Shown: positions 1-64,000 of the stretch, in pieces
How positions within the stretch are numbered: the stretch's first letter is position 1
Layout of the letters: every line of letters begins with the position of its first letter
Origin: Clostridia bacterium
Lineage (GTDB): Bacteria; Bacillota; Clostridia; Oscillospirales; CAG-382
Direction of reading: 5' to 3'
DNA: 64,000 nt
Assembly (NCBI GenBank): GCA_017560085.1
Contig: JAFYPA010000064.1
Coordinates: 1-64,000, forward strand
Made by a program: the position numbers and the translations under genes
The notes under the pieces: generated by a model
Seen by the model: the letters and a program-made list of their open reading frames with translations, nothing else
Database searches by the model: none
Told to the model about the DNA's origin: nothing

Positions 1-1021
1 AGAAGGATGAGGTGAACGCGGCGGTGATTGTCGGGCAGGAGCCGTAGGAGATTCCCGTAAGGCAAAGTCCCGCTATGCAGAGGACGAGTGAGCCTATGTA
101 TACCGCTATAAGTGTAACTCCCGCGGCGACGATTGTGAGGATATTCGCACAGAGCATTGTTTTACGGCGTCCGATTACGTCAAAGACGGCACCTGTGATG
201 ATTCTGCCTATGCCGTTGCACACGGAAAGAACTCCCACGAGGGATACCGCAAGCTTTTCGGGAGCCTCAACGGAAAGGGCGAGGTCCTTTGCAAAGCTTA
301 TAACCGAGCTTCCGACTGCCGCAAGGAAGGATATGCAGATGAACGCCATCCAGAAGGACGGTCTTCCGAGCATTTCTTTTGAGGTATAGCTTTTTGCTTC
401 GTCGGTGTCAGATTTTTTGTCGTCCGATTTCGCTGCGGGTGTTGCCGCCTTGAGCATAAAGCCCGCGAGAGCAAGCACCACAAGAATTGCAACGCCGAGG
501 ATGATATATGCCTTTCTCCATCCGACAGAGCTTTCGAACATTGCGTCCGCAAGGTTTCCGAGGATAAGTGCGGATGCACCGAAGCCCATCATAAGACAGC
601 CCGAGCAAAGTCCCTTTTTATCGGGGAACCAGGCGCTGACCGTGGCTATAACTACATTATATGCGATACCTATACCGAGACCTGCAAGCACGCCGTAGGT
701 GATATAAAGAATTCCCACGGGGACATTATTCAAAAGAGCAGTGAGAGTAAAGCCCGCACACGCAAGAACGCCCGCAGTAACAAGTGCGATTCTGCGGCCG
801 AGTCTCTTTGAAATTCTCGCACCGACAAGACCGCCTATGCAGAAGAAGGTCATTGCAAGGGTAAAGCACAGAGCAAGCTCGGACTTTCCCCAGCCGAATT
901 CAAGTGCAAGCGGTGATTTTAAAATAGACCAGGCATAAAGCACGCCCGCAAAAAGCATTGCCGTAACGCCTATAATCATATAAAGCCAACGGGTGGAATT
1001 ATTTTTGTTAACTGTATTCAT
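1..1021 (-). CDS. MFS transporter, OFA (oxalate/formate antiporter-like) family, C-terminus cut by window edge
   Basis: The reverse strand is open from an ATG at 1021 to the window edge, giving the first 340 residues of a major facilitator. The N-terminus (WLYMIIGVTAMLFAGVLYAW, then FGWGKSELALCFT) is typical of the OFA subfamily, which exchanges small organic acids such as oxalate, formate, lactate or pyruvate across the inner membrane. A run of hydrophobic segments with the loop GARISKRLGRR between helices 2 and 3 matches the MFS signature loop. A charged linker (KSDDKKSDTDEAKSY) separates the two six-helix halves. A CGGAGGA ribosome site lies upstream, 41 bases after the AraC gene, so the two probably form one operon. 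The substrate cannot be told; about two C-terminal helices are missing. Confidence 0.85.
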   Translation of the reverse strand, partial: MNTVNKNNSTRWLYMIIGVTAMLFAGVLYAWSILKSPLALEFGWGKSELALCFTLAMTFFCIGGLVGARISKRLGRRIALVTAGVLACAGFTLTALLNNVPVGILYITYGVLAGLGIGIAYNVVIATVSAWFPDKKGLCSGCLMMGFGASALILGNLADAMFESSVGWRKAYIILGVAILVVLALAGFMLKAATPAAKSDDKKSDTDEAKSYTSKEMLGRPSFWMAFICISFLAAVGSSVISFAKDLALSVEAPEKLAVSLVGVLSVCNGIGRIITGAVFDVIGRRKTMLCANILTIVAAGVTLIAVYIGSLVLCIAGLCLTGISYGSCPTITAAFTSSF

Positions 1022-1062
1022 TACTAAGTATCCTCCGAATTCTGGATTTTATTTTGCTTTGT

Positions 1063-1920
1063 TTACTTCCCTATCTTCGCTTCCGCCTTTGTTTCGCTGG
1101 GAAGCTGACCTATGACGTTCTTGTAGATTTTGGCGAAGTATGACATATTGGTAAAGCCGCTTTGCTCTGCCGCCTCTGTTATGTTACACTGTCCCGACAG
1201 AATAAGCTTTCTTGCGTTTTTGCATCTGACGTAGTTCAAGTGGTTTACCACGGTAGAGCCCGTGATTTCGTTGAAGATATGGCAGAAATAGTACTTTGTG
1301 AAGCCAAGCTGCTTTGCGAGGTCGTCTATGCTTATCTGCTCGGCGTAGTGGGTTTTCATATATTCTATCGCCTTTTTCACCGTTTCCGTTTTCGGGTTTG
1401 AGTGGTGGCTGGGGGAATATTCGTCCTCCGAGTGATTTTTCACAAGGTCTACCGCAAGGCTCAGAAGGGCGAGCTTCAGATCGAGGATTTTGTATTCATC
1501 CTCACTTTTTACGGTCTTTACGGCGTTAAGGTAAAGCTCTGCGGTATGGGGGTCACGGATGCACCTTTCGAAGACCGTGCTCTCTATGTTTATGCCGAAG
1601 CTTTTGAGGAAATTGACATCCACTATAAGGCAGTAGTACTTTGCGTAGTCCGTTGTTGCCTCCACCATATGAACCATATTTGAGTTCATAAGGGCTATAT
1701 CACCGGGGACTGTATGTATTTTTACTGCGTTTGTGATAACATCGCATTCGCCCTCAAGCATATAGAGGAGCTCGATATTCTCGTGCCAGTGGGCGGGAAA
1801 CTTCGGCACCATCATAACGGCGTCGTCGCTGTAGAGGAAGCCGTCCCGCTTTAAGTAGTCCGTATGGAATATTATGGGCTGATTGGTGTCGGTTTTGTGC
1901 TTTTCGTATCGCTTGTCCAT
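1063..1920 (-). CDS. AraC family transcriptional regulator with N-terminal cupin
   Basis: A 285-residue regulator. Residues about 20-150 form a cupin-like ligand-binding domain (HWHENIELLYMLEG, then PGDIALMNSNMVHMVE), and residues about 180-280 hold the two helix-turn-helix motifs of AraC proteins (ISIDDLAKQLGFTKYYFCHI and NITEAAEQSGFTNMSYFAKI). It starts at an ATG behind AAAGGACGG. It is followed by the transporter on the same strand and is divergent from the TIM-barrel gene at 2146, so it probably senses a sugar or sugar acid and controls both flanking units. The ligand is unknown. Confidence 0.9.
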   Translation of the reverse strand: MDKRYEKHKTDTNQPIIFHTDYLKRDGFLYSDDAVMMVPKFPAHWHENIELLYMLEGECDVITNAVKIHTVPGDIALMNSNMVHMVEATTDYAKYYCLIVDVNFLKSFGINIESTVFERCIRDPHTAELYLNAVKTVKSEDEYKILDLKLALLSLAVDLVKNHSEDEYSPSHHSNPKTETVKKAIEYMKTHYAEQISIDDLAKQLGFTKYYFCHIFNEITGSTVVNHLNYVRCKNARKLILSGQCNITEAAEQSGFTNMSYFAKIYKNVIGQLPSETKAEAKIGK

Positions 1921-2044
1921 TCTGACACCGTCCTTTCAAACACAATTTTGCTTTTATAAATATTCAAAAGCCCGAATTTCTACCATATTATAACACAAAC
2001 TTGTTCAAAAAGCAATATAGTTGCAAAAAAAAGCAATATTTTAG

Positions 2045-2073
2045 TTTATTTATATAAAAATATGTGGTATAAT
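2045..2073 (+). promoter_or_regulatory. Promoter of the TIM-barrel gene (extended -10)
   Basis: TGG followed by TATAAT at 2068-2073 is an extended -10 box. The -35 position (TTTATT) is poor, which fits a promoter that needs an activator such as the divergent AraC protein. The start codon lies about 70 bases downstream. The 225-base divergent spacer holds nothing else that I recognise. Confidence 0.55.
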
Positions 2074-2145
2074 GGTTTAAAATCGGAGCTTGGTATGTTT
2101 TTCGGCTCTTATTTATAATGATTTTTTATTTCGGAGGATATTATT

Positions 2146-2988
2146 ATGGATTTCAAAATAGGCGTAATGCTCGAATCCTTCAGACTTCCCGACAGAGAGG
2201 CTATTGAAGCGGCAAAGAATATCGGTGCGAACGGCATTCAGATGTACTGTACAAACGGTGACCACGCTCCCGAAAATATGACAGCGGACAAGAAGAAGGA
2301 TCTTCTTTCAATGATGGATGCAAACGGTCTTGTTTTCTCCGCTATCTGCGGTGACCTCGGACGCGGCTTCGGCAACAAGGAGCTTAACCCCGCTCTTATC
2401 GAAAAGTCCAAGAGAATTCTTGAGCTTGCAAAGGAGCTCGGCACTGACATTGTTACAACACACATCGGCGTTGTTCCCGAGGACAAGAACGAGGAAAGAT
2501 ACAAGATTATGCAGGAGGCCTGCTTTGAGCTTTCAAAGTTTGCCGATGATATGGGCTCTCACTTTGCTATTGAAACGGGTCCCGAAACATCTCTTACTCT
2601 CCGTACATTCCTTGACACACTCGGCTCGACAGGTGTTGCCGTTAACCTTGACCCCGCAAACCTTGTAATGGTTACTGGTGACGATCCCGTTAAGGCGGTT
2701 GACAATCTTGCTCCTTACATTGTTCACACCCACGCAAAGGACGGCGTAAAGCTCGGTGAATGCAACCCTCTCCACGTTTACAGAATCGTTGACCTTGACA
2801 ACATTCCCACATCCCGCGCATTCGAGGAGGTTGCTCTCGGTACGGGTCAGGTTGACTGGAAGAACTACCTTGCGGCACTTGATAAGATTGGCTTCCACGG
2901 CTTCCTTACAATCGAGCGTGAATGCGGTGCCGATCCCGCAAAGGATATCAGAACTGCGGCTGACTTCCTCAGAGGCATTATCGGCTGA
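2146..2988 (+). CDS. Sugar phosphate isomerase/epimerase (xylose-isomerase-like TIM barrel)
   Basis: A 280-residue AP endonuclease 2/xylose-isomerase-type TIM barrel. Likely metal ligands sit at strand ends: TTHIGVVPED, AIETGPE, NLDPANL, HTHAKDG and the C-terminal TIERECG. Members isomerise or epimerise keto sugars or act in inositol catabolism; the exact substrate cannot be read from sequence. The ATG follows TCGGAGGA. It is divergent from the AraC/MFS pair and followed by an SGNH hydrolase, and a hairpin terminator separates the two. It is probably part of a glycan-derived monosaccharide pathway. Confidence 0.85.
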   Translation: MDFKIGVMLESFRLPDREAIEAAKNIGANGIQMYCTNGDHAPENMTADKKKDLLSMMDANGLVFSAICGDLGRGFGNKELNPALIEKSKRILELAKELGTDIVTTHIGVVPEDKNEERYKIMQEACFELSKFADDMGSHFAIETGPETSLTLRTFLDTLGSTGVAVNLDPANLVMVTGDDPVKAVDNLAPYIVHTHAKDGVKLGECNPLHVYRIVDLDNIPTSRAFEEVALGTGQVDWKNYLAALDKIGFHGFLTIERECGADPAKDIRTAADFLRGIIG

Positions 2989-3006
2989 TAAATCAAAGCT
3001 GAATAC

Positions 3007-3036
3007 GGCTGATTGGATTTTTCCGTCAGCCTTTTT
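3007..3036 (+). terminator. Rho-independent terminator
   Basis: GGCTGA pairs with TCAGCC around a 13-base loop, followed by a T run. It lies just after the TIM-barrel stop codon. The stem is short, so readthrough into the SGNH gene is likely. Confidence 0.55.
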
Positions 3037-3062
3037 CTTTACTTGACAAAACGAGGTTCAAT

Positions 3063-3773
3063 ATGGATAACAAGCTTTACGGAAAGACAATAATATGGGA
3101 CGGAGATTCCATATGCGGAGGCGGTATCGGCAGAGGCAACTGGGCAAGAAGAATTGCAGACAGAAACTCTATGATATGCAAAAACTACGCCATCGGCGGT
3201 GGCACGATTGCGCAGGGCTATCCGCTCCCCCCTTCGGGAAATCCCAGACACAGCGTTTCGCTCACGCTTGATAAGATGTATGAGGAGTATCCCGATGCGG
3301 ATTACATAATTCTTGAGGGCGGAACAAATGACGCAGACCTTATTTGTGACGGTCGCTCCGACAACGTTGTTCTCGGCGATTTTGATTTATGGGACTTTAG
3401 CGGAAATTACAACAAGGAGACCTTCTGCGGTGCACTTGAGAGTATTTTCTTTAGAGCGGTAAATTACTGGGCGGGAAAGAAGATAGGCTTTATCATTGCA
3501 CAGAAGATGGGACCTGTGCCCGAGCATATGGTACGCCGTCGCTTTTACTTTGACAAGGCTGTTGAAATCTGCAGAAAATGGGGTATTCCATACATCGATC
3601 TATGGAACGGATGCTATCTCAATCCCCTTCTTGAGTCAATGTATGACAGCAGTAAGACCCCCGAGGAAAACACAGCGGAGGACAAGTGCTTTTACACGGA
3701 TGGTCAGCATCTTACCGCAAAGGGCTATGATTTCACATCGGAGATTCTTGAGGCGTGGATTCGTACGCTTTGA
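3063..3773 (+). CDS. SGNH/GDSL-family hydrolase
   Basis: A 236-residue esterase-like protein. Block I (WDGDSICGG) carries the nucleophilic serine near residue 15, GGTNDAD is block III with the oxyanion Asn, and DGQHLTAKGYD is block V with the catalytic Asp and His. No signal peptide is visible, so it should act in the cytoplasm on imported esters such as acetylated oligosaccharides. The start is an ATG after CGAGG. It follows the isomerase in the same direction, consistent with deacetylation of a glycan fragment before its sugars are metabolised; that role is inferred. Confidence 0.88.
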   Translation: MDNKLYGKTIIWDGDSICGGGIGRGNWARRIADRNSMICKNYAIGGGTIAQGYPLPPSGNPRHSVSLTLDKMYEEYPDADYIILEGGTNDADLICDGRSDNVVLGDFDLWDFSGNYNKETFCGALESIFFRAVNYWAGKKIGFIIAQKMGPVPEHMVRRRFYFDKAVEICRKWGIPYIDLWNGCYLNPLLESMYDSSKTPEENTAEDKCFYTDGQHLTAKGYDFTSEILEAWIRTL

Positions 3774-3794
3774 TTTATAAATATACAAGCAGAA

Positions 3795-3824
3795 AAGCCG
3801 AGCATCGGAAATGATGTTCGGCTT
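3795..3824. terminator. Bidirectional terminator
   Basis: AAGCCGA-g-CATC pairs with GATG-t-TCGGCTT around a six-base loop, between the convergent SGNH and GH127 genes. Confidence 0.75.
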
Positions 3825-3833
3825 AGCTTTTGC

Positions 3834-5693
3834 TTAAATATTCTTTTTACCGTAGAGCTTTTCGCCCGTAATTCTTCGTGCTTCCGATTCCGTCCAGCCG
3901 TATTTTGTTTGCCATACGGACATTTTTGAGTCGAGGGGATTGTCACTTACTCTGTTGTTTCTCTTGTAGTAAGGAATAAATGTGATATCCTCGCCATCTG
4001 CGGATTTGAGGATTATTCTGTCATCCTCAAGGATAGGCTTTTGCTCGGGGGCGAGAACAAACTCGGTTTTGCCTGCGTTATCAGCACCCTCCGTGCAGTA
4101 GAGGTATCTGCCCTTCATGATGCATACTCTGCCGAAGTCTGCATAGACCTCTGTATTGGCGTATACCTCGTATGCCTTTTCCGTGAAGGAAATGCTTAAT
4201 GTGTGGCTTCCCTTTTGTAATACGGTCTTGATATAGCCGTTTTCGGTCTGTGCGGCAACAGTCTTTCCGTCTGCGGTGATTTCAAAATTCTCGGCATACG
4301 AGGGCACTCTGAAATACACTGTGAGATTATCCGAGGAAGCATCTATTGAAACGGTTTTACCGTCCTCGGAGATTCTGCACTTGTTCTCCCCTGCCGAAAG
4401 CTCGGAGCCCATATACATATTTACAAAAAGCTCGTTATCGCCAACGGCATAGATATATGTCGCGAGGGTGGAATATATTTTCGCAAGCATGGGAGGACAG
4501 CAGGGACATCCGTGCCAGCTCCAGCGGTTTCTTGTGCCGTCGTTTACAAGGGCGTTGTCGTAGTAATAGGTCTTAAAGTCCTCGCCTACAGAGCCGAGGA
4601 TGTTGTTATAGAGGGAAAGCTCGAAAATATCGAAATACTTGGAGTTCTTGTCTATAAGTGCCATTTCACCCGCAAAGAATGCAAGAGCAATTCCCGCACA
4701 GGTTTCGAGGTATGCGTTATTGGGAAGGTCATATTCCTTATCAAAGCCCTCTATGTCGTGTCTTGAGCCGATACCGCCGCTTATGTGCATTTTCTTATCC
4801 ACTATATCGGAGAAGATTGCACGAAGTGCGGGGAGGTAATCTTCCCTTGCGAGGTCTCTTGAGGCAAGTGCCGCACCTGCATAGCAGAGTCCCGCTCTTA
4901 CAGCGTGTCCGGTTGCCTTTCTCTGCTCTGCGAAGGGCATTGTGTCCTGATTGTATTCGGGGCCGAATCTTTCTATGGGGCTTCTTACTCTGCCTCTGTC
5001 GAATTTGCCTCTGTTGTCATACCAGAAGCGGACAATTTCTCGGTATTCGTCGGTGTTTACATTGTTTTCCCTTGCAAAGTCGGAAAGCTCGGATGTTGTG
5101 TCAAAGAGGTTGGCAAAGTTAAGGAAGGCAAGCTCGGGAAGAGAATGACCCGGAATAATGTTGTGCTTGGGTGCTTCGCCTACATATGCGCAGATATTGT
5201 TTGCACACTTTACAGCCGCCGAAAGAAATTTTGTTTTACCCGTTGCGATATAATGAGCGGTTGCCGCTTCTATGAATGCGCCCTGGTCGTAGAGGTCGTG
5301 CTGAATGATTATGTCGCCGCCGTTTTCGCCCCACTTCTTTTCGGGGTAATCCTGCGAGGACTGGGTACAGATAAAGCCGTCGGGCTCCTGTGCGGAAAGT
5401 ATTGTGTCTATAAGATTATCGAGAATTTCGTCCGTTTCCTTGTTGTATTTCTTTGCAAGGAAAAGGCATGCACCCGTGATGGTTTCAAGAAGAAGTCCGT
5501 CGGAAAAGGGAGGGCCTATGTGCTTTGCGCCGTCCTTTTTTGCAACACTTTCGAAATTTGCAACGTAGCCCGTTTCCTTGAATTTTTCAAAGCAGTACGG
5601 AATCATTACGTCTCTTATGCCCTCGGTATAAGGTGTCCAAAAGCTGTCCTTGAGGGTAACCTCGGAAATATTCGGGCGAAGGTATTTTTTCAT
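3834..5693 (-). CDS. GH127 beta-L-arabinofuranosidase-like glycoside hydrolase
   Basis: A 619-residue protein of the DUF1680/GH127 type, which removes beta-L-arabinofuranose from plant glycans by a zinc-thiolate mechanism. The catalytic set is visible: ETCAGIA (Glu and Cys) and the cysteine cluster HGCPCCPP, which in the known family supplies the nucleophile and zinc ligands. An (alpha/alpha)6 barrel is followed by a beta-rich C-terminal domain (residues about 400-619). There is no signal peptide, so it acts on imported oligosaccharides. I chose the ATG at 5693 with AAAGGAG seven bases upstream rather than the in-frame GTG at 5702, which overlaps that ribosome site. It is divergent from an AraC regulator. 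Confidence 0.9.
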   Translation of the reverse strand: MKKYLRPNISEVTLKDSFWTPYTEGIRDVMIPYCFEKFKETGYVANFESVAKKDGAKHIGPPFSDGLLLETITGACLFLAKKYNKETDEILDNLIDTILSAQEPDGFICTQSSQDYPEKKWGENGGDIIIQHDLYDQGAFIEAATAHYIATGKTKFLSAAVKCANNICAYVGEAPKHNIIPGHSLPELAFLNFANLFDTTSELSDFARENNVNTDEYREIVRFWYDNRGKFDRGRVRSPIERFGPEYNQDTMPFAEQRKATGHAVRAGLCYAGAALASRDLAREDYLPALRAIFSDIVDKKMHISGGIGSRHDIEGFDKEYDLPNNAYLETCAGIALAFFAGEMALIDKNSKYFDIFELSLYNNILGSVGEDFKTYYYDNALVNDGTRNRWSWHGCPCCPPMLAKIYSTLATYIYAVGDNELFVNMYMGSELSAGENKCRISEDGKTVSIDASSDNLTVYFRVPSYAENFEITADGKTVAAQTENGYIKTVLQKGSHTLSISFTEKAYEVYANTEVYADFGRVCIMKGRYLYCTEGADNAGKTEFVLAPEQKPILEDDRIILKSADGEDITFIPYYKRNNRVSDNPLDSKMSVWQTKYGWTESEARRITGEKLYGKKNI

Positions 5694-5732
5694 TTTCTCC
5701 ACTCCTTTTTTATGTTGATTTTCATTTTATTA

Positions 5733-5761
5733 TTGACTTTTGCGGTATAACACCGTATAAT
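5733..5761 (+). promoter_or_regulatory. Promoter of the AraC gene at 5827
   Basis: TTGACT, 17 bases, TATAAT. It sits in the divergent spacer between GH127 and the AraC regulator and points to the regulator. Confidence 0.8.
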
Positions 5762-5826
5762 GATTATAGCACACATCGGTGCTGTTTTAAACTTCTATTT
5801 TCGTACAAAAGGTGGAAAATTCCGAT

Positions 5827-6681
5827 ATGTATTATATGTGCTTTGAAAAACGGCTGTCTCCCGTGTTTTCCTCTGCGGGGAAATTTTTGTCGGGTGGCGG
5901 AGTTGTTCATCCAAGGAGGAATCTTGACACAGCGGTGCTTCTTCTCGGCTGTGAGGGTGAGTATGCCATTTCTCAGGACGGACGGGAATACACACTTTCA
6001 AAGGGCTGCTTTCAGCTTCTGTTTCCCGGGGTTACTCACTACGGAACAAGGCAGACAAGCGGGGCTCAGTCTCATTTCTGGTGTCATTTTCATGTTCCGA
6101 AGGAGTATTTTATTGTTTCGGATGACGGACTTTCGGAATTTGCCGGTGATGATTATTTTATACTGCCCGAATTTTTGTCGGCATCGGATTTTGAAAAGTA
6201 TTTCGTTATCTTCAATCAGATGATAGACGAAGCGGAGGCGTGGGCGGACAATGCGGAAATATGCAGCTGCTACATAAGGATTCTTCTGTGTCATCTTGAC
6301 TTACTTAACAGAAGCTCCGCCGATTCAAAAAGTCCCACGGCGAAAAGGGCGGCGGTTTCGAGGATTAAGGAATTTCTCCGTCTTGAGGCGTGCACGGGGA
6401 TGAGTGCCTCGGAGGCCTCGGAAAGGCTTGGCTACAATCCCGACCATCTCAACCGTATCATCAGGGGCGAGACGGGAATGACGCTTACATCCTATCTTAA
6501 TTTCGTAAGGATTTCAAGGGCAAAGAGTCTGCTTCTTGAGGGAAGCATGAAGGTATGCGATATTGCTGTCGCCTGCGGATTTTCCGATGAGAAGTATTTT
6601 ATGAAGCTTTTCAAAAGGCTGGAAAGCGTTACGCCGTCGGAATACCGTGACGCTCATTTTCGGGTGCACACAAACCGTTGA
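5827..6681 (+). CDS. AraC family transcriptional regulator
   Basis: A 284-residue regulator with an N-terminal cupin-like sensor (GGVVHPRRNLDTAVLLLGCEG, PGVTHYG, HFWCHFHV) and a C-terminal double helix-turn-helix (SASEASERLGYNPDHLNRII and KVCDIAVACGFSDEKYFMKL). A GTG at 5812 is possible, but AAAGGTGG at 5808-5815 is well spaced for the ATG at 5827, which I prefer. It lies between GH127 (divergent) and the glycan genes at 6806 and 7671 (same direction), so it probably controls arabinan- or galactan-derived sugar use. The ligand is unknown. Confidence 0.88.
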   Translation: MYYMCFEKRLSPVFSSAGKFLSGGGVVHPRRNLDTAVLLLGCEGEYAISQDGREYTLSKGCFQLLFPGVTHYGTRQTSGAQSHFWCHFHVPKEYFIVSDDGLSEFAGDDYFILPEFLSASDFEKYFVIFNQMIDEAEAWADNAEICSCYIRILLCHLDLLNRSSADSKSPTAKRAAVSRIKEFLRLEACTGMSASEASERLGYNPDHLNRIIRGETGMTLTSYLNFVRISRAKSLLLEGSMKVCDIAVACGFSDEKYFMKLFKRLESVTPSEYRDAHFRVHTNR

Positions 6682-6731
6682 TAAATCTTTTGCAAATTTA
6701 CAATTGTTCAAAAAATATATAATATAGTACA

Positions 6732-6760
6732 TTGACCCTCATATTCATATGTGCTACAAT
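6732..6760 (+). promoter_or_regulatory. Promoter of the gene at 6806
   Basis: TTGACC, 17 bases, TACAAT, followed about 45 bases later by AAAGGAG and the start codon. Confidence 0.75.
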
Positions 6761-6805
6761 AAAACAAAAATATGAAAACACTTTCATAAAAAAGGAGAAA
6801 ATACT

Positions 6806-7615
6806 ATGCTTTTAAGAGACAGATTCTGGCTTTGGGGACATCCCGAGGGAAGATACAATCAGAACGCGGACGATTACGGCTGTCCCGATGTTTCGAGAAT
6901 GACGCCTATGGAGGGCTGTCTTTATCTCGGTGTGAGAAATACATTTATGGTGCCCGTCGGAGTGCAGGTTAACAGACGTCAGTACAACAAGTCCTTCAAG
7001 ACTCTCCGTCAGGTTGGATGGGAATGCTTTGAGGCAGGCAAGAATCCAGCACTTATCGAGCAGGTAATTGAGGAGGCAAAGGACTTTCCCAATATCGGCT
7101 GTGCGGTTATTGACGATTTCAAGTGTACCGATTCCAAGGGTGTTGTAAAGTACAAGAGCGTACCGCTTGAAAATCTTCAGAAGGTCAATGACAGACTTCA
7201 CAACAACGGTGTAAGAAGGCTTGATTCCTGGATGGTGCTTTACTGTCATCAGTTCGGCATAAACAAGCAGGAGGACGAGGAGTTCCAGCCTTATATGGAT
7301 GAGTTCGACGGTGTTATTATGTGGAATTGGAGAGAGTCGGAATACACGGCAATTCCCGAAAAGTGGGAAATATTCAAGAAGTATACTCCCGTTACGCGCA
7401 GAATGAACGGATGCTATCTCTACAACTTCGGTGAGAGAAAGCAGGCTACTCCCGAAATCGTAAAGTGGCAGCTTGACTTCTATCGTGAGCTTTTGCATAA
7501 AGGTGAGTCGGAGGGCGTTGTTCTTCACACAAACACTATGGCTGACCTTGATTATCCCGCTTACGATGTGGCTTGTGAGTGGATGGATAAGTACGGGGAT
7601 GAGGAAATAGACTAA
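6806..7615 (+). CDS. Conserved hypothetical protein, possible TIM-barrel glycosidase relative
   Basis: 269 residues, no signal peptide, with no family I can name. Alternating strand/helix segments and acidic residues at putative strand ends (CAVIDDFKC, WMVLYCHQFG, DGVIMWNWRESE, GCYLYNFGE, GVVLHTNTMADLD) suggest a (beta/alpha)8 barrel. The Trp- and Tyr-rich segments would suit carbohydrate binding. It has its own promoter and a good ribosome site, and is 55 bases upstream of the beta-helix enzyme, so the two are probably co-transcribed and act on the same substrate. The fold guess is inference only. Confidence 0.75.
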   Translation: MLLRDRFWLWGHPEGRYNQNADDYGCPDVSRMTPMEGCLYLGVRNTFMVPVGVQVNRRQYNKSFKTLRQVGWECFEAGKNPALIEQVIEEAKDFPNIGCAVIDDFKCTDSKGVVKYKSVPLENLQKVNDRLHNNGVRRLDSWMVLYCHQFGINKQEDEEFQPYMDEFDGVIMWNWRESEYTAIPEKWEIFKKYTPVTRRMNGCYLYNFGERKQATPEIVKWQLDFYRELLHKGESEGVVLHTNTMADLDYPAYDVACEWMDKYGDEEID

Positions 7616-7670
7616 AGCTTTTATGTTAGTCTATCGGATATGACAATTGAGTCCATGGGGTGAAAGTAAA

Positions 7671-9338
7671 ATGATTTACCATATATCGGATTTCCTCGGC
7701 CCACGCGGTGCTTCATATGCTCTTTGCGAAGCGGTAAACAGTCTTTGCGACGGTGATACGCTTTGTCTTGACGGAAAAGAGCTTGAGATTGACAACAGCT
7801 TTGCAAGCGGTGAATTTTTCTATCTTCCGAGATACAGCAATCTAAAAAAATATTACGCCGTAAACATCAAAGGAAAACGGAACATCACCATTGACGGTGG
7901 CGGTGCAAGTCTTGTATTTGTCGGAGATATTTCCGCATTCGGTCTTGAGGAATGTGAAAATATTACACTTGAAAATTTCACGATAGACTACAAGACTCCC
8001 TGCTTTATTCAGGGGCGTATTCTTGAGGCTGAGGAAAATTATATTATATTGGATTTTAAATCCGAGGGGCTTTCGGTAAAATACGATGCGGAAGAAAAGA
8101 AACTTCTTTTTAAGCCTGTCGACAGCGAGGATTACTATGAAGCGGACAGCTTTCTTGCGGGCGAGTTCGAGCCGGATACAAAATTCCGTTCTGCGACAAG
8201 TCCCGATTATTTTCTCTGTGTAAACAAGGAGCATCCCGTCTATACTTCAATGTCGGTTCTTGCGGATGTTGAAGTGATTGACGAGGGCAGAATGAAATTC
8301 ACCTTCAAAAACAGAAAGATATCTCACAAGGTCGGAAACTGTCTTGTCGGAACGGTGCATGAGAGACGGAACAACAACATTCATCTGTTCAGATGCAAGA
8401 ACATTACCCTTGAAAATATTACAATGTATTCGTCGCTTTCCTTCGGAGTGATAAATCTTTGCGGTGAGAATATGACCGTAAGAAACGTAAATTCTCTTTT
8501 AAAGCCTAATACGGAAAGACTTATTGCGGTGGTTGCGGATATGTTCCACTGTGTAAATATGCGGGGAAGTGTCGGCGTTTACGGCTGTACGGTTGAGAAT
8601 CTTATGGACGACTGCCTTAACATTCACTCGCTACTGTCGGTTGTCAAGGAATGCGTAAGCACGGACACCTTGCTGATTCACTTTACATATCTTGCAAAAA
8701 AAGCGATAAATCTTTATACCGCGGGAGAAAAAATATCGGTGCTTCATCCCGATACCTTTGAGAAAATCGGAACTTTCACCGTGAAAAGCTCCGAGTATAT
8801 GGGCGACTATCATCTGAAGGTTCGGTTTTACGAAAATGTTTCGGACATTCCCGAAGGTTACATTCTTGAGTCGGAGGATGCAAAGCCGAGTGTACATATT
8901 TCGGACTGCAGAATGGGCAGAAACAGAGGCAGAGGACTTCTTGTTCCCTGCGGCGGAAAAACTATAATCGAAAATAACGAATTTTACAGCAGCAGCAACG
9001 GAATTTATGCGAGCGGTGCTTCAAAGACATATCTTGAGGGTAGTGCGATAACCGATCTTACAATAAAAAACAACGATCTTACCCGTTGCAATCCCACGGA
9101 CAAAGGAGCGGATATCAGCATAGATCCCACGGGGCTTTCGGAAATAAGGTCACCCTATCATAAGAATATAAAAATATACGGCAACAGATTCGCAACGAAC
9201 AGGCACAAGGCTGTTTATATGAGGGCTTGCGCCAATGTTGAAATATACGGTAATTTCCACTATGACGGAAAAGCAATTGACTCATCGGAAACGGAGCTGT
9301 ACACCTTCAACGGATGCACGGACATAAAAATCAAATAA
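7671..9338 (+). CDS. Right-handed parallel beta-helix protein, GH110 (alpha-1,3-galactosidase)-like
   Basis: A 555-residue protein made largely of beta-helix turns (NITIDGGGASLVF, NITLENFTIDY, NITLENITMYS, MTVRNVNSL, TIIENNEFYSSSNGIYAS, LTIKNNDLTRC). The layout, with an inserted beta-sandwich around residues 105-230 and the acidic segment ENLMDDCLNIH, resembles GH110 enzymes that cleave terminal alpha-1,3-galactose; GH28/pectin-lyase relatives remain possible. There is no signal peptide. The ATG at 7671 lies just after GGGGTGA and is preferred to an in-frame TTG at 7647. A terminator follows the stop. Confidence 0.8.
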   Translation: MIYHISDFLGPRGASYALCEAVNSLCDGDTLCLDGKELEIDNSFASGEFFYLPRYSNLKKYYAVNIKGKRNITIDGGGASLVFVGDISAFGLEECENITLENFTIDYKTPCFIQGRILEAEENYIILDFKSEGLSVKYDAEEKKLLFKPVDSEDYYEADSFLAGEFEPDTKFRSATSPDYFLCVNKEHPVYTSMSVLADVEVIDEGRMKFTFKNRKISHKVGNCLVGTVHERRNNNIHLFRCKNITLENITMYSSLSFGVINLCGENMTVRNVNSLLKPNTERLIAVVADMFHCVNMRGSVGVYGCTVENLMDDCLNIHSLLSVVKECVSTDTLLIHFTYLAKKAINLYTAGEKISVLHPDTFEKIGTFTVKSSEYMGDYHLKVRFYENVSDIPEGYILESEDAKPSVHISDCRMGRNRGRGLLVPCGGKTIIENNEFYSSSNGIYASGASKTYLEGSAITDLTIKNNDLTRCNPTDKGADISIDPTGLSEIRSPYHKNIKIYGNRFATNRHKAVYMRACANVEIYGNFHYDGKAIDSSETELYTFNGCTDIKIK

Positions 9339-9343
9339 AAATA

Positions 9344-9381
9344 CGGAGAGCCTCGCAAAATGGGACTCTCCGCTTTGTTTT
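9344..9381 (+). terminator. Rho-independent terminator of the beta-helix gene
   Basis: CGGAGAG pairs with CTCTCCG around a 15-base loop, followed by a T-rich tail. Confidence 0.7.
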
Positions 9382-9387
9382 CAATAA

Positions 9388-9503
9388 GGGGCTTGCCCCG
9401 TCATTCAACGTGGCAAGAGGCAGCAAGGCTGCCTGTCAATCGGTGGGGGATTGTATCCCACACCGACTGAGGAAATGGAACCCGCCGCCTATAGAGGCGG
9501 GGG
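9388..9503 (+). mobile_element. Four-hairpin element resembling a solo TnpB/IS605-family right end (omegaRNA-like)
   Basis: Four hairpins lie back to back: GGGG/CCCC (9388-9399), GGCAGC/GCTGCC (9419-9433), TCGGTG-GGGAT with ATCCC-CACCGA (9440-9466) and CCGCCT-atag-AGGCGG extended by CCC/GGG (9481-9503), ending near CATCTTGCTCACG. This order, with a GAGGAA-type linker before the last stem, recalls the guide-RNA scaffold and right end of TnpB transposons, where the RNA overlaps the end of tnpB. The plus-strand frame reads RKWNPPPIEAGDILLT across it, like a TnpB tail. No tnpB or tnpA is present. The assignment is from memory of the families and uncertain. Confidence 0.45.
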
Positions 9504-9528
9504 ACATCTTGCTCACGTTATATTCTTG

Positions 9529-10284
9529 TTACGATTGTCGGACGACAGTTACTTTATCTCCGGCGCAGGGAAAATCCTCGGGCAAATCGGCATCCGTTAT
9601 GATAAAATCAACCTTGTCCGTGTCCGAAAGTACAAAAGCCGAGGTCTTTCCGAATTTTGTTTCATCGCACATAAAGACCTTTACACGGCTGCTTTTAAGC
9701 ATTACTCTTCGAAGTGAATTTTCCGCCTCGGAATAGTCGGATATTACACCGTCAAGGGACAGGGCACTTGAGGAAAAGAACATTATATCCGCATTGAAGC
9801 CTCTAATGAATTCCTCGGCGGAGAAGCCCGCAAATGCTCCCGATTCGGGGATGAGGCGACCGCCCGTGCAGTAGGTGCGGATGTTCTTTTTTGACAGTAT
9901 ATCGCAGACGGACATACTGTTTGTTACAACCGTGAGATTCATATTCTCGGAAAGAAGTCCCGCTATTCCCTGTGCGGTGGTTGAGCCGTCTATGAAAATT
10001 ACGTTGTTTTCCTTTATGAGCTTTACCGCCTCACGGCACATATTCAGCTTTTCCGCATGCTTTTTCCCTCGGCGAAAGCCTATCGGGACATCGGCTTCAC
10101 CCTCGCTTTTAATGATGGCTCCGCCGTGGCTTCGGGTTATTCTGCCGTCTTTTTCGAGGATGGCAAGGTCTCGTCTTATTGTGGGACGGCTGAAATAAAG
10201 TATTTCGGACAGCTTTTCCACCGTTACGAATTTTTCCTTTTGGAGAATTTCGCATATTTTTATAAGTCTTTCGTCCTTCAGCAT
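9529..10284 (-). CDS. DeoR family transcriptional regulator
   Basis: A 251-residue repressor. Residues about 1-55 are the DeoR winged helix (EKLSEILYFSRPTIRRDLAI, then GRITRSHGGA). Residues about 70-235 are the sugar-phosphate-binding DeoRC domain with the phosphate loop DGSTTAQGIAGLL and the TNSMSV and TGGRLIPES segments. The ATG at 10284 sits behind AAGGAGG; an in-frame TTG at 10323 has no ribosome site. It is divergent from the HAD/G1P dehydrogenase/GDPD operon and is its likely repressor, probably responding to a phosphorylated intermediate of that pathway (inference). The stop abuts the hairpin element. Confidence 0.9.
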   Translation of the reverse strand: MLKDERLIKICEILQKEKFVTVEKLSEILYFSRPTIRRDLAILEKDGRITRSHGGAIIKSEGEADVPIGFRRGKKHAEKLNMCREAVKLIKENNVIFIDGSTTAQGIAGLLSENMNLTVVTNSMSVCDILSKKNIRTYCTGGRLIPESGAFAGFSAEEFIRGFNADIMFFSSSALSLDGVISDYSEAENSLRRVMLKSSRVKVFMCDETKFGKTSAFVLSDTDKVDFIITDADLPEDFPCAGDKVTVVRQS

Positions 10285-10338
10285 ATTCGGGTGCCTCCTT
10301 GAGCGAATTTGAGCATTTATCAATTACACCGCCGGCAC

Positions 10339-10367
10339 TTGATTTTTTTCGCTCATTATGTTATTAT
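10339..10367 (+). promoter_or_regulatory. Promoter of the HAD/araM/GDPD operon
   Basis: TTGATT, 17 bases, TATTAT, in the divergent spacer opposite the DeoR gene. Confidence 0.65.
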
Positions 10368-10420
10368 TGTAGCATAACAAGCTTATCTTGTCAACAGGAA
10401 AGGATTAACATCAAAAAATT

Positions 10421-11137
10421 ATGATAAAGCTTATAGCATTTGACCTTGACGGTACACTTACACAGCACAGAACTCCCATTGACGAAAGGAACACTGAGGT
10501 GCTTCGCCGTCTTTCGGAAAAGTACAGACTTCTTATGATAGGTGCGGGAGTCTGCGAGAGAATTTTCAAGCAGCTGAACTTCTTCCCCATCGACATTATC
10601 GGAAACTATGGTATGCAATATGCGAAATACAACGCCGAAACAAAGTCGCTTGACCTTGTGAGAAACGACGGCGGTGTATGCAAGGACAAGGAGCCTATCG
10701 AGGAAAAGGCTTGGTTTATCCGTAAGAAGCACGGCTTTACCGAGTTCAGAGGTGACAATATGGAGTATCATCCCTCGGGATGTCTTACGCTTCCGCTTCT
10801 CGGAACAAAGGCGATTCAGGAGGACAAGCTTGCCTTTGACCCTGACAGAAAAAAGAGACGCGCTTTTTACGATGAGGTCTGCGGACTTTTCTCCGATTAC
10901 AATGTATTCGTAGGCGGCTCGTCATCCTTTGATATGGCGCCCAAGCCCTTCAACAAGTATTATGCTCTTGACCTTTACTGCCGTGAGATGGGACTTTCCC
11001 ACGATGAGGTTGTTTATGTCGGTGACGACTACGGCATAGGCGGTAACGATGAGAGCGTTTACAAGTCGGATTTTACATTTGTAACCATTGACGACTACAC
11101 AAAGCTTTCGGAAGTTATGAAGCCCTATCTTGATTAA
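10421..11137 (+). CDS. HAD-superfamily (type IIB) phosphatase, phosphomannomutase-like
   Basis: 238 residues. Motif I is FDLDGTLT at residues 7-14 (both catalytic Asp), and the acidic motif IV reads VYVGDDYGIGGNDES near residue 205; GGND in this place is characteristic of eukaryotic-type phosphomannomutases, so a mutase or a sugar-phosphate phosphatase are both possible. The cap lies at about residues 85-180. The ribosome site (AGGAAAGG) is unusually far from the ATG at 10421. It is the first gene of a three-gene operon with G1P dehydrogenase 12 bases downstream, which hints at dephosphorylation of glycerol phosphate or a sugar phosphate. Confidence 0.85.
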   Translation: MIKLIAFDLDGTLTQHRTPIDERNTEVLRRLSEKYRLLMIGAGVCERIFKQLNFFPIDIIGNYGMQYAKYNAETKSLDLVRNDGGVCKDKEPIEEKAWFIRKKHGFTEFRGDNMEYHPSGCLTLPLLGTKAIQEDKLAFDPDRKKRRAFYDEVCGLFSDYNVFVGGSSSFDMAPKPFNKYYALDLYCREMGLSHDEVVYVGDDYGIGGNDESVYKSDFTFVTIDDYTKLSEVMKPYLD

Positions 11138-11149
11138 GGAGGTTTTATT

Positions 11150-12412
11150 ATGGACATCAAATCCTTACTTTGCACAAAAACAGACTGCGAATGCGGTAAC
11201 ATTCACTCCTGTGATATTGAAAATGTAATTATCGGCAAGAATGCAATTAAAAGACTTACGGACGAAGATATCTGCGGTAAGTACGACAGAATTCTTCTTA
11301 TCTGCGACAGCAACACATACAAGGCGGCGGGCGAAAGAGTACAGGCTCTTCTCGGTGACAAGGTTGAATCGCTTCTTATATATGAGTCGGAGGGATTCCT
11401 TGTACCCAACGAGGAAAGTGTTGAAATTGCCGAGTCAAGGCTTACGGACAAGACACAGCTTATTGTGGGTGTCGGCTCGGGCGTTATAAACGACATATGC
11501 AAGTATGTGAGCTTCGGAAAGGGTCTTCCCTACTACATTGTTGCAACTGCTCCCTCTATGGACGGCTATGCGTCAAAGGGTGCGGCTATGCTTATGAGCG
11601 GTATGAAGATTACATACAACACTCACGTTCCGAAGTGTATTATCGGTGACACGGATGTGCTTCGCAATGCTCCTCTTGAGATGATAAAGTCGGGCTACGG
11701 TGACATTATAGGTAAGTTCAGCTGTCTTAATGACTGGAGGCTTTCAAGCGTTGTCAACGGTGAGCCTGTGTGCGAGTATATTTACAAGCTTACCTATGAC
11801 ACAGCTCTCGGAATGTCAAAGATGGGCAAGGCTGTTATTTCAAGGACAGAAGAAAGCATTGAGTACCTTATGAATGCGCTTGTTATAGTCGGAATTGCTA
11901 TGGCTTATATGGGTAACTCAAGACCTGCTTCGGGCAGTGAGCATCATCTTTCGCACTATTTCGAGGTTGTGGGACTTTTAAGAAACGAGCCTTATTTCTG
12001 TCACGGCACGGACGTTGCTTATTCTATGTACGAGGTACAGAGGATGCGTGAAAAAATTCTTGCTCTTCCCTCTCCCAAAGCTAAAAAATTCGACCGTGAG
12101 GTATGGGAGAAGGATATCCGCAGAATATACGGCACAAGTGCGGATGAAGTAGTAAAGCTTCAGGAAAAGCTCGGCTGGATATATGAGGACAAGCTTCCCG
12201 TATATACCGAAAAGTGGGAGGAAATAAAGAAGGTTCTTTCCGAAACTCCGTCGCTTTCCGAAACGGAGAAGATGCTTTCGGATGCGCTTCTTCCCCTTGA
12301 CGATTTTTATAAGATGTACAACAGCGAAAAGCTTGCGGATGCGCAAAACTACGCCAAAGAGCTTAAGGACAGATACACCGTTCTCTGGCTGTATTCCGCT
12401 CTTGAAATTTAA
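11150..12412 (+). CDS. araM: sn-Glycerol-1-phosphate dehydrogenase (AraM/EgsA type)
   Basis: A 420-residue iron-containing-alcohol-dehydrogenase-fold enzyme that interconverts dihydroxyacetone phosphate and sn-glycerol 1-phosphate with NAD(P)H. Visible marks are the NAD loop VGVGSGVINDICKY, the segment ATAPSMDGYASKGAA, GYGDIIGKFSCLNDW (metal-ligand Asp), and the later metal histidines in SGSEHHLSHYFE and CHGTDVAYSMY. The length matches bacterial AraM rather than the shorter archaeal enzyme. The ribosome site is GGAGG. It lies 12 bases after the HAD gene and 23 before a GDPD. In Bacillus AraM feeds heptaprenylglyceryl phosphate; here the context looks like glycerophosphodiester metabolism. Confidence 0.92.
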   Translation: MDIKSLLCTKTDCECGNIHSCDIENVIIGKNAIKRLTDEDICGKYDRILLICDSNTYKAAGERVQALLGDKVESLLIYESEGFLVPNEESVEIAESRLTDKTQLIVGVGSGVINDICKYVSFGKGLPYYIVATAPSMDGYASKGAAMLMSGMKITYNTHVPKCIIGDTDVLRNAPLEMIKSGYGDIIGKFSCLNDWRLSSVVNGEPVCEYIYKLTYDTALGMSKMGKAVISRTEESIEYLMNALVIVGIAMAYMGNSRPASGSEHHLSHYFEVVGLLRNEPYFCHGTDVAYSMYEVQRMREKILALPSPKAKKFDREVWEKDIRRIYGTSADEVVKLQEKLGWIYEDKLPVYTEKWEEIKKVLSETPSLSETEKMLSDALLPLDDFYKMYNSEKLADAQNYAKELKDRYTVLWLYSALEI

Positions 12413-12435
12413 ATATATTATCGGAGGATAAAGAT

Positions 12436-13206
12436 ATGGAGCTCAACTTTCCTTACAGAATGATGGTTGCGGGACACAAGGGCAACTGCGTTAAATTCTG
12501 CGAAAACACAATGCCCGCATTCCGTGCGGCGGTAGAGGACGGCGCGGATATGATTGAATGTGATGTACGCCTCACAAAAGACCTTGTACCGATTCTAATG
12601 CACGATGAAACTCTTGAGAGAACAACACTCGGAAGCGGTGCGGTGCGTGATATGACATATGATGAAATTCTGCAGATAAACACCAAAAGATGCACACAGG
12701 ACAATCCCATAAAAGTCCCTACTCTTGAGGATTTGCTTATTCTTCTCTCGGAAAACAATGTGATGCTCAACCTTGAAATCAAGGAGTACTACAGAGGCGG
12801 AGAGAACAAGGAAAGATGCGAGATTTGCTGTGACAAGTGCGTGGAGCTTGTAGAAAAGTACGGTATGGGCGACAAGATGGTATTCAACAGCTTTGATGCA
12901 TATGTTCTTGAATACATTGAGGAAAAGCATCCGAAGAAATATCTTCACCACGGCTTCTATCCGTACACGATAATGGGCAACGTAAAGCGCAATCCCGACG
13001 AGTATCTTTTCTGTGCCTGCATATTCGACGACGGAAACAAGGAGCTTTACGACCAGCTTATTGCGAAGGGGATTCAGCCCTGGGTAGGTGCGGGCGTAAA
13101 GACGAAGGAGCATCTTGCAAAGTGTATTGAGCTTGGGGCAAGGCTTGTGACTACAGATAATGCGGAGAGTACGCTTGCACAGCTTTCGGAGCTTGGTATA
13201 AGATAA
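12436..13206 (+). CDS. Glycerophosphodiester phosphodiesterase
   Basis: A 256-residue TIM-barrel enzyme cutting glycerophosphodiesters to glycerol phosphate and an alcohol. Motifs in order are AGHKGNCVKFCENTMPAF (catalytic His, Glu-Asn), DMIECDVRLTKD (metal Glu and Asp), LMHDETLERTT (second catalytic His) and LNLEIKEYY (metal Glu). The usual H-R-G is HKG, and Arg to Lys is a mild substitution. No signal peptide, so cytoplasmic. It is the last gene of the operon with a HAD phosphatase and G1P dehydrogenase, suggesting use of a glycerol-phosphate-containing diester. A second GDPD lies at 34665. Confidence 0.92.
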   Translation: MELNFPYRMMVAGHKGNCVKFCENTMPAFRAAVEDGADMIECDVRLTKDLVPILMHDETLERTTLGSGAVRDMTYDEILQINTKRCTQDNPIKVPTLEDLLILLSENNVMLNLEIKEYYRGGENKERCEICCDKCVELVEKYGMGDKMVFNSFDAYVLEYIEEKHPKKYLHHGFYPYTIMGNVKRNPDEYLFCACIFDDGNKELYDQLIAKGIQPWVGAGVKTKEHLAKCIELGARLVTTDNAESTLAQLSELGIR

Positions 13207-13221
13207 ACGAATATAAAAAAT

Positions 13222-13254
13222 CAATTCCCACTCTCTTGCCGAGGGTGGGAATTG
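13222..13254 (-). terminator. Terminator of the M23 peptidase gene
   Basis: A 14-base arm CAATTCCCACTCTC pairs with GAGGGTGGGAATTG around ttgcc. The T run follows on the minus strand. It also lies just after the GDPD stop on the plus strand. Confidence 0.75.
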
Positions 13255-13275
13255 TCAATATATCCCGTGGATATA

Positions 13276-14661
13276 TTATCTCCTTGTAATGTAGTCGTAT
13301 GGATTAAGTGTTGGCTTGGAAAGGCTTCCGTAGTCCATATTGGAGTTTCTCACCTCATAGTGGAGGTGCGGTCCTGTTGAGTTGCCTGTAGAGCCTACTG
13401 TGCCTATCTGCTGACCTGCACAGACCGTTTGATTTACGCTTACAGCAAAGCTGTTAAGGTGTGCATAATAGATGTACACGGTCTTACCCTTGACTGTGCT
13501 CTTTATGATTATGTACTTGCCGTAGCTTGAGCCTCCGAGATCCTTTACTCTTTCAACGACACCCGAATGGGAAGCAAGAACGGGAGTGCCGACGGGAGCG
13601 GAAATGTCTGTACCGCTGTGATAGCTACCGTTGGAGTAGCGAGGCCAGTTGTTCTTGTCTGTTCCGCCGTTGCCTCCTACAGGCCATACACCTATATCAT
13701 AGACGAGCTTCAGTGTAAAGCTCTGATTGTATGCGCTGCTTGTCCAGAGATTGATTCTTGTGCCTGCAGCTGTTCTGCCCGAATCTACATCAATATACAG
13801 AGAGCTTGCCGCAACGTTCCTGAAGCGGACATAGCCGTTAAGGTACTCCATTCGCCAGAGGGATGCCGTGTCGTTGATGTTGGAGGGGTGGATGATTACC
13901 TGTCTGCCCTTGGTTGCCGCACTTCCGTAGAGGGCGTTGAGTGCCGCATCGGAGCGATAGAGAGGCGTGAAGTAGAAGGCATCGTACCTGGAGTTGTATC
14001 TTGCCACCCACCTTTCGTTGTCTTCTCCGTTGAGTCTGTCCTGAACTATATTACCGATTCCGTTCTGGGGACGGAATTGAACATTCAAGCCTACTCCGGT
14101 GTTTCTGAATTCAAGCTCATAGACACCGCCGTCAACTATGTGAGGTACGAACTTCCACTTCGCAGATGCACCGTAGTGACTCTGCCACATATGGATTCGG
14201 CTTCCGTTGAAGCGACGGTTGTTGTCAAGGTCGATTACCTTGTTGCCGATTCTGTTGATGATTCTGTAGTTACCGTTACCGCAGTCCTCGAACTTGAAGT
14301 GACAAGCCGCCGTGCCGTCGTCACGGTACATCCAGAGTCTTGTGCCGTTGTTGTTGCTTCCGCCCTCGACATTAAGGCATAGTCCCGAGCCCTTGCTCTT
14401 TATGGTGTACCAGCCGTTGGAGAGCTTCTTGATTTCGAATATCTGTGCAGGATTATTGTATGAGCGCTTATAAAGCTGGGTATAGGTCATTTCCGCACCC
14501 GAGCCACCGCATACGTCGATGGCGTAGCTTATGTCGTCGGAGGGGCAGATATAGTAGTAGCCTTCGTTAAGGGATACCGCAAGGGAGGATATGCTGAGAA
14601 CCACGAGTGTTACAGTCGCGAATACCGCTGCAACGAGTAATTTAACAAGTTTGTTTTTCAT
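13276..14661 (-). CDS. Secreted M23 endopeptidase with ricin-type lectin repeats
   Basis: 461 residues. Residues 1-30 are a signal peptide (KLLVAAVFATVTLVVLS, cleavage near LAVS). Residues about 33-320 read as two beta-trefoil lectin domains (GLCLNVEGGSNNNGTRLWMY, KVIDLDNNRRFNGSRIHMWQ, LYIDVDSGRTAAGTRINLW). Residues about 330-461 are a LytM/M23 zinc peptidase with ligands in HSGTDISAP and HLHYEVR and the YYAHL motif. M23 enzymes cut peptidoglycan cross-bridges, and the lectin part could anchor the enzyme to wall or host glycans. The ribosome site is AAGGAG. It is monocistronic. The combination is uncommon but reported. Confidence 0.92.
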   Translation of the reverse strand: MKNKLVKLLVAAVFATVTLVVLSISSLAVSLNEGYYYICPSDDISYAIDVCGGSGAEMTYTQLYKRSYNNPAQIFEIKKLSNGWYTIKSKGSGLCLNVEGGSNNNGTRLWMYRDDGTAACHFKFEDCGNGNYRIINRIGNKVIDLDNNRRFNGSRIHMWQSHYGASAKWKFVPHIVDGGVYELEFRNTGVGLNVQFRPQNGIGNIVQDRLNGEDNERWVARYNSRYDAFYFTPLYRSDAALNALYGSAATKGRQVIIHPSNINDTASLWRMEYLNGYVRFRNVAASSLYIDVDSGRTAAGTRINLWTSSAYNQSFTLKLVYDIGVWPVGGNGGTDKNNWPRYSNGSYHSGTDISAPVGTPVLASHSGVVERVKDLGGSSYGKYIIIKSTVKGKTVYIYYAHLNSFAVSVNQTVCAGQQIGTVGSTGNSTGPHLHYEVRNSNMDYGSLSKPTLNPYDYITRR

Positions 14662-14835
14662 TTTTCTTTCTCCTTATATATTGTAGTCGGGACGGTTGCG
14701 TTTTTTCTTTGGGAAATTCCATTCTACCGGTCTCTTGCAAAATAAACAGGCTTTTTCAAGTCCTTCACCTCCTTGCTTTTAATATATTTATTCTTTTTCA
14801 CCGCACGGATACGCAGGGACTATAGCAACAAGCAC
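14662..14835. other. Leader region upstream of the M23 gene
   Basis: On the minus strand this spacer has AAGGAGG followed seven bases later by a TTG that opens an 11-codon frame, MKKPVYFARDR, ending at TAG (about 14752-14717). It could be a leader peptide or chance. I found no convincing riboswitch (a ydaO-type c-di-AMP switch was looked for) and no clear -35/-10 pair for the M23 gene. Confidence 0.25.
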
Positions 14836-14864
14836 TTGACATTGTCGTTAATTTATTGTATAAT
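14836..14864 (+). promoter_or_regulatory. Promoter of the activase gene
   Basis: TTGACA, 17 bases, TATAAT; 40 bases before the start codon. Confidence 0.85.
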
Positions 14865-14904
14865 CCTTGAGTAAACAATTCACTTTCGGAAGCGGGAAAC
14901 AAAA

Positions 14905-15771
14905 ATGAGCGAAATTAAAGGAACAGTATTTGATATAAAGGAATTTGCCGTACACGACGGTCCCGGAATGAGGGTTACCGTCTTTATGAAGGGATGTCCT
15001 CTGCGTTGCATCTGGTGTCACAATCCCGAGGGGCTTTCAAGTGAGCCTCAGCTTGTTAAGAATGAGGAGAAGTGTGTTCACTGCGGAAACTGTGAAAGAT
15101 GCTTCCCCTGCTCTCACGAGGAGTGTCAGCCCTACGGAATCTGCACCAAGGTATGCCCTCTTAACATTCTTAAGATTTCGGGAACGAAGTACACTCCCGA
15201 GGCACTTGTCGAGCGTCTTAAGAGATATAAGGTATTTTTCACACGGGGCGGCGGAATCACTTTTTCCGGCGGTGAGCCTACGATGCAGGGTGAATTTGTT
15301 CTCCAATGCATGAAGCTTCTTCACAAGGAAGGAATCAACACGGGAATTGAGACAAGCGCATTCTGCAACAAAAGGCTGTTTGCCGAAATCATTGCCGAGA
15401 CGGATGATATTTACATTGACCTTAAGGAGATTGACTCGGAAAAGCACAAGGCAGTCACGGGTGTCCCCAACGAGGTAATTCTTGAAAACATCAGAGCCGT
15501 GGGCGAAACCGGAAGATTTTTCACAATCCGTATGCCGATTATTCCCGGCATCAACGACAGCGACGAGGAGCTTTCCGCGGCGGCTGAATTTCTTCTGCCG
15601 TACAAGGACAGAATAAAGGTTGAGCTTCTGCCGTACAACACTCTCACGGGAGCCAAGTACAAGCTTGTGGGAATGAAGTACCTCCCCGACTTTGACGAGA
15701 AGGCAAAGCCGAACACAAACGTTGAGATTTTCAAATCCCTCGGCTTTGACTGTGTAACGTACAAGCACTGA
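14905..15771 (+). CDS. Glycyl-radical-enzyme activating enzyme (PflA-like radical SAM)
   Basis: 288 residues. The radical-SAM cysteine triad is CPLRCIWC at residues 31-38 inside the family signature HDGPGMRVTVFMKGCP. An inserted ferredoxin-like domain follows (CVHCGNCERC, then CSHEECQPYGICTKVCP), expected to hold two more [4Fe-4S] clusters, as in activases of dehydratase-type glycyl-radical enzymes rather than plain PflA. FSGGEPTMQ binds SAM. It generates the glycyl radical on a partner enzyme. It has its own promoter and terminator and no partner gene beside it; the only glycyl-radical enzyme in the window is at 49998-51947. Confidence 0.92.
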   Translation: MSEIKGTVFDIKEFAVHDGPGMRVTVFMKGCPLRCIWCHNPEGLSSEPQLVKNEEKCVHCGNCERCFPCSHEECQPYGICTKVCPLNILKISGTKYTPEALVERLKRYKVFFTRGGGITFSGGEPTMQGEFVLQCMKLLHKEGINTGIETSAFCNKRLFAEIIAETDDIYIDLKEIDSEKHKAVTGVPNEVILENIRAVGETGRFFTIRMPIIPGINDSDEELSAAAEFLLPYKDRIKVELLPYNTLTGAKYKLVGMKYLPDFDEKAKPNTNVEIFKSLGFDCVTYKH

Positions 15772-15781
15772 CCCTTATTTT

Positions 15782-15820
15782 ACGGTGCGACGGTGGTTTT
15801 CGCTGTCGCGCCGTTCTTTT
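15782..15820 (+). terminator. Terminator of the activase gene
   Basis: ACGGTGCGAC pairs with GTCGCGCCGT (one G-T pair), followed by TTCTTTTCTT. Confidence 0.8.
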
Positions 15821-15947
15821 CTTGACTGTATCTATAATATACACTTTAATTTTCGGTGCGTTTTTTGGGGGTATTTGGTTTTTACGAGTATCAATCGGAT
15901 TATTTTTCGTTGATTTTGTTAAAAAACAAAAAAATGCAAAAAAGCAC

Positions 15948-15976
15948 TTGACAAACAGGAAAAAATGTGGTATTAT
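15948..15976 (+). promoter_or_regulatory. tRNA promoter
   Basis: TTGACA, 17 bases, TATTAT; 38 bases upstream of the first tRNA-Ser. Confidence 0.85.
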
Positions 15977-16014
15977 ATTTTCGTTGTCAACAAGAGAGTT
16001 GATAAAAACCATTC

Positions 16015-16103
16015 GGAGAGGTATCGAAGTGGTCATAACGAGGCGGTCTTGAAAACCGTTTGTCCGCAAGGGCGCGTGGGTTCGAATCCCACCCTCTCCG
16101 CCA
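16015..16103 (+). tRNA. tRNA-Ser (anticodon TGA)
   Basis: Acceptor GGAGAGG (16015-16021) pairs with CCTCTCC (16093-16099), followed by discriminator G and an encoded CCA. The anticodon loop CTTGAAA reads TGA, the T loop is GGTTCGAATCC, and the long variable arm (TGTCCGCAAGGGCGC) is typical of tRNA-Ser. Confidence 0.97.
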
Positions 16104-16150
16104 CTTTTATTTAATCTCCCAAATTGAATACAGTTTTTGATTTTCACTAT

Positions 16151-16240
16151 GCAGAAGTACTCAAGTGGTGAAGAGGCGCCCCTGCTAAGGGTGTAGGTCG
16201 GGCAACCGGCGCGAGAGTTCAAATCTCTCCTTCTGCGCCA
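16151..16240 (+). tRNA. tRNA-Ser (anticodon GCT)
   Basis: Acceptor GCAGAAG pairs with CTTCTGC (16230-16236), followed by G and an encoded CCA. The anticodon is GCT within CTGCTAA, and there is a long variable arm (GGTCGGGCAACCGGC). It probably shares the promoter of the preceding tRNA-Ser, 47 bases upstream. Confidence 0.97.
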
Positions 16241-16244
16241 TATT

Positions 16245-16277
16245 ATAACCCTAACTTTGATAAAAAGTTGGGGTTAT
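16245..16277 (+). terminator. Terminator of the tRNA pair
   Basis: ATAACCCTAACTT pairs with AAGTTGGGGTTAT (12 of 13) around tgataaa, followed by TTCCTTTG. Confidence 0.75.
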
Positions 16278-16374
16278 TTCCTTTGTCGTCCTTTTTATGG
16301 GACAGATAATGTGATATAATATATATGATAAGAGAAATATAATTGTCAGAGTTCGTTAAAAAAGGTAAGTGAAA

Positions 16375-17205
16375 ATGGTAAATATTTGTTTTAGTGACAT
16401 TACATATCAATATTTAAGAGAAGCAAACTACATTTCCGAAGAAAAGAACGCCGGTATCGATTTTAAAAAGATTTTTTCAATCAATCTTCAACTTGATAAC
16501 GGCAAAATATCCGATAATGGGCTTGGAGATGAAAGACTTGATTTTATAAAAAAATTCCATATCGGATATATATTTGGAGAAGAAACTCCTGCCACATATG
16601 ATGGGGGGTTCAAACGTTATATTCGTGTAGTGGAAAACTTAAAAGTTTTAATAAAAAATTGTGAAGCTTTCAGAATATGGTATACTGAAGATAATAATGA
16701 ATATTGCACCTTCTGTTGGTTAATTTCGTTATTTGAACAACTTAATGCCCAAAACAATATTTATGTTGTCAGGTTGCCTTCTGAACACTCTTCCGGCGGA
16801 AAATATGAAAGAAGGTATAACTCAGCGTGCTTTATGCCGGAAGAATTGTTAGAACTTGCTTCTACAGAAGTGCTTTTGTCTGAAACACGCAAAGAATTTT
16901 ATGTTAAACAATGGATAAGAGCTAGAGAAGAAAATTCAAATTTGAGAGTCGTACTGTATGGCAATATTGTAAGTGTCAATGAAGATTTTTACGATTCAGC
17001 CATTGTGATTGAAGCAAACAAATATGATGGTATCATAAATGAAGCACAGCTTGTTGGTAATTGTGCATCAAAAATCGGTTTGAACGATATATTTTTAGGG
17101 AAGCGGATTGAGCATATGATAGAAAAAGGTCTTTTTGAAGTAGTTAGCCTGCCTACAATAAGTACACCTTTTTATTGTAAAAAAATCAGAAAGAAAATTC
17201 AATAA
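16375..17205 (+). CDS. DUF1835/DUF3658-like protein
   Basis: 276 residues, function unknown. The N-terminal half (NICFSDITYQYLREA, then IWYTEDNNEYCTFCWLISLF) resembles DUF1835. The C-terminal half (QWIRAREENSNLRVVLYGNI, SVNEDFYDSAIV, RIEHMIEKGLFEVV) resembles DUF3658. The ATG at 16375 is eight bases after AAGGT; a GTG at 16369 is less likely. Its codons are far more AT-rich than those of its neighbours, and it lies between a tRNA-Ser gene and structured repeats, both signs of recent acquisition. No partner gene is apparent. Confidence 0.7.
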   Translation: MVNICFSDITYQYLREANYISEEKNAGIDFKKIFSINLQLDNGKISDNGLGDERLDFIKKFHIGYIFGEETPATYDGGFKRYIRVVENLKVLIKNCEAFRIWYTEDNNEYCTFCWLISLFEQLNAQNNIYVVRLPSEHSSGGKYERRYNSACFMPEELLELASTEVLLSETRKEFYVKQWIRAREENSNLRVVLYGNIVSVNEDFYDSAIVIEANKYDGIINEAQLVGNCASKIGLNDIFLGKRIEHMIEKGLFEVVSLPTISTPFYCKKIRKKIQ

Positions 17206-17215
17206 AATTTGCAAA

Positions 17216-17288
17216 TGCACCCCCCTTTATAAAAAGGTTCACACCTACTAAATACAGGGGGTGCAAAAAGCATAGGTGCGAACCTTTT
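17216..17288 (+). ncRNA. Interleaved inverted repeats, possible H-type pseudoknot RNA
   Basis: TGCACCCCC (17216-17224) is complementary to GGGGGTGCA (17257-17265). The 16-base arm at 17232-17247, starting AAAAGGTTC, is complementary at 15 of 16 positions to 17273-17288. The arms alternate A1-B1-A2-B2, so both stems can only form together as a pseudoknot with loops of 7, 9 and 7 bases. It starts 11 bases after the DUF3658 stop codon. Whether it is an RNA, a recombination site or an element end is unknown. Confidence 0.4.
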
Positions 17289-17313
17289 ATGAAAATTAGA
17301 GTCATTTGCCAAG

Positions 17314-17347
17314 AAAAAAGCATCAATCCTTGGATTGATGCTTTTTT
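17314..17347. terminator. Strong bidirectional terminator
   Basis: GCATCAATCC-type 10-base arms at 17320-17329 and 17332-17341 with a two-base tip, an A tract before and six T after. Confidence 0.85.
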
Positions 17348-17350
17348 CAG

Positions 17351-17444
17351 TTAAATCCGTCTTGCGACGGAATAAATCTGCTTTGCAGATGAAATCACTT
17401 CGTGATGAAATCTTGCTTACGCAAGGATATAAAGACGGATTTAA
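17351..17444. repeat. Mini-hairpin array bounded by 11-base terminal inverted repeats
   Basis: TTAAATCCGTC (17351-17361) and GACGGATTTAA (17434-17444) are perfect inverted ends. Between them lie small hairpins separated by GATGAAATC-like linkers: TCCGTC/GACGGA, ATCTGC/GCAGAT (17376-17390), ATCAC/GTGAT (17394-17406) and CTTGC/GCAAG (17412-17425). The arrangement looks like a palindromic extragenic repeat or a tiny MITE. The outer and first inner stems compete for the same left arm. Confidence 0.65.
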
Positions 17445-17463
17445 TTTCATTCGAAAATATCTC

Positions 17464-17487
17464 AGCCGAAGAATCATTTCTTCGGCT
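17464..17487 (+). terminator. Perfect hairpin, probable terminator
   Basis: AGCCGAAGAA, tcat, TTCTTCGGCT, then TTACTTTTTC. It directly follows the hairpin array and precedes the promoter at 17506. Confidence 0.65.
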
Positions 17488-17505
17488 TTACTTTTTCTAA
17501 CACCA

Positions 17506-17534
17506 TTGACAATTACCCGAAACAATGTTATAAT
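17506..17534 (+). promoter_or_regulatory. Promoter of the lipoprotein gene
   Basis: TTGACA, 17 bases, TATAAT; the start codon is 112 bases downstream, so the 5' leader is long. Confidence 0.85.
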
Positions 17535-17646
17535 GATAGCATATACTTCACTAAACAAAATTTAACTGCCCAAGAACAGGGCTTTTGGGGAATTGCCCGG
17601 TTATACTTAATTATCACGAAATTTTATAACACGAAAGGAAAACAAA

Positions 17647-19242
17647 ATGAAAACAAAAAGAATTCTTGCGCTTCTTCTTGCGGGACTTGTTGCAACAAGC
17701 GCGGTTGCCTGCAAAAAGGACGGAGACAAGACAGAAAACGAAGGCGGTGCATATGTTCAAATGCCCGAGGAGGACGAAAAGGCTAAAATTGCCGCTCTCT
17801 CCCCCGAGGAATACCTCGAATATGTTGTTATGGAAAAGCACGACCTTCCGATGTACGTTTCCGCTTTTACCGATTCGGCAAAGAGTGAATACTCTGCCGA
17901 CAGCTCTGCAAAGGGCTCTGTACGTCTTACAACGGGCGACGGCACGGCGGAATTTATCGGTGCGGTGAATCCCGGTGCTGTTGAGCAGTACAAAAAGCTC
18001 AGCTGGCTCTCGGATATCGGTATCGAAATTGAGGCTGACACAACAGCGGACGGACTTATATCTACGCCGATTGACCTTAAAGTCAACAATGTACACGTTA
18101 TAGATTTGATTCTTACAGCCGACACGAAGAAGGAAATGCTTTTTGCTACTCTTCCCGAGCTTAACGAAAAGGCGATCGGTATTTCCGTACCCGACTTTGC
18201 GAGAGAGTATGCTCCCACGCTTCTCTCCTACGCACTTATTGATGCTCTTCCCGAGGGTGAGGATACGGAGGCACTTGCGGAAAAATATCTTGCTATCCTT
18301 CTTGAGGCGGCTTCAAATGTTACAAAGGAAGCCGATTCCGTTACGGTAAGCGAAATTTCTCAGGATGTCAACTGTGTTTCCTTTGATATAACTCCCGACG
18401 ACCTTTACAATGCTACGGTAAAGCTTGCAGAGACTGCGGTGGATGACCCCGCCATCAAGGCTGTCTTTGAAGAAATTTCCGACGAGCTTTATGCTTCGGG
18501 CGGTGCGGAGAGCTTTGACTCGGTTGAGGCTATGATTGATGCTACATACAATGAGTTTGACAGACAGGCTGAAAATCTCAAGAAATATCCCGAGCTTTAC
18601 ACAATCTCCTCCGATATTGCGGTAAATCTTTACACAAGCACCGACGATGAGCTTATCGGCTTTGAGGTATTCTCCGATGAATACAGTGTTCTCGAATGTC
18701 TCACTGCCGAAAAGGATGATGAATTTGCATTTGTTGTTTCCGCAGAGGATTTCATTGTTGAGGGTACGGGAAGCACCGAGGACGGCAAATGCTTTATGAA
18801 TGCCGAGGTCAAGGCATATCTTGACGGTGAAAATGCGGTTACCGTTATGACGGTAAATGTGGACGGCATTGACACAGAGCTTCTTGAGGACGGCTTCTTC
18901 AATGGTACAATCACAGTAAAGCCCGGAAGAGACTTTGCTCTTTCAATCGGTCAGGGCGGCGATATTCTTGCGGAATGCGAGGCGGTTATAAGCTTTACTC
19001 AGACAAATCTCGACGATGCAAACACGGTAATCACCTTCAACTACAAGGGCAAGAAGGTACTTTCACTCGATGCATACGGTGCGATGAAGTCTCCCTCCGA
19101 AATCGTTGTTCCCACATCCTGGTACGAAGCGACAAACAAGGAGGATATGCAGAAGTTCATGCAGGATATCGATACTACCACGGTTATTACAAACCTTTCA
19201 GAGGCGGGTATTCTCAATAAGTTATTCTCCTTTATGGGTTAA
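17647..19242 (+). CDS. Predicted lipoprotein of unknown function
   Basis: 531 residues. A lipoprotein signal peptide (MKTKRILALLLAGLVATSA) ends in the lipobox SAVAC, with the lipidated Cys near residue 22. It is followed by an acidic linker and the repeat-like start PEEYLEYVVMEKHDLPMYV. The remainder is acidic and rich in beta-prone segments, with no recognised domain. The next gene is a clear paralogue over most of its length (EKYLAILLEAASNVTKEADS against DKYLGIAFDSLCDVEKIDST). It should be anchored on the outer face of the membrane. It has its own promoter and terminator. It may work with the ABC-2 exporter downstream; that is inference from position. Confidence 0.85.
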   Translation: MKTKRILALLLAGLVATSAVACKKDGDKTENEGGAYVQMPEEDEKAKIAALSPEEYLEYVVMEKHDLPMYVSAFTDSAKSEYSADSSAKGSVRLTTGDGTAEFIGAVNPGAVEQYKKLSWLSDIGIEIEADTTADGLISTPIDLKVNNVHVIDLILTADTKKEMLFATLPELNEKAIGISVPDFAREYAPTLLSYALIDALPEGEDTEALAEKYLAILLEAASNVTKEADSVTVSEISQDVNCVSFDITPDDLYNATVKLAETAVDDPAIKAVFEEISDELYASGGAESFDSVEAMIDATYNEFDRQAENLKKYPELYTISSDIAVNLYTSTDDELIGFEVFSDEYSVLECLTAEKDDEFAFVVSAEDFIVEGTGSTEDGKCFMNAEVKAYLDGENAVTVMTVNVDGIDTELLEDGFFNGTITVKPGRDFALSIGQGGDILAECEAVISFTQTNLDDANTVITFNYKGKKVLSLDAYGAMKSPSEIVVPTSWYEATNKEDMQKFMQDIDTTTVITNLSEAGILNKLFSFMG

Positions 19243-19260
19243 TTGAAAAGGCTTTTACGG

Positions 19261-19288
19261 AATCGCTCCTTGCGGGGCGGTTCTTTTT
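19261..19288 (+). terminator. Terminator of the lipoprotein gene
   Basis: GAATCGCTCC pairs with GGGGCGGTTC (minor mismatch) around ttgc, followed by seven T. Confidence 0.75.
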
Positions 19289-19294
19289 TTGCTA

Positions 19295-19323
19295 TTGACA
19301 TTCGGGAACGGTTACTGTATAAT
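19295..19323 (+). promoter_or_regulatory. Promoter of the zinc-ribbon protein/ABC operon
   Basis: TTGACA, 17 bases, TATAAT; 53 bases before the start codon. Confidence 0.85.
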
Positions 19324-19376
19324 AAGAATGGATAGTAATATAAATCAAATTCGTCAAAGAAAAGGAGATACTCATC

Positions 19377-21224
19377 ATGATATGCAAGAATTGCGGTAAG
19401 GAATTTTCCGAGGAAAACAAAATCTGTCCCGAATGCGGTACGGAATATACCGAGGATGAGACAGTGCAGACTCAGGAGGGCTCGGAGGAAATAACACAAG
19501 CCGAGACGGAAGCTCCCGAAAATGAAACGGAGACTGCAGAATCCGTCGATGAGGCAACTGCAGAAAAGCCGAGGATGTCGGGCCGTAAAAAGGCTGTTAT
19601 CGGAATTGCTGTGGCGGTTGCACTTTGTACGGTGCTTTCCGTTGTGATATTCGCTGTGGCTCCCGCGGTGAAAAATGCGGTTATTGACAACAAGCCTCCG
19701 AAGGAATATCTTGAGTACATAATCACGGAAAAGAACTCCGCTTCCGAAAGCGTTACCGGTGTTGTTAACACGGTAAAGGATTTATCGGGCGGTATTGCAG
19801 GTCTTAAGGTAACTGCAGAATACAACAAGCACGAGGCATTCGATGCATTTGTTGATGCATTGGGAATTGACCTTCCCGAGGGCGGCGAAATCAGTGAAGG
19901 GCTTGACAGCCTCGGAATCACCTTTAATGCATCCGAGGATGACGGCCTTTTTGCACTTGGTGCAGGAGCAAGCGTGAACGGTGCGGATATTGTCAGCGCA
20001 AATCTTGCCGCAAGCACGGACGGCTCTGCGTTCTATCTTTCGGCTCCCGAGCTTACGGACAGTGCCGCGGTATTCAGACCCGAGGCTTCCGAGGCTTCGG
20101 AAATCAACGCTGCGGTGCTTTCCTTCCTTTGCAGGCTTCCCTCTGTGCTTCCCGAGGATGACAGGACAAACGAGCTTCTTGACAAATACCTCGGCATTGC
20201 CTTTGACAGCCTTTGCGACGTTGAGAAAATCGACAGCACGGTAAGTGTAGGCAATATCACTCAGAAGTGTAATCTTATCACGGTTAAGCTTTCATATGAC
20301 GACATCTTCCATATAACAAAGAATGTACTCACAGAGGCTGCGGCTGACGCCGAGCTTAAGGAGGCACTCTCACCCGCAATTCAGCTTCTTTCCGATTGCA
20401 CGCAGGAATATCTTGAAAAGGTCGGCGCATCGGAGCTGAAGAAGGTTGCCGCCCGCGAAATGCTCCGTCCCGAAATGCTTGACAAGTATCTCGGTATGCT
20501 TGCGGACAACATTGATATAGCAAAGCTTCCCGGAAAGCTTATTTTCCGTGAGAATACGGTTATCGAGCTTCGCACAAACGACAAGCACGAGCTTATCGGA
20601 ATTACTCTTATCGAAGAGGACAAAACTGTTTTCAGTGCGGTTTCAGCCGTTAAGGGAAATAAATTCCACGACAGAATCACCGTTGGTGTAGGTGCGCTTG
20701 ACCTTACTGTGCTTTCCGGAAGCGGAAAAATTTCCGGCGGAAAGAAGAGTGGCGAGTATGAAATCGGTCCCGGTGCGGAGTATATAAGAGCAGAGCTTCA
20801 CGATTTCGATATCAAGAAGTGGAATAAGAGCGGTCTTATGTCCGGCACAATAAAGCTCAGCATAGGAAGAGCCGTTACCTCTACCCTTCTTGAGAAGTTC
20901 GTAAGCAAGGCTTATACCGACGTAATTCGCGACAGTGAAATAACTCTCAGTTTTGAACGCACGGGACTTCTAGATGCAGGATTCGATGCGAGACTCGGAT
21001 ACAAGGGCGAGGATGTTGCTTCGGTAAGCGTAACGGCGGGCGTATCAAAGGCGGAAAGCATTGCCATTCCCGAAAGCACGGTTGATGTATCATCTCCCGA
21101 GGGATTTGCAGAATTCTATTCTACAATGAGCGCGGACGGTGTTATTTCCTCGCTTGAGAAGGTTAATGCTCCGTCGGGAATGATTGAGGCGGCAAAGAGC
21201 TTAAATAAGCGTCTCGGTAAATAA
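19377..21224 (+). CDS. Zinc-ribbon membrane-anchored protein, paralogue of the preceding lipoprotein
   Basis: 615 residues. A zinc ribbon, CKNCGKEF then CPECGTEY, occupies residues 3-21. An acidic low-complexity linker follows to about residue 62, then one transmembrane helix at about residues 70-95 (AVIGIAVAVALCTVLSVVIF) and a long extracytoplasmic part. That part begins PKEYLEYIITEKNSASESV and aligns throughout with the lipoprotein at 17647, so the same domain is anchored by a lipid in one copy and by a helix with a cytoplasmic zinc ribbon in the other. The function is unknown. Only 34 bases and no terminator separate it from the ABC ATPase gene. Confidence 0.82.
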   Translation: MICKNCGKEFSEENKICPECGTEYTEDETVQTQEGSEEITQAETEAPENETETAESVDEATAEKPRMSGRKKAVIGIAVAVALCTVLSVVIFAVAPAVKNAVIDNKPPKEYLEYIITEKNSASESVTGVVNTVKDLSGGIAGLKVTAEYNKHEAFDAFVDALGIDLPEGGEISEGLDSLGITFNASEDDGLFALGAGASVNGADIVSANLAASTDGSAFYLSAPELTDSAAVFRPEASEASEINAAVLSFLCRLPSVLPEDDRTNELLDKYLGIAFDSLCDVEKIDSTVSVGNITQKCNLITVKLSYDDIFHITKNVLTEAAADAELKEALSPAIQLLSDCTQEYLEKVGASELKKVAAREMLRPEMLDKYLGMLADNIDIAKLPGKLIFRENTVIELRTNDKHELIGITLIEEDKTVFSAVSAVKGNKFHDRITVGVGALDLTVLSGSGKISGGKKSGEYEIGPGAEYIRAELHDFDIKKWNKSGLMSGTIKLSIGRAVTSTLLEKFVSKAYTDVIRDSEITLSFERTGLLDAGFDARLGYKGEDVASVSVTAGVSKAESIAIPESTVDVSSPEGFAEFYSTMSADGVISSLEKVNAPSGMIEAAKSLNKRLGK

Positions 21225-21258
21225 TACCTTGCCATTGTAATATTGATTGGAACAAATT

Positions 21259-21927
21259 ATGGAAATTAAAAACATCAGCAAAAGCTACGGTAAAAAGACG
21301 GTACTGAAGGATATTTCCTTCTCCGCAGACGAGGGCGTCTGCATAGGTATTGTAGGCGGAAACGGAAGCGGAAAGTCTACTCTTCTGAATATTCTCTCTG
21401 GTGTTACACGGTGCGATGGCGGATGCTTTGAGTATGACGGTGTGAATCTTTTCGGAAATCGCAAGAGCCGTGCGGAGATTATCGGATATGTTCCTCAGAG
21501 CACTCCGCTTATAGAGGAGCTTTCGGCACTTGACAATCTTCGACTGTGGTATACGGGTGAGGAAATAAAGAGAGAGCTTTCGGGCGGTGTTCTTGAAAAG
21601 CTCGGCATAGGGGAATTTCTGAAGGTTACTGTTTCTAAGCTTTCGGGCGGTATGAAAAAGAGGCTTGCCATAGGGTGTGCCGTGGCGCACAGTCCGAAAA
21701 TTCTGCTTCTTGACGAGCCCTCCGCGGCACTTGACGTTGTATGCAAGCAGACCATCCGAGAATATATCCGTGACTTTAAAGCAAAGGGCGGCATTGTGAT
21801 TATTGCCACTCACGACACGGACGAGCTTCCTCTTTGTGACAGGATATACCTTCTGAAGGGCGGAAGTCTTTGTGAGTACCGCTATGACGGAAGCGTTGAG
21901 GGGCTTATTGCGGAGCTGAAAAAATGA
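21259..21927 (+). CDS. ABC transporter ATP-binding protein
   Basis: 222 residues with the full set: Walker A GGNGSGKST near residue 36, Q-loop VPQSTPLIEELSALDNL, signature KLSGGMKKR, Walker B ILLLDEPSAALD and switch His in ATHDTDEL. It should power the two ABC-2 permeases that follow. I prefer the ATG at 21259 (MEIKNISKSYG) to the upstream TTG at 21247. The last codons overlap the permease start as ATGA. The small single-domain form with two permeases resembles drug, bacteriocin or lipid exporters. Confidence 0.93.
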   Translation: MEIKNISKSYGKKTVLKDISFSADEGVCIGIVGGNGSGKSTLLNILSGVTRCDGGCFEYDGVNLFGNRKSRAEIIGYVPQSTPLIEELSALDNLRLWYTGEEIKRELSGGVLEKLGIGEFLKVTVSKLSGGMKKRLAIGCAVAHSPKILLLDEPSAALDVVCKQTIREYIRDFKAKGGIVIIATHDTDELPLCDRIYLLKGGSLCEYRYDGSVEGLIAELKK

Positions 21928-23159
21928 AAAGAAAAGCCTATCCCCTTCTTCTTCTGAAAAGGGCACTTAAAATTTATCCGTCGATTCTTGCAACCACACT
22001 TGCAACTGTTCTCGCTCTTTCTCTTGCGGCGTTTGCCATAATCGGAAGCATTGCGAAGGAAAACGGCACAAGGGTTGCAATCGGTATTGTGGGCGACACG
22101 ACGGAGACCTTCTTTGACGTTGGTATTGACGTTATAAAAAATATTGACAGCTCGAGATTCTACATTGACCTTCGCTCGATGTCGGAGGCAGAGGCAAGCG
22201 ATGCTCTTGCGAGAGATGAGATTATGGGATATCTTGTTATCCCCGATGATTTTATCGACAGTATTGCTTCCCTTGAAAGCTCGGGAGCGACCTATTATAT
22301 TGCAAACAAGCCCGACAGTCTCGGAACGGTGCTCACCCGTGAGGTTATTGACACGGTTTCGGTATATGTTGCGGAAACACAGCGCGTTGCGGCAGGACTT
22401 CGGAGCTTTATAAGGGCAAACGGACTTGTCAAGGGTGACAGTATAAACGAGGTGAGCAAGGCTATCATCACAAACGTGCTTCTCAGTCGGAGCTCCCTTT
22501 ACGAGACGGAATTTACGGGCGTTGCGGGCAGCATTTCCACGGGAGGATATTATCTTGTCGGGATGCTTCTGATGCTTATGCTTTTATGGGGAATTTCCTG
22601 CTGTGCGCTTTTCACGGGCAGAGATATTGCTCTGTCGAAATTCCTTTATTCAAGAGGTATCGGCAGCGGTATGCAGATGCTTTGCGAGTATGCCGTTTTT
22701 ATGCTTGTGACTCTTGTGACTATGATTGTATTTGCGGTAATATTCGGCACAGTTACCTATAACTTCAGCCTCGGAATTCCCGAGCTTGAGGTAGCGGACG
22801 TTATGTCCTGCGTGGGATTTGTATTCGCTTCAATTCCCGTGATTCTTGCCGTTTGCGCTATGCAGATGATGTTATTCGAGGCTGTGGACGGAACGGTTTC
22901 TGCGCTTATTACTCAGTTTTTGTGTGCGGTCGGATTCGGATATATTTCGGGATGCTTTTATCCCAACTATTTCTTCCCCGATTCTGTCCGTACGGTGGCG
23001 AATATTCTTCCCGTGGGAGCGGGCTTCGCTTATATGAGAGCTGTGTTGACCTCACGGCTTGCACCTATGCAGGTGGTTTTACTGCTCGGATATGCGGGCT
23101 TGTTCTTTGCGGCTTCCGTTGCTTTGAGAAAAAAGAAGATGGCAGGTGATTTGAGATGA
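21924..23159 (+). CDS. ABC-2 type transporter permease
   Basis: 411 residues. One N-terminal transmembrane helix (about 20-42), then an extracytoplasmic domain of roughly 170 residues (VAIGIVGDTTETFFDVG to about 215), then about five helices in the C-terminal half (GGYYLVGMLLMLMLLWGISC, MLVTLVTMIVFAVIFG, VVLLLGYAGLFFAASVAL). This is the ABC2_membrane_3/YhgE-like layout. It overlaps the ATPase gene by ATGA and the second permease by ATGA, so the three proteins are translationally coupled and probably form one heteromeric exporter. The substrate is unknown. Confidence 0.88.
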   Translation: MKRKAYPLLLLKRALKIYPSILATTLATVLALSLAAFAIIGSIAKENGTRVAIGIVGDTTETFFDVGIDVIKNIDSSRFYIDLRSMSEAEASDALARDEIMGYLVIPDDFIDSIASLESSGATYYIANKPDSLGTVLTREVIDTVSVYVAETQRVAAGLRSFIRANGLVKGDSINEVSKAIITNVLLSRSSLYETEFTGVAGSISTGGYYLVGMLLMLMLLWGISCCALFTGRDIALSKFLYSRGIGSGMQMLCEYAVFMLVTLVTMIVFAVIFGTVTYNFSLGIPELEVADVMSCVGFVFASIPVILAVCAMQMMLFEAVDGTVSALITQFLCAVGFGYISGCFYPNYFFPDSVRTVANILPVGAGFAYMRAVLTSRLAPMQVVLLLGYAGLFFAASVALRKKKMAGDLR

Positions 23160-24304
23160 AAAGAAAAATCAGGGACCTTGCCGTCTGGTTTATTATGCTA
23201 TGCAAAAGGCTTCTTCTGAAGCCGAGCTTTATTGCTCTGCTCATTATTATTCCGCTTTCGGTGGTTGCTCTTAAGTTATGCACCGCCGAGGGAAGCGGAG
23301 CTCTGAAGATAGGGCTTTACAGCTATGGCTCGGAGCTCGGAGAGGAAATAACAAAGTCGCTTCTTGCAAGGGACAGCATAATTCATTTTGAGTCTTTTGA
23401 CTCTGAGGATGAAGTGAGAAATGCCGTGATTTCGGGCAAACTTCAGGCTGCGTGGATATTCCCCGCGGACATTGAGCAAAGAATAAAAACGAACGCTGAC
23501 AACGGCACCGCAAGACCTCTTGTGAATGTTATTCAGCGGGAAAGCAGTGCTTCTCTCGGGCTTTCGGGTGAGATTCTTTACGGGGCTTTGCATCCCTATG
23601 TCAGCTATGAAAATTACGCAAGCTTTATAGAAAAGAAATACGGAGATACTCACTCGGCCTCCGACGAGGAGATAAGAAGTCATTACTATACGGCTTTTCA
23701 GCCCGATTCTATAATAGAAATCCGTGTACTCGGAGAGGAGCAGGCTGCAAATATCAACACGGACATTCTCTCCTTCCCCGTCCGCGGTATTCTTGCCGTT
23801 CTTATGGTATTATGCGGACTTGCCTCGGCTATGGTCTTCAAGGAGGACAAAAGGGCGGGCAGATTCGGATTTCTGTCGCCGTCAATGCAGATTCTTCCCG
23901 AATTCGGTTGTATTCTTGCGGGCGTGGTATTATCCTGCATCCCCGTGGGAATTTCGCTGATATTCCTTGAGCTCGGTACGGCGTTTTATTCGGAGGTACT
24001 CTCGCTGGTGCTTTATGCTTTCGCTTCTTCGGGCTTCTGTCTCTTATGCTCGCAGATATTCCGCAGCACGGCACGGCTCGGTGCGGTAACGCCGTTTATT
24101 ATAATTGCGATGCTTGTTCTGTGTCCGATTTTTATAGATATCGGAATCGGGGCAAGGGTGATATTCCCGCCGTCGCTTTATCTTTATGCTCCGTACAATG
24201 CGGGGTATTTGGGGTATCTGGCGGTGTATTCGATAATCAGCATCGGGCTTTCGGTATTGATAAAATTTACTCTTTGCGGTATTTTCCCAAGGAACTCAAA
24301 ATGA
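23156..24304 (+). CDS. ABC-2 type transporter permease, second subunit
   Basis: 382 residues with the same layout as its neighbour: helix at about 20-40 (PSFIALLIIIPLSVVALKL), an extracytoplasmic domain to about residue 200 (LKIGLYSYGSELGEEITKSL, AAWIFPADIEQRI), then about five helices. It is likely the partner of the 21924 permease. It ends at a bidirectional terminator, so the unit running from 19377 closes here. Confidence 0.88.
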   Translation: MKRKIRDLAVWFIMLCKRLLLKPSFIALLIIIPLSVVALKLCTAEGSGALKIGLYSYGSELGEEITKSLLARDSIIHFESFDSEDEVRNAVISGKLQAAWIFPADIEQRIKTNADNGTARPLVNVIQRESSASLGLSGEILYGALHPYVSYENYASFIEKKYGDTHSASDEEIRSHYYTAFQPDSIIEIRVLGEEQAANINTDILSFPVRGILAVLMVLCGLASAMVFKEDKRAGRFGFLSPSMQILPEFGCILAGVVLSCIPVGISLIFLELGTAFYSEVLSLVLYAFASSGFCLLCSQIFRSTARLGAVTPFIIIAMLVLCPIFIDIGIGARVIFPPSLYLYAPYNAGYLGYLAVYSIISIGLSVLIKFTLCGIFPRNSK

Positions 24305-24308
24305 CAAA

Positions 24309-24338
24309 AAAAGGGCGTGTAAGCTTTAAGCCTACACG
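24309..24338. terminator. Bidirectional terminator
   Basis: GGCGTGTA pairs with TACACGTCC around a short A/T loop, with a T run on each strand, between the convergent permease and isomerase genes. Confidence 0.75.
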
Positions 24339-24376
24339 TCCTTATGTTTTATTTATTCGCTTGTGTCACAAGGGAA

Positions 24377-25351
24377 TTATGCCCAGAACATTCCGGAGGG
24401 CTTGGGCTCGGAGATGATTACGCTCTTGAGGAACGCAATTGCCTTTTCGAGACCTTCCTTGCTTGTCATATAGCTGTCCTCGTGCTCGATGGACATAACG
24501 TGGTTGTAGCCGACAATCTGAAGTGCGGAAACCATTTCCTTCCATGCTTCAACGCTTGTGCCGTAGCCGAGGCTTCTGAATACCCAGCTTCTGTTGATTT
24601 CGTCACCGTAGTGCTTTGTATCGAGAACGCCGTTTACAGCTGTGTTGTACTTGTCAATCTTTGTATCCTTTGCGTGGAAGTGGAACATTGCGCCTGCCTT
24701 ACCGATTTCGATAATAGCCTTTGCGGGGTCAATGCCCTGCCAGATAAGGTGAGAGGGGTCGAAGTTCGCACCGATGCAGTCACCTACGGCATTTCTGAGT
24801 CTGAAGAGTGTTTCGGGGTTATATACGCAGAAGCCGGGATGCATTTCGAATGCAATCTTTGTTACGCCGTACTTCTTTGCAACCTCAGCCTTCTTGTTCC
24901 AGTAAGGAATGAGAACATCGTTCCACTGGTAGTCAAGAACCTTGAGGTATTCATCCGGCCAGGGGCAGGTTACCCAGTTGGGCATCTTGTCCTCAGGGCT
25001 TCCACCGGGACAGCCGGAGAATGTGATAACTGTATCGAGGTCAAGCTCGTTTGCAAGCTGACAAGCTCTGTCGAATTCATAGTCGCACTTTGCAGCGAAT
25101 TCCTTATCGGGAGCAACGCCGTTACCGTGAACGGAAAGTGCGGAGATGATTGTACCGTACTTGGGGAAAAGCTCCTTATAAGCCTTGAGCTTTGCCTTAT
25201 CTGCGAGAAGCTCCTCGGGCTTGGAGTGAGCATCACCCGGATAACCACCTACGCCGATTTCAACAGCCTCAACGCCGAGAGATGTAACATATTTAAGCAT
25301 TTCTTCCACCGGCATATCGCCAAGCGGAACTGTAACAAGACCTAATTTCAT
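24377..25351 (-). CDS. Sugar phosphate isomerase/epimerase (IolE/IolI-like TIM barrel)
   Basis: 324 residues of the AP endonuclease 2 TIM-barrel family. Likely metal ligands are the Glu of AFEMHPGF, the Asp and His of NFDPSHL, the His of FHFHAKD and the C-terminal Glu of MSIEHED. It starts at an ATG after AGGAGGA, 43 bases downstream of the Gfo/Idh gene on the same strand. The two enzymes commonly pair in inositol, scyllo-inositol or glycoside-ketosugar catabolism: the dehydrogenase oxidises a ring hydroxyl and the isomerase/epimerase or lyase acts next. The substrate is not determined. Confidence 0.88.
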   Translation of the reverse strand: MKLGLVTVPLGDMPVEEMLKYVTSLGVEAVEIGVGGYPGDAHSKPEELLADKAKLKAYKELFPKYGTIISALSVHGNGVAPDKEFAAKCDYEFDRACQLANELDLDTVITFSGCPGGSPEDKMPNWVTCPWPDEYLKVLDYQWNDVLIPYWNKKAEVAKKYGVTKIAFEMHPGFCVYNPETLFRLRNAVGDCIGANFDPSHLIWQGIDPAKAIIEIGKAGAMFHFHAKDTKIDKYNTAVNGVLDTKHYGDEINRSWVFRSLGYGTSVEAWKEMVSALQIVGYNHVMSIEHEDSYMTSKEGLEKAIAFLKSVIISEPKPSGMFWA

Positions 25352-25394
25352 TGGTTTGTCCTCCTGTAAAAATTAAATTTCAGCACCTTAAAAA

Positions 25395-26489
25395 TCAGTT
25401 GAAGTAATAGGGCTTACCTGTCTTAGCAGATTCGTAGATACCTTCAAGAATCTGAGTTACAACGAATGCCTGCTCGGGAAGAACAACGGGATCTGTATCG
25501 TTGAGAATTGCGTTGATCCAAGCTCTTGCTTCTCTTTCTGCGGGTGTGCCGTTTCCTGCACCGTCATAGAAAGCAACGCCGCCTGCGCCGAGGCTGGGGT
25601 TCTTTTCGTACTGTCTGCCGCATTCAACGCCGTTGATTCTTACGCCGCCCGTGAATGTGTCAAGACCTTCCTTTGTACCGCAGAGCTGATATCTTGTTTC
25701 TCTTACTTCAAGAGTGTTAAGTGCCCAAGCGGATTCGAGAACGATTGTAGCACCGTTTTCCATTACGATGAAGCCGAATGCGGAGTCTTCAACCGTGAAT
25801 TCCTCGGGCTTCCAGTCGCCCCAGGCGTTACCTGTTCTTGTCTGGTTGTTGAGCTTGTGGTATGTAGTACCTACGCAGTACTTGGGCTTGTAGTTGTTCA
25901 TCATCCAGAGTGTGAGGTCGAGAGAGTGTGTACCGATGTCGATGAGGGGACCGCCGCCCTGCTCATATTCGTTGAGGAACACGCCCCATGTGGGAACTGC
26001 TCTTCTTCTGATTGCGTGGCTCTTTGCGAAGTAGATATCACCGAGGTTGCCGTTGTCGCAGTATTCCTTTGCAAACTGGTTTTCAGCTGCCTGTCTGTTC
26101 TGGTAGCCGATTGTGAGCTTCTTGCCTGTTTCCTTGGAAGCGTCAATCATCTTCTTTGCCTCTGCGCTGTTGATAGCCATAGGCTTTTCGCACATTACGT
26201 GCTTGCCTGCGTGGAGAGCGTCAACCGTAATGAAGCTGTGGCTTCTGTTGGGAGTACAAACGTGAATTACGTCGATTGTTTCGTCCTTGAGAAGCTCCTT
26301 GTAGTCTGTGTAAGCCTTTGCACCTTCAACGCCGAAGTCACGAACAGCCTTCTCTGCCTTCCATGCAACGATGTCGCAGAATGCTACCATTTCTACTTCG
26401 GGTACCTTCTTGAGTGCGGGCATATGCTTGCCGTTTGCGATACCGCCGCAGCCGATGATACCAACTCTTACCTTCTTCTGTTCTGCCAT
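25395..26489 (-). CDS. Gfo/Idh/MocA family oxidoreductase
   Basis: 364 residues. The N-terminal Rossmann fold has VGIIGCGGIANGKHMPAL at residues 8-25, the EKP motif is in VMCEKPMAINSAEA (about residues 95-108), and the C-terminal alpha/beta domain carries GGGPLIDIGTHSLDLTLWM, where the Asp and His are the usual catalytic residues. It oxidises or reduces sugar or inositol hydroxyls with NAD(P). It is the first gene of a two-gene operon with the isomerase, and has its own promoter overlapped downstream by a 20-base palindrome. Confidence 0.93.
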   Translation of the reverse strand: MAEQKKVRVGIIGCGGIANGKHMPALKKVPEVEMVAFCDIVAWKAEKAVRDFGVEGAKAYTDYKELLKDETIDVIHVCTPNRSHSFITVDALHAGKHVMCEKPMAINSAEAKKMIDASKETGKKLTIGYQNRQAAENQFAKEYCDNGNLGDIYFAKSHAIRRRAVPTWGVFLNEYEQGGGPLIDIGTHSLDLTLWMMNNYKPKYCVGTTYHKLNNQTRTGNAWGDWKPEEFTVEDSAFGFIVMENGATIVLESAWALNTLEVRETRYQLCGTKEGLDTFTGGVRINGVECGRQYEKNPSLGAGGVAFYDGAGNGTPAEREARAWINAILNDTDPVVLPEQAFVVTQILEGIYESAKTGKPYYFN

Positions 26490-26540
26490 GATTTTATTCC
26501 TCTCTTTTTCGCCGTTTTTACGGACTTAAATTACTTGATT

Positions 26541-26560
26541 TATGAGCATACCCGCTCATA
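26541..26560. promoter_or_regulatory. Palindromic operator of the Gfo/Idh operon
   Basis: TATGAGC, six bases, GCTCATA. It begins right at the expected transcription start of the minus-strand promoter, a classic repressor position. No regulator gene is adjacent, so the binding protein is unknown. Confidence 0.6.
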
Positions 26561-26567
26561 TTACTTT

Positions 26568-26596
26568 ATTTTAACATATATTTCCGCATTTTGCAA
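26568..26596 (-). promoter_or_regulatory. Promoter of the Gfo/Idh operon
   Basis: On the minus strand TTGCAA, 17 bases, TAAAAT. Confidence 0.7.
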
Positions 26597-26657
26597 GTGA
26601 AATTCGTATAAAAGACAAATTTTTTATATATGTAAGCATATTTATTGTAAATGCGAC

Positions 26658-27002
26658 TTATCTGTAATAGAGATAGAATGCGGTAACCTCTCTTTTTCTT
26701 CCCGTAACAAGGTCGAAGCCGTCAAGAACAACGCCGTCATTACTCATAAGAGTCCACATTGAAAGGTCGTCTATTTTCGCCTTGAATATTTCGGTTATAC
26801 CGCAGGTAACGGCAAGATGAATTCCGTCGGGCAAAATATTTATATGCCCTTCCCTGCCGACTATTTCCTCTATTCCCTCGAATCTTTCCGTTACGTATTT
26901 TACGTGGCGGTTGTTTATTTTTTCGGCGAATTCGTGACGGAATGCGGGACTTGTTTCGTCGTTTTTGGAGAATTTTCTTTTGAGCTTTTCTATGATATTC
27001 AT
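26658..27002 (-). CDS. Small hypothetical protein
   Basis: 114 residues with no recognised family. The basic N-terminus (MNIIEKLKRKFSKND) precedes a compact alpha/beta region (EEIVGREGHINILPDGIHLA, SMWTLMSNDGVVLDGFDLVTG). The protein is soluble and probably cytoplasmic. The ATG follows AAGGAAGTGAT, and codon use matches the neighbours, so I take it as real. It is divergent from the large gene at 27187 and downstream of nothing; no function can be offered. Confidence 0.7.
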   Translation of the reverse strand: MNIIEKLKRKFSKNDETSPAFRHEFAEKINNRHVKYVTERFEGIEEIVGREGHINILPDGIHLAVTCGITEIFKAKIDDLSMWTLMSNDGVVLDGFDLVTGRKREVTAFYLYYR

Positions 27003-27094
27003 CGTATCACTTCCTTTGGAAAATATTCTATCACAGTTTTTTGAAAAAATAAAGGGGAAATTATGTTTTTTACAAAAATATTTAATAATATAAG

Positions 27095-27123
27095 TTGCAA
27101 AATCTCAAAAAGTGTGTTATAAT
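27095..27123 (+). promoter_or_regulatory. Promoter of the giant gene/mreB unit
   Basis: TTGCAA, 17 bases, TATAAT, about 60 bases before the chosen ATG at 27187. Confidence 0.75.
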
Positions 27124-27186
27124 GTCTTAAAATGCATAATTATACTCAATTTTCACATAAATCATCTCCGTCGAAAGGAAAAAGAT

Positions 27187-30100
27187 ATGACAAACAAGGC
27201 TTCAGATGCTTCCCTCACAATTGTTCCGGTAGTGGCTCCCGTATATACGGCGGCTCATTTTTACAGCGGTATTCCGATTATCAAAAACGTTGTTATAAAG
27301 AATATTCCGAGCTCTCTGTGCGGCTGTCTTTCTCTTGCGATGGAGGCAAGAAGCGCAAATGCCGAGGTATTCAGCATAAAGGTTAATATTGCGGATTTTT
27401 CCCTTTCGCAGTATACTTCGGAAAATTCCGACACGGTTATTCTGAATCTCGAAAAGCATAAAATACTTCCGAATTCCGCATTTATGCACGAGCTTTCGGC
27501 TAATGCGGGTATCAGAATTCAGACGGTGATTACCGTGGGAGACGTTACCGCCTCCTGCGTTCAGACGGTTAAGATTTCTCCCTTCGGGCATATCTGTCCC
27601 GAAATGCCGCCCGAGCTTCTTTGCACGTACGTGCTTCCCGACTGCGAATTTGCTTCCAAGGTGGAAAAGAGACTTTCCGCTCAGGTGAAGAAAATCACGG
27701 AAAGACTCAAGAGGCAGGCTCCCCGTCCTCTTGTTTACGCAGAGGCGATTGCCAACGTTATGCTTTCCGCAAAGCTTACATATTCCGCAATGCACAGAGA
27801 AATGCTTGACGGTGACTGCATTATCCGTGACCCCGACACTCTTGTGGATTCCAACAAGAGAACGGTCAGCCTTACGGAGGCGGCTTTGTTTTACTGCTCC
27901 TGCGCAGAGAGATGCGGACTTCATCCCGGTATAATTTTCCTTCGCAAGGGTGCGGGCTCTGTCAAGGTGCTTGTCAGCATCGGACTTTCCGACTACTTCC
28001 CCGGAAGTCCCGTGAGCGAGAGCATATCCGAGCTTCGTGAGAGAATTCTCGACAGAGAGATATTTGTTTTCGATGTGCTCGGTCTTCTCGGTACGGAGGA
28101 TATGGACTTTGAAAGAAATGTTACGGAGACCACAAATCTTGTTCTTAAGAGCAGTTCTACGCTTATTTTCTCCGTAGACGTATATACTTCAAGGCTTTGC
28201 GGTGTTGCCTCGCTCCGTCCCTTTGACAGAGGTGTGGCGAAGGATATTTACGGTGGATACAAGAGCATAGAGGAAACCGTCAAGCGCATATGCGGGAATG
28301 CGGATTCCGCTTCGGTATTCGGCTTCTCGCCCTACAGCTTTACCTCGCTCGGTCTTTGCGTAAAGCCGAATGAGCTTGTATTCTCGCAGGAGTACACAAT
28401 CTGTCCTCTTGACGATGAAATAATATCCGCGGAATCGGATGCGATTCTCAGCTTCAGCAGCTTCCGTCCGAGAAATCTTGCGGAGAATCCCAGAAATATG
28501 AATCAGCAGGCTGTCTTTGAAGCAAAGCTCGGTGAGCTTCGCGAAAGGACGGAGAATGCTGTTGGCAAGGGTACCGTTTACGGCTATCCCGCAAAGTACA
28601 TTCTTTCCGGCGAAAAGCTTTATGCGGAAAGAATAAGAGAGGAGCTTTACTCGGATGCGGTTAAGCTTTGCGAGGCTGTAAGGGCTTCAAGGCTTCTTTG
28701 CGGCAACACGGAGATATATGTTGCTGCGGGAATTATCGCTATAGCTAACGAGGGCAGAGTTTCTTATGCTCCCTGCGCTTACATTCCCTGCGAGATAATA
28801 TTTGAAAACAGAACCGCGGTACTGAAATTCGGTACGGACAAAACGGTTATCAACACAAGTCTTATAAGTCACATCGAAAAAACGACGGGTGCAAGCTACA
28901 ACACAAGAGTGCAGACCTTCTTCGAGGAGAATCCAACTCTTGACAGCTCGGATAAGGCCACTGAGCTTTCCGCTTGTCTTTACGCCTTTGAAGGCATCTG
29001 CGAGGATTATCCCGATTCGCTTCGCTTTATAAACGATACGCTTCTTTCCGTTTTCGATCTTTCCTACACTCTTATGAGAGACTGTCTTGAGGACTCGGGA
29101 AGCGGTAAATTTGAGCAGTTCGTTGAGAGCGGCAAATATTCCTGCTGTGAAAATCCCGCCTCCCCATACGGTCGTCTTGAGGCTACACTTCCCTTTGATG
29201 TTCCCTCGGAGGTGAGAAATGCTGTAAAGGCGGCTGAAAATGACAGCATTATAATCTCGGGCGTTCACGGTACCGGCAAGAAGAAGGCTCTCGGAAACAT
29301 TATTGCAAGGGCGGCTCTTTGCTCGGAGGATGTGCTTGTCTGCTCGAAATATTCCGAATCGCTTGATTCGCTTTACGATACCATGGCTAAGGGCGGTATA
29401 GGTGAGCTTTGCCTTGATGCACAGAGAATCGATTCCGTGCGGACACAGATTCTTGCCGACCTTGAAAATGTGCTTTCGGATGCGGAATATCCCGCGGGAG
29501 CTCCCGAAAAGGATGCCTGCGCTCTTGAGCACACACTTTCAGCTTATGCTGACGACCTTTACTCCGAATTCGGATTCGGATATTCCCTTTACGACTGCAT
29601 TGACAGCTACTGCAAATGCGAGCTTTGCTGCACCGACGAGCCTATAGAGCTTATTCTTGACGTGCGTGACCTTTCAAGGGCGGGTGCGGATGAGCTCTTC
29701 TCTGTGGCAGACAGTCTTTGCGAAAAGGCTGCCGAGATTTACGCACTTTCAAAGAAGGGTGCATACGACATCGGTGACAGTCTTAAATACATAAAGAACA
29801 CAAACAAGATTCCGGAGGATATCTGCGAGCTTTTCGGAAAGGCTTCGGATGAGCTTGGTATTCTTGCTCAGAAATCAGCCTTTGCAAGAGGCTGTCTCGG
29901 AATGTCCGAGGCGGGAATTCCCGATGTAAGGACTCTTATTTCGCTTGGTGAATTCCTTGAGCTTATTATGAAGTCGGGCATTGATTTTCTTCCCGAGGGG
30001 CTTCTTTGCACAAGCACATACAGAAGCTCAAAGAGCATCGAAAAGGCTTGCGGAATCATTGACGAGATAGGCACTCTCAACGCATCTCTTTCGGGAGTAT

Positions 30101-32202
30101 CCGAGAGAATCGCTTCGATTTCCTGCACGGCACTCTACATAAAGTGGAAGGATGCGGAGAACAATCCCTTTGTAAAGAACAGCATTTCTCACGAAATCAG
30201 GAAGTATCTCCCCGAAAAGACAAAGCTCAGCTCAAAGGAAACGGAGGAGCTTCTTGAAAAGCTTTCAAAGAGAGAGGAGCTAAGACGAGAGCTTGCGCTT
30301 GTGCTTTCGGAGGTTTCCTCAAGTCTCGGCACGATATGGCAGAATGAGGAGACGGACACCGAGCGTGCAAGAAGAATCGCCGAGTTTGCGCTTTCCGCCG
30401 ACATATGCATAAAGAAGCTGTTCAGAAGCTCCAACGAAAATCTTTCCGAGCTTCACAGCGGAATCACAAGACTTATAACCGCGCTTTCCGAGGACAAGAG
30501 CACAAATGCCGATTTCGTGGCGGCTGTAGCTGCGTTCAGAAGGCTTTCAAACGAAAAAGGCGGTCTTCTCAACGAGCTTTCCGAGGCTCTTTGCATTGAC
30601 CTTTACGAGCTTCGCTTCCCCGAGGGAATTCTAGGAAAGGACGGACTTTCTCAGATGCTTCGTGCATTCCGTGAAAATCTTCAGCCCTTTGCAACCCTTC
30701 ACGAGCTTAATGCACTCAAGAAGGAGGCGGCGAGAATCGGCCTTGCAGACGTGGTTTCCTACATTGAGGGAAATCCCGTTGGAGAATCAACAAAGACGCT
30801 TATACACAAGAGCATTTATCTTGCTTTTGCAAAATATATTATCTTCTCCAAGATACACCTTGTAGGCAACGAGCTTTCCGAGACCTGCAAGAAATACACG
30901 GAGGTATACTTCTACGAAAAGAAGCTTGCAAGATTCAATCTTATCTCCGCACGGAGAAAGAAATTCAGAGATTACATCTCCGGGGACGAGGGCAAGCGCG
31001 AGCTTTACGCACTGAGGAAGTCTCTTTCCGACAAGTCTGTGTCGCTGACGGAGCTTCTTGAAAATCACGCGGGAATTCTTCGTGTTATGTACAGCGCGGT
31101 ATTCGTTCCGCTTTCAACCGCTTACAGGCTTCGTAATCACCGCAGTGTGCTTGTTCTCACGGACTGTGAGAAAACCGATGCCTGCGAGGCTCTTCCCCTT
31201 TGCACGGGATACGACAAGTGCATTTTCGTAAGCTCGCCCTTTGAAAGAGCGGGAAGCATTATGGCTTCGCTTCCGCTGGGAATTCCCACCTTCAGGCTTA
31301 CAAGGGTGCTTCCCGAAAAGAACGGCTATATTGCGGATTTCGCAAGGAGCCTTTACCCCGACTGCGTAAGCTTTATCTGTAAGGACAGAACGGAAAGGAC
31401 TCTGAACTACGTAAAATGCGTGGGCGGTCTTTACGACAAGAACAGCAAGGCAAACAAAATAGAGGCGGTGCAGGTTTGCGAGACGGCACTTATCGCCGCA
31501 AGAGAGCACGGCTTTGAAAATGTCGGAATAATTGCTATGACCTACGGTCAGGCGTCGGAAATTATGAGCGGTCTTTCCATACTTGCCAACAAGTATTCGG
31601 ACGGCAGAATTGCGGATATTCCCGTAAGATACATCGGAAGCATCGGCGACTTTTCAAAGGACTGCATCGTGCTTTCGGTTGCATTCGGAAAGAATGTTTT
31701 CTCCTTCACCAGAAGCTTCGGTATAACCGACGATATAAGCCTTTCTCACGGCTCGGCACCGTTCTGTATGTCTGAGCTTCTGTGCTGTGCAAGGGTGCTT
31801 TATGTTGTCGCAAGTGCGGAGCCCGAGGATATTATGACGGATAATCTCTGTCTCGGTGCTTCGGCGGTTTCGGCTCTGCTTTACTTTGCAAAGCTCGGTG
31901 CGGTTCAAAGACCCGCATTGCATAATAAGACATGTGACACACAGAGCGGAATAGACGGCAGAATAAGAAGGGAGCTTTGCGACGGCTTCTGCCATAACCC
32001 TTTCTTTGGCGGTGTGGGAATTGCCACACACAACGGCAGGGCAATAATATACGAAAACGGATATATCAGAGATGCATACGACAGAGTTGTGCTTCCCATT
32101 CTTGAGGCACAGACACGAGGCTACGAGCCCTGCTTCTCGGATATATGCGGACTTATAAACAACAATTATTCGGCGGATAGCGAAAATCCGTCGAGGAAAT
32201 GA
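27187..32202 (+). CDS. Giant degenerate SF1-helicase-like protein (DUF4011-helicase-nuclease architecture), probably catalytically inactive
   Basis: 1671 residues; the ATG at 27187 has GAAAGG upstream and replaces an in-frame start before the promoter. Its order matches large helicases carrying a transglutaminase-like N-domain and a Vsr-like nuclease C-domain: residues about 215-250 read LTEAALFYCSCAERCGLHPG (family: C-L-D-LA-LF-A); 689-700 IISGVHGTGKKKAL is a Walker A with Lys where Thr/Ser belongs; 1321-1329 VLVLTDCEK stands where the D-E-A-S Walker B should be; 1500-1570 hold helicase-like segments (VGIIAMTYGQASEIM, DCIVLSVAFGKN); the tail (GVGIATHNGRAIIYENGYI) resembles the nuclease fold without its acidic set. 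The middle is helical. Its last four bases overlap mreB as ATGA. The homology is my reading by eye; the function is unknown. Confidence 0.7.
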   Translation: MTNKASDASLTIVPVVAPVYTAAHFYSGIPIIKNVVIKNIPSSLCGCLSLAMEARSANAEVFSIKVNIADFSLSQYTSENSDTVILNLEKHKILPNSAFMHELSANAGIRIQTVITVGDVTASCVQTVKISPFGHICPEMPPELLCTYVLPDCEFASKVEKRLSAQVKKITERLKRQAPRPLVYAEAIANVMLSAKLTYSAMHREMLDGDCIIRDPDTLVDSNKRTVSLTEAALFYCSCAERCGLHPGIIFLRKGAGSVKVLVSIGLSDYFPGSPVSESISELRERILDREIFVFDVLGLLGTEDMDFERNVTETTNLVLKSSSTLIFSVDVYTSRLCGVASLRPFDRGVAKDIYGGYKSIEETVKRICGNADSASVFGFSPYSFTSLGLCVKPNELVFSQEYTICPLDDEIISAESDAILSFSSFRPRNLAENPRNMNQQAVFEAKLGELRERTENAVGKGTVYGYPAKYILSGEKLYAERIREELYSDAVKLCEAVRASRLLCGNTEIYVAAGIIAIANEGRVSYAPCAYIPCEIIFENRTAVLKFGTDKTVINTSLISHIEKTTGASYNTRVQTFFEENPTLDSSDKATELSACLYAFEGICEDYPDSLRFINDTLLSVFDLSYTLMRDCLEDSGSGKFEQFVESGKYSCCENPASPYGRLEATLPFDVPSEVRNAVKAAENDSIIISGVHGTGKKKALGNIIARAALCSEDVLVCSKYSESLDSLYDTMAKGGIGELCLDAQRIDSVRTQILADLENVLSDAEYPAGAPEKDACALEHTLSAYADDLYSEFGFGYSLYDCIDSYCKCELCCTDEPIELILDVRDLSRAGADELFSVADSLCEKAAEIYALSKKGAYDIGDSLKYIKNTNKIPEDICELFGKASDELGILAQKSAFARGCLGMSEAGIPDVRTLISLGEFLELIMKSGIDFLPEGLLCTSTYRSSKSIEKACGIIDEIGTLNASLSGVSERIASISCTALYIKWKDAENNPFVKNSISHEIRKYLPEKTKLSSKETEELLEKLSKREELRRELALVLSEVSSSLGTIWQNEETDTERARRIAEFALSADICIKKLFRSSNENLSELHSGITRLITALSEDKSTNADFVAAVAAFRRLSNEKGGLLNELSEALCIDLYELRFPEGILGKDGLSQMLRAFRENLQPFATLHELNALKKEAARIGLADVVSYIEGNPVGESTKTLIHKSIYLAFAKYIIFSKIHLVGNELSETCKKYTEVYFYEKKLARFNLISARRKKFRDYISGDEGKRELYALRKSLSDKSVSLTELLENHAGILRVMYSAVFVPLSTAYRLRNHRSVLVLTDCEKTDACEALPLCTGYDKCIFVSSPFERAGSIMASLPLGIPTFRLTRVLPEKNGYIADFARSLYPDCVSFICKDRTERTLNYVKCVGGLYDKNSKANKIEAVQVCETALIAAREHGFENVGIIAMTYGQASEIMSGLSILANKYSDGRIADIPVRYIGSIGDFSKDCIVLSVAFGKNVFSFTRSFGITDDISLSHGSAPFCMSELLCCARVLYVVASAEPEDIMTDNLCLGASAVSALLYFAKLGAVQRPALHNKTCDTQSGIDGRIRRELCDGFCHNPFFGGVGIATHNGRAIIYENGYIRDAYDRVVLPILEAQTRGYEPCFSDICGLINNNYSADSENPSRK

Positions 32203-33260
32203 GAGTGCGGATGAACGGTTCATGGTATGTTGGTGTAGACCTCGGCACGGCAAACACTCTGGTTTACACAAGGGACAAGGGCATCACCGTAAACGAGCCC
32301 TCGGTTGTCGCCTATGAAAAATCAACCTCGGAAATCATTTGCGTAGGTACCGCCGCAGAGCGTATGATAGGTAAAACTCCCGCGGGAATAGGTACTGTGT
32401 ACCCTCTTCGCGGAGGCGTTATTGCGGACTTCGAATTCTGTGCGGAAATGCTGTGCGAATTTCTCAAGAAGGGTGCGGGCTTATTCCCCGGAGTGCGTCC
32501 GAGGGTGATAATTTGCGTTCCCTACGGGATTTCCGAAATTGAAAGGCGTGCGGTGCTTGATTCCGCGACAGATGCGGGAGCAAGGTCGGTTTATGTTTTC
32601 GACGAGCCTCTTTGTGCCGCTATCGGTGCGGGACTTCCCGTTTTGGGCTCTAAGGGCTGTATGGTGGTTGACATCGGTGCGGGCACGACTGAAATTGCAG
32701 TAATTTCCCACGGGGGAATTGTTACCTCGGACTCCTTCAAGATTGCGGGAAACACGCTTGACAATGCGATTATTTCTTATATAAAGCAGGAATTCAACGT
32801 GCTTATAGGTGAGGCAAGCGCAAGAGACATAAAGGAAAAAATCGGCTCGGCTCACACGGGCTCGGATATAGGAGCAATTGAGGTCAAGGGACGCAATATG
32901 CGTGACGGTAAGGCGGCGGAATTCGTGCTGTACTCCGCTGAGGTACGCGAGGCGATTACAGAATCGCTGGACTCTCTGTTTGAGGCTGTCCGCTCCGTGC
33001 TTGATTCCACTCCGCCGGAGCTTTGTGCGGACATTTACGATTCGGGAATTATGCTCACGGGAGGCGGTGCGCTTCTTGGTGGTCTTGACGTTTATCTTCA
33101 CGAGAGAACAAAGCTTCCCGTAATGGTTGCGGAAAGAGCTTCCGAGTGCGTTATCGGCGGAATAGGCAAGCTTATCCGTGACGGTGCTCTTCGCGAAAAA
33201 ATAGAAAAAATGGTAATTCACGCATCCGACGATGCTATGCAATTCCCGAAAATACAATAA
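32199..33260 (+). CDS. mreB: Rod-shape determining protein MreB-like actin homologue
   Basis: 353 residues with all actin-fold nucleotide motifs: VGVDLGTANTLVYT (phosphate 1), VVDIGAGTTEIAVIS (phosphate 2) and GIMLTGGGALLGGLDVYL (adenosine). MreB polymerises under the membrane and guides lateral wall synthesis. The ATG at 32199 overlaps the giant gene stop as ATGA; an ATG at 32211 is also possible. Unlike the usual locus there is no mreC or mreD beside it, and the partner is instead the pseudo-helicase; tsaB follows 16 bases on. It could be a second, specialised MreB/Mbl copy. Confidence 0.92.
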   Translation: MRVRMNGSWYVGVDLGTANTLVYTRDKGITVNEPSVVAYEKSTSEIICVGTAAERMIGKTPAGIGTVYPLRGGVIADFEFCAEMLCEFLKKGAGLFPGVRPRVIICVPYGISEIERRAVLDSATDAGARSVYVFDEPLCAAIGAGLPVLGSKGCMVVDIGAGTTEIAVISHGGIVTSDSFKIAGNTLDNAIISYIKQEFNVLIGEASARDIKEKIGSAHTGSDIGAIEVKGRNMRDGKAAEFVLYSAEVREAITESLDSLFEAVRSVLDSTPPELCADIYDSGIMLTGGGALLGGLDVYLHERTKLPVMVAERASECVIGGIGKLIRDGALREKIEKMVIHASDDAMQFPKIQ

Positions 33261-33276
33261 AGATTGGTGAAAAACG

Positions 33277-34044
33277 ATGTACACATTAGCCATAGACACA
33301 ACAGCAAAAACAGCCTCGGTATGTATCGTAAAGCAGGAGGGCGGCGAATTTATGCCTCTCACCCACAGAACGGAAAACTGCGGCTTTACTCACAGCGAAA
33401 CTCTTCTGCCGATGATTGACACCTGTATAAAGGGTGCGGGCATAACGGCGGACGATCTTGACATTATTGCGGTCAGTGCCGGTCCCGGCTCATTTACGGG
33501 CGTAAGAATAGGCGTTGCCTGTGCGAAGGGGATTTCCTTTGGTCTTAACGCAAAGGGAAAGGCACACAGATGCATTGAGGTTTCCTCGCTTTTTGCTCTT
33601 GCAGAAAACGTAAAGCATTATTCGGGATATATCATTTGCCCCGTTATGGATGCAAGACGCTCACAGTTCTACAATGCTCTTTTCAAGGTCGGAAGAAACG
33701 GAGAATTGAAGCGACTCTGCGAGGACAGACTTCCCGAGGCATCGGCAATATACTCGGAGCTTTCCGAAAAGTATGCGGGCAAGAAGATTCTTCTTGTGGG
33801 TGACGGTGCTCTTCTTTGCAAAAAGCTTTTTGATAAAATCACGGCGGAATCCGGTACGGATGCTCCCTTTACCTACACTGTATGCGACCCCGTTCATATG
33901 TATCAGGATGCATACTCCGTTGCAAAGGCGGCACTTTACTCAAAGGAAGCAAAAGAGGTCAGCGGTGCGTCGCTGTCCCCCATATATCTCCGTGCTTCGC
34001 AGGCGGAGCGCGAAAGGCTTGAAAAGGAAGCCGCCGCAAAATAA
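33277..34044 (+). CDS. tsaB: tRNA threonylcarbamoyladenosine synthesis protein TsaB
   Basis: 255 residues, ASKHA fold. Signatures are LAIDTTAKTASVCIV at the N-terminus and AVSAGPGSFTGVRIGVACAKG at about residues 66-86. TsaB is the non-catalytic partner of TsaD and TsaE in making t6A37 on ANN-decoding tRNAs. tsaD and tsaE are not in the window. It lies between mreB and hpt in one direction with short gaps, so it is probably co-transcribed. The ribosome site is weak (TTGGTGA). Confidence 0.93.
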   Translation: MYTLAIDTTAKTASVCIVKQEGGEFMPLTHRTENCGFTHSETLLPMIDTCIKGAGITADDLDIIAVSAGPGSFTGVRIGVACAKGISFGLNAKGKAHRCIEVSSLFALAENVKHYSGYIICPVMDARRSQFYNALFKVGRNGELKRLCEDRLPEASAIYSELSEKYAGKKILLVGDGALLCKKLFDKITAESGTDAPFTYTVCDPVHMYQDAYSVAKAALYSKEAKEVSGASLSPIYLRASQAERERLEKEAAAK

Positions 34045-34083
34045 GCTTTGGAACGAAATCAATTTGAAAGGAAATAAAACACC

Positions 34084-34641
34084 ATGTACAACATTGAAAA
34101 TGACGTTAAAAAGGTTCTTATAACCGAGGAGCAGATCAAAGAAGCCGTTAAGAGAATCGCGGAGGAAATCACACGCGACCACGAAAACTCCGACAAGCAG
34201 CTTCTTCTTGTTTGTATTCTCAAGGGCTCTCTCCCCTTCACAAGCGATCTCTTAAAGGAATTGAGAATTCCCTGTATACTTGATTTTATGAAGGTTTCCT
34301 CCTACGGCTCGGGTACGGTTTCTACGGGACAGGTTAAGGTTAAATACGACCTTTCCTATGAGACTCTCGAGGACTATGATGTGGTTGTAATCGAGGATAT
34401 TATTGACACGGGCCACACACTTTCCAATCTTCTTGTTCACCTTAAGAACAGACAGGCTCACAGTGTAAAGCTCTGTGCTCTTGTTGACAAGCCCGACAGA
34501 CGTCTTGTTGACGTGCATGTAGACTATAAGGGCTACACAATTCCCGACGAGTTTATTATAGGCTACGGTCTTGACTATAATGAAGAGTACAGAAATCTTC
34601 CTTACATAGGTGTACTCAAGGAAGAGGTTTATCATAGATAA
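34084..34641 (+). CDS. hpt: Hypoxanthine phosphoribosyltransferase
   Basis: 185 residues, typical length. The PRPP-binding motif is VVVIEDIIDTGHTLSNLL near residue 100; the N-terminal LVCILKGSLPFTSDLL and the C-terminal DEFIIGYGLDYNEEYRNLPY, which closes over the base, are also typical. It salvages hypoxanthine and guanine to IMP and GMP with PRPP in the cytoplasm. A GAAAGGA ribosome site lies upstream. In other Firmicutes hpt neighbours tilS and ftsH; here it lies between tsaB and a GDPD. Confidence 0.95.
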   Translation: MYNIENDVKKVLITEEQIKEAVKRIAEEITRDHENSDKQLLLVCILKGSLPFTSDLLKELRIPCILDFMKVSSYGSGTVSTGQVKVKYDLSYETLEDYDVVVIEDIIDTGHTLSNLLVHLKNRQAHSVKLCALVDKPDRRLVDVHVDYKGYTIPDEFIIGYGLDYNEEYRNLPYIGVLKEEVYHR

Positions 34642-34664
34642 TTCAATCAAAGAGAGGTACACAT

Positions 34665-35396
34665 ATGAAAAGCGTAGTATGGGCGCACAGAGGTGCTTCG
34701 GCATATTTTCCCGAAAACACAATTCCCGCATTTCAGGGTGCAATAGATATGAAGGCGGACGGCGTTGAGCTTGATATTCACTCAACCTTCGACGGTGAAA
34801 TAGTCGTTTCTCACGACAGTACACTTGCAAGATGCGGCGGCGGTAATGTTTGCATTGATGCGGTTTCGTATGATGAAATCAAAAAGCATCCCGTTCCTGC
34901 GGCATTCAGAGACAAATATCCGGATGTGACCGCTCCCCTGCTTTCTGAGGTATACGAGCTTCTTCGTCCTCACAGAATGCTTATTAATGTTGAAATAAAG
35001 GCGGGCTGGAGCTATGACAACATAAAGAAGCTTGTAAGGATGACACACGATATGAATATGCAGGATTATGTTCTTTACTCCTGCTTTGACCACAAGACTC
35101 TTTACAGCGTAAGAACAATAGACAAGAGATGTCGTCTCGGTGCTCTTTACGCCGGAGAGGACATTCCCGAGGTTATAAATTATGCGAAGGCTCTCGGCTT
35201 TACCGAGCTTCATCCGTACTTCTCCTGCTGTTACAAGGAAAATTACGTTTCCGATGCAATAAAGGCGGGGCTTAATGTAAATCCGTGGACTGTCAACACG
35301 GAGGACAAGATTCGCGAGCTTGTAAATATGGGATGCCACGGAATTATTACAAATAATCCTGATATTGCAAGAAAAGTTATTGACGAAAGCAAATAA
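34665..35396 (+). CDS. Glycerophosphodiester phosphodiesterase
   Basis: 243 residues. It has the complete canonical signature AHRGASAYFPENTIPAFQGA, DGVELDIHSTFDGEIVVSHD (metal Glu/Asp and second catalytic His) and LINVEIKAGW. No signal peptide. It hydrolyses deacylated phospholipids to glycerol 3-phosphate and an alcohol. It is only distantly like the GDPD at 12436, whose first motif is HKG, so they are not recent duplicates. The promoter of mscL lies inside its last codons. Confidence 0.94.
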   Translation: MKSVVWAHRGASAYFPENTIPAFQGAIDMKADGVELDIHSTFDGEIVVSHDSTLARCGGGNVCIDAVSYDEIKKHPVPAAFRDKYPDVTAPLLSEVYELLRPHRMLINVEIKAGWSYDNIKKLVRMTHDMNMQDYVLYSCFDHKTLYSVRTIDKRCRLGALYAGEDIPEVINYAKALGFTELHPYFSCCYKENYVSDAIKAGLNVNPWTVNTEDKIRELVNMGCHGIITNNPDIARKVIDESK

Positions 35397-35408
35397 TTGT
35401 GTTATAAT
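35380..35408 (+). promoter_or_regulatory. Promoter of mscL
   Basis: TTGACG, 17 bases, TATAAT; the -35 box is inside the end of the GDPD gene. mscL can therefore be expressed apart from the upstream operon. Confidence 0.75.
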
Positions 35409-35448
35409 GTCGTTATCAAATTTTATTTTTACATAAAGGAGTAAAAAA

Positions 35449-35898
35449 ATGGGATTCTTTGCAGATTTCAAAAAGTTCATCAGCCGCGGTAATGTGGTTG
35501 ATATGGCAGTCGGTGTTGTAGTAGGCGGTGCGTTCAGCAAGATCGTTACCACATTCGTTTCCTCTATTATCACTCCCTGCATTTCCGCAATTATGGGTGG
35601 CGGCAAGGTTGCAGGTCAGGTTATTCTCAAGGAAGCTGTTATCGGTACGGGTACTGTTGAAGCTCCCGAAATTCCCGCAATCATTCTTGACTGGGGTCTT
35701 TTCCTTCAGACAATCATTGACTTCGTTATCATCGCATTCTGCATCTTCGTATTCGTAAGAATCATCACAAAGATGAGAGAAAAGGCAGAAGCTCTCAGAA
35801 AGAAGCAGGAGGAAGAAGCTCCCCCCGCTCCCCCCAAGCCCTCCAACGAAGAGGTTCTTCTTACAGAAATCAGAGACCTTCTCAAGGAAAAGCAGTAA
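35449..35898 (+). CDS. mscL: Large-conductance mechanosensitive channel MscL
   Basis: 149 residues. The N-terminal amphipathic helix and TM1 read FKKFISRGNVVDMAVGVVVG, the conserved pore-lining segment, and TM2 is LQTIIDFVIIAFCIFVFV. The periplasmic loop is short. The C-terminal cytoplasmic helix (NEEVLLTEIRDLLKEKQ) follows a Pro-rich linker (APPAPPKP). It forms a pentameric channel in the inner membrane that opens under hypo-osmotic shock. The ribosome site AAAGGAG and its own promoter and terminator make it a separable unit. Confidence 0.96.
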   Translation: MGFFADFKKFISRGNVVDMAVGVVVGGAFSKIVTTFVSSIITPCISAIMGGGKVAGQVILKEAVIGTGTVEAPEIPAIILDWGLFLQTIIDFVIIAFCIFVFVRIITKMREKAEALRKKQEEEAPPAPPKPSNEEVLLTEIRDLLKEKQ

Positions 35899-35920
35899 TC
35901 CTTACGGGATATGCAAAAAA

Positions 35921-35940
35921 GCCGACCGCGTGTCGGCTTT
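35921..35940 (+). terminator. Terminator of mscL
   Basis: GCCGAC, cgcgt, GTCGGC, then TTTTAATTTT; preceded by six A. Confidence 0.85.
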
Positions 35941-36041
35941 TAATTTTGCTTTCCGTGTGATAAAATTCACCGAAATGAAAGTAAATTGTCTATATTTTTA
36001 CAATTTATTTTAATAATAACCATCTATTGACCTATTTTCTG

Positions 36042-36050
36042 TGCTATAAT
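36042..36050 (+). promoter_or_regulatory. Extended -10 promoter of the dockerin-protein gene
   Basis: TGCTATAAT ending at 36050. The nearby TTGACC (36027) is only 12 bases away, too close to be the -35 box. Confidence 0.5.
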
Positions 36051-36083
36051 TCAAAATGTAATAAAATATTATTGGAGAAAATA

Positions 36084-36920
36084 ATGATTAAGAGACTTAT
36101 TTCGGCGTCTGTTGCCGCATTACTCATATGCTCCTCCTGCTTCTGCGCAAATGCCGCAGACTATACAGCCAAGGAGGATGGCTCTTATACCGTTGAAATA
36201 GAAGGCAGAACTCCGGGCAAGGAATATGTTATAGTTGTTGTAGCAGGTGACTACACCGAAAAGGAAATGCCTGAGCTTTCCGAGGACAATATAATCTACA
36301 TAAATCAGGTCACCGCAGATGAAAACGGAGTTGTTTCCTTCTCGGATTTTATCCCCATGACGGAATCTGTGGGAACTGTTTACATCGGTGGAGACGATAC
36401 GCCCACAGAGGCGGGCATTCTTGCCACGGACAGCGGATTCGGCTTTGTTGCGGGTAGACTCGTAAGCTACAGCGGAAACGATGAAACGGTTGTTATCACG
36501 GAAGAATTCACTTCTGTTGACGACGGTGCCTTCGACAAGGCAAGTGAAACCAAGAAGGTTATTATCAGAAGCAAGGATGTAAATCTTAAAGCAAATGCCT
36601 TTTCTAAGGATATGAAGCTGTTCTTCTCTCCCCTTGTGAAGGATGCAAAGGAATATGCTGTGGAAAACGGTTATTCTGCAGCTGTAATCGGTGACTACGA
36701 CGGCGACTTCACCGTTGATGCAAAGGATGTATCCTATATGCTCGGAAGCTTTGCAAAGGGCAATACGCTTACGACAGATGACTGGGACATCGTTTTTGAC
36801 ATTGACTCCAACGGCAAGGTTGACCTTGGTGATGCTTCCATTCTTGTAAGATTCCTCAGCGGAAAGATTGCTGACTTCTATGAGGCTTATACGGAAAAGG
36901 ATATGGTTGTTAATCCTTAA
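36084..36920 (+). CDS. Secreted protein with BspA-like LRR segment and C-terminal dockerin-like repeats
   Basis: 278 residues from the ATG at 36084 (after TTGGAGAA). A signal peptide (residues 1-24, cleavage near ANA-AD) is followed by a beta-rich domain to about residue 130. A short BspA-type leucine-rich segment follows (FTSVDDGAFDKASETKKVII, then YAVENGYSAAV). The C-terminus has two calcium-loop repeats, GDYDGDFTVDAKDVSYMLG and FDIDSNGKVDLGDASILVR, like type I dockerin. Dockerins attach proteins to cohesin scaffolds; no cohesin is in the window. The repeats could instead be a self-contained calcium domain of a cell-surface protein. Confidence 0.82.
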   Translation: MIKRLISASVAALLICSSCFCANAADYTAKEDGSYTVEIEGRTPGKEYVIVVVAGDYTEKEMPELSEDNIIYINQVTADENGVVSFSDFIPMTESVGTVYIGGDDTPTEAGILATDSGFGFVAGRLVSYSGNDETVVITEEFTSVDDGAFDKASETKKVIIRSKDVNLKANAFSKDMKLFFSPLVKDAKEYAVENGYSAAVIGDYDGDFTVDAKDVSYMLGSFAKGNTLTTDDWDIVFDIDSNGKVDLGDASILVRFLSGKIADFYEAYTEKDMVVNP

Positions 36921-36938
36921 TTCAATAAAGCAAAAAAA

Positions 36939-36968
36939 TCGGGACTGCGGTGAGAAATCGCAGTCCCT
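36939..36968. terminator. Bidirectional terminator
   Basis: GGGACTGC pairs with GCAGTCCC around an 11-base loop, with seven T on the minus strand (end of the GH2 gene). Confidence 0.8.
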
Positions 36969-36980
36969 TGTGCTTTATAT

Positions 36981-39746
36981 TCAGATTTCAAGTGTAAGCT
37001 TTTCGGCGTTCCACGCGCTTATGCAGAGAGTGAGCTTTCTGTCAAGGTCGCCCTTGTTTCGGGTTACAACCTTTATTTTTCTGCTCTCGCCCTTGTCCAT
37101 AAAGAAGAAGCTGTCGGAATGGTAGCTGAGTGTCTTGTCCTCTGCCACCTCGAGCTTTACGGGGTATGCGGGGGCGTTTTCGCATCTGAGTATCAGCTCT
37201 GTTGTGATGTAGTCGCCCTCTCGCTTGTTGGAGATAATTTCGGCGGAAAGTGTTGCCTTGGCGGATTCCTCAATCTGCGTTCTCTGGAAGGGGCCGTTCT
37301 CGAAAATGAGGTTGCCCTGCATTTCGCTTCTGAAATTGCTTCTGTATTCCTCGTCGGAGAATGCGGAAAGAGACGCCAGAGGATATAGGCTTGAGGAGAT
37401 GTATGTATCACCGTCGCGGAGTGTTGTTCTTACGAAGAAGTATTTATCCTTCCACTCTTCCTTTACCGTGAAGTCTACCGTCATAACGTCCGTATGATAC
37501 ATATCCTTATCGATGCTTACGGGGCAGGATTTGCTCTCGCACTTTTCAAGATTCGGGGAGAATATGTCAAGCGTTACCGTGCCGTTTACAGCGGAATAGG
37601 ATTCGTTGATGACCTTCACGGGAATTTGAACAGTCTCACCCGGTGCATAGTCTACCTCGCAGAGAGAAGCGTAGCACAGAACGGAGGAATAGGAGTTCTT
37701 GACGGAATAGTAGGGTGCTACAGGCTCACCGAGACCGTCTACCATCTGGATTGCGGTTGTTGTCCACGCTCTCTTGAATACCCACGGCATAAGTCCCACG
37801 CAACGAGGATATGCCTCACGAAGGCTCTGACAGAGGAGCTGATAGAATTCGTGGGATGCCATTCCCGTCGCATCGCAGAGACCTTCAAGGGTAATGCCAT
37901 TTATGTCGGAAATGTGCGATGCACGAGCCATCATTCTCGGAACTCTTTCCGGATGATATTCGCTGAAGTGGTTAAGAAGCTCGGGAAAATCCGTTCTGAA
38001 GGATTCATCCATTATGTTGTCAAGAGGTGTGGTGTACTCCTTGTTGTTTATAAGCTGACGAAGGCTCTTGGCGTTGGGGAAGCTGTGGATTCCGCATTCG
38101 CCCATAAATGGCAGGTCGCCGTAACGCTTTCTGAACCATACAGGCTCCATGTCGTTGTAAGTGTGCATACTTCCCTTGTCCGGGGTTGCTCTGACGTATT
38201 TTCTCGTCCAGTCAAGGTCTTCGACATTTCTCTGAATGATATACTGTGCGGCGTTGTTATCAAAGTGGTATGCTCTCTGCTCGTTACCTCCGCAATGTAC
38301 CGCAAGACACGGATGGTTGCGAAGTCTGTAGAGGTAGTAGCATATCTGATTTTCAAGAATTTCATTGTTCCATTGGGGACTATTTCTGTTGGCAAGGAAG
38401 GCATCCTGCCACAACATAATACCGTTTTCGTCGCAATACTCATAGAACAGATCGGATTCGGGCTTACCGCCACCGCTCCATATACGGATAAGCTGAAGTC
38501 CCTGATTCTTTGCAAGCTCAAGTGCCCAGGTTGTATCCTCTGCGTTTTCGTCAAAGAGGAAGTCTGTAGGCATCCAGTTCATACCCTTGAGGAATATCTT
38601 TTTGCCGTTTACGCACATATGGAACTTGTCCCATCTCTGGCGGTACTTTCTGCCTGCGGAGTCGAGATGCTCGATTATTCTGATGCCTGTCTTGAAGTCA
38701 AGTGTATCAAGGACAATATCGCCTACGGATAGCTTGATTTCTACATTATAAAGCTTCGGCTCGCCAAGTCCCTGCGGATACCAGAGCTGAATATCCGAAA
38801 GATTTATGTCACGGCGGTAAATCTGCAAATCACGCATTTCGTCCGCAACGCCGCATTTGTCGTAGTCGTAGAGGTCGTATTTTTCCGTTTCCTCGAATAC
38901 GGTTTTGTTCTCGTCAAAAATCTTGACGGAGATATTTACGCTTTCGCCGGAGAGAATACCCGAAAGTCCATTGTAATAGGGATAGCAGAACGTATAGTAC
39001 TCCCCTGCCGTCATTACGACGTCAAGCTCACGGATTTTCTCCGTTGCGATATTAACCTCAAGTCCCATTACGGCATTGTTTCCGTCTATGCTCTTTGTGT
39101 AGAGATAAGGACGGGCAATGTGCTTCTTGGGCATAATCTCGATTCTGATTTCACGCCAGATGCCGAAGGTAACGAAATCGCCGTTGCTTGTTGCAGCGTC
39201 GCCCGCTACGTTCCACGGAACAATTGCGGGGCATCTGTCGTAGTAGTGCTTACTGTTATATTCCTTTTCCTCGGGTGTATAGCCGTAATTGTGGGCTGTG
39301 ACCTCAACGATAATTTCGTTTTCTCCCTTTTTGAGTCTGTCGGCAACATCGCATACGGGGCCTCCGAAAAGTCCCTCGTGGTCTCCGAGAAGCTCGCCGT
39401 TGAGCCATACTCTTGAGTAGTAGCCTACGCCGTCAAAGCAGAGGAATGCATTTTCGGTGTCGCTGTCGATTGCTCTGTCGACGGTGAATTTTCTTTTGTA
39501 GTACCACGCGTTTTCGTCAAGATTGCGGTACAGCTTGCTGTTTGCCGCCTCGTAGGGGTGCGGAAGGATTCCCGCTTCATATACGTTCCAGTATACGGCT
39601 TTGGGCAGTGTTGCGCTGTATCTGAAGTCTATGCTCTCAACATTGTCGGTCTTTTCGGGGAAATATGTAAAATCCCACTTACCGCAAAGATCTATGTGGT
39701 TTTCGTTTTTTCTTTTTTCGATGTAAAAGGGTGTTGTTATTTTCAT
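36981..39746 (-). CDS. Glycoside hydrolase family 2 enzyme, beta-mannosidase-like
   Basis: 921 residues. The N-terminal sugar-binding jelly roll (NAWYYKRKFTV, GVGYYSRVWLNGELLGDHEG), an immunoglobulin-like domain, and the TIM barrel beginning KGMNWMPTDFLFDENAE are followed by LAVHCGGNEQ (acid/base Glu) and GECGIHSFPN (probable nucleophile Glu). C-terminal beta domains complete the five-domain plan of beta-mannosidases; beta-galactosidase or exo-glucosaminidase activity is not excluded. There is no signal peptide, so substrates are imported. The ATG is behind AAAGGAGG. It is divergent from an IclR regulator. Confidence 0.9.
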   Translation of the reverse strand: MKITTPFYIEKRKNENHIDLCGKWDFTYFPEKTDNVESIDFRYSATLPKAVYWNVYEAGILPHPYEAANSKLYRNLDENAWYYKRKFTVDRAIDSDTENAFLCFDGVGYYSRVWLNGELLGDHEGLFGGPVCDVADRLKKGENEIIVEVTAHNYGYTPEEKEYNSKHYYDRCPAIVPWNVAGDAATSNGDFVTFGIWREIRIEIMPKKHIARPYLYTKSIDGNNAVMGLEVNIATEKIRELDVVMTAGEYYTFCYPYYNGLSGILSGESVNISVKIFDENKTVFEETEKYDLYDYDKCGVADEMRDLQIYRRDINLSDIQLWYPQGLGEPKLYNVEIKLSVGDIVLDTLDFKTGIRIIEHLDSAGRKYRQRWDKFHMCVNGKKIFLKGMNWMPTDFLFDENAEDTTWALELAKNQGLQLIRIWSGGGKPESDLFYEYCDENGIMLWQDAFLANRNSPQWNNEILENQICYYLYRLRNHPCLAVHCGGNEQRAYHFDNNAAQYIIQRNVEDLDWTRKYVRATPDKGSMHTYNDMEPVWFRKRYGDLPFMGECGIHSFPNAKSLRQLINNKEYTTPLDNIMDESFRTDFPELLNHFSEYHPERVPRMMARASHISDINGITLEGLCDATGMASHEFYQLLCQSLREAYPRCVGLMPWVFKRAWTTTAIQMVDGLGEPVAPYYSVKNSYSSVLCYASLCEVDYAPGETVQIPVKVINESYSAVNGTVTLDIFSPNLEKCESKSCPVSIDKDMYHTDVMTVDFTVKEEWKDKYFFVRTTLRDGDTYISSSLYPLASLSAFSDEEYRSNFRSEMQGNLIFENGPFQRTQIEESAKATLSAEIISNKREGDYITTELILRCENAPAYPVKLEVAEDKTLSYHSDSFFFMDKGESRKIKVVTRNKGDLDRKLTLCISAWNAEKLTLEI

Positions 39747-39777
39747 AGGAAATGTACCTCCTTTTTAGGTTATACTC

Positions 39778-39806
39778 AGTGTACATCAGGCAGGGCGAAA
39801 TGTCAA
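39778..39806 (-). promoter_or_regulatory. Promoter of the GH2 gene
   Basis: On the minus strand TTGACA, 17 bases, TACACT. Confidence 0.85.
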
Positions 39807-39807
39807 C

Positions 39808-39828
39808 AAATTTCGTAATATGAAATTT
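39808..39828. promoter_or_regulatory. Inverted-repeat operator between GH2 and IclR genes
   Basis: AAATTTC, seven bases, GAAATTT, lying exactly between the -35 boxes of the two divergent promoters. IclR-family sites often carry TTTC/GAAA-type arms, so the IclR protein encoded next door is the natural candidate. Confidence 0.6.
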
Positions 39829-39832
39829 CCTC

Positions 39833-39861
39833 TTGACTTTTAGTTTTTTCGGGGATATAAT
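39833..39861 (+). promoter_or_regulatory. Promoter of the IclR gene
   Basis: TTGACT, 17 bases, TATAAT. Confidence 0.85.
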
Positions 39862-39884
39862 TAAAATAAAAAAGGAGAACGCCG

Positions 39885-40646
39885 ATGCCCAATTCCACGG
39901 AAAAGACAATGATGATACTTCGCTGTGTCAGCGACGGAAAAGGAAATCCCGTGAGCCTTGAAAAAATCTCAATGGAAACGGGAATAAACAAGAGTACCGC
40001 CTCGCACATTGTGTCAAAGCTTACCGAGGGCGGATATCTTCAGAAAATCTCTCATTCGCTGGGGTATACCGTCGGAGCGGAGCTTCATCTTCTGACCAGG
40101 TACGGCAGATACGGTGAGGAGATTATCCGTGAATGTCATCCGATTCTTGAGTATTTAAGCCGTAAAAGCGGTCACACCTCGGTGTTTTCAATTCTTTCGG
40201 GAAGCAGAAAATACATTATAGACAGAGTAAGCCCCGAGGGAATTTACACCGATGAAAGCGCGAGCATCATAAGTGACGACATATACAGAACGGTCACGGG
40301 AAGGGTGCTTCTCGCCCATATTCCGAGAGATCAGGCGATGAGCATTTACGGTACACTCCCAAAGCCCGACAGCGCAAGCTGGCAGGAGGCAACGAGTCTT
40401 GACGGATATCTGCGTGAGCTTTCCGAAATAAAAAAGCAGTCCTGCTACAGTATAAAACCCGAGGGTAGCAGATTTTTATGGCATTCCTTTGCCTGTCCCA
40501 TATACAGAGGTAAGAAGCTTATCGGGGCTATAGGTCTTGCGATAAGAGGTACGGATGCGGTTGATTACGAGGAAAACGAACGTAAGTATACAGAGCTTAT
40601 GATGAAGTGTAAGAGGGAGCTTGAGAGAAGGCTTAATTTTACATAA
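39885..40646 (+). CDS. IclR family transcriptional regulator
   Basis: 253 residues. The N-terminal winged helix (SLEKISMETGINKSTASHIV, then GGYLQKI) covers about residues 20-65. The C-terminal GAF-like ligand domain (TSVFSILSGSRKYIIDRVSP, RTVTGRVLLAHIP, SFACPIYRGKKLIGAIGLAI) is standard for the family. The ATG follows AAAGGAGAA. Divergent transcription from the GH2 gene, with a shared operator, suggests it controls that enzyme and itself. Confidence 0.92.
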   Translation: MPNSTEKTMMILRCVSDGKGNPVSLEKISMETGINKSTASHIVSKLTEGGYLQKISHSLGYTVGAELHLLTRYGRYGEEIIRECHPILEYLSRKSGHTSVFSILSGSRKYIIDRVSPEGIYTDESASIISDDIYRTVTGRVLLAHIPRDQAMSIYGTLPKPDSASWQEATSLDGYLRELSEIKKQSCYSIKPEGSRFLWHSFACPIYRGKKLIGAIGLAIRGTDAVDYEENERKYTELMMKCKRELERRLNFT

Positions 40647-40665
40647 ACACACGCTCTTTGCGACG

Positions 40666-40704
40666 CAACCACAGGTTGTCAGATATGCTACCCAAAGTTG
40701 GTTG
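40666..40704. promoter_or_regulatory. GGTTG repeat operator upstream of the XRE-fusion gene
   Basis: CAACC-aca-GGTTG (40666-40678) is a small palindrome, and another GGTTG (40700-40704) overlaps the -35 box. Likely autoregulatory sites for the XRE domain encoded downstream; not proven. Confidence 0.4.
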
Positions 40705-40730
40705 CGGTCTGTTATGCGGTATGCTATAAT
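40702..40730 (+). promoter_or_regulatory. Promoter of the XRE-fusion gene
   Basis: TTGCGG, 17 bases, TATAAT, 21 bases before the ATG at 40752. Confidence 0.7.
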
Positions 40731-40751
40731 GGTAAAAAAGGGGGTTTTTAT

Positions 40752-42332
40752 ATGGAACTTAAAAATACAATAATCAAGCTGAGATACGGAGCAAATATGT
40801 CTCAGGAGGAATTTGCACAGCTTTTCAAGGTATCACGGCAATCGGTACAAAAATGGGAGAGCGGTGCTTCGGCTCCCGAGCTTTCAAAGCTTATTGAAAT
40901 GTCAAGATTCTTCGGGATTTCCCTCGATGCTCTTTGTTTAAACCGTGATTTGCGTGATGTTGAGGAGCTGGAATACGACAAGGATATAAAGCCACAGTAC
41001 TCAAGTATACATTACTGGGAATTTTACGCAACAAGACTTAACTTTGAATACATCCAATGCAAGGATGAAGGTCTTGACATCGAGCAATACAAGGATATTT
41101 TTAATTCTGTTGCATCTCTTCCGCAGAACGAAACAAAGAAGAAGCTTGGCGATGTTTTATTTGAGGTTGTAAAAAACGCAAAGCGCCGTGAGGATTACAA
41201 ATATATTGAGCCGTCCGAGCTTGAAGGAATAAGAAAACGCACAAAAAAGGTTACTTCATTGAGCCTTAAGGCCACTAAGGGATGCGAAAGCAAAATTCAT
41301 GGTGCATGGCTCGGAAGAATCTGCGGATGTATGCTGGGAAGAACCGTTGAGGGCATAAAAAGCTTTGACTTTATTCCTTTTCTCAAAGAAACAAATAACT
41401 ATCCGCTTTCAAGATACATCTGCGAAAGTGATATTTCGGAGGATACACACAAGAAATACAGTTATGATTTCAGTATAAGAAAATACGCCGATAAAATCGA
41501 CGGAATGCCTGTTGATGACGATACAAACTATACCGTTCTTGCACAGCTTATAATTGATAAGCACGGGAGGGATTTCACCCCTTACGATGTTTCCCAGAAC
41601 TGGCTTTATTATCAGAGCAAAAACTCATATTGCACGGCGGAAAGAGTTGCATACTGTAATTTTGTAAACGGCTTTATGCCTCCGCAATCCGCATCATATC
41701 AGAATCCTTACAGAGAGTATATAGGGGCACAGATAAGAGCCGATTACTTTGGATATATAAATCCGGGAAATCCTTCTCTTGCCGCGGAAATGGCGTTCAG
41801 AGATGCGTCCATATCCCACACAAAAAACGGAATTTACGGTGAAATGCTTATAGCCGCAATGCTTTCGGCAGCCGCCGTAACAGACAATTTTGAGGAAATA
41901 ATTCTTTGCGGACTTTCCGAAATCCCTCATACATCAAGACTTTTTGAAGCGGTTATGTCCGTACTTGAGGATTACCGGAACGGATGCACGTTGAAGTCCG
42001 TGCTTGATAAGGTACACAGTCAGTACGATGAAACAACAGGCTACGGATGGTGTCATGTAATACCCAATGCTATGATAGTAGTCGCCGCTTTGCTTTACGG
42101 CAACGGTGATTATTCAAGGTCTATTTGCATTGCGGTTGAAGCTTGCTTTGACACAGACTGCAACGGAGCAACGGTAGGCTCAATTGTAGGAATGGCAAAG
42201 GGTGTTGACTGTATCGACGACTGTTGGAAGAAGCCGATAAACAACACCTTGCATACATCAATACGCAACATTGAAAAGGTAAAAATTACGGACCTTGTAA
42301 AAAAGACAATGGAGCATATTGAAATAAAATAA
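40752..42332 (+). CDS. XRE helix-turn-helix fused to an ADP-ribosylglycohydrolase domain
   Basis: 526 residues from the ATG at 40752 (GGGGG upstream). Residues about 5-62 are a Cro/CI helix-turn-helix (MSQEEFAQLFKVSRQSVQKW). A linker runs to about 175, and the rest matches ADP-ribosylglycohydrolases: HGAWLGRICGCMLGRTVEG, then VDDDTNYTVLA, and late DTDCNGATVGSIVG, which supply the Asp residues that bind the two magnesium ions. Such enzymes remove ADP-ribose from proteins, nucleic acids or small molecules. The fusion suggests a DNA-bound sensor of ADP-ribosyl compounds, or an enzyme that represses its own gene. It is monocistronic. Confidence 0.88.
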   Translation: MELKNTIIKLRYGANMSQEEFAQLFKVSRQSVQKWESGASAPELSKLIEMSRFFGISLDALCLNRDLRDVEELEYDKDIKPQYSSIHYWEFYATRLNFEYIQCKDEGLDIEQYKDIFNSVASLPQNETKKKLGDVLFEVVKNAKRREDYKYIEPSELEGIRKRTKKVTSLSLKATKGCESKIHGAWLGRICGCMLGRTVEGIKSFDFIPFLKETNNYPLSRYICESDISEDTHKKYSYDFSIRKYADKIDGMPVDDDTNYTVLAQLIIDKHGRDFTPYDVSQNWLYYQSKNSYCTAERVAYCNFVNGFMPPQSASYQNPYREYIGAQIRADYFGYINPGNPSLAAEMAFRDASISHTKNGIYGEMLIAAMLSAAAVTDNFEEIILCGLSEIPHTSRLFEAVMSVLEDYRNGCTLKSVLDKVHSQYDETTGYGWCHVIPNAMIVVAALLYGNGDYSRSICIAVEACFDTDCNGATVGSIVGMAKGVDCIDDCWKKPINNTLHTSIRNIEKVKITDLVKKTMEHIEIK

Positions 42333-42353
42333 TCCTCACTATAAGCTGTAAAA

Positions 42354-42385
42354 AAGGATGTACGCCAAAATCGGTGTACATCCTT
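42354..42385. terminator. Bidirectional terminator
   Basis: AAGGATGTAC-g-CC pairs with GG-t-GTACATCCTT, with a T run on the minus strand, between the XRE-fusion gene and the ABC pair. Confidence 0.8.
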
Positions 42386-42390
42386 ATAAT

Positions 42391-44214
42391 TTATGCTTCG
42401 ATGGCATTCTCAAACTGCGAATAATAAAGCTCGGAATAAAAGCCCTTCTTTGCCATCAATTCCTCGTGTGTGCCCGTTTCGGCAATGCCTCCGTCACGAA
42501 GGACGATTATCTTGTCCGCGTGGCGTACCGTGGAAAGTCTGTGGGCTATTACAAAGCAGGTTTTGTCCTTCATAAGTGCTCGCATGGACTCCTGAATCTG
42601 CATTTCCGTTTCTGTGTCAACATTGGAGGTTGCCTCGTCAAGAATCAGCATTTTCGCATCAAGGAGCATTGCTCTTGCGATGGTGATAAGCTGCTTCTGT
42701 CCCTTGGAGATGTTTATGCCGTTGTCGGTAAGCACGGTATCGTAGCCATCGGGAAGTCTCATTATGTAGCTGTGGATTTTTGCAGCCTTTGCCGCAGATT
42801 CCACCTCTTCCCTTGTGACATTTTCCTTGCCGTAGGCTATGTTTTCGAATATCGTTCCGCCGAACAGCCAGGTGTCCTGAAGCACCATTGAGAATCCCTT
42901 GCGCAGGCTTTCTCTTGTCACGGAGTATATGCTGTTGTCATCTATTTTTATATCGCCCGAGTCAACGTCGTAAAAGCGCATAAGAAGGTTTATGATTGTG
43001 GTTTTGCCGGCACCCGTAGGGCCTACGATTGCTATCATTTCGCCACGGTTTGCCTTGAGGCTGAAGCCGTCGATTATCTTCTTTTCGGGGACATAGCCGA
43101 ATTCAACATTTTCAAGAAGGACATCACCGTAGATGCTCTCAAGCACCTTTGCATTTTCCGCATCGGGCTTTTCGGGGAGCTCGTCTATGAGTCTGAATAT
43201 TCTCTCCCCTGCGGAGAATGCGGACTGAAGGTCACCTGCTATGTTGGCTATTTCGTTTATGGGGCCGGAGAATTTTCTTGAATACAGAACGAAGGAGGAT
43301 ATTTCACGAAGTCCCAGCTTTCCGAAAAGGAGAAGTATCGCTCCGAAGATGCTTATAAGTGCGAGGGACAGATTGTTTATAAGGTTAATACCGGGGCCGT
43401 TGATTGTGCCGTAGTATTCGGATTTGGTGTAAGCCTCCACCGCCTCGTCGTTCTTTACGGAGAATTTGTCTATTACCGTTTGCTGTCTGAAGTAGGCTCT
43501 TGTGGTTTTCTGTCCCGAGAGCATTTCCTCGACAAAGCCGTTCATTTCGCCAAGCTTTGCGCTTCGCTTTTTGAAGAGCGGTCTTACAAGGCGTGTTACC
43601 GTAACCGTGAAAAGTGCGGACAGCGGAATTGTTACCAAAAATACAAGCACAAGCATCGGTGCTATCATAACCATCATTATAAAGGAGCCGACAATGGTTA
43701 TGGCACTTTTGCAAATCTGTATAAAATCGGAGGAAAGAGTTGAATTTACCGTGTCGATGTCGTAGGAAATAACGCTGATGATGTCGCCCGTCATATGCTT
43801 GTCGAAGAAGCTTACGGGGAGCGAGGTCAGTCTTTCAAAGACATCCTTTCGCATTTTGGATATTGTGTTTTTGCTTATAAGGTTTATTATTACCGTCAGG
43901 AAATATGAAAGTATGGCGGAAACAATATAGAATACAAGCATTAAATTAACGTAATACCACACCCTCGGGAAATTCGCCGTTCCCGGCTCTATGCCGATTG
44001 CCTCTATTGCCTTACCTGAAAGGTCGGGGCCTGCAAGAGCGAGGACATTACTTGCAACAACCATAACCGCCGCTAAAAACAGCAGTAATTTGTAGTCGTA
44101 GAGGTATCTCCACAGACGGAAAATAACGAATTTCTTCTGTCCCCTTGTCAGTTTTTCCTTGGCGTAGCTTCTGGGGTCATCTCTCTTGGTCTGTCTGTTG
44201 CCCATTCCGTTCAT
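42391..44214 (-). CDS. ABC exporter half-transporter (ATPase and permease), canonical Walker B
   Basis: 607 residues. Residues about 30-330 hold six transmembrane helices (type I exporter), and residues about 360-607 the ATPase: Walker A VGPTGAGKTT, a signature altered to NISKGQKQ instead of LSGGQ, Walker B MLILDEATSNVD with the catalytic Glu, and switch His in VIAHRLSTV. It is a partner of the next protein, whose gene overlaps it as ATGA. The asymmetric motifs fit a heterodimeric multidrug or lipid exporter of the BmrCD/TM287-288 type. The ribosome site is GAGGAGG. Confidence 0.93.
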   Translation of the reverse strand: MNGMGNRQTKRDDPRSYAKEKLTRGQKKFVIFRLWRYLYDYKLLLFLAAVMVVASNVLALAGPDLSGKAIEAIGIEPGTANFPRVWYYVNLMLVFYIVSAILSYFLTVIINLISKNTISKMRKDVFERLTSLPVSFFDKHMTGDIISVISYDIDTVNSTLSSDFIQICKSAITIVGSFIMMVMIAPMLVLVFLVTIPLSALFTVTVTRLVRPLFKKRSAKLGEMNGFVEEMLSGQKTTRAYFRQQTVIDKFSVKNDEAVEAYTKSEYYGTINGPGINLINNLSLALISIFGAILLLFGKLGLREISSFVLYSRKFSGPINEIANIAGDLQSAFSAGERIFRLIDELPEKPDAENAKVLESIYGDVLLENVEFGYVPEKKIIDGFSLKANRGEMIAIVGPTGAGKTTIINLLMRFYDVDSGDIKIDDNSIYSVTRESLRKGFSMVLQDTWLFGGTIFENIAYGKENVTREEVESAAKAAKIHSYIMRLPDGYDTVLTDNGINISKGQKQLITIARAMLLDAKMLILDEATSNVDTETEMQIQESMRALMKDKTCFVIAHRLSTVRHADKIIVLRDGGIAETGTHEELMAKKGFYSELYYSQFENAIEA

Positions 44215-45947
44215 GCCTGCACCTCCTCTCGCTGTGCGCCCATCTGGAGATCGGCAATTTTTCTGTAGGTGGGGCAGGATTCCATAAGCTCGTCGTGTGT
44301 TCCCTTGCCCGTTATACAGCCGTCGTCAAGGACGAGGATGAGGTCTGCGTTTTTGATGGAGCTGATTCTCTGTGCGATAATAACCGAGGTAAGCTCGCCG
44401 TAGCCTTCCGCAAGGGCACGACGGAGAAGTGAATCGGTTTTATAGTCGAGAGCGGACGAGGAGTCGTCCAGAATCAGAATTTCGGGATTACCTGCAAGGG
44501 CACGGGAAATGAGAAGCCTTTGCTTCTGACCGCCCGAAAGATTCGAGCCCTTGATTGTCAGCATATGGTCGAGGCCGTCCTTCAGCTTTGATATGAATTC
44601 ATAGCTCTGTGCGGCCTTACACGCCTTTATGATATCGTCGTCGGAAAGATTTCTTCCGAAATTTATGTTTTCGCGGATTGTATCGGCAAAAAGGAAGTCG
44701 CTCTGGAATGCAATGCCGAACATTGTGTGGAGCTTTTCCTCGGGGATTGTTCTTACGTCCTCGCCGCCGATTCTTATGCTTCCCGAATCAACATCGTAAA
44801 AGCGCATAAGAAGGTTTATTATTGTGGACTTTCCGCTACCCGTTGAGCCGATGATTCCGAGGGTTTCGCCCTTTTTGAGGGCAAAGCTTATGTCGGTAAG
44901 GTTGTTTTCCTTGCCGTTATAGGAGAAGCATACATTGTTGAACTCGATATGGCTTTCGGTTTTGATGTCGGAAAGGTCGCCTTCCTTTGCCATAACAGCC
45001 ATATCATCCTCGGCATCAAGCACCTCGGCTATTCTCTTGGCGGACACCATTCCCTTGGTGTTGAGAATGAAGATTCTTGTAATACCAAGAATGGCATTAA
45101 GCATTATTGTAAAATAGGTAAGAAATGCGATTATAGCTCCGGGGCGGCTGAGACCCGCATTGATTCTGTATGCTCCGACAAGAACTACCGCAACAAGACC
45201 TATATTGAGTATAAGCGTTGTCAGAGGATTTGACAGTCCCATAACATTTGCCGCTTTTCGCTCGGAGGAGGCAAGCTCCTCGTTGACGTTATTGAAGCGC
45301 TTCTTTTCGTATTCGGTTTTGGAAAGAGCCTTGATTACACGGATTCCCGTGATGTTTTCCTGCACGGTTTTGACCATATTGTCAAGCTTTTCCTGAACGG
45401 TTTTGTATATCGGCACGCCGAGCTTTGTGCAGACAAGCACCACAAGGCTTACAAGCGGAATCATAGCACAAAGAACAAGGGAAAGGGTTACGTCCATTGT
45501 CATTGTAAGGATTATACCGCCCATAAGGAGAATGGGAGCGCGCACGCCCATTCGCTGTACTCTGTTCATAAACTGATTTACGATATAGGTATCGGAGGTA
45601 AGCCTTGAAATAAGGGAGCTTTCCGTGAACTCGTCGCACCTTTTGGAGGACAGGTGTGTTATCTTGGAGAACAGGTCGTATCTTATCGCTCTTGTTGCCT
45701 TACCCGACGTTACAGCCGCCATTCTGTTTGCGGCAATATTCCACCAAAGACCGAGAAAGGAGCATACCACCATAAGAACACCGAGAAGGATAACCATACG
45801 GATATTTTTCGTAGGAATTACATCATCGATGATGATTTCAAGAAGGTACGGCAGAAAAAGCTCTGTCATTGTGGCGGCAAATTTTATTATAAGTCCGAAA
45901 ATCATATGCCACATATACGGACGGAGATATTTTAGTATCAGCTTCAT
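44211..45947 (-). CDS. ABC exporter half-transporter with degenerate catalytic site
   Basis: 578 residues from the ATG at 45947 (GAGGAGG upstream; earlier in-frame starts lack a site). It has six transmembrane helices, then an ATPase with Walker A GSTGSGKST, canonical signature NLSGGQKQR, but Walker B EILILDDSSSALD, where Asp replaces the catalytic Glu, and IIAQRISS, where Gln replaces the switch His. It therefore carries the non-hydrolysing site of the heterodimer, opposite the altered signature of its partner. It is first in the two-gene operon. Confidence 0.93.
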   Translation of the reverse strand: MKLILKYLRPYMWHMIFGLIIKFAATMTELFLPYLLEIIIDDVIPTKNIRMVILLGVLMVVCSFLGLWWNIAANRMAAVTSGKATRAIRYDLFSKITHLSSKRCDEFTESSLISRLTSDTYIVNQFMNRVQRMGVRAPILLMGGIILTMTMDVTLSLVLCAMIPLVSLVVLVCTKLGVPIYKTVQEKLDNMVKTVQENITGIRVIKALSKTEYEKKRFNNVNEELASSERKAANVMGLSNPLTTLILNIGLVAVVLVGAYRINAGLSRPGAIIAFLTYFTIMLNAILGITRIFILNTKGMVSAKRIAEVLDAEDDMAVMAKEGDLSDIKTESHIEFNNVCFSYNGKENNLTDISFALKKGETLGIIGSTGSGKSTIINLLMRFYDVDSGSIRIGGEDVRTIPEEKLHTMFGIAFQSDFLFADTIRENINFGRNLSDDDIIKACKAAQSYEFISKLKDGLDHMLTIKGSNLSGGQKQRLLISRALAGNPEILILDDSSSALDYKTDSLLRRALAEGYGELTSVIIAQRISSIKNADLILVLDDGCITGKGTHDELMESCPTYRKIADLQMGAQREEVQA

Positions 45948-46102
45948 TTCTCTGCCTCCTCTCTTTTTTGTGAAAGCTGCTGAACAATAGGTCTTTATCT
46001 TTAGGAAATATATTCTTTTAAGACCGCATATTACCAATTATTATACTACCCCACCGCTTATATTGTCAATAGCTTCGGGGAAATATGTTAAAAGTAACAA
46101 AT

Positions 46103-46183
46103 ATTCCTACAGAATTTGTGGGTTATTGCACCAATGCATAGAATTCCTACAAACTTTAGAGGAAATGCTTGACAAATTCCTAC
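46103..46183 (+). promoter_or_regulatory. Three direct ATTCCTAC repeats, probable Rrf2-regulator operators
   Basis: ATTCCTAC occurs at 46103-46110, 46143-46150 and 46176-46183; the last lies between the -35 and -10 boxes of the cysE promoter, a repressor position. The middle copy is followed by AGAGGAAAT, giving an imperfect palindrome. The regulator gene at 47166 in the same operon is the likely reader. Confidence 0.55.
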
Positions 46184-46197
46184 TGTGATGGTATACT
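46169..46197 (+). promoter_or_regulatory. Promoter of the cysE operon
   Basis: TTGACA, 17 bases, TATACT. Confidence 0.88.
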
Positions 46198-46249
46198 TTA
46201 AGTGAAGTAAAAATACTGCTTCACTATACACCGAAAAGAGGTGCAGAAT

Positions 46250-47149
46250 ATGAACGCTTACAGCGAAGAGCAAATCAAGAAAATCACCGCATCACTTATA
46301 GAAAATCACGGTGAATGCGACCTTATAAACAAGGAATGCGCAAAGCCTCTGCCCAACAGAGATGCAATCATCGAAGTAATAAGAGAGCTTCGCAAGGTAA
46401 TATTCCCCGGCTATTTTGACAACAATCAGTGCTCCTCGGGACTTTCCGAATTCCACGTCGGTGAGCTTCTCTCAAGAATTTTCAGAATACTCTCCACACA
46501 GATTGAGATTGCCTTTAACTACAGAAACGAGGAAGGTTTATCAAAGGAGCAGATAAAGGAAAAGAGCGAAAAGATTACCACGGGACTTTTCCAGAAGCTT
46601 CCCTACATTCAGCAGATGCTTTACAAGGATGTTCAGGCGTTCTACGACGGCGACCCTGCGGCAAAGAGCAAGGAGGAGATTATTTTCTCTTACCCCGGAC
46701 TTGTTGCAATCTACGTTTACAGAATTTCCCACGTTCTCTACTGCGCAAATGTGCCCTTCATTCCGAGAATTATGAGTGAATACGCTCATTCCAGAACGGG
46801 CATTGACATAAACTCCGGTGCGGTTATCGGTGAGTACTTCTTCATCGACCACGGCACGGGCATTGTAATAGGTGAAACAACAATCATCGGAAGCGGTGTC
46901 AAGATTTATCAGGGCGTAACCCTCGGCGGTCTTTCCACAAGAGGCGGTCAGGCTCTCAAGGGCGTCAAGAGACATCCCACCATCAAGGACAATGTTACCA
47001 TTTATTCCGGTGCATCCATTCTCGGCGGTGATACCGTTATCGGCGAGGAGGCTGTAATCGGCGGTAACTGCTTTATTACAGAATCCGTTCCTGCGAAAAC
47101 AACGGTTATTCTTAAGAATCCCGACCTTGTTTTCAAGGGCAGAAAGTAA
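46250..47149 (+). CDS. cysE: Serine O-acetyltransferase
   Basis: 299 residues from the ATG at 46250 (AAAGAGGTG upstream; a GTG at 46241 sits inside that site). A helical N-terminal domain of about 170 residues precedes a left-handed beta-helix of hexapeptide repeats (IDINSGAVIGEYFFIDHGTG, VIGETTIIGSGVKIYQGVTL, IYSGASILGGDTVIGEEAVI). The His-Asp pair in FIDHGTG and the His of KRHPTI match SATs. It makes O-acetylserine, the precursor for cysteine synthase. It heads an operon with an Rrf2 regulator and cysteine desulfurase, linking cysteine supply to Fe-S assembly. Confidence 0.93.
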   Translation: MNAYSEEQIKKITASLIENHGECDLINKECAKPLPNRDAIIEVIRELRKVIFPGYFDNNQCSSGLSEFHVGELLSRIFRILSTQIEIAFNYRNEEGLSKEQIKEKSEKITTGLFQKLPYIQQMLYKDVQAFYDGDPAAKSKEEIIFSYPGLVAIYVYRISHVLYCANVPFIPRIMSEYAHSRTGIDINSGAVIGEYFFIDHGTGIVIGETTIIGSGVKIYQGVTLGGLSTRGGQALKGVKRHPTIKDNVTIYSGASILGGDTVIGEEAVIGGNCFITESVPAKTTVILKNPDLVFKGRK

Positions 47150-47165
47150 AATCGGGTGATTTGAT

Positions 47166-47579
47166 ATGATGATTTCAACAAAAGGCCGTTATGCACTCCG
47201 TGTTATGATTGACCTTGCAAGACACGAAAGAGATGAGTTCGTCTCGCTCAAGGGTATTTCCGAAAGGCAGCAGATTTCAATGAAATATCTTGAAGCTATC
47301 GTGGCGGTGCTCAACAAGGCGGATTTCCTTCAGTCTCAGAGAGGCAAGGACGGCGGATACAGACTTGCTAAAAATCCGAGTGAGTACACAATCGGCTCCG
47401 TTTTAAAGCTTACCGAGGGCTCACTTGCTCCCGTTGCCTGCCTTGAGGGCGGATGCGACACGGTATGTCAGAGTGCGGACGGATGTATTACGCTTCCGCT
47501 CTGGCAGAAGCTTGACGGCATTATAGACAATTATCTCGAAGGCGTAACGCTTCAGGATTTGATTGACGGCAAGGTATAA
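47166..47579 (+). CDS. Rrf2 family transcriptional regulator (IscR/CymR-like)
   Basis: 137 residues. The winged helix is MISTKGRYALRVMIDLARH then GISERQQISMKYLEAIVAVL. The segment ACLEGGCDTVCQSADGC keeps the three Cys positions that ligate a [2Fe-2S] cluster in IscR, although spacing should be checked. It probably senses Fe-S cluster status or cysteine supply and represses the cysE-nifS-nifU operon in which it sits, via the ATTCCTAC repeats. The start could be either of two adjacent ATG codons. Confidence 0.92.
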   Translation: MMISTKGRYALRVMIDLARHERDEFVSLKGISERQQISMKYLEAIVAVLNKADFLQSQRGKDGGYRLAKNPSEYTIGSVLKLTEGSLAPVACLEGGCDTVCQSADGCITLPLWQKLDGIIDNYLEGVTLQDLIDGKV

Positions 47580-47643
47580 TTTTCAAGGATAAAAGGCAAA
47601 TTAAAACAAAGAGTTTTTCACATAAAAGAAAGGAATGGCGGAT

Positions 47644-48831
47644 ATGACAATCTACGCAGACAACGCCGCAACGACAAAAACAAGTAAAAAAGCAATAGAG
47701 GCTATGCTCCCCTATTTCGACAAGATATACGGCAACCCCTCCAGCCTTCACACGGTAGGTCAGGAGGCTAAGGAGGCACTTACGGAGGCGAGAGAAAGAA
47801 TCGCAAAATGTCTCGGTGCGGAAACAAACGAAATCTACTTTACATCAGGCGGAAGCGAGGCGGACAATCAGGCTATCGTCTCTGCGGCTGTAAACGGTGC
47901 AAAGAAGGACAAGAAGCACATTATCTCCACAAAGTTTGAGCATCACGCAGTTCTTCATACTCTCAAGAAGCTTCAGAAGCAGGGCTATGAGGTAACCTAC
48001 CTTGATGTTCACGAAAACGGTATCGTTACCGCAAACGAGGTTAAGGCGGCAATCAAGCCCGAAACCTGCCTTGTTACAATTATGTACGCAAACAACGAAA
48101 TCGGTACGATTCAGCCTATAGCGGAAATCGGTAAGGTTTGCCGTGAGGCGGGAGTTCCCTTCCACACTGATGCTGTTCAGGCGGTGGGACATCTTCATAT
48201 CGATGTTAAAGAGCAGAATATAGATATGCTTTCCCTCTCTGCGCATAAGTTCCACGGTCCCAAGGGCGTTGGTGCGCTCTATGTTAAGAAGGGAATCATC
48301 CTTTCCAACATCATTGAGGGCGGTGCACAGGAAAGAGGCAAGAGAGCAGGTACGGAAAACATCCCCGAAATTATGGGAATGGCGGCAGCTCTTGAGGATG
48401 CAATTGCAGATCTCGATAAGAATTCCGCATATGTTAAGGGACTCCGCGATAAGCTCATCGAGGGACTTTCAAAAATCCCCCATGCAAAGATAAACGGTGA
48501 CCTTGAAAAGAGACTTCCCGGAAACGTAAACATCTGCTTTGAGGGTATCGAGGGTGAATCTCTCCTTCTCCTTCTCGACGCACACGGAATCTGCGCTTCA
48601 TCCGGCTCTGCGTGCACATCGGGCTCACTTGATCCCAGCCATGTTCTTCTCTCATTGGGTCTCCCCCACGAGGTTGCACACGGCTCACTCCGTCTCTCCC
48701 TTTGCGAGGAAAACACGGAAGAGGAAATCGACGTGATTCTTGAGAAGGTTCCCGAGGTTGTAAATTATCTCCGTAATATGAGCCCGGTTTGGGAAGATCT
48801 GGAGAGTGGGAAAAAGGCACACATTATCTGA
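47644..48831 (+). CDS. nifS: Cysteine desulfurase (NifS type)
   Basis: 395 residues from the ATG at 47644 ([17 protein letters not shown] nine bases upstream). It has the PLP lysine in [14 protein letters not shown] near residue 200, [10 protein letters not shown] and THxDAVQ-type cofactor contacts ([11 protein letters not shown]), and the catalytic Cys in [17 protein letters not shown] near residue 325. It takes sulfur from cysteine and passes it to the scaffold encoded 184 bases downstream. Group I desulfurase features and context point to Fe-S cluster assembly. Confidence 0.95.
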
Positions 48832-48856
48832 TGACGGATGTGAGGGGCGGATTAAA

Positions 48857-48886
48857 ATGCATAATGCATAATGCATAATGCATAAT
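48857..48886. repeat. Heptamer tandem repeat ATGCATA x 4.3
   Basis: Four perfect ATGCATA units and AT, in the nifS-nifU spacer. A related heptamer repeat lies at 62910. The spacer also holds a GCTTTTTT/AAAAAAGC hairpin at 48941-48958. Confidence 0.85.
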
Positions 48887-49015
48887 CAAGACCGCAAGCG
48901 GGCTTGACGAGTGGAGCCAATAAGTCAAATTTTTTGCCGAGCTTTTTTCTAAAAAAGCGAGCCGTCGGAGACCTCTCGTAAAAAAAGATTATAATTTTGA
49001 AAGGAATATAAAGCT

Positions 49016-49456
49016 ATGTTATACAGTGAAAAGGTAATGGATCATTTTAAGAATCCGAGGAACGTTGGTAAGATGGATGATGCTGACGGAGTCGGTGAGG
49101 TAGGTAATGCCAAGTGTGGAGATATTATGAAGATATATCTCAAGATTGAGGATGGTATTATTGTTGATGCCAAGTTCAACACATTTGGTTGCGGATCTGC
49201 TATTGCTACGAGCTCTATGGCTACAGAGATGATTAAGGGCAAGAAGGTTGAGGAGGCTCTTGAGCTTACCAACAAGGCTGTTGTTGAGGCTCTTGACGGA
49301 CTTCCGCCTGCGAAGATTCACTGCTCGGTTCTTGCTGAGGAGGCTGTTAAGGCGGCTATCAAGAACTACTACGATAAGAACGGTATCGAATACGATAAGA
49401 AGATGTTCTGTGACGGCGACTGCTGTCATTGCCACGCTCACGACGACGAGGAATAA
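49016..49456 (+). CDS. nifU: NifU/IscU-like Fe-S cluster scaffold with Cys/His-rich tail
   Basis: 146 residues. The three scaffold cysteines and the Asp are in AKCGDIM, TFGCGSAIA and KIHCSVLAEEA, as in IscU. The body ends near residue 128 and is followed by an unusual tail, CDGDCCHCHAHDDEE, with four Cys and two His that could bind metal. It receives sulfur from NifS and assembles clusters for transfer. The gene follows nifS after a repeat-containing spacer with its own ribosome site (GAAAGGA). Confidence 0.93.
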   Translation: MLYSEKVMDHFKNPRNVGKMDDADGVGEVGNAKCGDIMKIYLKIEDGIIVDAKFNTFGCGSAIATSSMATEMIKGKKVEEALELTNKAVVEALDGLPPAKIHCSVLAEEAVKAAIKNYYDKNGIEYDKKMFCDGDCCHCHAHDDEE

Positions 49457-49461
49457 TTCTT

Positions 49462-49959
49462 ATGGCACGCATTGAAGGTCTGAGGCTTGAGATTGTCCCC
49501 TATTGCGACATATACAGAGAAAAGGTCATTGAAATGACGGTTTTCGCGTGGCAGGGGATTTTCGATGAGTACAAAAGAAGGCTCGGAGATAAGATGTTTT
49601 CCGATCTCTACGGAGACTGGAAGGAAACCAAGACCGCCCGAGTTATATCGGGTATGACATCGGGCAAGGGATATGTTGCTCTTGCCGAGGGAGAAATTGC
49701 GGGCTTCATTTATTACGTCACCGACGAAAAAAAGAAGCTTGGTACAGTTGAGGAAAATGCGGTTTCCGAGGAGTTTCTCGGCAACGGAATCGGCAGAAAA
49801 ATGTACGAATTCGTGCTTTCAAAAATGAAAGAGGACGGCATGATTTACGCTCAGGTCGGCACGGGGCTTGACGATGCCCATGCGCCTGCGAGAGTGAGTT
49901 ATATCAAGGCGGGCTTTGATAAGGCGCTTCCGAGCGTCAGACTATTCAAGGAACTATAA
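49462..49959 (+). CDS. GNAT family N-acetyltransferase
   Basis: 165 residues from the ATG at 49462, five bases after the nifU stop. The GNAT fold is recognisable: VIEMTVFAWQGIFDEY at the start, YVALAEGEIAGFIYYV (strand 4), and the acetyl-CoA loop EEFLGNGIGRKMYEFVL. YIKAGFDKALPSVRLFKEL is the typical C-terminal strand pair. The substrate is unknown. It ends the cysE-nifS-nifU unit, and a terminator follows. Confidence 0.88.
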   Translation: MARIEGLRLEIVPYCDIYREKVIEMTVFAWQGIFDEYKRRLGDKMFSDLYGDWKETKTARVISGMTSGKGYVALAEGEIAGFIYYVTDEKKKLGTVEENAVSEEFLGNGIGRKMYEFVLSKMKEDGMIYAQVGTGLDDAHAPARVSYIKAGFDKALPSVRLFKEL

Positions 49960-49963
49960 AATA

Positions 49964-49994
49964 AAACCGGGGTCGATTGACTCCGGTTTGTTTT
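49964..49994. terminator. Bidirectional terminator
   Basis: AAACCGG-g-GTC pairs with GAC-t-CCGGTTT around gatt, then GTTTTT; between the convergent acetyltransferase and glycyl-radical enzyme genes. Confidence 0.8.
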
Positions 49995-49997
49995 TGC

Positions 49998-51947
49998 TTA
50001 TGCTCTTTCAATTACCGCTTCCTGAATCTCCTCGCAAAGAGAAGTAAAGCGCGTGCTGTATCCACTGATTTTTACCATTACATCGCTGTGCTCGGACGGA
50101 TTTTCCTTTGCTTTGCGAAGAAGGTTTGCATCTACAGTGTTTATCGCTATGTGGAAGCCTCCTGCGGCAAAATAGGTCTTTATGAAGGAATTCAGCACAT
50201 CTCCCTCGGAAATGTCCTTCTTGTTCAGTGTGATAAGCGTAGGACAGCCGTCGGGGAAATATTCGGCATCTATGTTTGCACTCGAGAGAAGCGCACTTGT
50301 TACGTTGTCTCTGTGAGGCATTGCGCAGGGCATAACACCATAGGACAACAGCTCACCGCTTCTTCTGCCGTTGACGTTTCCAGCCTTGCCTCTGCTGAAG
50401 ATGTCGGCTACAAATAGGAATAACGAGGGGGTAATTACTATCTTATCCGATATTGGGTTCTGCAGTATGACCTCACCGATAAAGCGGGAAATCTCTTTTG
50501 CCATTGCGTTGCTTTCGGGGCTGTTTGAGCCGTAGTGACCCTCAAGTGATTGGATTTTTCTGTATAGCTCTTCGTTTTCGAAATTTCTTTCTGCCTCTGC
50601 GCGAAGCTTTGCAACGGTGGTATAGCCCTCTTCAAATACAAGCTTTTTGATTGTGTAGAGGCTGTCGATAAGAATGCCGATTCCGAGGATGTTTATTCCG
50701 CAAATGCGTTTATCAAAACTTCTGTTTATCAAGGAATATGCGAAGGGACTTACAAAGCCGAAGTCGCAGTCTGCATTGGATTTCATACCGGGTAGAATTT
50801 CGGTTTTGCAATATTCCTCGTAATGCTTTTTGTATGCGTTGTAAAATTCGTCGTAGGTTTTGTAGTTGTCTGCTGTACAAAGGAATCTGTCAAAGGAGTC
50901 GTAGAGGTAGAAATTTCCCGAAACGGTGTTTGAGAATATTCCGCAGGGCGCCGCCTCATAACAGCCTACAATTCCGTAGTCGGTTGCCTCTTCCCTTGTG
51001 AAGCCGTAACGCATAAGTCCGTTTATTACAACCTCATCGTTGAAATATGCGGGCATTCCGCATCCCGTAAGAGTAAGAGCCTTTGCCTTGTCAAGAATTT
51101 CCTTGCTCGTCTTATCCGAAACACGGAGCGAAACAGAGGGCTGGCGCATTGTGATTTCCGTCTGCGCCTCAAGGAATATGGCGGTAAGCTCGTTTTCCGT
51201 ATCGCCGCCGAGGGTGAGCATACAGGATTCGTTGCCCTCGGAGACCTTTATGCAGAAGCACATAATAAGCTTTTTTGCCGTTTCTCTTGTGAGTGTTCCG
51301 TTCTCTATATCGTTTTTATAATAGGGATATAAATAAGCATCCGCGCGACCGAAGGAGATTGCCGAATTGTTGCACTCCGTTTCAAGAAAGCACATTGCAA
51401 ACCACACAAGCTGAAGTGCCTGCCAAAAGCTTTGGGGTGCATTCTCGCTGATATAGTCGCAGTTTTCCGCGATGCCGAGAAGCCTTTCGCGATGTGTAAG
51501 GTCGCAATTTTTGCTCTGTTCCCTTGCTGAATCGGAGTAGCTCCTGATGTATTCGGAAAATGCCGTCATTGCTTCGCAGGCGTATTTGCCCATCGGCAAC
51601 GAATCGGCGTCCTTGATTTTGCCGTTTATTCCTTTGTTTAGAAAATCTACGAAGTCGGGGATAAAATGTCCGCGGTTAAAGGGGGATTTTATTCCCTTTT
51701 CAAGGACGGTGTTCCATCTCCAGTGCCAGTTTGTTCCGACAATATATTCGTTGTCGTATATCTCGGCAGGGAATTTTTTTGCAAAGCAGTGATAAAATCC
51801 GCTGAAAAGCTTCCAGTCATCGGAAAGGATATCTGTGTTTTGTGAGAGATATTCACGATAAATATTGCAGACAAGCTCCTTGTGCTCACGGCGTTTGTTG
51901 TCAAACATATTTAAGTGGTTGGTTTTCAGAAGATTGATTTCATTCAT
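49998..51947 (-). CDS. Glycyl radical enzyme of unknown substrate (dehydratase/eliminase-like)
   Basis: 649 residues, shorter than typical family members (about 750-850). The thiyl Cys is Cys329 in DYGIVGCYEAAPCG, with Glu331 two residues on, the Cys-x-Glu arrangement of glycerol, propanediol and hydroxyproline dehydratases and choline lyase, and unlike the Cys-Cys of pyruvate formate-lyase. The radical Gly is Gly629 in KISGYSTRF, where the consensus Arg is Lys. The start ATG overlaps the IclR stop by eight bases (AAAGGAG upstream). No activase is adjacent; the one at 14905 is a candidate. It is oxygen-sensitive and cytoplasmic. Confidence 0.9.
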   Translation of the reverse strand: MNEINLLKTNHLNMFDNKRREHKELVCNIYREYLSQNTDILSDDWKLFSGFYHCFAKKFPAEIYDNEYIVGTNWHWRWNTVLEKGIKSPFNRGHFIPDFVDFLNKGINGKIKDADSLPMGKYACEAMTAFSEYIRSYSDSAREQSKNCDLTHRERLLGIAENCDYISENAPQSFWQALQLVWFAMCFLETECNNSAISFGRADAYLYPYYKNDIENGTLTRETAKKLIMCFCIKVSEGNESCMLTLGGDTENELTAIFLEAQTEITMRQPSVSLRVSDKTSKEILDKAKALTLTGCGMPAYFNDEVVINGLMRYGFTREEATDYGIVGCYEAAPCGIFSNTVSGNFYLYDSFDRFLCTADNYKTYDEFYNAYKKHYEEYCKTEILPGMKSNADCDFGFVSPFAYSLINRSFDKRICGINILGIGILIDSLYTIKKLVFEEGYTTVAKLRAEAERNFENEELYRKIQSLEGHYGSNSPESNAMAKEISRFIGEVILQNPISDKIVITPSLFLFVADIFSRGKAGNVNGRRSGELLSYGVMPCAMPHRDNVTSALLSSANIDAEYFPDGCPTLITLNKKDISEGDVLNSFIKTYFAAGGFHIAINTVDANLLRKAKENPSEHSDVMVKISGYSTRFTSLCEEIQEAVIERA

Positions 51948-52719
51948 ATAAATACTCCTTTCCGGAATAACCGAGGTTTACAGAGATTTCTCTTGCGCAT
52001 TCCTTTATAAGAGGAAGCTTTTCGTTTATAAGGCTGTTTTTGTCGTCGTACAGAGTAAGACTTGAAATGCCTATGGCGGCAACAACGCTTCCGTGACAGT
52101 CGAAAATCGGGACGGAAATGCAGATTATTCCTCTTGCGAATTCCTCGTTATCGGTTGCGTAGCCGTTTTTTCTTATTGCTTCGGCTTCGGAAAGAAAATC
52201 GTCGGAGGTTGTTATGGTGTTGTCGGTTCTTTTTTCAACGGGCAAGGCGAAGAATTCCTTTATTTTTTCATCGTTGGAAAAAGCAAGAATCACCTTTCCC
52301 GGAGCGGCACAGTTAAGGGGATATTCTCCGCCCACACTTCCGTTTATCCTTACCTGCTTTGTTGATTCGTAATGAAGAAGATACAGCACGTTATTGCCGT
52401 TTTTCACGCCGTAATATACCGAATCTCCGAGCTTCTCATTAAGCCTTTTAAGACAGGGCTCTGCGATTTTCACGCTTCCGCTGTCACCTATTCCCGAGGA
52501 TATTACGGAAAAGGGACGGAGTGTCAGACGGTATTTCTTGCCGATTTCATCCGACATATATGCCCAGCCTTTTTCCGTCAGAGCTTCAAGCACACGGGAG
52601 ACCGCATTTTTGTTGATTCCGAGGGCGTTGCTTATATCGGCAATGCCTTGCGCGCCGTTATCAGATGCCATAAATTCTATTATTTCAAGGGCATAATCCA
52701 CTGCGGGAGCCTTTGACAT
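51940..52719 (-). CDS. IclR family transcriptional regulator
   Basis: 259 residues from the ATG at 52719 (AAGGTGAG upstream). The winged helix is QGIADISNALGINKNAVSRVLEAL-like at about residues 20-45, followed by the IclR sensor domain (NNVLYLLHYESTKQVRIN, LNCAAPGKVILAFS, RGIICISVPIFDCHGSVVAA). It overlaps the glycyl-radical enzyme gene, so both are made from one message and the regulator probably responds to that enzyme's substrate or product. Confidence 0.92.
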   Translation of the reverse strand: MSKAPAVDYALEIIEFMASDNGAQGIADISNALGINKNAVSRVLEALTEKGWAYMSDEIGKKYRLTLRPFSVISSGIGDSGSVKIAEPCLKRLNEKLGDSVYYGVKNGNNVLYLLHYESTKQVRINGSVGGEYPLNCAAPGKVILAFSNDEKIKEFFALPVEKRTDNTITTSDDFLSEAEAIRKNGYATDNEEFARGIICISVPIFDCHGSVVAAIGISSLTLYDDKNSLINEKLPLIKECAREISVNLGYSGKEYLYE

Positions 52720-52757
52720 ATTCTCACCTTCCGTTGTATATTTGTAACGATGTAATA

Positions 52758-52787
52758 AGTATATCACAAAATAATCATTTATGTCAA
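52758..52787 (-). promoter_or_regulatory. Promoter of the IclR/glycyl-radical enzyme operon
   Basis: On the minus strand TTGACA, 18 bases, TATACT. Confidence 0.75.
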
Positions 52788-52840
52788 TAGTATAAGCGAA
52801 AAAATTACAAGCTCATTTTCAATAAAATTTGCTTTTCCCC

Positions 52841-52869
52841 TTGACAAATAAAAAACAATGTGGTATAAT
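52841..52869 (+). promoter_or_regulatory. Promoter of the TetR gene
   Basis: TTGACA, 17 bases, TATAAT, a perfect consensus. The predicted start falls within the palindrome at 52875. Confidence 0.9.
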
Positions 52870-52874
52870 CACTT

Positions 52875-52891
52875 CAGCATATTGTGTGCTA
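52875..52891. promoter_or_regulatory. TetR operator copy 1
   Basis: CAGCATATTGTGTGCTA, one of four copies of a CAGCACA-N3-TGTGCTA palindrome in this locus; it starts five bases after the -10 box, so binding would block the TetR gene itself. Confidence 0.75.
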
Positions 52892-52914
52892 AGAATTCCG
52901 AAGGAGGTCAGACA

Positions 52915-53502
52915 ATGCAGGAGAAAGATAACTCGCTCATATCCGATTCCGTATCCGAGCAGATAATCCGCATAACGGAGGAGCTGGCAACCAAGGACGG
53001 TGCACACACGGTAACGGTACGCAGAATCCTCGAAAAGCTCGGCACGACAAACCGCGTTTTTTACAACAGATTCCACAATGTTGACGAGGTACTGCAGATA
53101 GTTTACAAGAACGCCGTTCTCAAGATGCACGAAAGTGTGGAGACGGAATATGACATATCCAAGGACTTCTTCGAATATGTTATTGATGTGGCAACAAGCG
53201 TACTTGTAAAGACGTACGAAATCAAAATGCAGTTCAGCCAGTATATGTTTGAGCACGACTCCCTCACCGACTTTAACCGTGAGTGGTGGACAAAGAAGAT
53301 TCACGACATTCTTGATTTCGGAACATCGCATAATCTTATCAAAAAGGTTGACTACGACACAATAAGCTACGCCGCGTGGTGCTTCTGCAGAGGCTTCAAT
53401 GCGGATGCCCTTTCAAGAAAAATTCCCATTGAGGAAGCGGTTGTATACTTCAAGGCCGGCTTCGGGTGTTTTCTTGACGGTCTGAGACTTGAACAAAAAT
53501 AA
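52915..53502 (+). CDS. TetR family regulator, probable repressor of the fatty-acid operon
   Basis: 195 residues from the ATG at 52915 behind AAGGAGG. The N-terminal helix-turn-helix spans about residues 15-60 (TVTVRRILEKLGTTNRVFYN, then RFHNVDEVL). The C-terminal ligand domain is helical (EYDISKDFFEYVIDVATSVL, MQFSQYMFEHDSLTDF, YAAWCFCRGFNADAL). Four near-identical palindromes flank it, one over its own promoter and three before fabH, so it most likely represses itself and the fab operon and responds to an acyl-CoA or acyl-ACP signal (inference). In streptococci the same slot holds the MarR protein FabT, to which it is unrelated. Confidence 0.88.
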   Translation: MQEKDNSLISDSVSEQIIRITEELATKDGAHTVTVRRILEKLGTTNRVFYNRFHNVDEVLQIVYKNAVLKMHESVETEYDISKDFFEYVIDVATSVLVKTYEIKMQFSQYMFEHDSLTDFNREWWTKKIHDILDFGTSHNLIKKVDYDTISYAAWCFCRGFNADALSRKIPIEEAVVYFKAGFGCFLDGLRLEQK

Positions 53503-53539
53503 AAAAAAGAGGAAGTCTTTGATTTCCTCAAAAAAATTA

Positions 53540-53556
53540 CAGCACACTATGTGCTG
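53540..53556. promoter_or_regulatory. TetR operator copy 2
   Basis: CAGCACACTATGTGCTG, a perfect 17-base palindrome with a three-base centre, 38 bases after the TetR stop. Confidence 0.75.
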
Positions 53557-53576
53557 AGATGTTGCGTTAACCGGAT

Positions 53577-53606
53577 TTCGGCTTCGGCTGTGATTCGGAT
53601 TATATA
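53577..53606 (+). promoter_or_regulatory. Probable fab operon promoter
   Basis: TATATA at 53601-53606 with a poor -35 (TTCGGC, 53577-53582). The operator at 53616 lies at the same place relative to the -10 box as at the TetR promoter, which supports this choice. Confidence 0.45.
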
Positions 53607-53615
53607 AAACGAGTT

Positions 53616-53632
53616 CAGCACTGTGTGTGCTA
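53616..53632. promoter_or_regulatory. TetR operator copy 3
   Basis: CAGCACTGTGTGTGCTA, nine bases after the predicted -10 box of the fab operon. Confidence 0.7.
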
Positions 53633-53678
53633 AAGATGTGGAGAGTTGGTACAAGGCGGTTCTCCGTTAATAAAAAAC

Positions 53679-53695
53679 CAGCACACTGTGTGCTA
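53679..53695. promoter_or_regulatory. TetR operator copy 4
   Basis: CAGCACACTGTGTGCTA, 24 bases before the fabH start codon. Confidence 0.75.
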
Positions 53696-53719
53696 ACAAT
53701 ATCCCGAAAGGAGTAACAA

Positions 53720-54673
53720 ATGGGAATAAAAATTCTTGGCACGGGCTCATATCTTCCCGAAAAGGTACTTACAAACGATGACTTATCAAAGATAGTTGAC
53801 ACAAACGACGAATGGATAAGTCAGAGAGTAGGAGTAAAGGAGCGTCACGTATCGGAAACGGAAACGGCGGCGGATTTTGCGATTGAGGCATCAAGACGAG
53901 CTCTTGAAAAATCCGGAATCACGGCACAGGAAATCGACCTTATCGTATGTGCGACAATTTCCTCTGAGACCCTCTGCCCCACTGTTGCGGGAATGGTTCA
54001 GGCGGCAATAGGTGCAAGCTGTCCCGCCTTTGATGTAAGCTCTGCCTGCAGCGGATTTCTCTTTGCTCTTGACACGGCGGCGGCATTCATTGACAGAGGC
54101 GGAGTAAGAAACGCACTTGTTATAGGCTCGGAAAGGCTTTCAAAGCTTGTTGACTGGAGCGACAGAAGCACCTGCGTTATTTTCGGTGACGGAGCGGGAG
54201 CGGCTGTAATCGGCAAGGGTGACAATTATCTCGCCCATCTTCTTTACACAAGCGGTGGAAACGAGGTAATCGAAATTCCGTCCTTCGGAGGCTCATCGCC
54301 CTTCTACAAGAACGAGCTTAAGCATCCGTACATATTCATGGACGGTCAGGAAACCTTCAAGTTTGCCGTGAAGAAGATTGTGGATGATGTAAATGCCGTT
54401 CTGGAAATGGCAAATCTCACGATAGACGATATTGCTTACATAGTTCCCCATCAGGCGAACATAAGAATCATCGACTATGCGGCAAAGCGACTCAAGATAT
54501 CCACGGACAAAATTTTTGTAAACATAGACAAGGTTGGCAACACAAGCGCCGCAAGCGTTCCGATAGCTCTTTCCGAGCTTTGCAACAGCGGAAAGCTCAA
54601 GAAGGGCGACAAAATTATAATGTGTGCCTTCGGTGGCGGTCTTTCAAGTGCCGCTTGCATTATTGAATGGTAA
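53720..54673 (+). CDS. fabH: Beta-ketoacyl-ACP synthase III
   Basis: 317 residues. The catalytic triad is visible: Cys in SSACSGFLFALDTA near residue 112, His in VPHQANIRI near residue 244, and Asn in GNTSAASVPIALSE near residue 274. It condenses acyl-CoA with malonyl-ACP to start chain elongation. The ATG follows GAAAGGAG. It heads the fab/acc operon, directly downstream of three TetR operators. Confidence 0.97.
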   Translation: MGIKILGTGSYLPEKVLTNDDLSKIVDTNDEWISQRVGVKERHVSETETAADFAIEASRRALEKSGITAQEIDLIVCATISSETLCPTVAGMVQAAIGASCPAFDVSSACSGFLFALDTAAAFIDRGGVRNALVIGSERLSKLVDWSDRSTCVIFGDGAGAAVIGKGDNYLAHLLYTSGGNEVIEIPSFGGSSPFYKNELKHPYIFMDGQETFKFAVKKIVDDVNAVLEMANLTIDDIAYIVPHQANIRIIDYAAKRLKISTDKIFVNIDKVGNTSAASVPIALSELCNSGKLKKGDKIIMCAFGGGLSSAACIIEW

Positions 54674-54727
54674 CAACGGAGCAGGACTCCTTGTATATTA
54701 CAATTTTATTTTATGGAGGAAAAAACC

Positions 54728-54949
54728 ATGACATTCGACAAGATCAAGACTCTCATCGCAGAACACCTCGACATCGACGAGGACGAAATCACTCTCGAAA
54801 CAACCTTCGAGGATCTCGGCATCGACTCCCTCGACAGCGTTGAACTTATGATGGAGGTTGAAGACGCCTTCGGCATTGAAGTCAAGGCTCAGGAAGCAGG
54901 CAAGTCCGTTAAGGAACTCGTTGCTTACGTTGACGCAAAGCTTGCTTAA
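54728..54949 (+). CDS. acpP: Acyl carrier protein
   Basis: 73 residues from the ATG at 54728; an in-frame ATG at 54713 contains the ribosome site GGAGG and is not the start. The phosphopantetheine serine is in LGIDSLDSVELMM near residue 36, within the acidic helix-rich ACP fold. It carries growing acyl chains. It is followed by a 220-base spacer with four hairpins, the only long gap in the operon. Confidence 0.97.
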   Translation: MTFDKIKTLIAEHLDIDEDEITLETTFEDLGIDSLDSVELMMEVEDAFGIEVKAQEAGKSVKELVAYVDAKLA

Positions 54950-54962
54950 GGACGGGAGATGC

Positions 54963-55125
54963 GGGGGCTACTCGCCCCCTGCGCCCCTCGGTCGCTTTTT
55001 GGGAAAAAGCTCCGCAAAAACTTTGAGTATAAGAAGCCCCCTCGCATTCGCTCCGGGGCTTAAAGAATTGTTAAACAAAATTCGGGTTTTTGTGCGACAA
55101 TGTGCCCAACCCACGGGCACATTGT
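54963..55125 (+). repeat. Four successive hairpins between acpP and fabK
   Basis: GGGGGC/GCCCCC (54963-54979), GCTTTTT/AAAAAGC (54994-55010), AAGCCCC/GGGGCTT (55034-55061) and ACAATGTGCCC/GGGCACATTGT (55097-55125, an 11-base perfect stem with a seven-base loop). They could stabilise or cut off the acpP message so that ACP is made in excess over the enzymes, or be an extragenic repeat. No gene is seen in this 220-base stretch. Confidence 0.65.
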
Positions 55126-55169
55126 GGGGAGTTTTTCGGAAAGCGACAACATTGAAAGGATTTAAAATT

Positions 55170-56117
55170 ATGATATATACGAAGATTTGTGAGATGCTGG
55201 GGATTAGGCTTCCGATTTTGCAGGGCGGTATGGCTCATATTTCGGATGCTTGTCTTGCGGCGGCGGTTTCCAATGCGGGTGGTCTCGGTATTATTTCTGC
55301 GGCAAGCGGAAACGTTGACCTTATTGCAAGGGAAATTGACAAATGCTTTGAGCTGACAGACAAGCCCTTCGGTGTAAACATTATGCTTATGGGCGAAAAC
55401 ATAGATGAAATCGCACAGCTTGTGGCTGACAAAAGAGTTGCGGCTGTGACAACGGGTGCGGGAAATCCCGAAAAGTATATTCCCTTGTGGAAGGAAGCGG
55501 GAATCAAGGTCATCCCCGTTGTGGCAAGCACGGCACTTGCAAAGCTTGTTGCACGCTCGGGTGCCGATGCGGTTATTGCAGAGGGGACGGAATCGGGTGG
55601 TCACGTCGGTGAGCTTACCACTATGGCACTTGTTCCGCAGGTGGTTGACTGTGTTGACATTCCCGTTATTGCCGCGGGCGGTATTGCGGACGGCAGAGGA
55701 ATTGTTGCGTCACTCGCTCTCGGAGCACAGGGTGTTCAGGTCGGTACGAGATACCTTCTTGCGACGGAATGCAACATCAGCAGGGCTTACAAGGAAAAGC
55801 TTCTGAAGGCGGGAGATACTGCGACAATCGTAACGGGACGCCGTCTCGGTCATCCCGTGAGAAGCATAAAGACGGCGCTCTGGCGTGAATATTCCCGTCT
55901 TGAATACACAAGCGAGGTCACGGACGAGGAGCTTGAGGAAATGGCAAAGGGAACTCTTCGTGCTGCTGTTGTCGACGGTGACACCAAGAGAGGCTGCTTC
56001 CTTGCGGGACAGATATCAGGTCTTTGCAACAAGGAGCAGAGTGCTTTGGAAATTACCGGGGAGATGTTCTCGGAAGCGGAAAACATATTGAATGGAGTAC
56101 AGAAATGGGTAAAATAG
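55170..56117 (+). CDS. fabK: Enoyl-ACP reductase II (FMN-dependent)
   Basis: 315 residues from the ATG at 55170 (GAAAGGA upstream). This is a 2-nitropropane-dioxygenase-like TIM barrel: LGIRLPILQGGMAHIS at the N-terminus, GTESGGHVGELTTMALVPQV around the FMN and substrate, and IAAGGIADGRGIVASLALGA with GVQVGTRYL for the phosphate. It reduces enoyl-ACP with NAD(P)H, replacing FabI. Its end overlaps fabD by 13 bases. Order and family agree with the Firmicutes fab operon. Confidence 0.95.
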   Translation: MIYTKICEMLGIRLPILQGGMAHISDACLAAAVSNAGGLGIISAASGNVDLIAREIDKCFELTDKPFGVNIMLMGENIDEIAQLVADKRVAAVTTGAGNPEKYIPLWKEAGIKVIPVVASTALAKLVARSGADAVIAEGTESGGHVGELTTMALVPQVVDCVDIPVIAAGGIADGRGIVASLALGAQGVQVGTRYLLATECNISRAYKEKLLKAGDTATIVTGRRLGHPVRSIKTALWREYSRLEYTSEVTDEELEEMAKGTLRAAVVDGDTKRGCFLAGQISGLCNKEQSALEITGEMFSEAENILNGVQKWVK

Positions 56118-57034
56118 CATTTGTATTCTCGGGTCAGGGTGCACAGTACCCCGGCATGGGAAAATCACTTTATGAAACAAGCGAAAGCGCAAAAAAGCTT
56201 TACGATGCGGCAGAGAAAATCCGTCCGGGAACATTGGCACAGTCCTTTGACGGCACGGAGGAAGAGCTCAGAATCACATCCAACACACAGCCCTGTCTTT
56301 ATCTTGTAGACCTTTGTGCGGCACTTGCACTTCGTGAAAACGGAGTTAATCCTTCGGCTGTTGCGGGCTTCTCTCTCGGCGAGGTTGCGGCTCTTGCATT
56401 CGGCGGTGCTTACAGCTGTGAGGACGGCTTCAGAATAGTTACCGAACGAGGCAAGGCAATGCAGAAGGCTTGCGAGGAAAGTGAAAAGACTGCAATGTGT
56501 GCGGTACTCAAGCTTTCCGAGGAAAAGGTAAGAGAGCTTTGCGGAAAATATGAGAAGACATATCCCGTAAACTTCAACTGTCCCGGTCAGGTATCCGTTT
56601 CAGGTCTTGAGGAAAGCATCAACGCACTTATGGAAGACGTAAAGTCAGAGGATGGCAGAGCCGTTCCCCTTGCGGTTGCGGGTGCATTCCATTCTCCCTT
56701 TATGGCGGGAGCTTCTCTGGAGTTTGCAAAGGCTCTAAGCGGCTTCGCACTTAAGACTCCCGAGATTCCCGTATATTCAAATCTTACCGCAGAGCCTTAC
56801 GGTGATAATGTAGCGGAGAGCCTTGAAAATCAGATAAAGAATCCCGTTCTCTGGCAGAAGACAATTGAGTCTATGATAGCTGAAGGCTACACCGAATTTA
56901 TTGAGGTCGGTGCGGGAAAAACTCTCTGCGGTCTTATAAAGAAAATAAGCAAGGACGTAAGCACATACTCCGTTGAAAATGCGGAGACTCTTTGCGAGAC
57001 TCTTACGGCACTTCGTGAAAAGGGGGCAATATGA
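56105..57034 (+). CDS. fabD: Malonyl-CoA:ACP transacylase
   Basis: 309 residues from the ATG at 56105. KIAFVFSGQGAQYPGMGKSL is the family start, and the catalytic Ser lies in GFSLGEVAALAFGG near residue 90 (GHSLGE in most homologues; Phe replaces His here). The second catalytic His is in GAFHSPFMA near residue 200. It charges ACP with malonate for FabH and FabF. It overlaps fabK by 13 and fabG by four bases. Confidence 0.96.
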   Translation: MGKIAFVFSGQGAQYPGMGKSLYETSESAKKLYDAAEKIRPGTLAQSFDGTEEELRITSNTQPCLYLVDLCAALALRENGVNPSAVAGFSLGEVAALAFGGAYSCEDGFRIVTERGKAMQKACEESEKTAMCAVLKLSEEKVRELCGKYEKTYPVNFNCPGQVSVSGLEESINALMEDVKSEDGRAVPLAVAGAFHSPFMAGASLEFAKALSGFALKTPEIPVYSNLTAEPYGDNVAESLENQIKNPVLWQKTIESMIAEGYTEFIEVGAGKTLCGLIKKISKDVSTYSVENAETLCETLTALREKGAI

Positions 57035-57771
57035 TGCAGAATTTCAGCGGAAGGGTCGCAGTTATTACGGGCGGCTCAAGAGGAATCGGTGCGGAAATCG
57101 CTTACGGATTTGCCACCTGCGGTGCGGATATTGCGATTCTTGACCTTTGCACAGAGGATTTGGCAAAGCCCGTTCTTGACAGAATTTCGGAAACGGGTGT
57201 GAAGGTATTTTTCTACACCTGCGACGTAACAAGTCCCGAAGCCTGCAAGGAAACCGTTGCTAAAATCACAACAGACCTCGGTGCTCCCGACATCCTTGTA
57301 AACAATGCGGGAATTACCCGTGACAACCTTATTATGACAATGCCCGACGATGAGTTCGATGCGGTTCTCAACACAAATCTCAAGGGCTCATTCAACATGA
57401 TAAAGGCCTGCGGAAGAGGATTTATCAGAAAGAAGCACGGTAAAATCATAAACATTGCCTCCGTTTCGGGACTTCTCGGCACGGCAGGTCAGGCAAACTA
57501 TGCCGCATCCAAGGCGGGCGTTATTGCTCTTACAAAGGTAACGGCAAGAGAGTTTGCATCAAAGAACGTATGCTGTAATGCAATCGCTCCCGGCTTTATT
57601 GAAACGCCTATGACAAAGGAGCTTGATGCGGAAAGCTATCTTGCAAAAATCCCTGCGGGAAGACTCGGAAAGCCCGAGGATGTTGCAAATCTTGCAGTTT
57701 TCCTTGCTTCTCCCATGGCTGACTACATCACGGGCGAGGTTATCCGATGTGACGGCGGTCTTGCGATGTAA
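57031..57771 (+). CDS. fabG: 3-oxoacyl-ACP reductase
   Basis: 246 residues of the short-chain dehydrogenase family: NADPH loop GGSRGIGAE at about residue 14, NNAGITRDNL near residue 90, and the catalytic Ser, Tyr and Lys in SVSGLLGTAGQANYAASKAG near residues 143-160. It reduces the ketoacyl-ACP made by FabH and FabF. The start overlaps the fabD stop as ATGATG. It ends in the usual YITGEVIRCDGGLAM. Confidence 0.97.
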   Translation: MMQNFSGRVAVITGGSRGIGAEIAYGFATCGADIAILDLCTEDLAKPVLDRISETGVKVFFYTCDVTSPEACKETVAKITTDLGAPDILVNNAGITRDNLIMTMPDDEFDAVLNTNLKGSFNMIKACGRGFIRKKHGKIINIASVSGLLGTAGQANYAASKAGVIALTKVTAREFASKNVCCNAIAPGFIETPMTKELDAESYLAKIPAGRLGKPEDVANLAVFLASPMADYITGEVIRCDGGLAM

Positions 57772-57814
57772 GGCGGTTTAAATCTCAATTTTGAAAGGAA
57801 TAATACGAAATATC

Positions 57815-59041
57815 ATGAAAAGAGTTGTTATAACAGGCCTCGGATGTGTAACTCCCGTGGGAAATACGGTTGAGGCATTCTGGGACAGCCTGAAAAACGG
57901 CGTTTGCGGAATTGACATTATAGAAGGCATTGACACGAGTGACCTCAAGGTGAAAATTGCGGCTCAGGTCAAGAATTACGATGCTTCCCTATATATGGAA
58001 AAGTCCGAAATCAGAAGAAGCGACAAGTTCGTTCAGTTTGCAATCGGTGCGGCTTCTCAGGCTGTTGCGGACAGCGGAATCAAGGATAATGTTGACAGCG
58101 AAAGATTTGGTGTTTACTTCGGCTCGGGTATCGGTGGCTTTGAGACCTTCGTTTCCGAATGCGACACGATGCGTGAAAAGGGTGCGGGCAGAGTTTCTCC
58201 CCTCTTTATCCCCAAAATGATTTCAAATATCGGTGCGGGCAACATTGCGATAAAGTTCGGTGCAAAGGGTCCTTGTGTAAGCGTTACTACAGCCTGTGCT
58301 ACGGGTACTACCGCAATCGGTGAGGCACTTCGTACAATCAGAGGCGGATATGCGGATGCGATTATTGCGGGCGGTGTTGATGCTTCCGTTGCTCCCCTTG
58401 CTATAGCGGGCTTTACAAACTGCACGGCACTTACGGAAAATCCCGATCCCAAGAGTGCATGCTGTCCCTTTGACAAGAGACGCTCAGGCTTTATTATGGG
58501 CGAGGGGGCGGGTGCGCTCATTCTGGAGGAATACGAGCACGCAAAGGCAAGAGGTGCGAAGATTTATGCAGAGGTTGTAGGCTACGGCTCTACCTGTGAT
58601 GCCTTCCACGTAACCGCACCCGACTCCGAGGCTGTACAGTCCGCAAGAGCTATTTCCGACTGCTATGCGGAATGCGGTGAGGTTGATGCGACAAGGATTT
58701 ACATAAACGCACACGGCACAAGCACACCTCTCAACGACAAGACGGAAACAAAGGCAATCAAGAGAGTATTCGGCGAAAAGGCGTATGACATACACATCAG
58801 CTCCACAAAGTCTATGACGGGACACCTTCTCGGTGCGGCGGGTGCTGTTGAGGCAATTGCTTCCATTCTCGCACTTCGTGAGGGTATTGTTCCTCCCACA
58901 ATCGGATACAGTGAGCCCGACGAGGAATGCGATCTTAACTACACTCCCAACAAGGCTGTCAAGACGGAAATCGAGCTTGCGATGTCCACATCCCTCGGCT
59001 TCGGCGGTCACAATGCCTGCGTTGGCTTTAAGAAAATCTGA
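57815..59041 (+). CDS. fabF: Beta-ketoacyl-ACP synthase II
   Basis: 408 residues from the ATG at 57815 (MKRVVITGLGCVTPVG; GAAAGGAA upstream). The active-site Cys lies in VTTACATGTTAIGEA near residue 165, and the two His in YINAHGTSTPLND and KSMTGHLLGAAGAVEA. It elongates acyl-ACP by two carbons. In streptococci accB comes next; here fabZ follows after 15 bases with no accB between. Confidence 0.97.
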   Translation: MKRVVITGLGCVTPVGNTVEAFWDSLKNGVCGIDIIEGIDTSDLKVKIAAQVKNYDASLYMEKSEIRRSDKFVQFAIGAASQAVADSGIKDNVDSERFGVYFGSGIGGFETFVSECDTMREKGAGRVSPLFIPKMISNIGAGNIAIKFGAKGPCVSVTTACATGTTAIGEALRTIRGGYADAIIAGGVDASVAPLAIAGFTNCTALTENPDPKSACCPFDKRRSGFIMGEGAGALILEEYEHAKARGAKIYAEVVGYGSTCDAFHVTAPDSEAVQSARAISDCYAECGEVDATRIYINAHGTSTPLNDKTETKAIKRVFGEKAYDIHISSTKSMTGHLLGAAGAVEAIASILALREGIVPPTIGYSEPDEECDLNYTPNKAVKTEIELAMSTSLGFGGHNACVGFKKI

Positions 59042-59056
59042 TTTCGGAGACACATA

Positions 59057-59476
59057 ATGAACAAAGAAGAATTAAAGAGCATCCTCCCCCACAGAGACAA
59101 TATGCTTCTTCTTGACGAGGCTGAGCTTCGTGACGGAGTTGCTTACGGCAGGCTTCACATCACGGGCGATGAATGGTTTCTCAAGGGGCATTTTCCCGGT
59201 GAGCCTATTGTTCCCGGCGTTATACAGTGCGAAATTCTCGCGCAGACGGTGAGCGTTTCTCTCGGTGAGAAAATGGCGGACGACAGTCTCCCCTTCTTCA
59301 CGGGACTCGACAAGGTCAAGTTCAAGAATCCCGTAAGGCCCGGTGACACATTTGAAACAAAGTGCGAAATCACCCGTGTTATGGAGCCCTTCTATTTTGC
59401 AAAGGGTACGGGCTCGGTTAACGGCAGGACCTGCGTCACGGCTGAATTTTCCTTTGCAATAACTAAAAAGAAATAA
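59057..59476 (+). CDS. fabZ: 3-hydroxyacyl-ACP dehydratase
   Basis: 139 residues, hot-dog fold. The catalytic His is in LKGHFPGEPIVPGVIQCE near residue 50 and the Glu in the CEILAQT part of that motif, both conserved. The N-terminal ILPHRDNMLLLDEA is typical. It dehydrates hydroxyacyl-ACP for reduction by FabK. The ribosome site is CGGAGA. The next gene is accD; accC, usually here, is absent. Confidence 0.96.
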   Translation: MNKEELKSILPHRDNMLLLDEAELRDGVAYGRLHITGDEWFLKGHFPGEPIVPGVIQCEILAQTVSVSLGEKMADDSLPFFTGLDKVKFKNPVRPGDTFETKCEITRVMEPFYFAKGTGSVNGRTCVTAEFSFAITKKK

Positions 59477-59509
59477 TCCTTCCTCACAAAACGAAAAGGA
59501 GATACACAT

Positions 59510-60331
59510 ATGGATTTACTCAAGCACCTTGGCTTCGGCAAGGATAAAGAAAAGGAGCAGGCTCACGACGGAATAAAGATAGTCTGCAAGAAGTGCGGAG
59601 CGGAAACGGAGCTTTCCGTAATGACGGCACAGAGCTATGTTTGCTCCTGCGGTGAATATCAGAGAATGCCCGCCCGTGCGAGAATCAATTCGGTTGTCGA
59701 CAAGGACAGCTTTTCCGAAATGTACGGCGAGCTCACAAGCGAAAACGTAATAGAATTCCCCGACTACGAGGAAAAGCTTGAAAAGGCCAAAAAGGCTTCG
59801 GGACTTTCCGAGGCGGTTGTATGCGGAAAATGTACAATCGGAGGAAACGAATGTGCAATCTTCGTTATGGATTCAAGCTTTATGATGGGCAGTATGGGCA
59901 CGGTTGTAGGAGAAAAGCTTACGAGAATTTTCGAATATGCAACAAAGAACAATCTTCCCGTGGTCGGCTTCTGTACCTCGGGCGGTGCAAGAATGCAGGA
60001 GGGAATACTCTCCCTTATGCAGATGGCGAAGGTCAGCGGTGCGGTCAAGCGTCACAGTGAGGGCGGAAATCTTTATATTGCCGTTCTTACAGACCCCACA
60101 ACGGGCGGTGTTACCGCAAGCTTTGCAATGCAGGGCGATATTATCATAGCGGAGCCCAGGGCTCTTATCGGCTTTGCGGGTCAGAGAGTTATCGAGCAGA
60201 CAACCGGCGAAAAGCTCCCCGAGGGCTTCCAGAGAGCGGAGTTTATGCTTCAGCACGGCTTTATCGACCTTATTGAGGAAAGAGGCAGGATGCAGTACAC
60301 TCTTTCAAAGCTTCTTTCAATTCACTCATAA
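59510..60331 (+). CDS. accD: Acetyl-CoA carboxylase carboxyltransferase beta subunit
   Basis: 273 residues. The N-terminal zinc ribbon has CKKC near residues 24-27, but the second pair is VCSCGEY, Cys-x-Cys instead of the usual Cys-x2-Cys. The crotonase-fold core has [20 protein letters not shown], with the Gly-rich oxyanion segments, and [20 protein letters not shown]. It transfers CO2 from biotin to acetyl-CoA together with AccA. AAAGGAGA is upstream and accA follows after 30 bases. Confidence 0.95.
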
Positions 60332-60361
60332 AGAGTCCGAACCGAAATCAAGGAGGCAAAT

Positions 60362-61153
60362 ATGGAAAATAACAAGAACATAACCGCCTACGAAAGAGTT
60401 CAGGCGGCTCGCTCGGGTAAAAGACCCATGGGCGGATATTACATAGACAGAATGGTGGATGACTTTGTTGAGCTTCACGGTGACAGACGCTACGGTGACG
60501 ACGGTGCTATCGTTGGCGGTGTCGGCTTTATCGGCGGGAAGCCCGTAACGGTTATCGCAATGGAGCGCGGAGACGAGATCACCGACAGAATGAGAAGACA
60601 CTTCGGATGTCCCTCCCCCGAGGGCTACAGAAAGGCTCTTCGTCTTATGAAGGAAGCTGAAAAGTTCAACCGTCCCATTGTGTGCTTCATCGGAAGCTCG
60701 GGAGCATATCCCGGAATCGAAGCGGAGGAAAGAGGTCAGGGCGAGGCTATTGCCGAGAATCTTTTCGAGATGATGGGCATAAAGGTACCGATTATTTCGG
60801 TTGTTGTAGGCGAAGGCGGAAGTGGTGGTGCACTTGCGCTGGGTGTCGGTGACACGGTTATTATGCTTGAAAATGCGGTTTACTCGGTTATTTCTCCCGA
60901 GGGCTGTGCGAGCATTCTCTGGAAGGATTCGGCAAAGGCGGCGGATGCTGCCGAGGTACTCAAGCTTACCTCAAGGGATCTTCTCGGCTTCGGCGTTATT
61001 GAAAAAATAATCGAGGAAGAAAACAGAAGTGCCGCTGAGATTTGCTCCGAGCTTAAAAAGACAATTCTTGCCGAGCTTTCCGAAAAGTGTGCTATGTCGG
61101 AAAAGGAGCTTCTTGACAAGCGTTACCACAAATTCAGAAAAATAGGTGCATAA
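60362..61153 (+). CDS. accA: Acetyl-CoA carboxylase carboxyltransferase alpha subunit
   Basis: 263 residues. ITAYERVQAARSGKRPMGGY and DDFVELHGDRRYGDDGAIVG open the domain; GSSGAYPGIEAEERGQGEAI and VVVGEGGSGGALALGVGD form the active-site loops, and SPEGCASILWKD is diagnostic for AccA. It forms the carboxyltransferase with AccD. It is the last gene of the operon, with a strong terminator seven bases after the stop. The biotin carrier and biotin carboxylase are not encoded in the window. Confidence 0.96.
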   Translation: MENNKNITAYERVQAARSGKRPMGGYYIDRMVDDFVELHGDRRYGDDGAIVGGVGFIGGKPVTVIAMERGDEITDRMRRHFGCPSPEGYRKALRLMKEAEKFNRPIVCFIGSSGAYPGIEAEERGQGEAIAENLFEMMGIKVPIISVVVGEGGSGGALALGVGDTVIMLENAVYSVISPEGCASILWKDSAKAADAAEVLKLTSRDLLGFGVIEKIIEEENRSAAEICSELKKTILAELSEKCAMSEKELLDKRYHKFRKIGA

Positions 61154-61159
61154 AAGCAC

Positions 61160-61188
61160 TCCCGAGGGCTTGAATCCTCGGGATTTTT
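61160..61188 (+). terminator. Terminator of the fab/acc operon
   Basis: TCCCGAGG pairs with CCTCGGGA around gcttgaat, then TTTTTCATTTTT. Confidence 0.9.
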
Positions 61189-61198
61189 CATTTTTGTA

Positions 61199-61227
61199 TT
61201 GACATTACTCCTGCGGTATACTATAAT
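61199..61227 (+). promoter_or_regulatory. Promoter of the AraC/CBS unit
   Basis: TTGACA, 17 bases, TATAAT. Confidence 0.88.
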
Positions 61228-61261
61228 AAAATAAAGAACGCAAAGTGAGGTGACGGTTATA

Positions 61262-62113
61262 ATGGGTGAAAAGAAAATATTTCTGACAAACAAGGAGCAT
61301 ATTATAACAGGTGTCGGTGCGGATATGCGCTTCAACAAGTCCAAGCACGAATACCCGCTTCACGACCACGAATTCCACGAGTTTGTGCTTGTCACCGACG
61401 GCTGTGCCAATCACTACATCAACGGCAAGGTTATGCCGATGAGCACGGGATGTCTTTATTTTATAAGAAACACAGACACTCACACCTATTCGGATTTTGT
61501 CGGTGAGCTGTTCGAATATTACACTCTGCTTTTCGAGACGGAGGTAATAGAGGAAATGCGGAAATTCCTCGGAGAAAATCTCATTGATAAGCGGTACTTC
61601 TCTTCCCCGCTTCCGCCCGAGGTGCATCTTGACAAGGCGGAAACGGAAATGCTTGCGGGAAAGCTGTCCTCCGTTTTTCTCTGTATGCACGATGACACGG
61701 AGAAATTCAGGACGGAGTCAAGGCTTCTTGTAATTGAGCTGTTCTCGAGGTATTTTTCAAAAAAAGCGGGCTCTGACAGTGAAATTCCCCTGTGGCTTGA
61801 GTATGCATACGAAAAAATGCAGAATCCTATGAACTTTACCAAGGGCAGTGAACGCTTCTTTGAAATATGCGGAAGACGCCGTGAGCACTGTACAAGAATG
61901 CTCAAGAAGCACTACGGTGTCACCCCCAACGAATATATATCCGACCTTCGTATGAAGTACGCCGCGAGCCTTTTATCCTCGGGAGACCTTACCGTTTCGG
62001 AAATTGCCTGCGAGTGCGGATACAACAGTATACCTCATTTTTACGGTATCTTTCAGGCAAAATTCGGTATAAGTCCGGGCGAATACAAGAGTGAAAAAAG
62101 CAGACAGATATAA
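61262..62113 (+). CDS. AraC family transcriptional regulator
   Basis: 283 residues from the ATG at 61262 (GAGGTG nine bases upstream). The N-terminal cupin (YPLHDHEFHEFVLVTDGCAN, MSTGCLYFIRNTDTHTY) is followed by a helical linker and the C-terminal double helix-turn-helix (FFEICGRRREHCTRMLKKHY, and LTVSEIACECGYNSIPHFYG) ending PGEYKSEKS. It precedes the CBS-domain gene by 26 bases in the same direction. The ligand and targets are unknown; no glycan enzyme is adjacent on this side except the hydrolase at the window end. Confidence 0.9.
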   Translation: MGEKKIFLTNKEHIITGVGADMRFNKSKHEYPLHDHEFHEFVLVTDGCANHYINGKVMPMSTGCLYFIRNTDTHTYSDFVGELFEYYTLLFETEVIEEMRKFLGENLIDKRYFSSPLPPEVHLDKAETEMLAGKLSSVFLCMHDDTEKFRTESRLLVIELFSRYFSKKAGSDSEIPLWLEYAYEKMQNPMNFTKGSERFFEICGRRREHCTRMLKKHYGVTPNEYISDLRMKYAASLLSSGDLTVSEIACECGYNSIPHFYGIFQAKFGISPGEYKSEKSRQI

Positions 62114-62139
62114 AATCAAAATTCAAAAGGAAGTAAAAA

Positions 62140-62841
62140 ATGACTACAACAGACATCTTTCTTGACAAATACAGAGAGCTTGAGGTGGCGGTAAGATACG
62201 CATACAAGCTCGGCAAATACGAATCGGCGGTGTCCTTTCTGAAAAAGCAGAAGGCATTTGAAAAATACAGTGCGGATATTGACTATATTTCCGACATAAG
62301 AAACCTTCTTTCACACAACAGAAAAATCATAGGCGAATATGCGGTACAGCCCTCGGAGCAGGTACTTCATTTTATGGATGCGCTTATAAATGCGGTAAAC
62401 GGCAGAAAGCGCTGCCGTGATGTTGCGATAAAGGTTGACAAGATACTCAAGAAAAACCTCAGCGGCAAGGTTTCCGACACTATGAAGATAATGAACGCCC
62501 GCAATTTCAGCCATGTTCCGATTGTGGATAACCGCCGTGTTATAGGAGTTTTCAGCAGAAATTCCATCTTCTCCTTCGTTGCAGACAACGGATTTGACGC
62601 ACTTTCAAAAAATCCCGCTCTCACATTTAACGACATAAAGGACTATCTGAAGCTTGACGGCAGAGAAAGAGAAGAATATCTGTTTATCAAGAACACCCTG
62701 TTTCTTGACGAGCTTGAGGACCTGCTTGACGAAATGAGCAAGAAAGGCAGAAAGGTTGGTCTTATTTTCCTCACCAAAAACGGCTCAAGAGAGGATTCCA
62801 TTATGGGAATGCTTACCCCTTGGGCGGCAAGAAAAAGCTAA
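62140..62841 (+). CDS. CBS-domain protein
   Basis: 233 residues. The N-terminal helical region (LEVAVRYAYKLGKYESAVSF, NLLSHNRKIIGEYAV) looks like a HEPN-like or DUF4145-like helical bundle. Residues about 105-225 form a CBS pair with the typical MKIMNARNFSHVPIVDNRRVI and IGVFSRNSIF, the second repeat being less clear. CBS domains bind adenosyl nucleotides; the partner activity is not evident. The ribosome site is AAAAGGAAG. It may be co-transcribed with the AraC gene. A terminator follows. Confidence 0.8.
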   Translation: MTTTDIFLDKYRELEVAVRYAYKLGKYESAVSFLKKQKAFEKYSADIDYISDIRNLLSHNRKIIGEYAVQPSEQVLHFMDALINAVNGRKRCRDVAIKVDKILKKNLSGKVSDTMKIMNARNFSHVPIVDNRRVIGVFSRNSIFSFVADNGFDALSKNPALTFNDIKDYLKLDGREREEYLFIKNTLFLDELEDLLDEMSKKGRKVGLIFLTKNGSREDSIMGMLTPWAARKS

Positions 62842-62847
62842 AAAAAC

Positions 62848-62884
62848 GCCTTGACGAGATTAAACTTCTCGCCAAGGCAATTTT
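62848..62884 (+). terminator. Terminator of the CBS gene
   Basis: GCCTTG-a-CGAG pairs with CTCG-c-CAAGGC around a nine-base loop, followed by TTTTAATT. Confidence 0.8.
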
Positions 62885-62909
62885 AATTATTAAAATTTCA
62901 ACTTCCTAA

Positions 62910-62937
62910 TTGTGCATTGTGCATTGTGAATTGTGCA
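62910..62937. repeat. Heptamer tandem repeat TTGTGCA x 4
   Basis: Units at 62910, 62917, 62924 (TTGTGAA) and 62931, ending against the stop codon of the serine hydrolase. Its complement (TGCACAA) resembles the ATGCATA repeat at 48857. Confidence 0.8.
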
Positions 62938-64000
62938 TTAAATTCCAAGGTCCTCACAAAGCTTCACTCTTATCTGATGTCTGATTCCCGCTGTGGGAGA
63001 GTTGAGAAGATGCTTTGCAAGGAATACGCAAAGTCCCTTTTGTCTGTCGATGGAAAGTGATGCCGCTGCCGCTCCGCCCCAGCCGAATTCGGTTACCTTT
63101 GTTTTGTCCTTTGATGTACGAACACCGAGACCATAGGTCATAACATCGTTTTCTCCCGAATATGTAGGCTGCTGCTTGGGAGTGAGCTGAGGTGAGTTCA
63201 TCATTTCGAGTGTCTGAGGCTTTAAAATCTTACAGGTACGCATACCCTCGAGGAATCTCATATAGTCCTCTACGGTTGAGCAGGCGCCTGCACCTCCGCT
63301 GTCGTATTCGCATCCGAGTCTGTAGCCCTGAATCTTTTTGCCTACGTTTACCGCCATCTGCTTTTCGGTATTGTAATGATACTGTGAAGCAAAGAGGGAG
63401 TCGTCAAACTTGTCTCTGTTGAAGCTTGTGTGCTCCATTCCGAGGACATCGAAGATGTTCTTCTTTACATAGTCCTCAAAGCGTTCCTCGGCAAGCACCT
63501 CAACGAGGGCGGCTATTACGTCGTGCGCAAGGCTGTACTGATACTTGTCACCGGGATGATATATGAGCGGATCCTTTGCGAGGTACTTTATTGTTTCTAC
63601 CGTCGGGCATCTGCCGTTTGTTTTCTGTCTTGCTTCCTCAAGTCCCGGGGAATGAAGGTCATAGGAGAAGCCTGCTGTCATTGTGAAGAGGTTGCGGATT
63701 TTGATTTTTGTCTTTGCGGGAACAATGCTTCCGTCCGCTTCCTTTACGGTCATATCCTTAAATTCGGGAATGTAATTCCAGAGCTCGTCGTCAAGCTCGA
63801 ATTTTCCCTTTTCGAAAAGCTGAAGAGCCGCCGCACAGGTGATTACCTTTGAGCAGGAATAGATATTGTACATTTCGTTGCCCTTGACGGGAGTCTTTGT
63901 TTCAAGGTCGGAGTAGCCGTTCATATAACGGAATACCTCTTTGCCGTTGAGATATGCGATACAGTCGCATCCGGGAACGCCCATTTCAAGGAAGCTGTCC
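62938..64000 (-). CDS. Serine hydrolase of the class C beta-lactamase/esterase family, N-terminus beyond the window
   Basis: At least 354 residues, open to the window edge. The Met at 63984 is not taken as the start because the frame continues upstream as DSFLEMGVPG, matching the usual family sequence before the first strand. The nucleophile motif Ser-x-x-Lys is SCSK in NIYSCSKVITCAA, the YSL of YQYSLAHDVIAAL replaces Tyr-x-Asn, and the third motif region reads FGWGGAAAASLSID. The family includes esterases, D-amino-acid amidases and PBP-like proteins; a cytoplasmic esterase is likely, but the N-terminus is needed to judge export. Confidence 0.88.
   Translation of the reverse strand, partial: DSFLEMGVPGCDCIAYLNGKEVFRYMNGYSDLETKTPVKGNEMYNIYSCSKVITCAAALQLFEKGKFELDDELWNYIPEFKDMTVKEADGSIVPAKTKIKIRNLFTMTAGFSYDLHSPGLEEARQKTNGRCPTVETIKYLAKDPLIYHPGDKYQYSLAHDVIAALVEVLAEERFEDYVKKNIFDVLGMEHTSFNRDKFDDSLFASQYHYNTEKQMAVNVGKKIQGYRLGCEYDSGGAGACSTVEDYMRFLEGMRTCKILKPQTLEMMNSPQLTPKQQPTYSGENDVMTYGLGVRTSKDKTKVTEFGWGGAAAASLSIDRQKGLCVFLAKHLLNSPTAGIRHQIRVKLCEDLGI

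What the first reader, a model, noticed from the sequence alone, without database searches (positions are those of the whole stretch)
27187..33260. A 1671-residue pseudo-helicase translationally coupled to an mreB gene
Seen: the protein follows the domain order of large DUF4011-type helicases with a transglutaminase-like N-domain and Vsr-like tail, but every catalytic signature I can place is altered: Walker A reads GTGKKK (no Thr/Ser), the Walker B region reads LTDCEK, the N-domain Cys position is Ser, and the nuclease-like tail lacks its acidic set. The reading frame is nonetheless intact over 5 kb with a good promoter, so it is selected for. Its stop overlaps the mreB start as ATGA, and mreC/mreD are absent. 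Inference: an exapted helicase scaffold working with an MreB filament, a possible undescribed cell-shape or defence module.
Basis: partly seen in the sequence, partly recalled or inferred. Interest (0 to 1): 0.78.

Follow-up and report, generated by a model that had tools for sequence, protein, structure and literature searches.

The report
Dead anti-phage helicase paired with MreB
A very large protein descended from an anti-phage helicase has lost every helicase catalytic motif, yet gut Clostridia keep it intact next to the gene for the cell-shape filament MreB; across its family it is found only in genomes that have MreB, which suggests an undescribed cell-shape (or MreB-guarding) partner protein.

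Summary
ORF 27187-32202 (1671 aa) overlaps mreB (32199-33260) by ATGA. The protein is a full-length but remote homologue of the DUF4011/MTES_1575 anti-phage helicase ProA (hhalign E=5e-128, residues 8-1671). All canonical SF1 motifs are degraded. The P-loop keeps GTGK but lacks Ser/Thr in this genus, and is erased in other genera. Motifs II, III, IV and VI are gone; the motif V Asp remains.

The pairing is not a local accident. In 13 of 13 assemblies where the contig allows a check (four genera), the gene lies directly upstream of mreB, although the gene after mreB differs (tsaB or gpmI). In a 63-genome family it occurs in 14 of 15 MreB genomes and in 0 of 47 without MreB; MreC follows the same pattern. 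Whole-length dN/dS is about 0.08-0.09. Homologues elsewhere in the class keep active motifs and are not next to mreB. The mreC gene is present, but elsewhere.

Best explanation: an exapted, helicase-dead scaffold acting with a dedicated, faster-evolving MreB in elongation. No interaction or phenotype has been tested. A guard/defence role is possible but less likely: the neighbourhood is housekeeping and the gene is core. Structure prediction added only weak support.

The parts
27187..32202 (+). MreB-linked pseudo-helicase, 1671 aa, degenerate ProA/DUF4011-type SF1 helicase
32199..33260 (+). mreB (353 aa), start overlaps upstream stop as ATGA; actin motifs DLGTANT, DIGAGTTE and GGGALLGG present
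27095..27123 (+). extended -10 promoter-like site (TTGCAA-17-TATAAT) 64 bp before the start codon
   Evidence: consensus match only, not above chance for the region as a whole
29260..29283 (+). P-loop remnant GVHGTGKK (residues 692-699): Lys kept, Ser/Thr replaced by Lys
31156..31173 (+). motif II remnant LTDCEK (residues 1324-1329), in place of FDEASQ
27868..27873 (+). position of the lost transglutaminase-like Cys (Ser228-Leu229)
31924..32199 (+). C-terminal region matching the MTES_1575 (PD-(D/E)XK/Vsr-like) nuclease, partly degenerate
   Evidence: fold of the equivalent region of L082
33277..34044 (+). tsaB, downstream neighbour of the pair in this genus and in g6, replaced by gpmI in g3 and g8; probably not part of the module

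Best explanation
An ancestral ProA-like nuclease-helicase came to lie upstream of mreB in one Clostridia (Oscillospiraceae-type) lineage, lost its ATPase/helicase motifs, and became a dedicated, probably translationally coupled partner of MreB. It is most likely a large soluble adaptor or scaffold of the elongation machinery (MreB-MreC) that uses the retained RecA-like, helical-insert and nuclease-like folds as binding surfaces, possibly still contacting nucleic acid, for example linking MreB filaments to the nucleoid. Shown: homology, motif loss, conserved pairing, co-occurrence with MreB and MreC, purifying selection, faster evolution of the linked MreB. Inferred: physical interaction, loss of ATPase activity, role in shape.
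For: Full-length homology to ProA. Motif residues invariant or nearly so in 10 active ProA-type homologues are lost in the 10 mreB-linked proteins, apart from the motif V Asp and the P-loop Lys of some. Pair adjacent in 13 assemblies of four genera (g1, g3, g6, g8), with tsaB downstream in g1/g6 and gpmI in g3/g8. In the family the gene is in 14 of 15 MreB genomes and 0 of 47 without (Fisher p=5e-13, not corrected for phylogeny; by genus 4/4 vs 0/9, p=0.0014); MreC is in 13 of the same genomes plus the stray G048. dN/dS 0.086 and 0.079, with no relaxed region. Linked helicases and linked MreBs each form one clade (SH-aLRT 99). The linked MreB diverges faster than the second MreB of the same genomes (G000-G001 68% vs 88% identity). 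Neighbourhood is housekeeping.
Against: No experiment or structure shows contact with MreB. Co-occurrence could reflect one shared loss along the family tree; I did not build a species tree. The P-loop Lys and motif V Asp survive in the window protein, so weak nucleotide binding is not excluded. The core structure prediction was unusable (pLDDT 42).
Confidence: 0.6

Rival explanations
1. Guard/defence protein: a ProA-derived immune sensor, now without catalysis, that monitors MreB, which some phages target, and acts through the coupled filament or an unknown effector.
For: Nearest characterised relatives are anti-phage proteins ProA, PDC-S37 and Hhe. Degenerate relatives in family f17 sit directly after genes like Shango SngABC in four genomes. 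The protein diverges fast between genera (about 20% identity) as immune proteins do.
Against: Core, apparently vertically co-inherited distribution; no defence genes among the flanking genes tested; co-occurrence with MreC; dN/dS 0.08-0.09 with no diversifying region.
Confidence: 0.17
2. Nucleic-acid-binding regulator of mreB or of chromosome-MreB coupling rather than a scaffold of the wall machinery: the dead helicase still binds DNA or RNA.
For: RecA2-like and PD-(D/E)XK-like folds appear retained; P-loop Lys and motif V Asp kept in the window protein; overlapping start and stop codons.
Against: Motifs that contact nucleic acid and nucleotide (III, IV, VI) are lost; net charge -28 to -50 in the linked proteins checked.
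Confidence: 0.15
3. Merely a decaying gene hitchhiking upstream of mreB for its promoter.
For: Helicase motifs are lost; the overlap leaves mreB no intergenic space for its own promoter.
Against: Intact frames of 1569-1671 aa in ten genomes and dN/dS 0.08-0.09 over the whole length.
Confidence: 0.03
4. Still a weak ATPase/nuclease using a non-canonical site, i.e. a divergent active ProA.
For: GTGKK in genus g1; acidic column kept in the nuclease-like tail.
Against: P-loop erased in the other genera; motifs II, III and VI gone.
Confidence: 0.05

Closest known systems
Anti-phage protein ProA (NCBIfam NF058533; PADLOC PDC-S37), DUF4011-MTES_1575 SF1 helicases
   Same: Full-length co-linear homology, N-domain through nuclease-like tail.
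   Different: Helicase motifs lost; about 215 C-terminal residues including DUF3320 missing; next to mreB; core rather than accessory; scores 160 bits against a cut-off of 1500.
Hhe (DUF4011 anti-phage protein, NF042953)
   Same: Shares the P-loop region weakly.
   Different: E=3e-7 over 85 residues only.
UPF1-like SF1 helicases
   Same: RecA2-like segment of a relative matches UPF1/Aquarius, Z 4-7.
   Different: No catalytic motifs.
MreB-associated proteins RodZ, MreC, MreD
   Same: Possible role as an MreB partner.
   Different: No sequence relation found; no clear transmembrane segment in the window protein.
Degenerate ProA homologues of family f17, after Shango-like SngABC and before a small membrane protein (DUF3792/TIGR04086)
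   Same: Similar length (about 1675 aa); transglutaminase-like Cys and most of motif VI also lost.
   Different: P-loop mostly kept; no MreB in those genomes; separate clade.

Membership tests
SF1 helicases (active) | Walker A GxxxxGK[S/T] | tested here: not met
   GVHGTGKK in the window protein; erased in g3 and g6
SF1 helicases (active) | Walker B DE in motif II | tested here: not met
   LTDCEK; Glu column unaligned
SF1 helicases (active) | Motifs III (Q), IV (R) and VI (R) | tested here: not met
ProA / DUF4011 helicase homology superfamily | Co-linear full-length homology | tested here: met
   hhalign prob 100, E=5e-128, 1533 columns
ProA equivalog (NF058533) | Score over curated cut-off (1500 bits) | tested here: not met
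   160 bits; active homologue G092 scores 2106
MTES_1575 nuclease | Pfam match and conserved acidic residues | tested here: not met
   No Pfam match in the window protein; one conserved Asp column deleted, one acidic column kept
PD-(D/E)XK fold of the C-terminal region | Fold match | tested here: inconclusive
   C-terminal model of relative L082, local pLDDT about 80 in a poor overall model; best Z 8.2 to 3hrl
MreB | MreB profile over cut-off | tested here: met
   PF06723 408.8 bits over 27; TIGR00904 379.8 over 365.75
Anti-phage function | Protection against phage | not testable with these tools
   needs plaque assays

The most novel reading that the evidence does not exclude
A catalytically dead nuclease-helicase of immune origin has become an obligate component of the bacterial elongation machinery, physically bound to a dedicated, co-evolving MreB: an immune-to-cytoskeleton exaptation.
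Probability: 0.4. Interest if true: 0.88.

Novelty: new variant of a known kind. Interest (0 to 1): 0.72.

Why it matters
No MreB partner of this kind turned up in the open-access papers searched. If the link is physical, a giant anti-phage helicase scaffold was recycled into cell-shape control, and the gene's presence marks which members of a family retain MreB and MreC. It gives a concrete, testable target for how MreB is organised in Clostridia, where RodZ was not confidently found.

Tried and rejected
Pfam and PDB sequence searches with the window protein alone gave nothing meaningful; the viral capsid VP3 matches are noise. Viral contigs held no relative. AlphaFold2 of the core 431-1480 with six rows failed (pLDDT 41.7), so no fold search was run on it. 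The C-terminal model of relative L082 is also poor overall (54.8); Foldseek found nothing at E<=0.001. The literature gave Shango and DUF4011 context (PMC10250203) but nothing on PDC-S37, an anti-phage ProA or an MreB-linked helicase. The RodZ search with HTH_25 was uninformative: short weak matches in genomes with and without MreB. Decay (pseudogene) was rejected by dN/dS.

Full report
Observation. ORF 27187-32202 encodes 1671 aa and its stop overlaps the mreB start (32199) as ATGA, with GAGGA just upstream of the mreB ATG. The window lies on G000:C53 of a 3.1-Mb draft genome; the protein is single-copy there.

What the protein is. Pfam finds nothing over a cut-off, but NCBIfam matches anti-phage ProA (4.7e-47, 160 bits, cut-off 1500) and PADLOC matches PDC-S37 (4.8e-21). 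An active relative, G092, scores 2106 bits as ProA and carries DUF4011, AAA_11/12, MTES_1575 and DUF3320. Profile-profile alignment of ten mreB-linked proteins with ten active ones covers residues 8-1671 against 1-1696 of 1915 at E=5e-128. It is therefore a ProA-type protein lacking the C-terminal ~215 residues.

Catalytic motifs. The motif residues are invariant in the ten active proteins (one motif VI Arg is Lys in one of them). In the linked set, motif I becomes GTGKK in this genus and is erased or scrambled in g3 and g6; the motif II DE pair and Gln are gone; III, IV and VI are gone, apart from single residues such as one motif VI Arg column in g3; the motif V Asp is kept in nine of ten. 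The transglutaminase-like Cys and His columns are lost (a single His remains in one row). In the nuclease-like tail one Asp is deleted but another column is acidic in eight of ten, so I call helicase loss firm and nuclease loss probable.

Pairing with mreB. In G000, G001, five g6 genomes, three g8 and three g3 genomes the gene lies directly upstream of mreB on the same strand. In g8 the gene is split by contig ends (G008, G028) or a frameshift (G019), probably draft artefacts; in G035 linkage cannot be checked. Downstream neighbours are tsaB (g1, g6) or gpmI (g3, g8; recognised from its sequence only), so the pair persists while the context changes. Gene content of the 63-genome family: pseudo-helicase in 14 of 15 MreB genomes (the exception, G032, is 75% complete and shows only the second MreB) and in 0 of 47 genomes without MreB; MreC in 13 of the same genomes plus G048, whose 4-kb mreB-mreC contig may be contamination. 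Two other genomes, G042 and G046, hold matches to the profile that are not this gene (an active ProA-type protein and a 921-aa frame). The counts are not corrected for phylogeny.

Selection and trees. dN/dS is 0.086 (G006/G034) and 0.079 (G024/G015), with every 200-codon window that gave an estimate at or below 0.153; more distant pairs have saturated dS. Linked helicases form one clade (99) apart from the f17 and active clades, with long branches; linked MreBs form one clade (99) separate from the second MreB. The linked MreB diverges faster than the second copy (68% vs 88% identity between G000 and G001) and carries clade-specific changes, such as the change of two Gly that are conserved in the 27 others.

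Controls. Fifteen homologues taken from across the class keep the P-loop GPPGTGKS, DEASQ, YRS and the motif VI consensus, and none has mreB in the fetched flanks. Family f17 has an intermediate clade with the Cys and most of motif VI lost but the P-loop mostly kept; its genomes lack MreB, and in four of them the gene follows genes that look like Shango SngABC (tested by PADLOC in G117). Shango is a published three-gene anti-phage system, and in P. aeruginosa PA14 a large multi-domain helicase lies in the same hotspot beside it (PMC10250203).

Structure. The core model failed. In the C-terminal model of relative L082 the last 90 residues (pLDDT about 80) match PD-(D/E)XK-type proteins (best Z 8.2) and residues 130-210 match UPF1/Aquarius RecA2 (Z 4-7). 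The model is poor overall, so this is weak support, in line with the sequence result.

Interpretation. Conserved pairing, co-occurrence with MreB and MreC, strong constraint and loss of catalytic motifs are best explained by a non-catalytic MreB partner. The immune ancestry leaves a guard role open. Neither has been tested.

Noticed in passing
L114-L120, L125-L127 (family f17): Degenerate ProA homologues followed by a small membrane protein in nine of eleven loci (DUF3792/TIGR04086 in the ones tested), and in G117, G078, G157 and G279 preceded by what looks like Shango SngABC (PADLOC-tested in G117): another conserved, unexplored module.
   Followed up: partly
L077 (G000:C92): Second, separate-clade MreB in the same genome, more slowly evolving than the linked MreB.
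   Followed up: partly
L156 (G048:C117): 4-kb contig with mreB-mreC in a genus whose other members lack both; possible contamination.
   Followed up: no
L065:12347: Frameshift splitting the pseudo-helicase of G019; probably a draft error, but all four g8 assemblies are interrupted in this gene.
   Followed up: no
family f1: Nine of thirteen genera lack MreB and MreC altogether (one stray genome apart), suggesting loss of the elongation machinery within one family.
   Followed up: no
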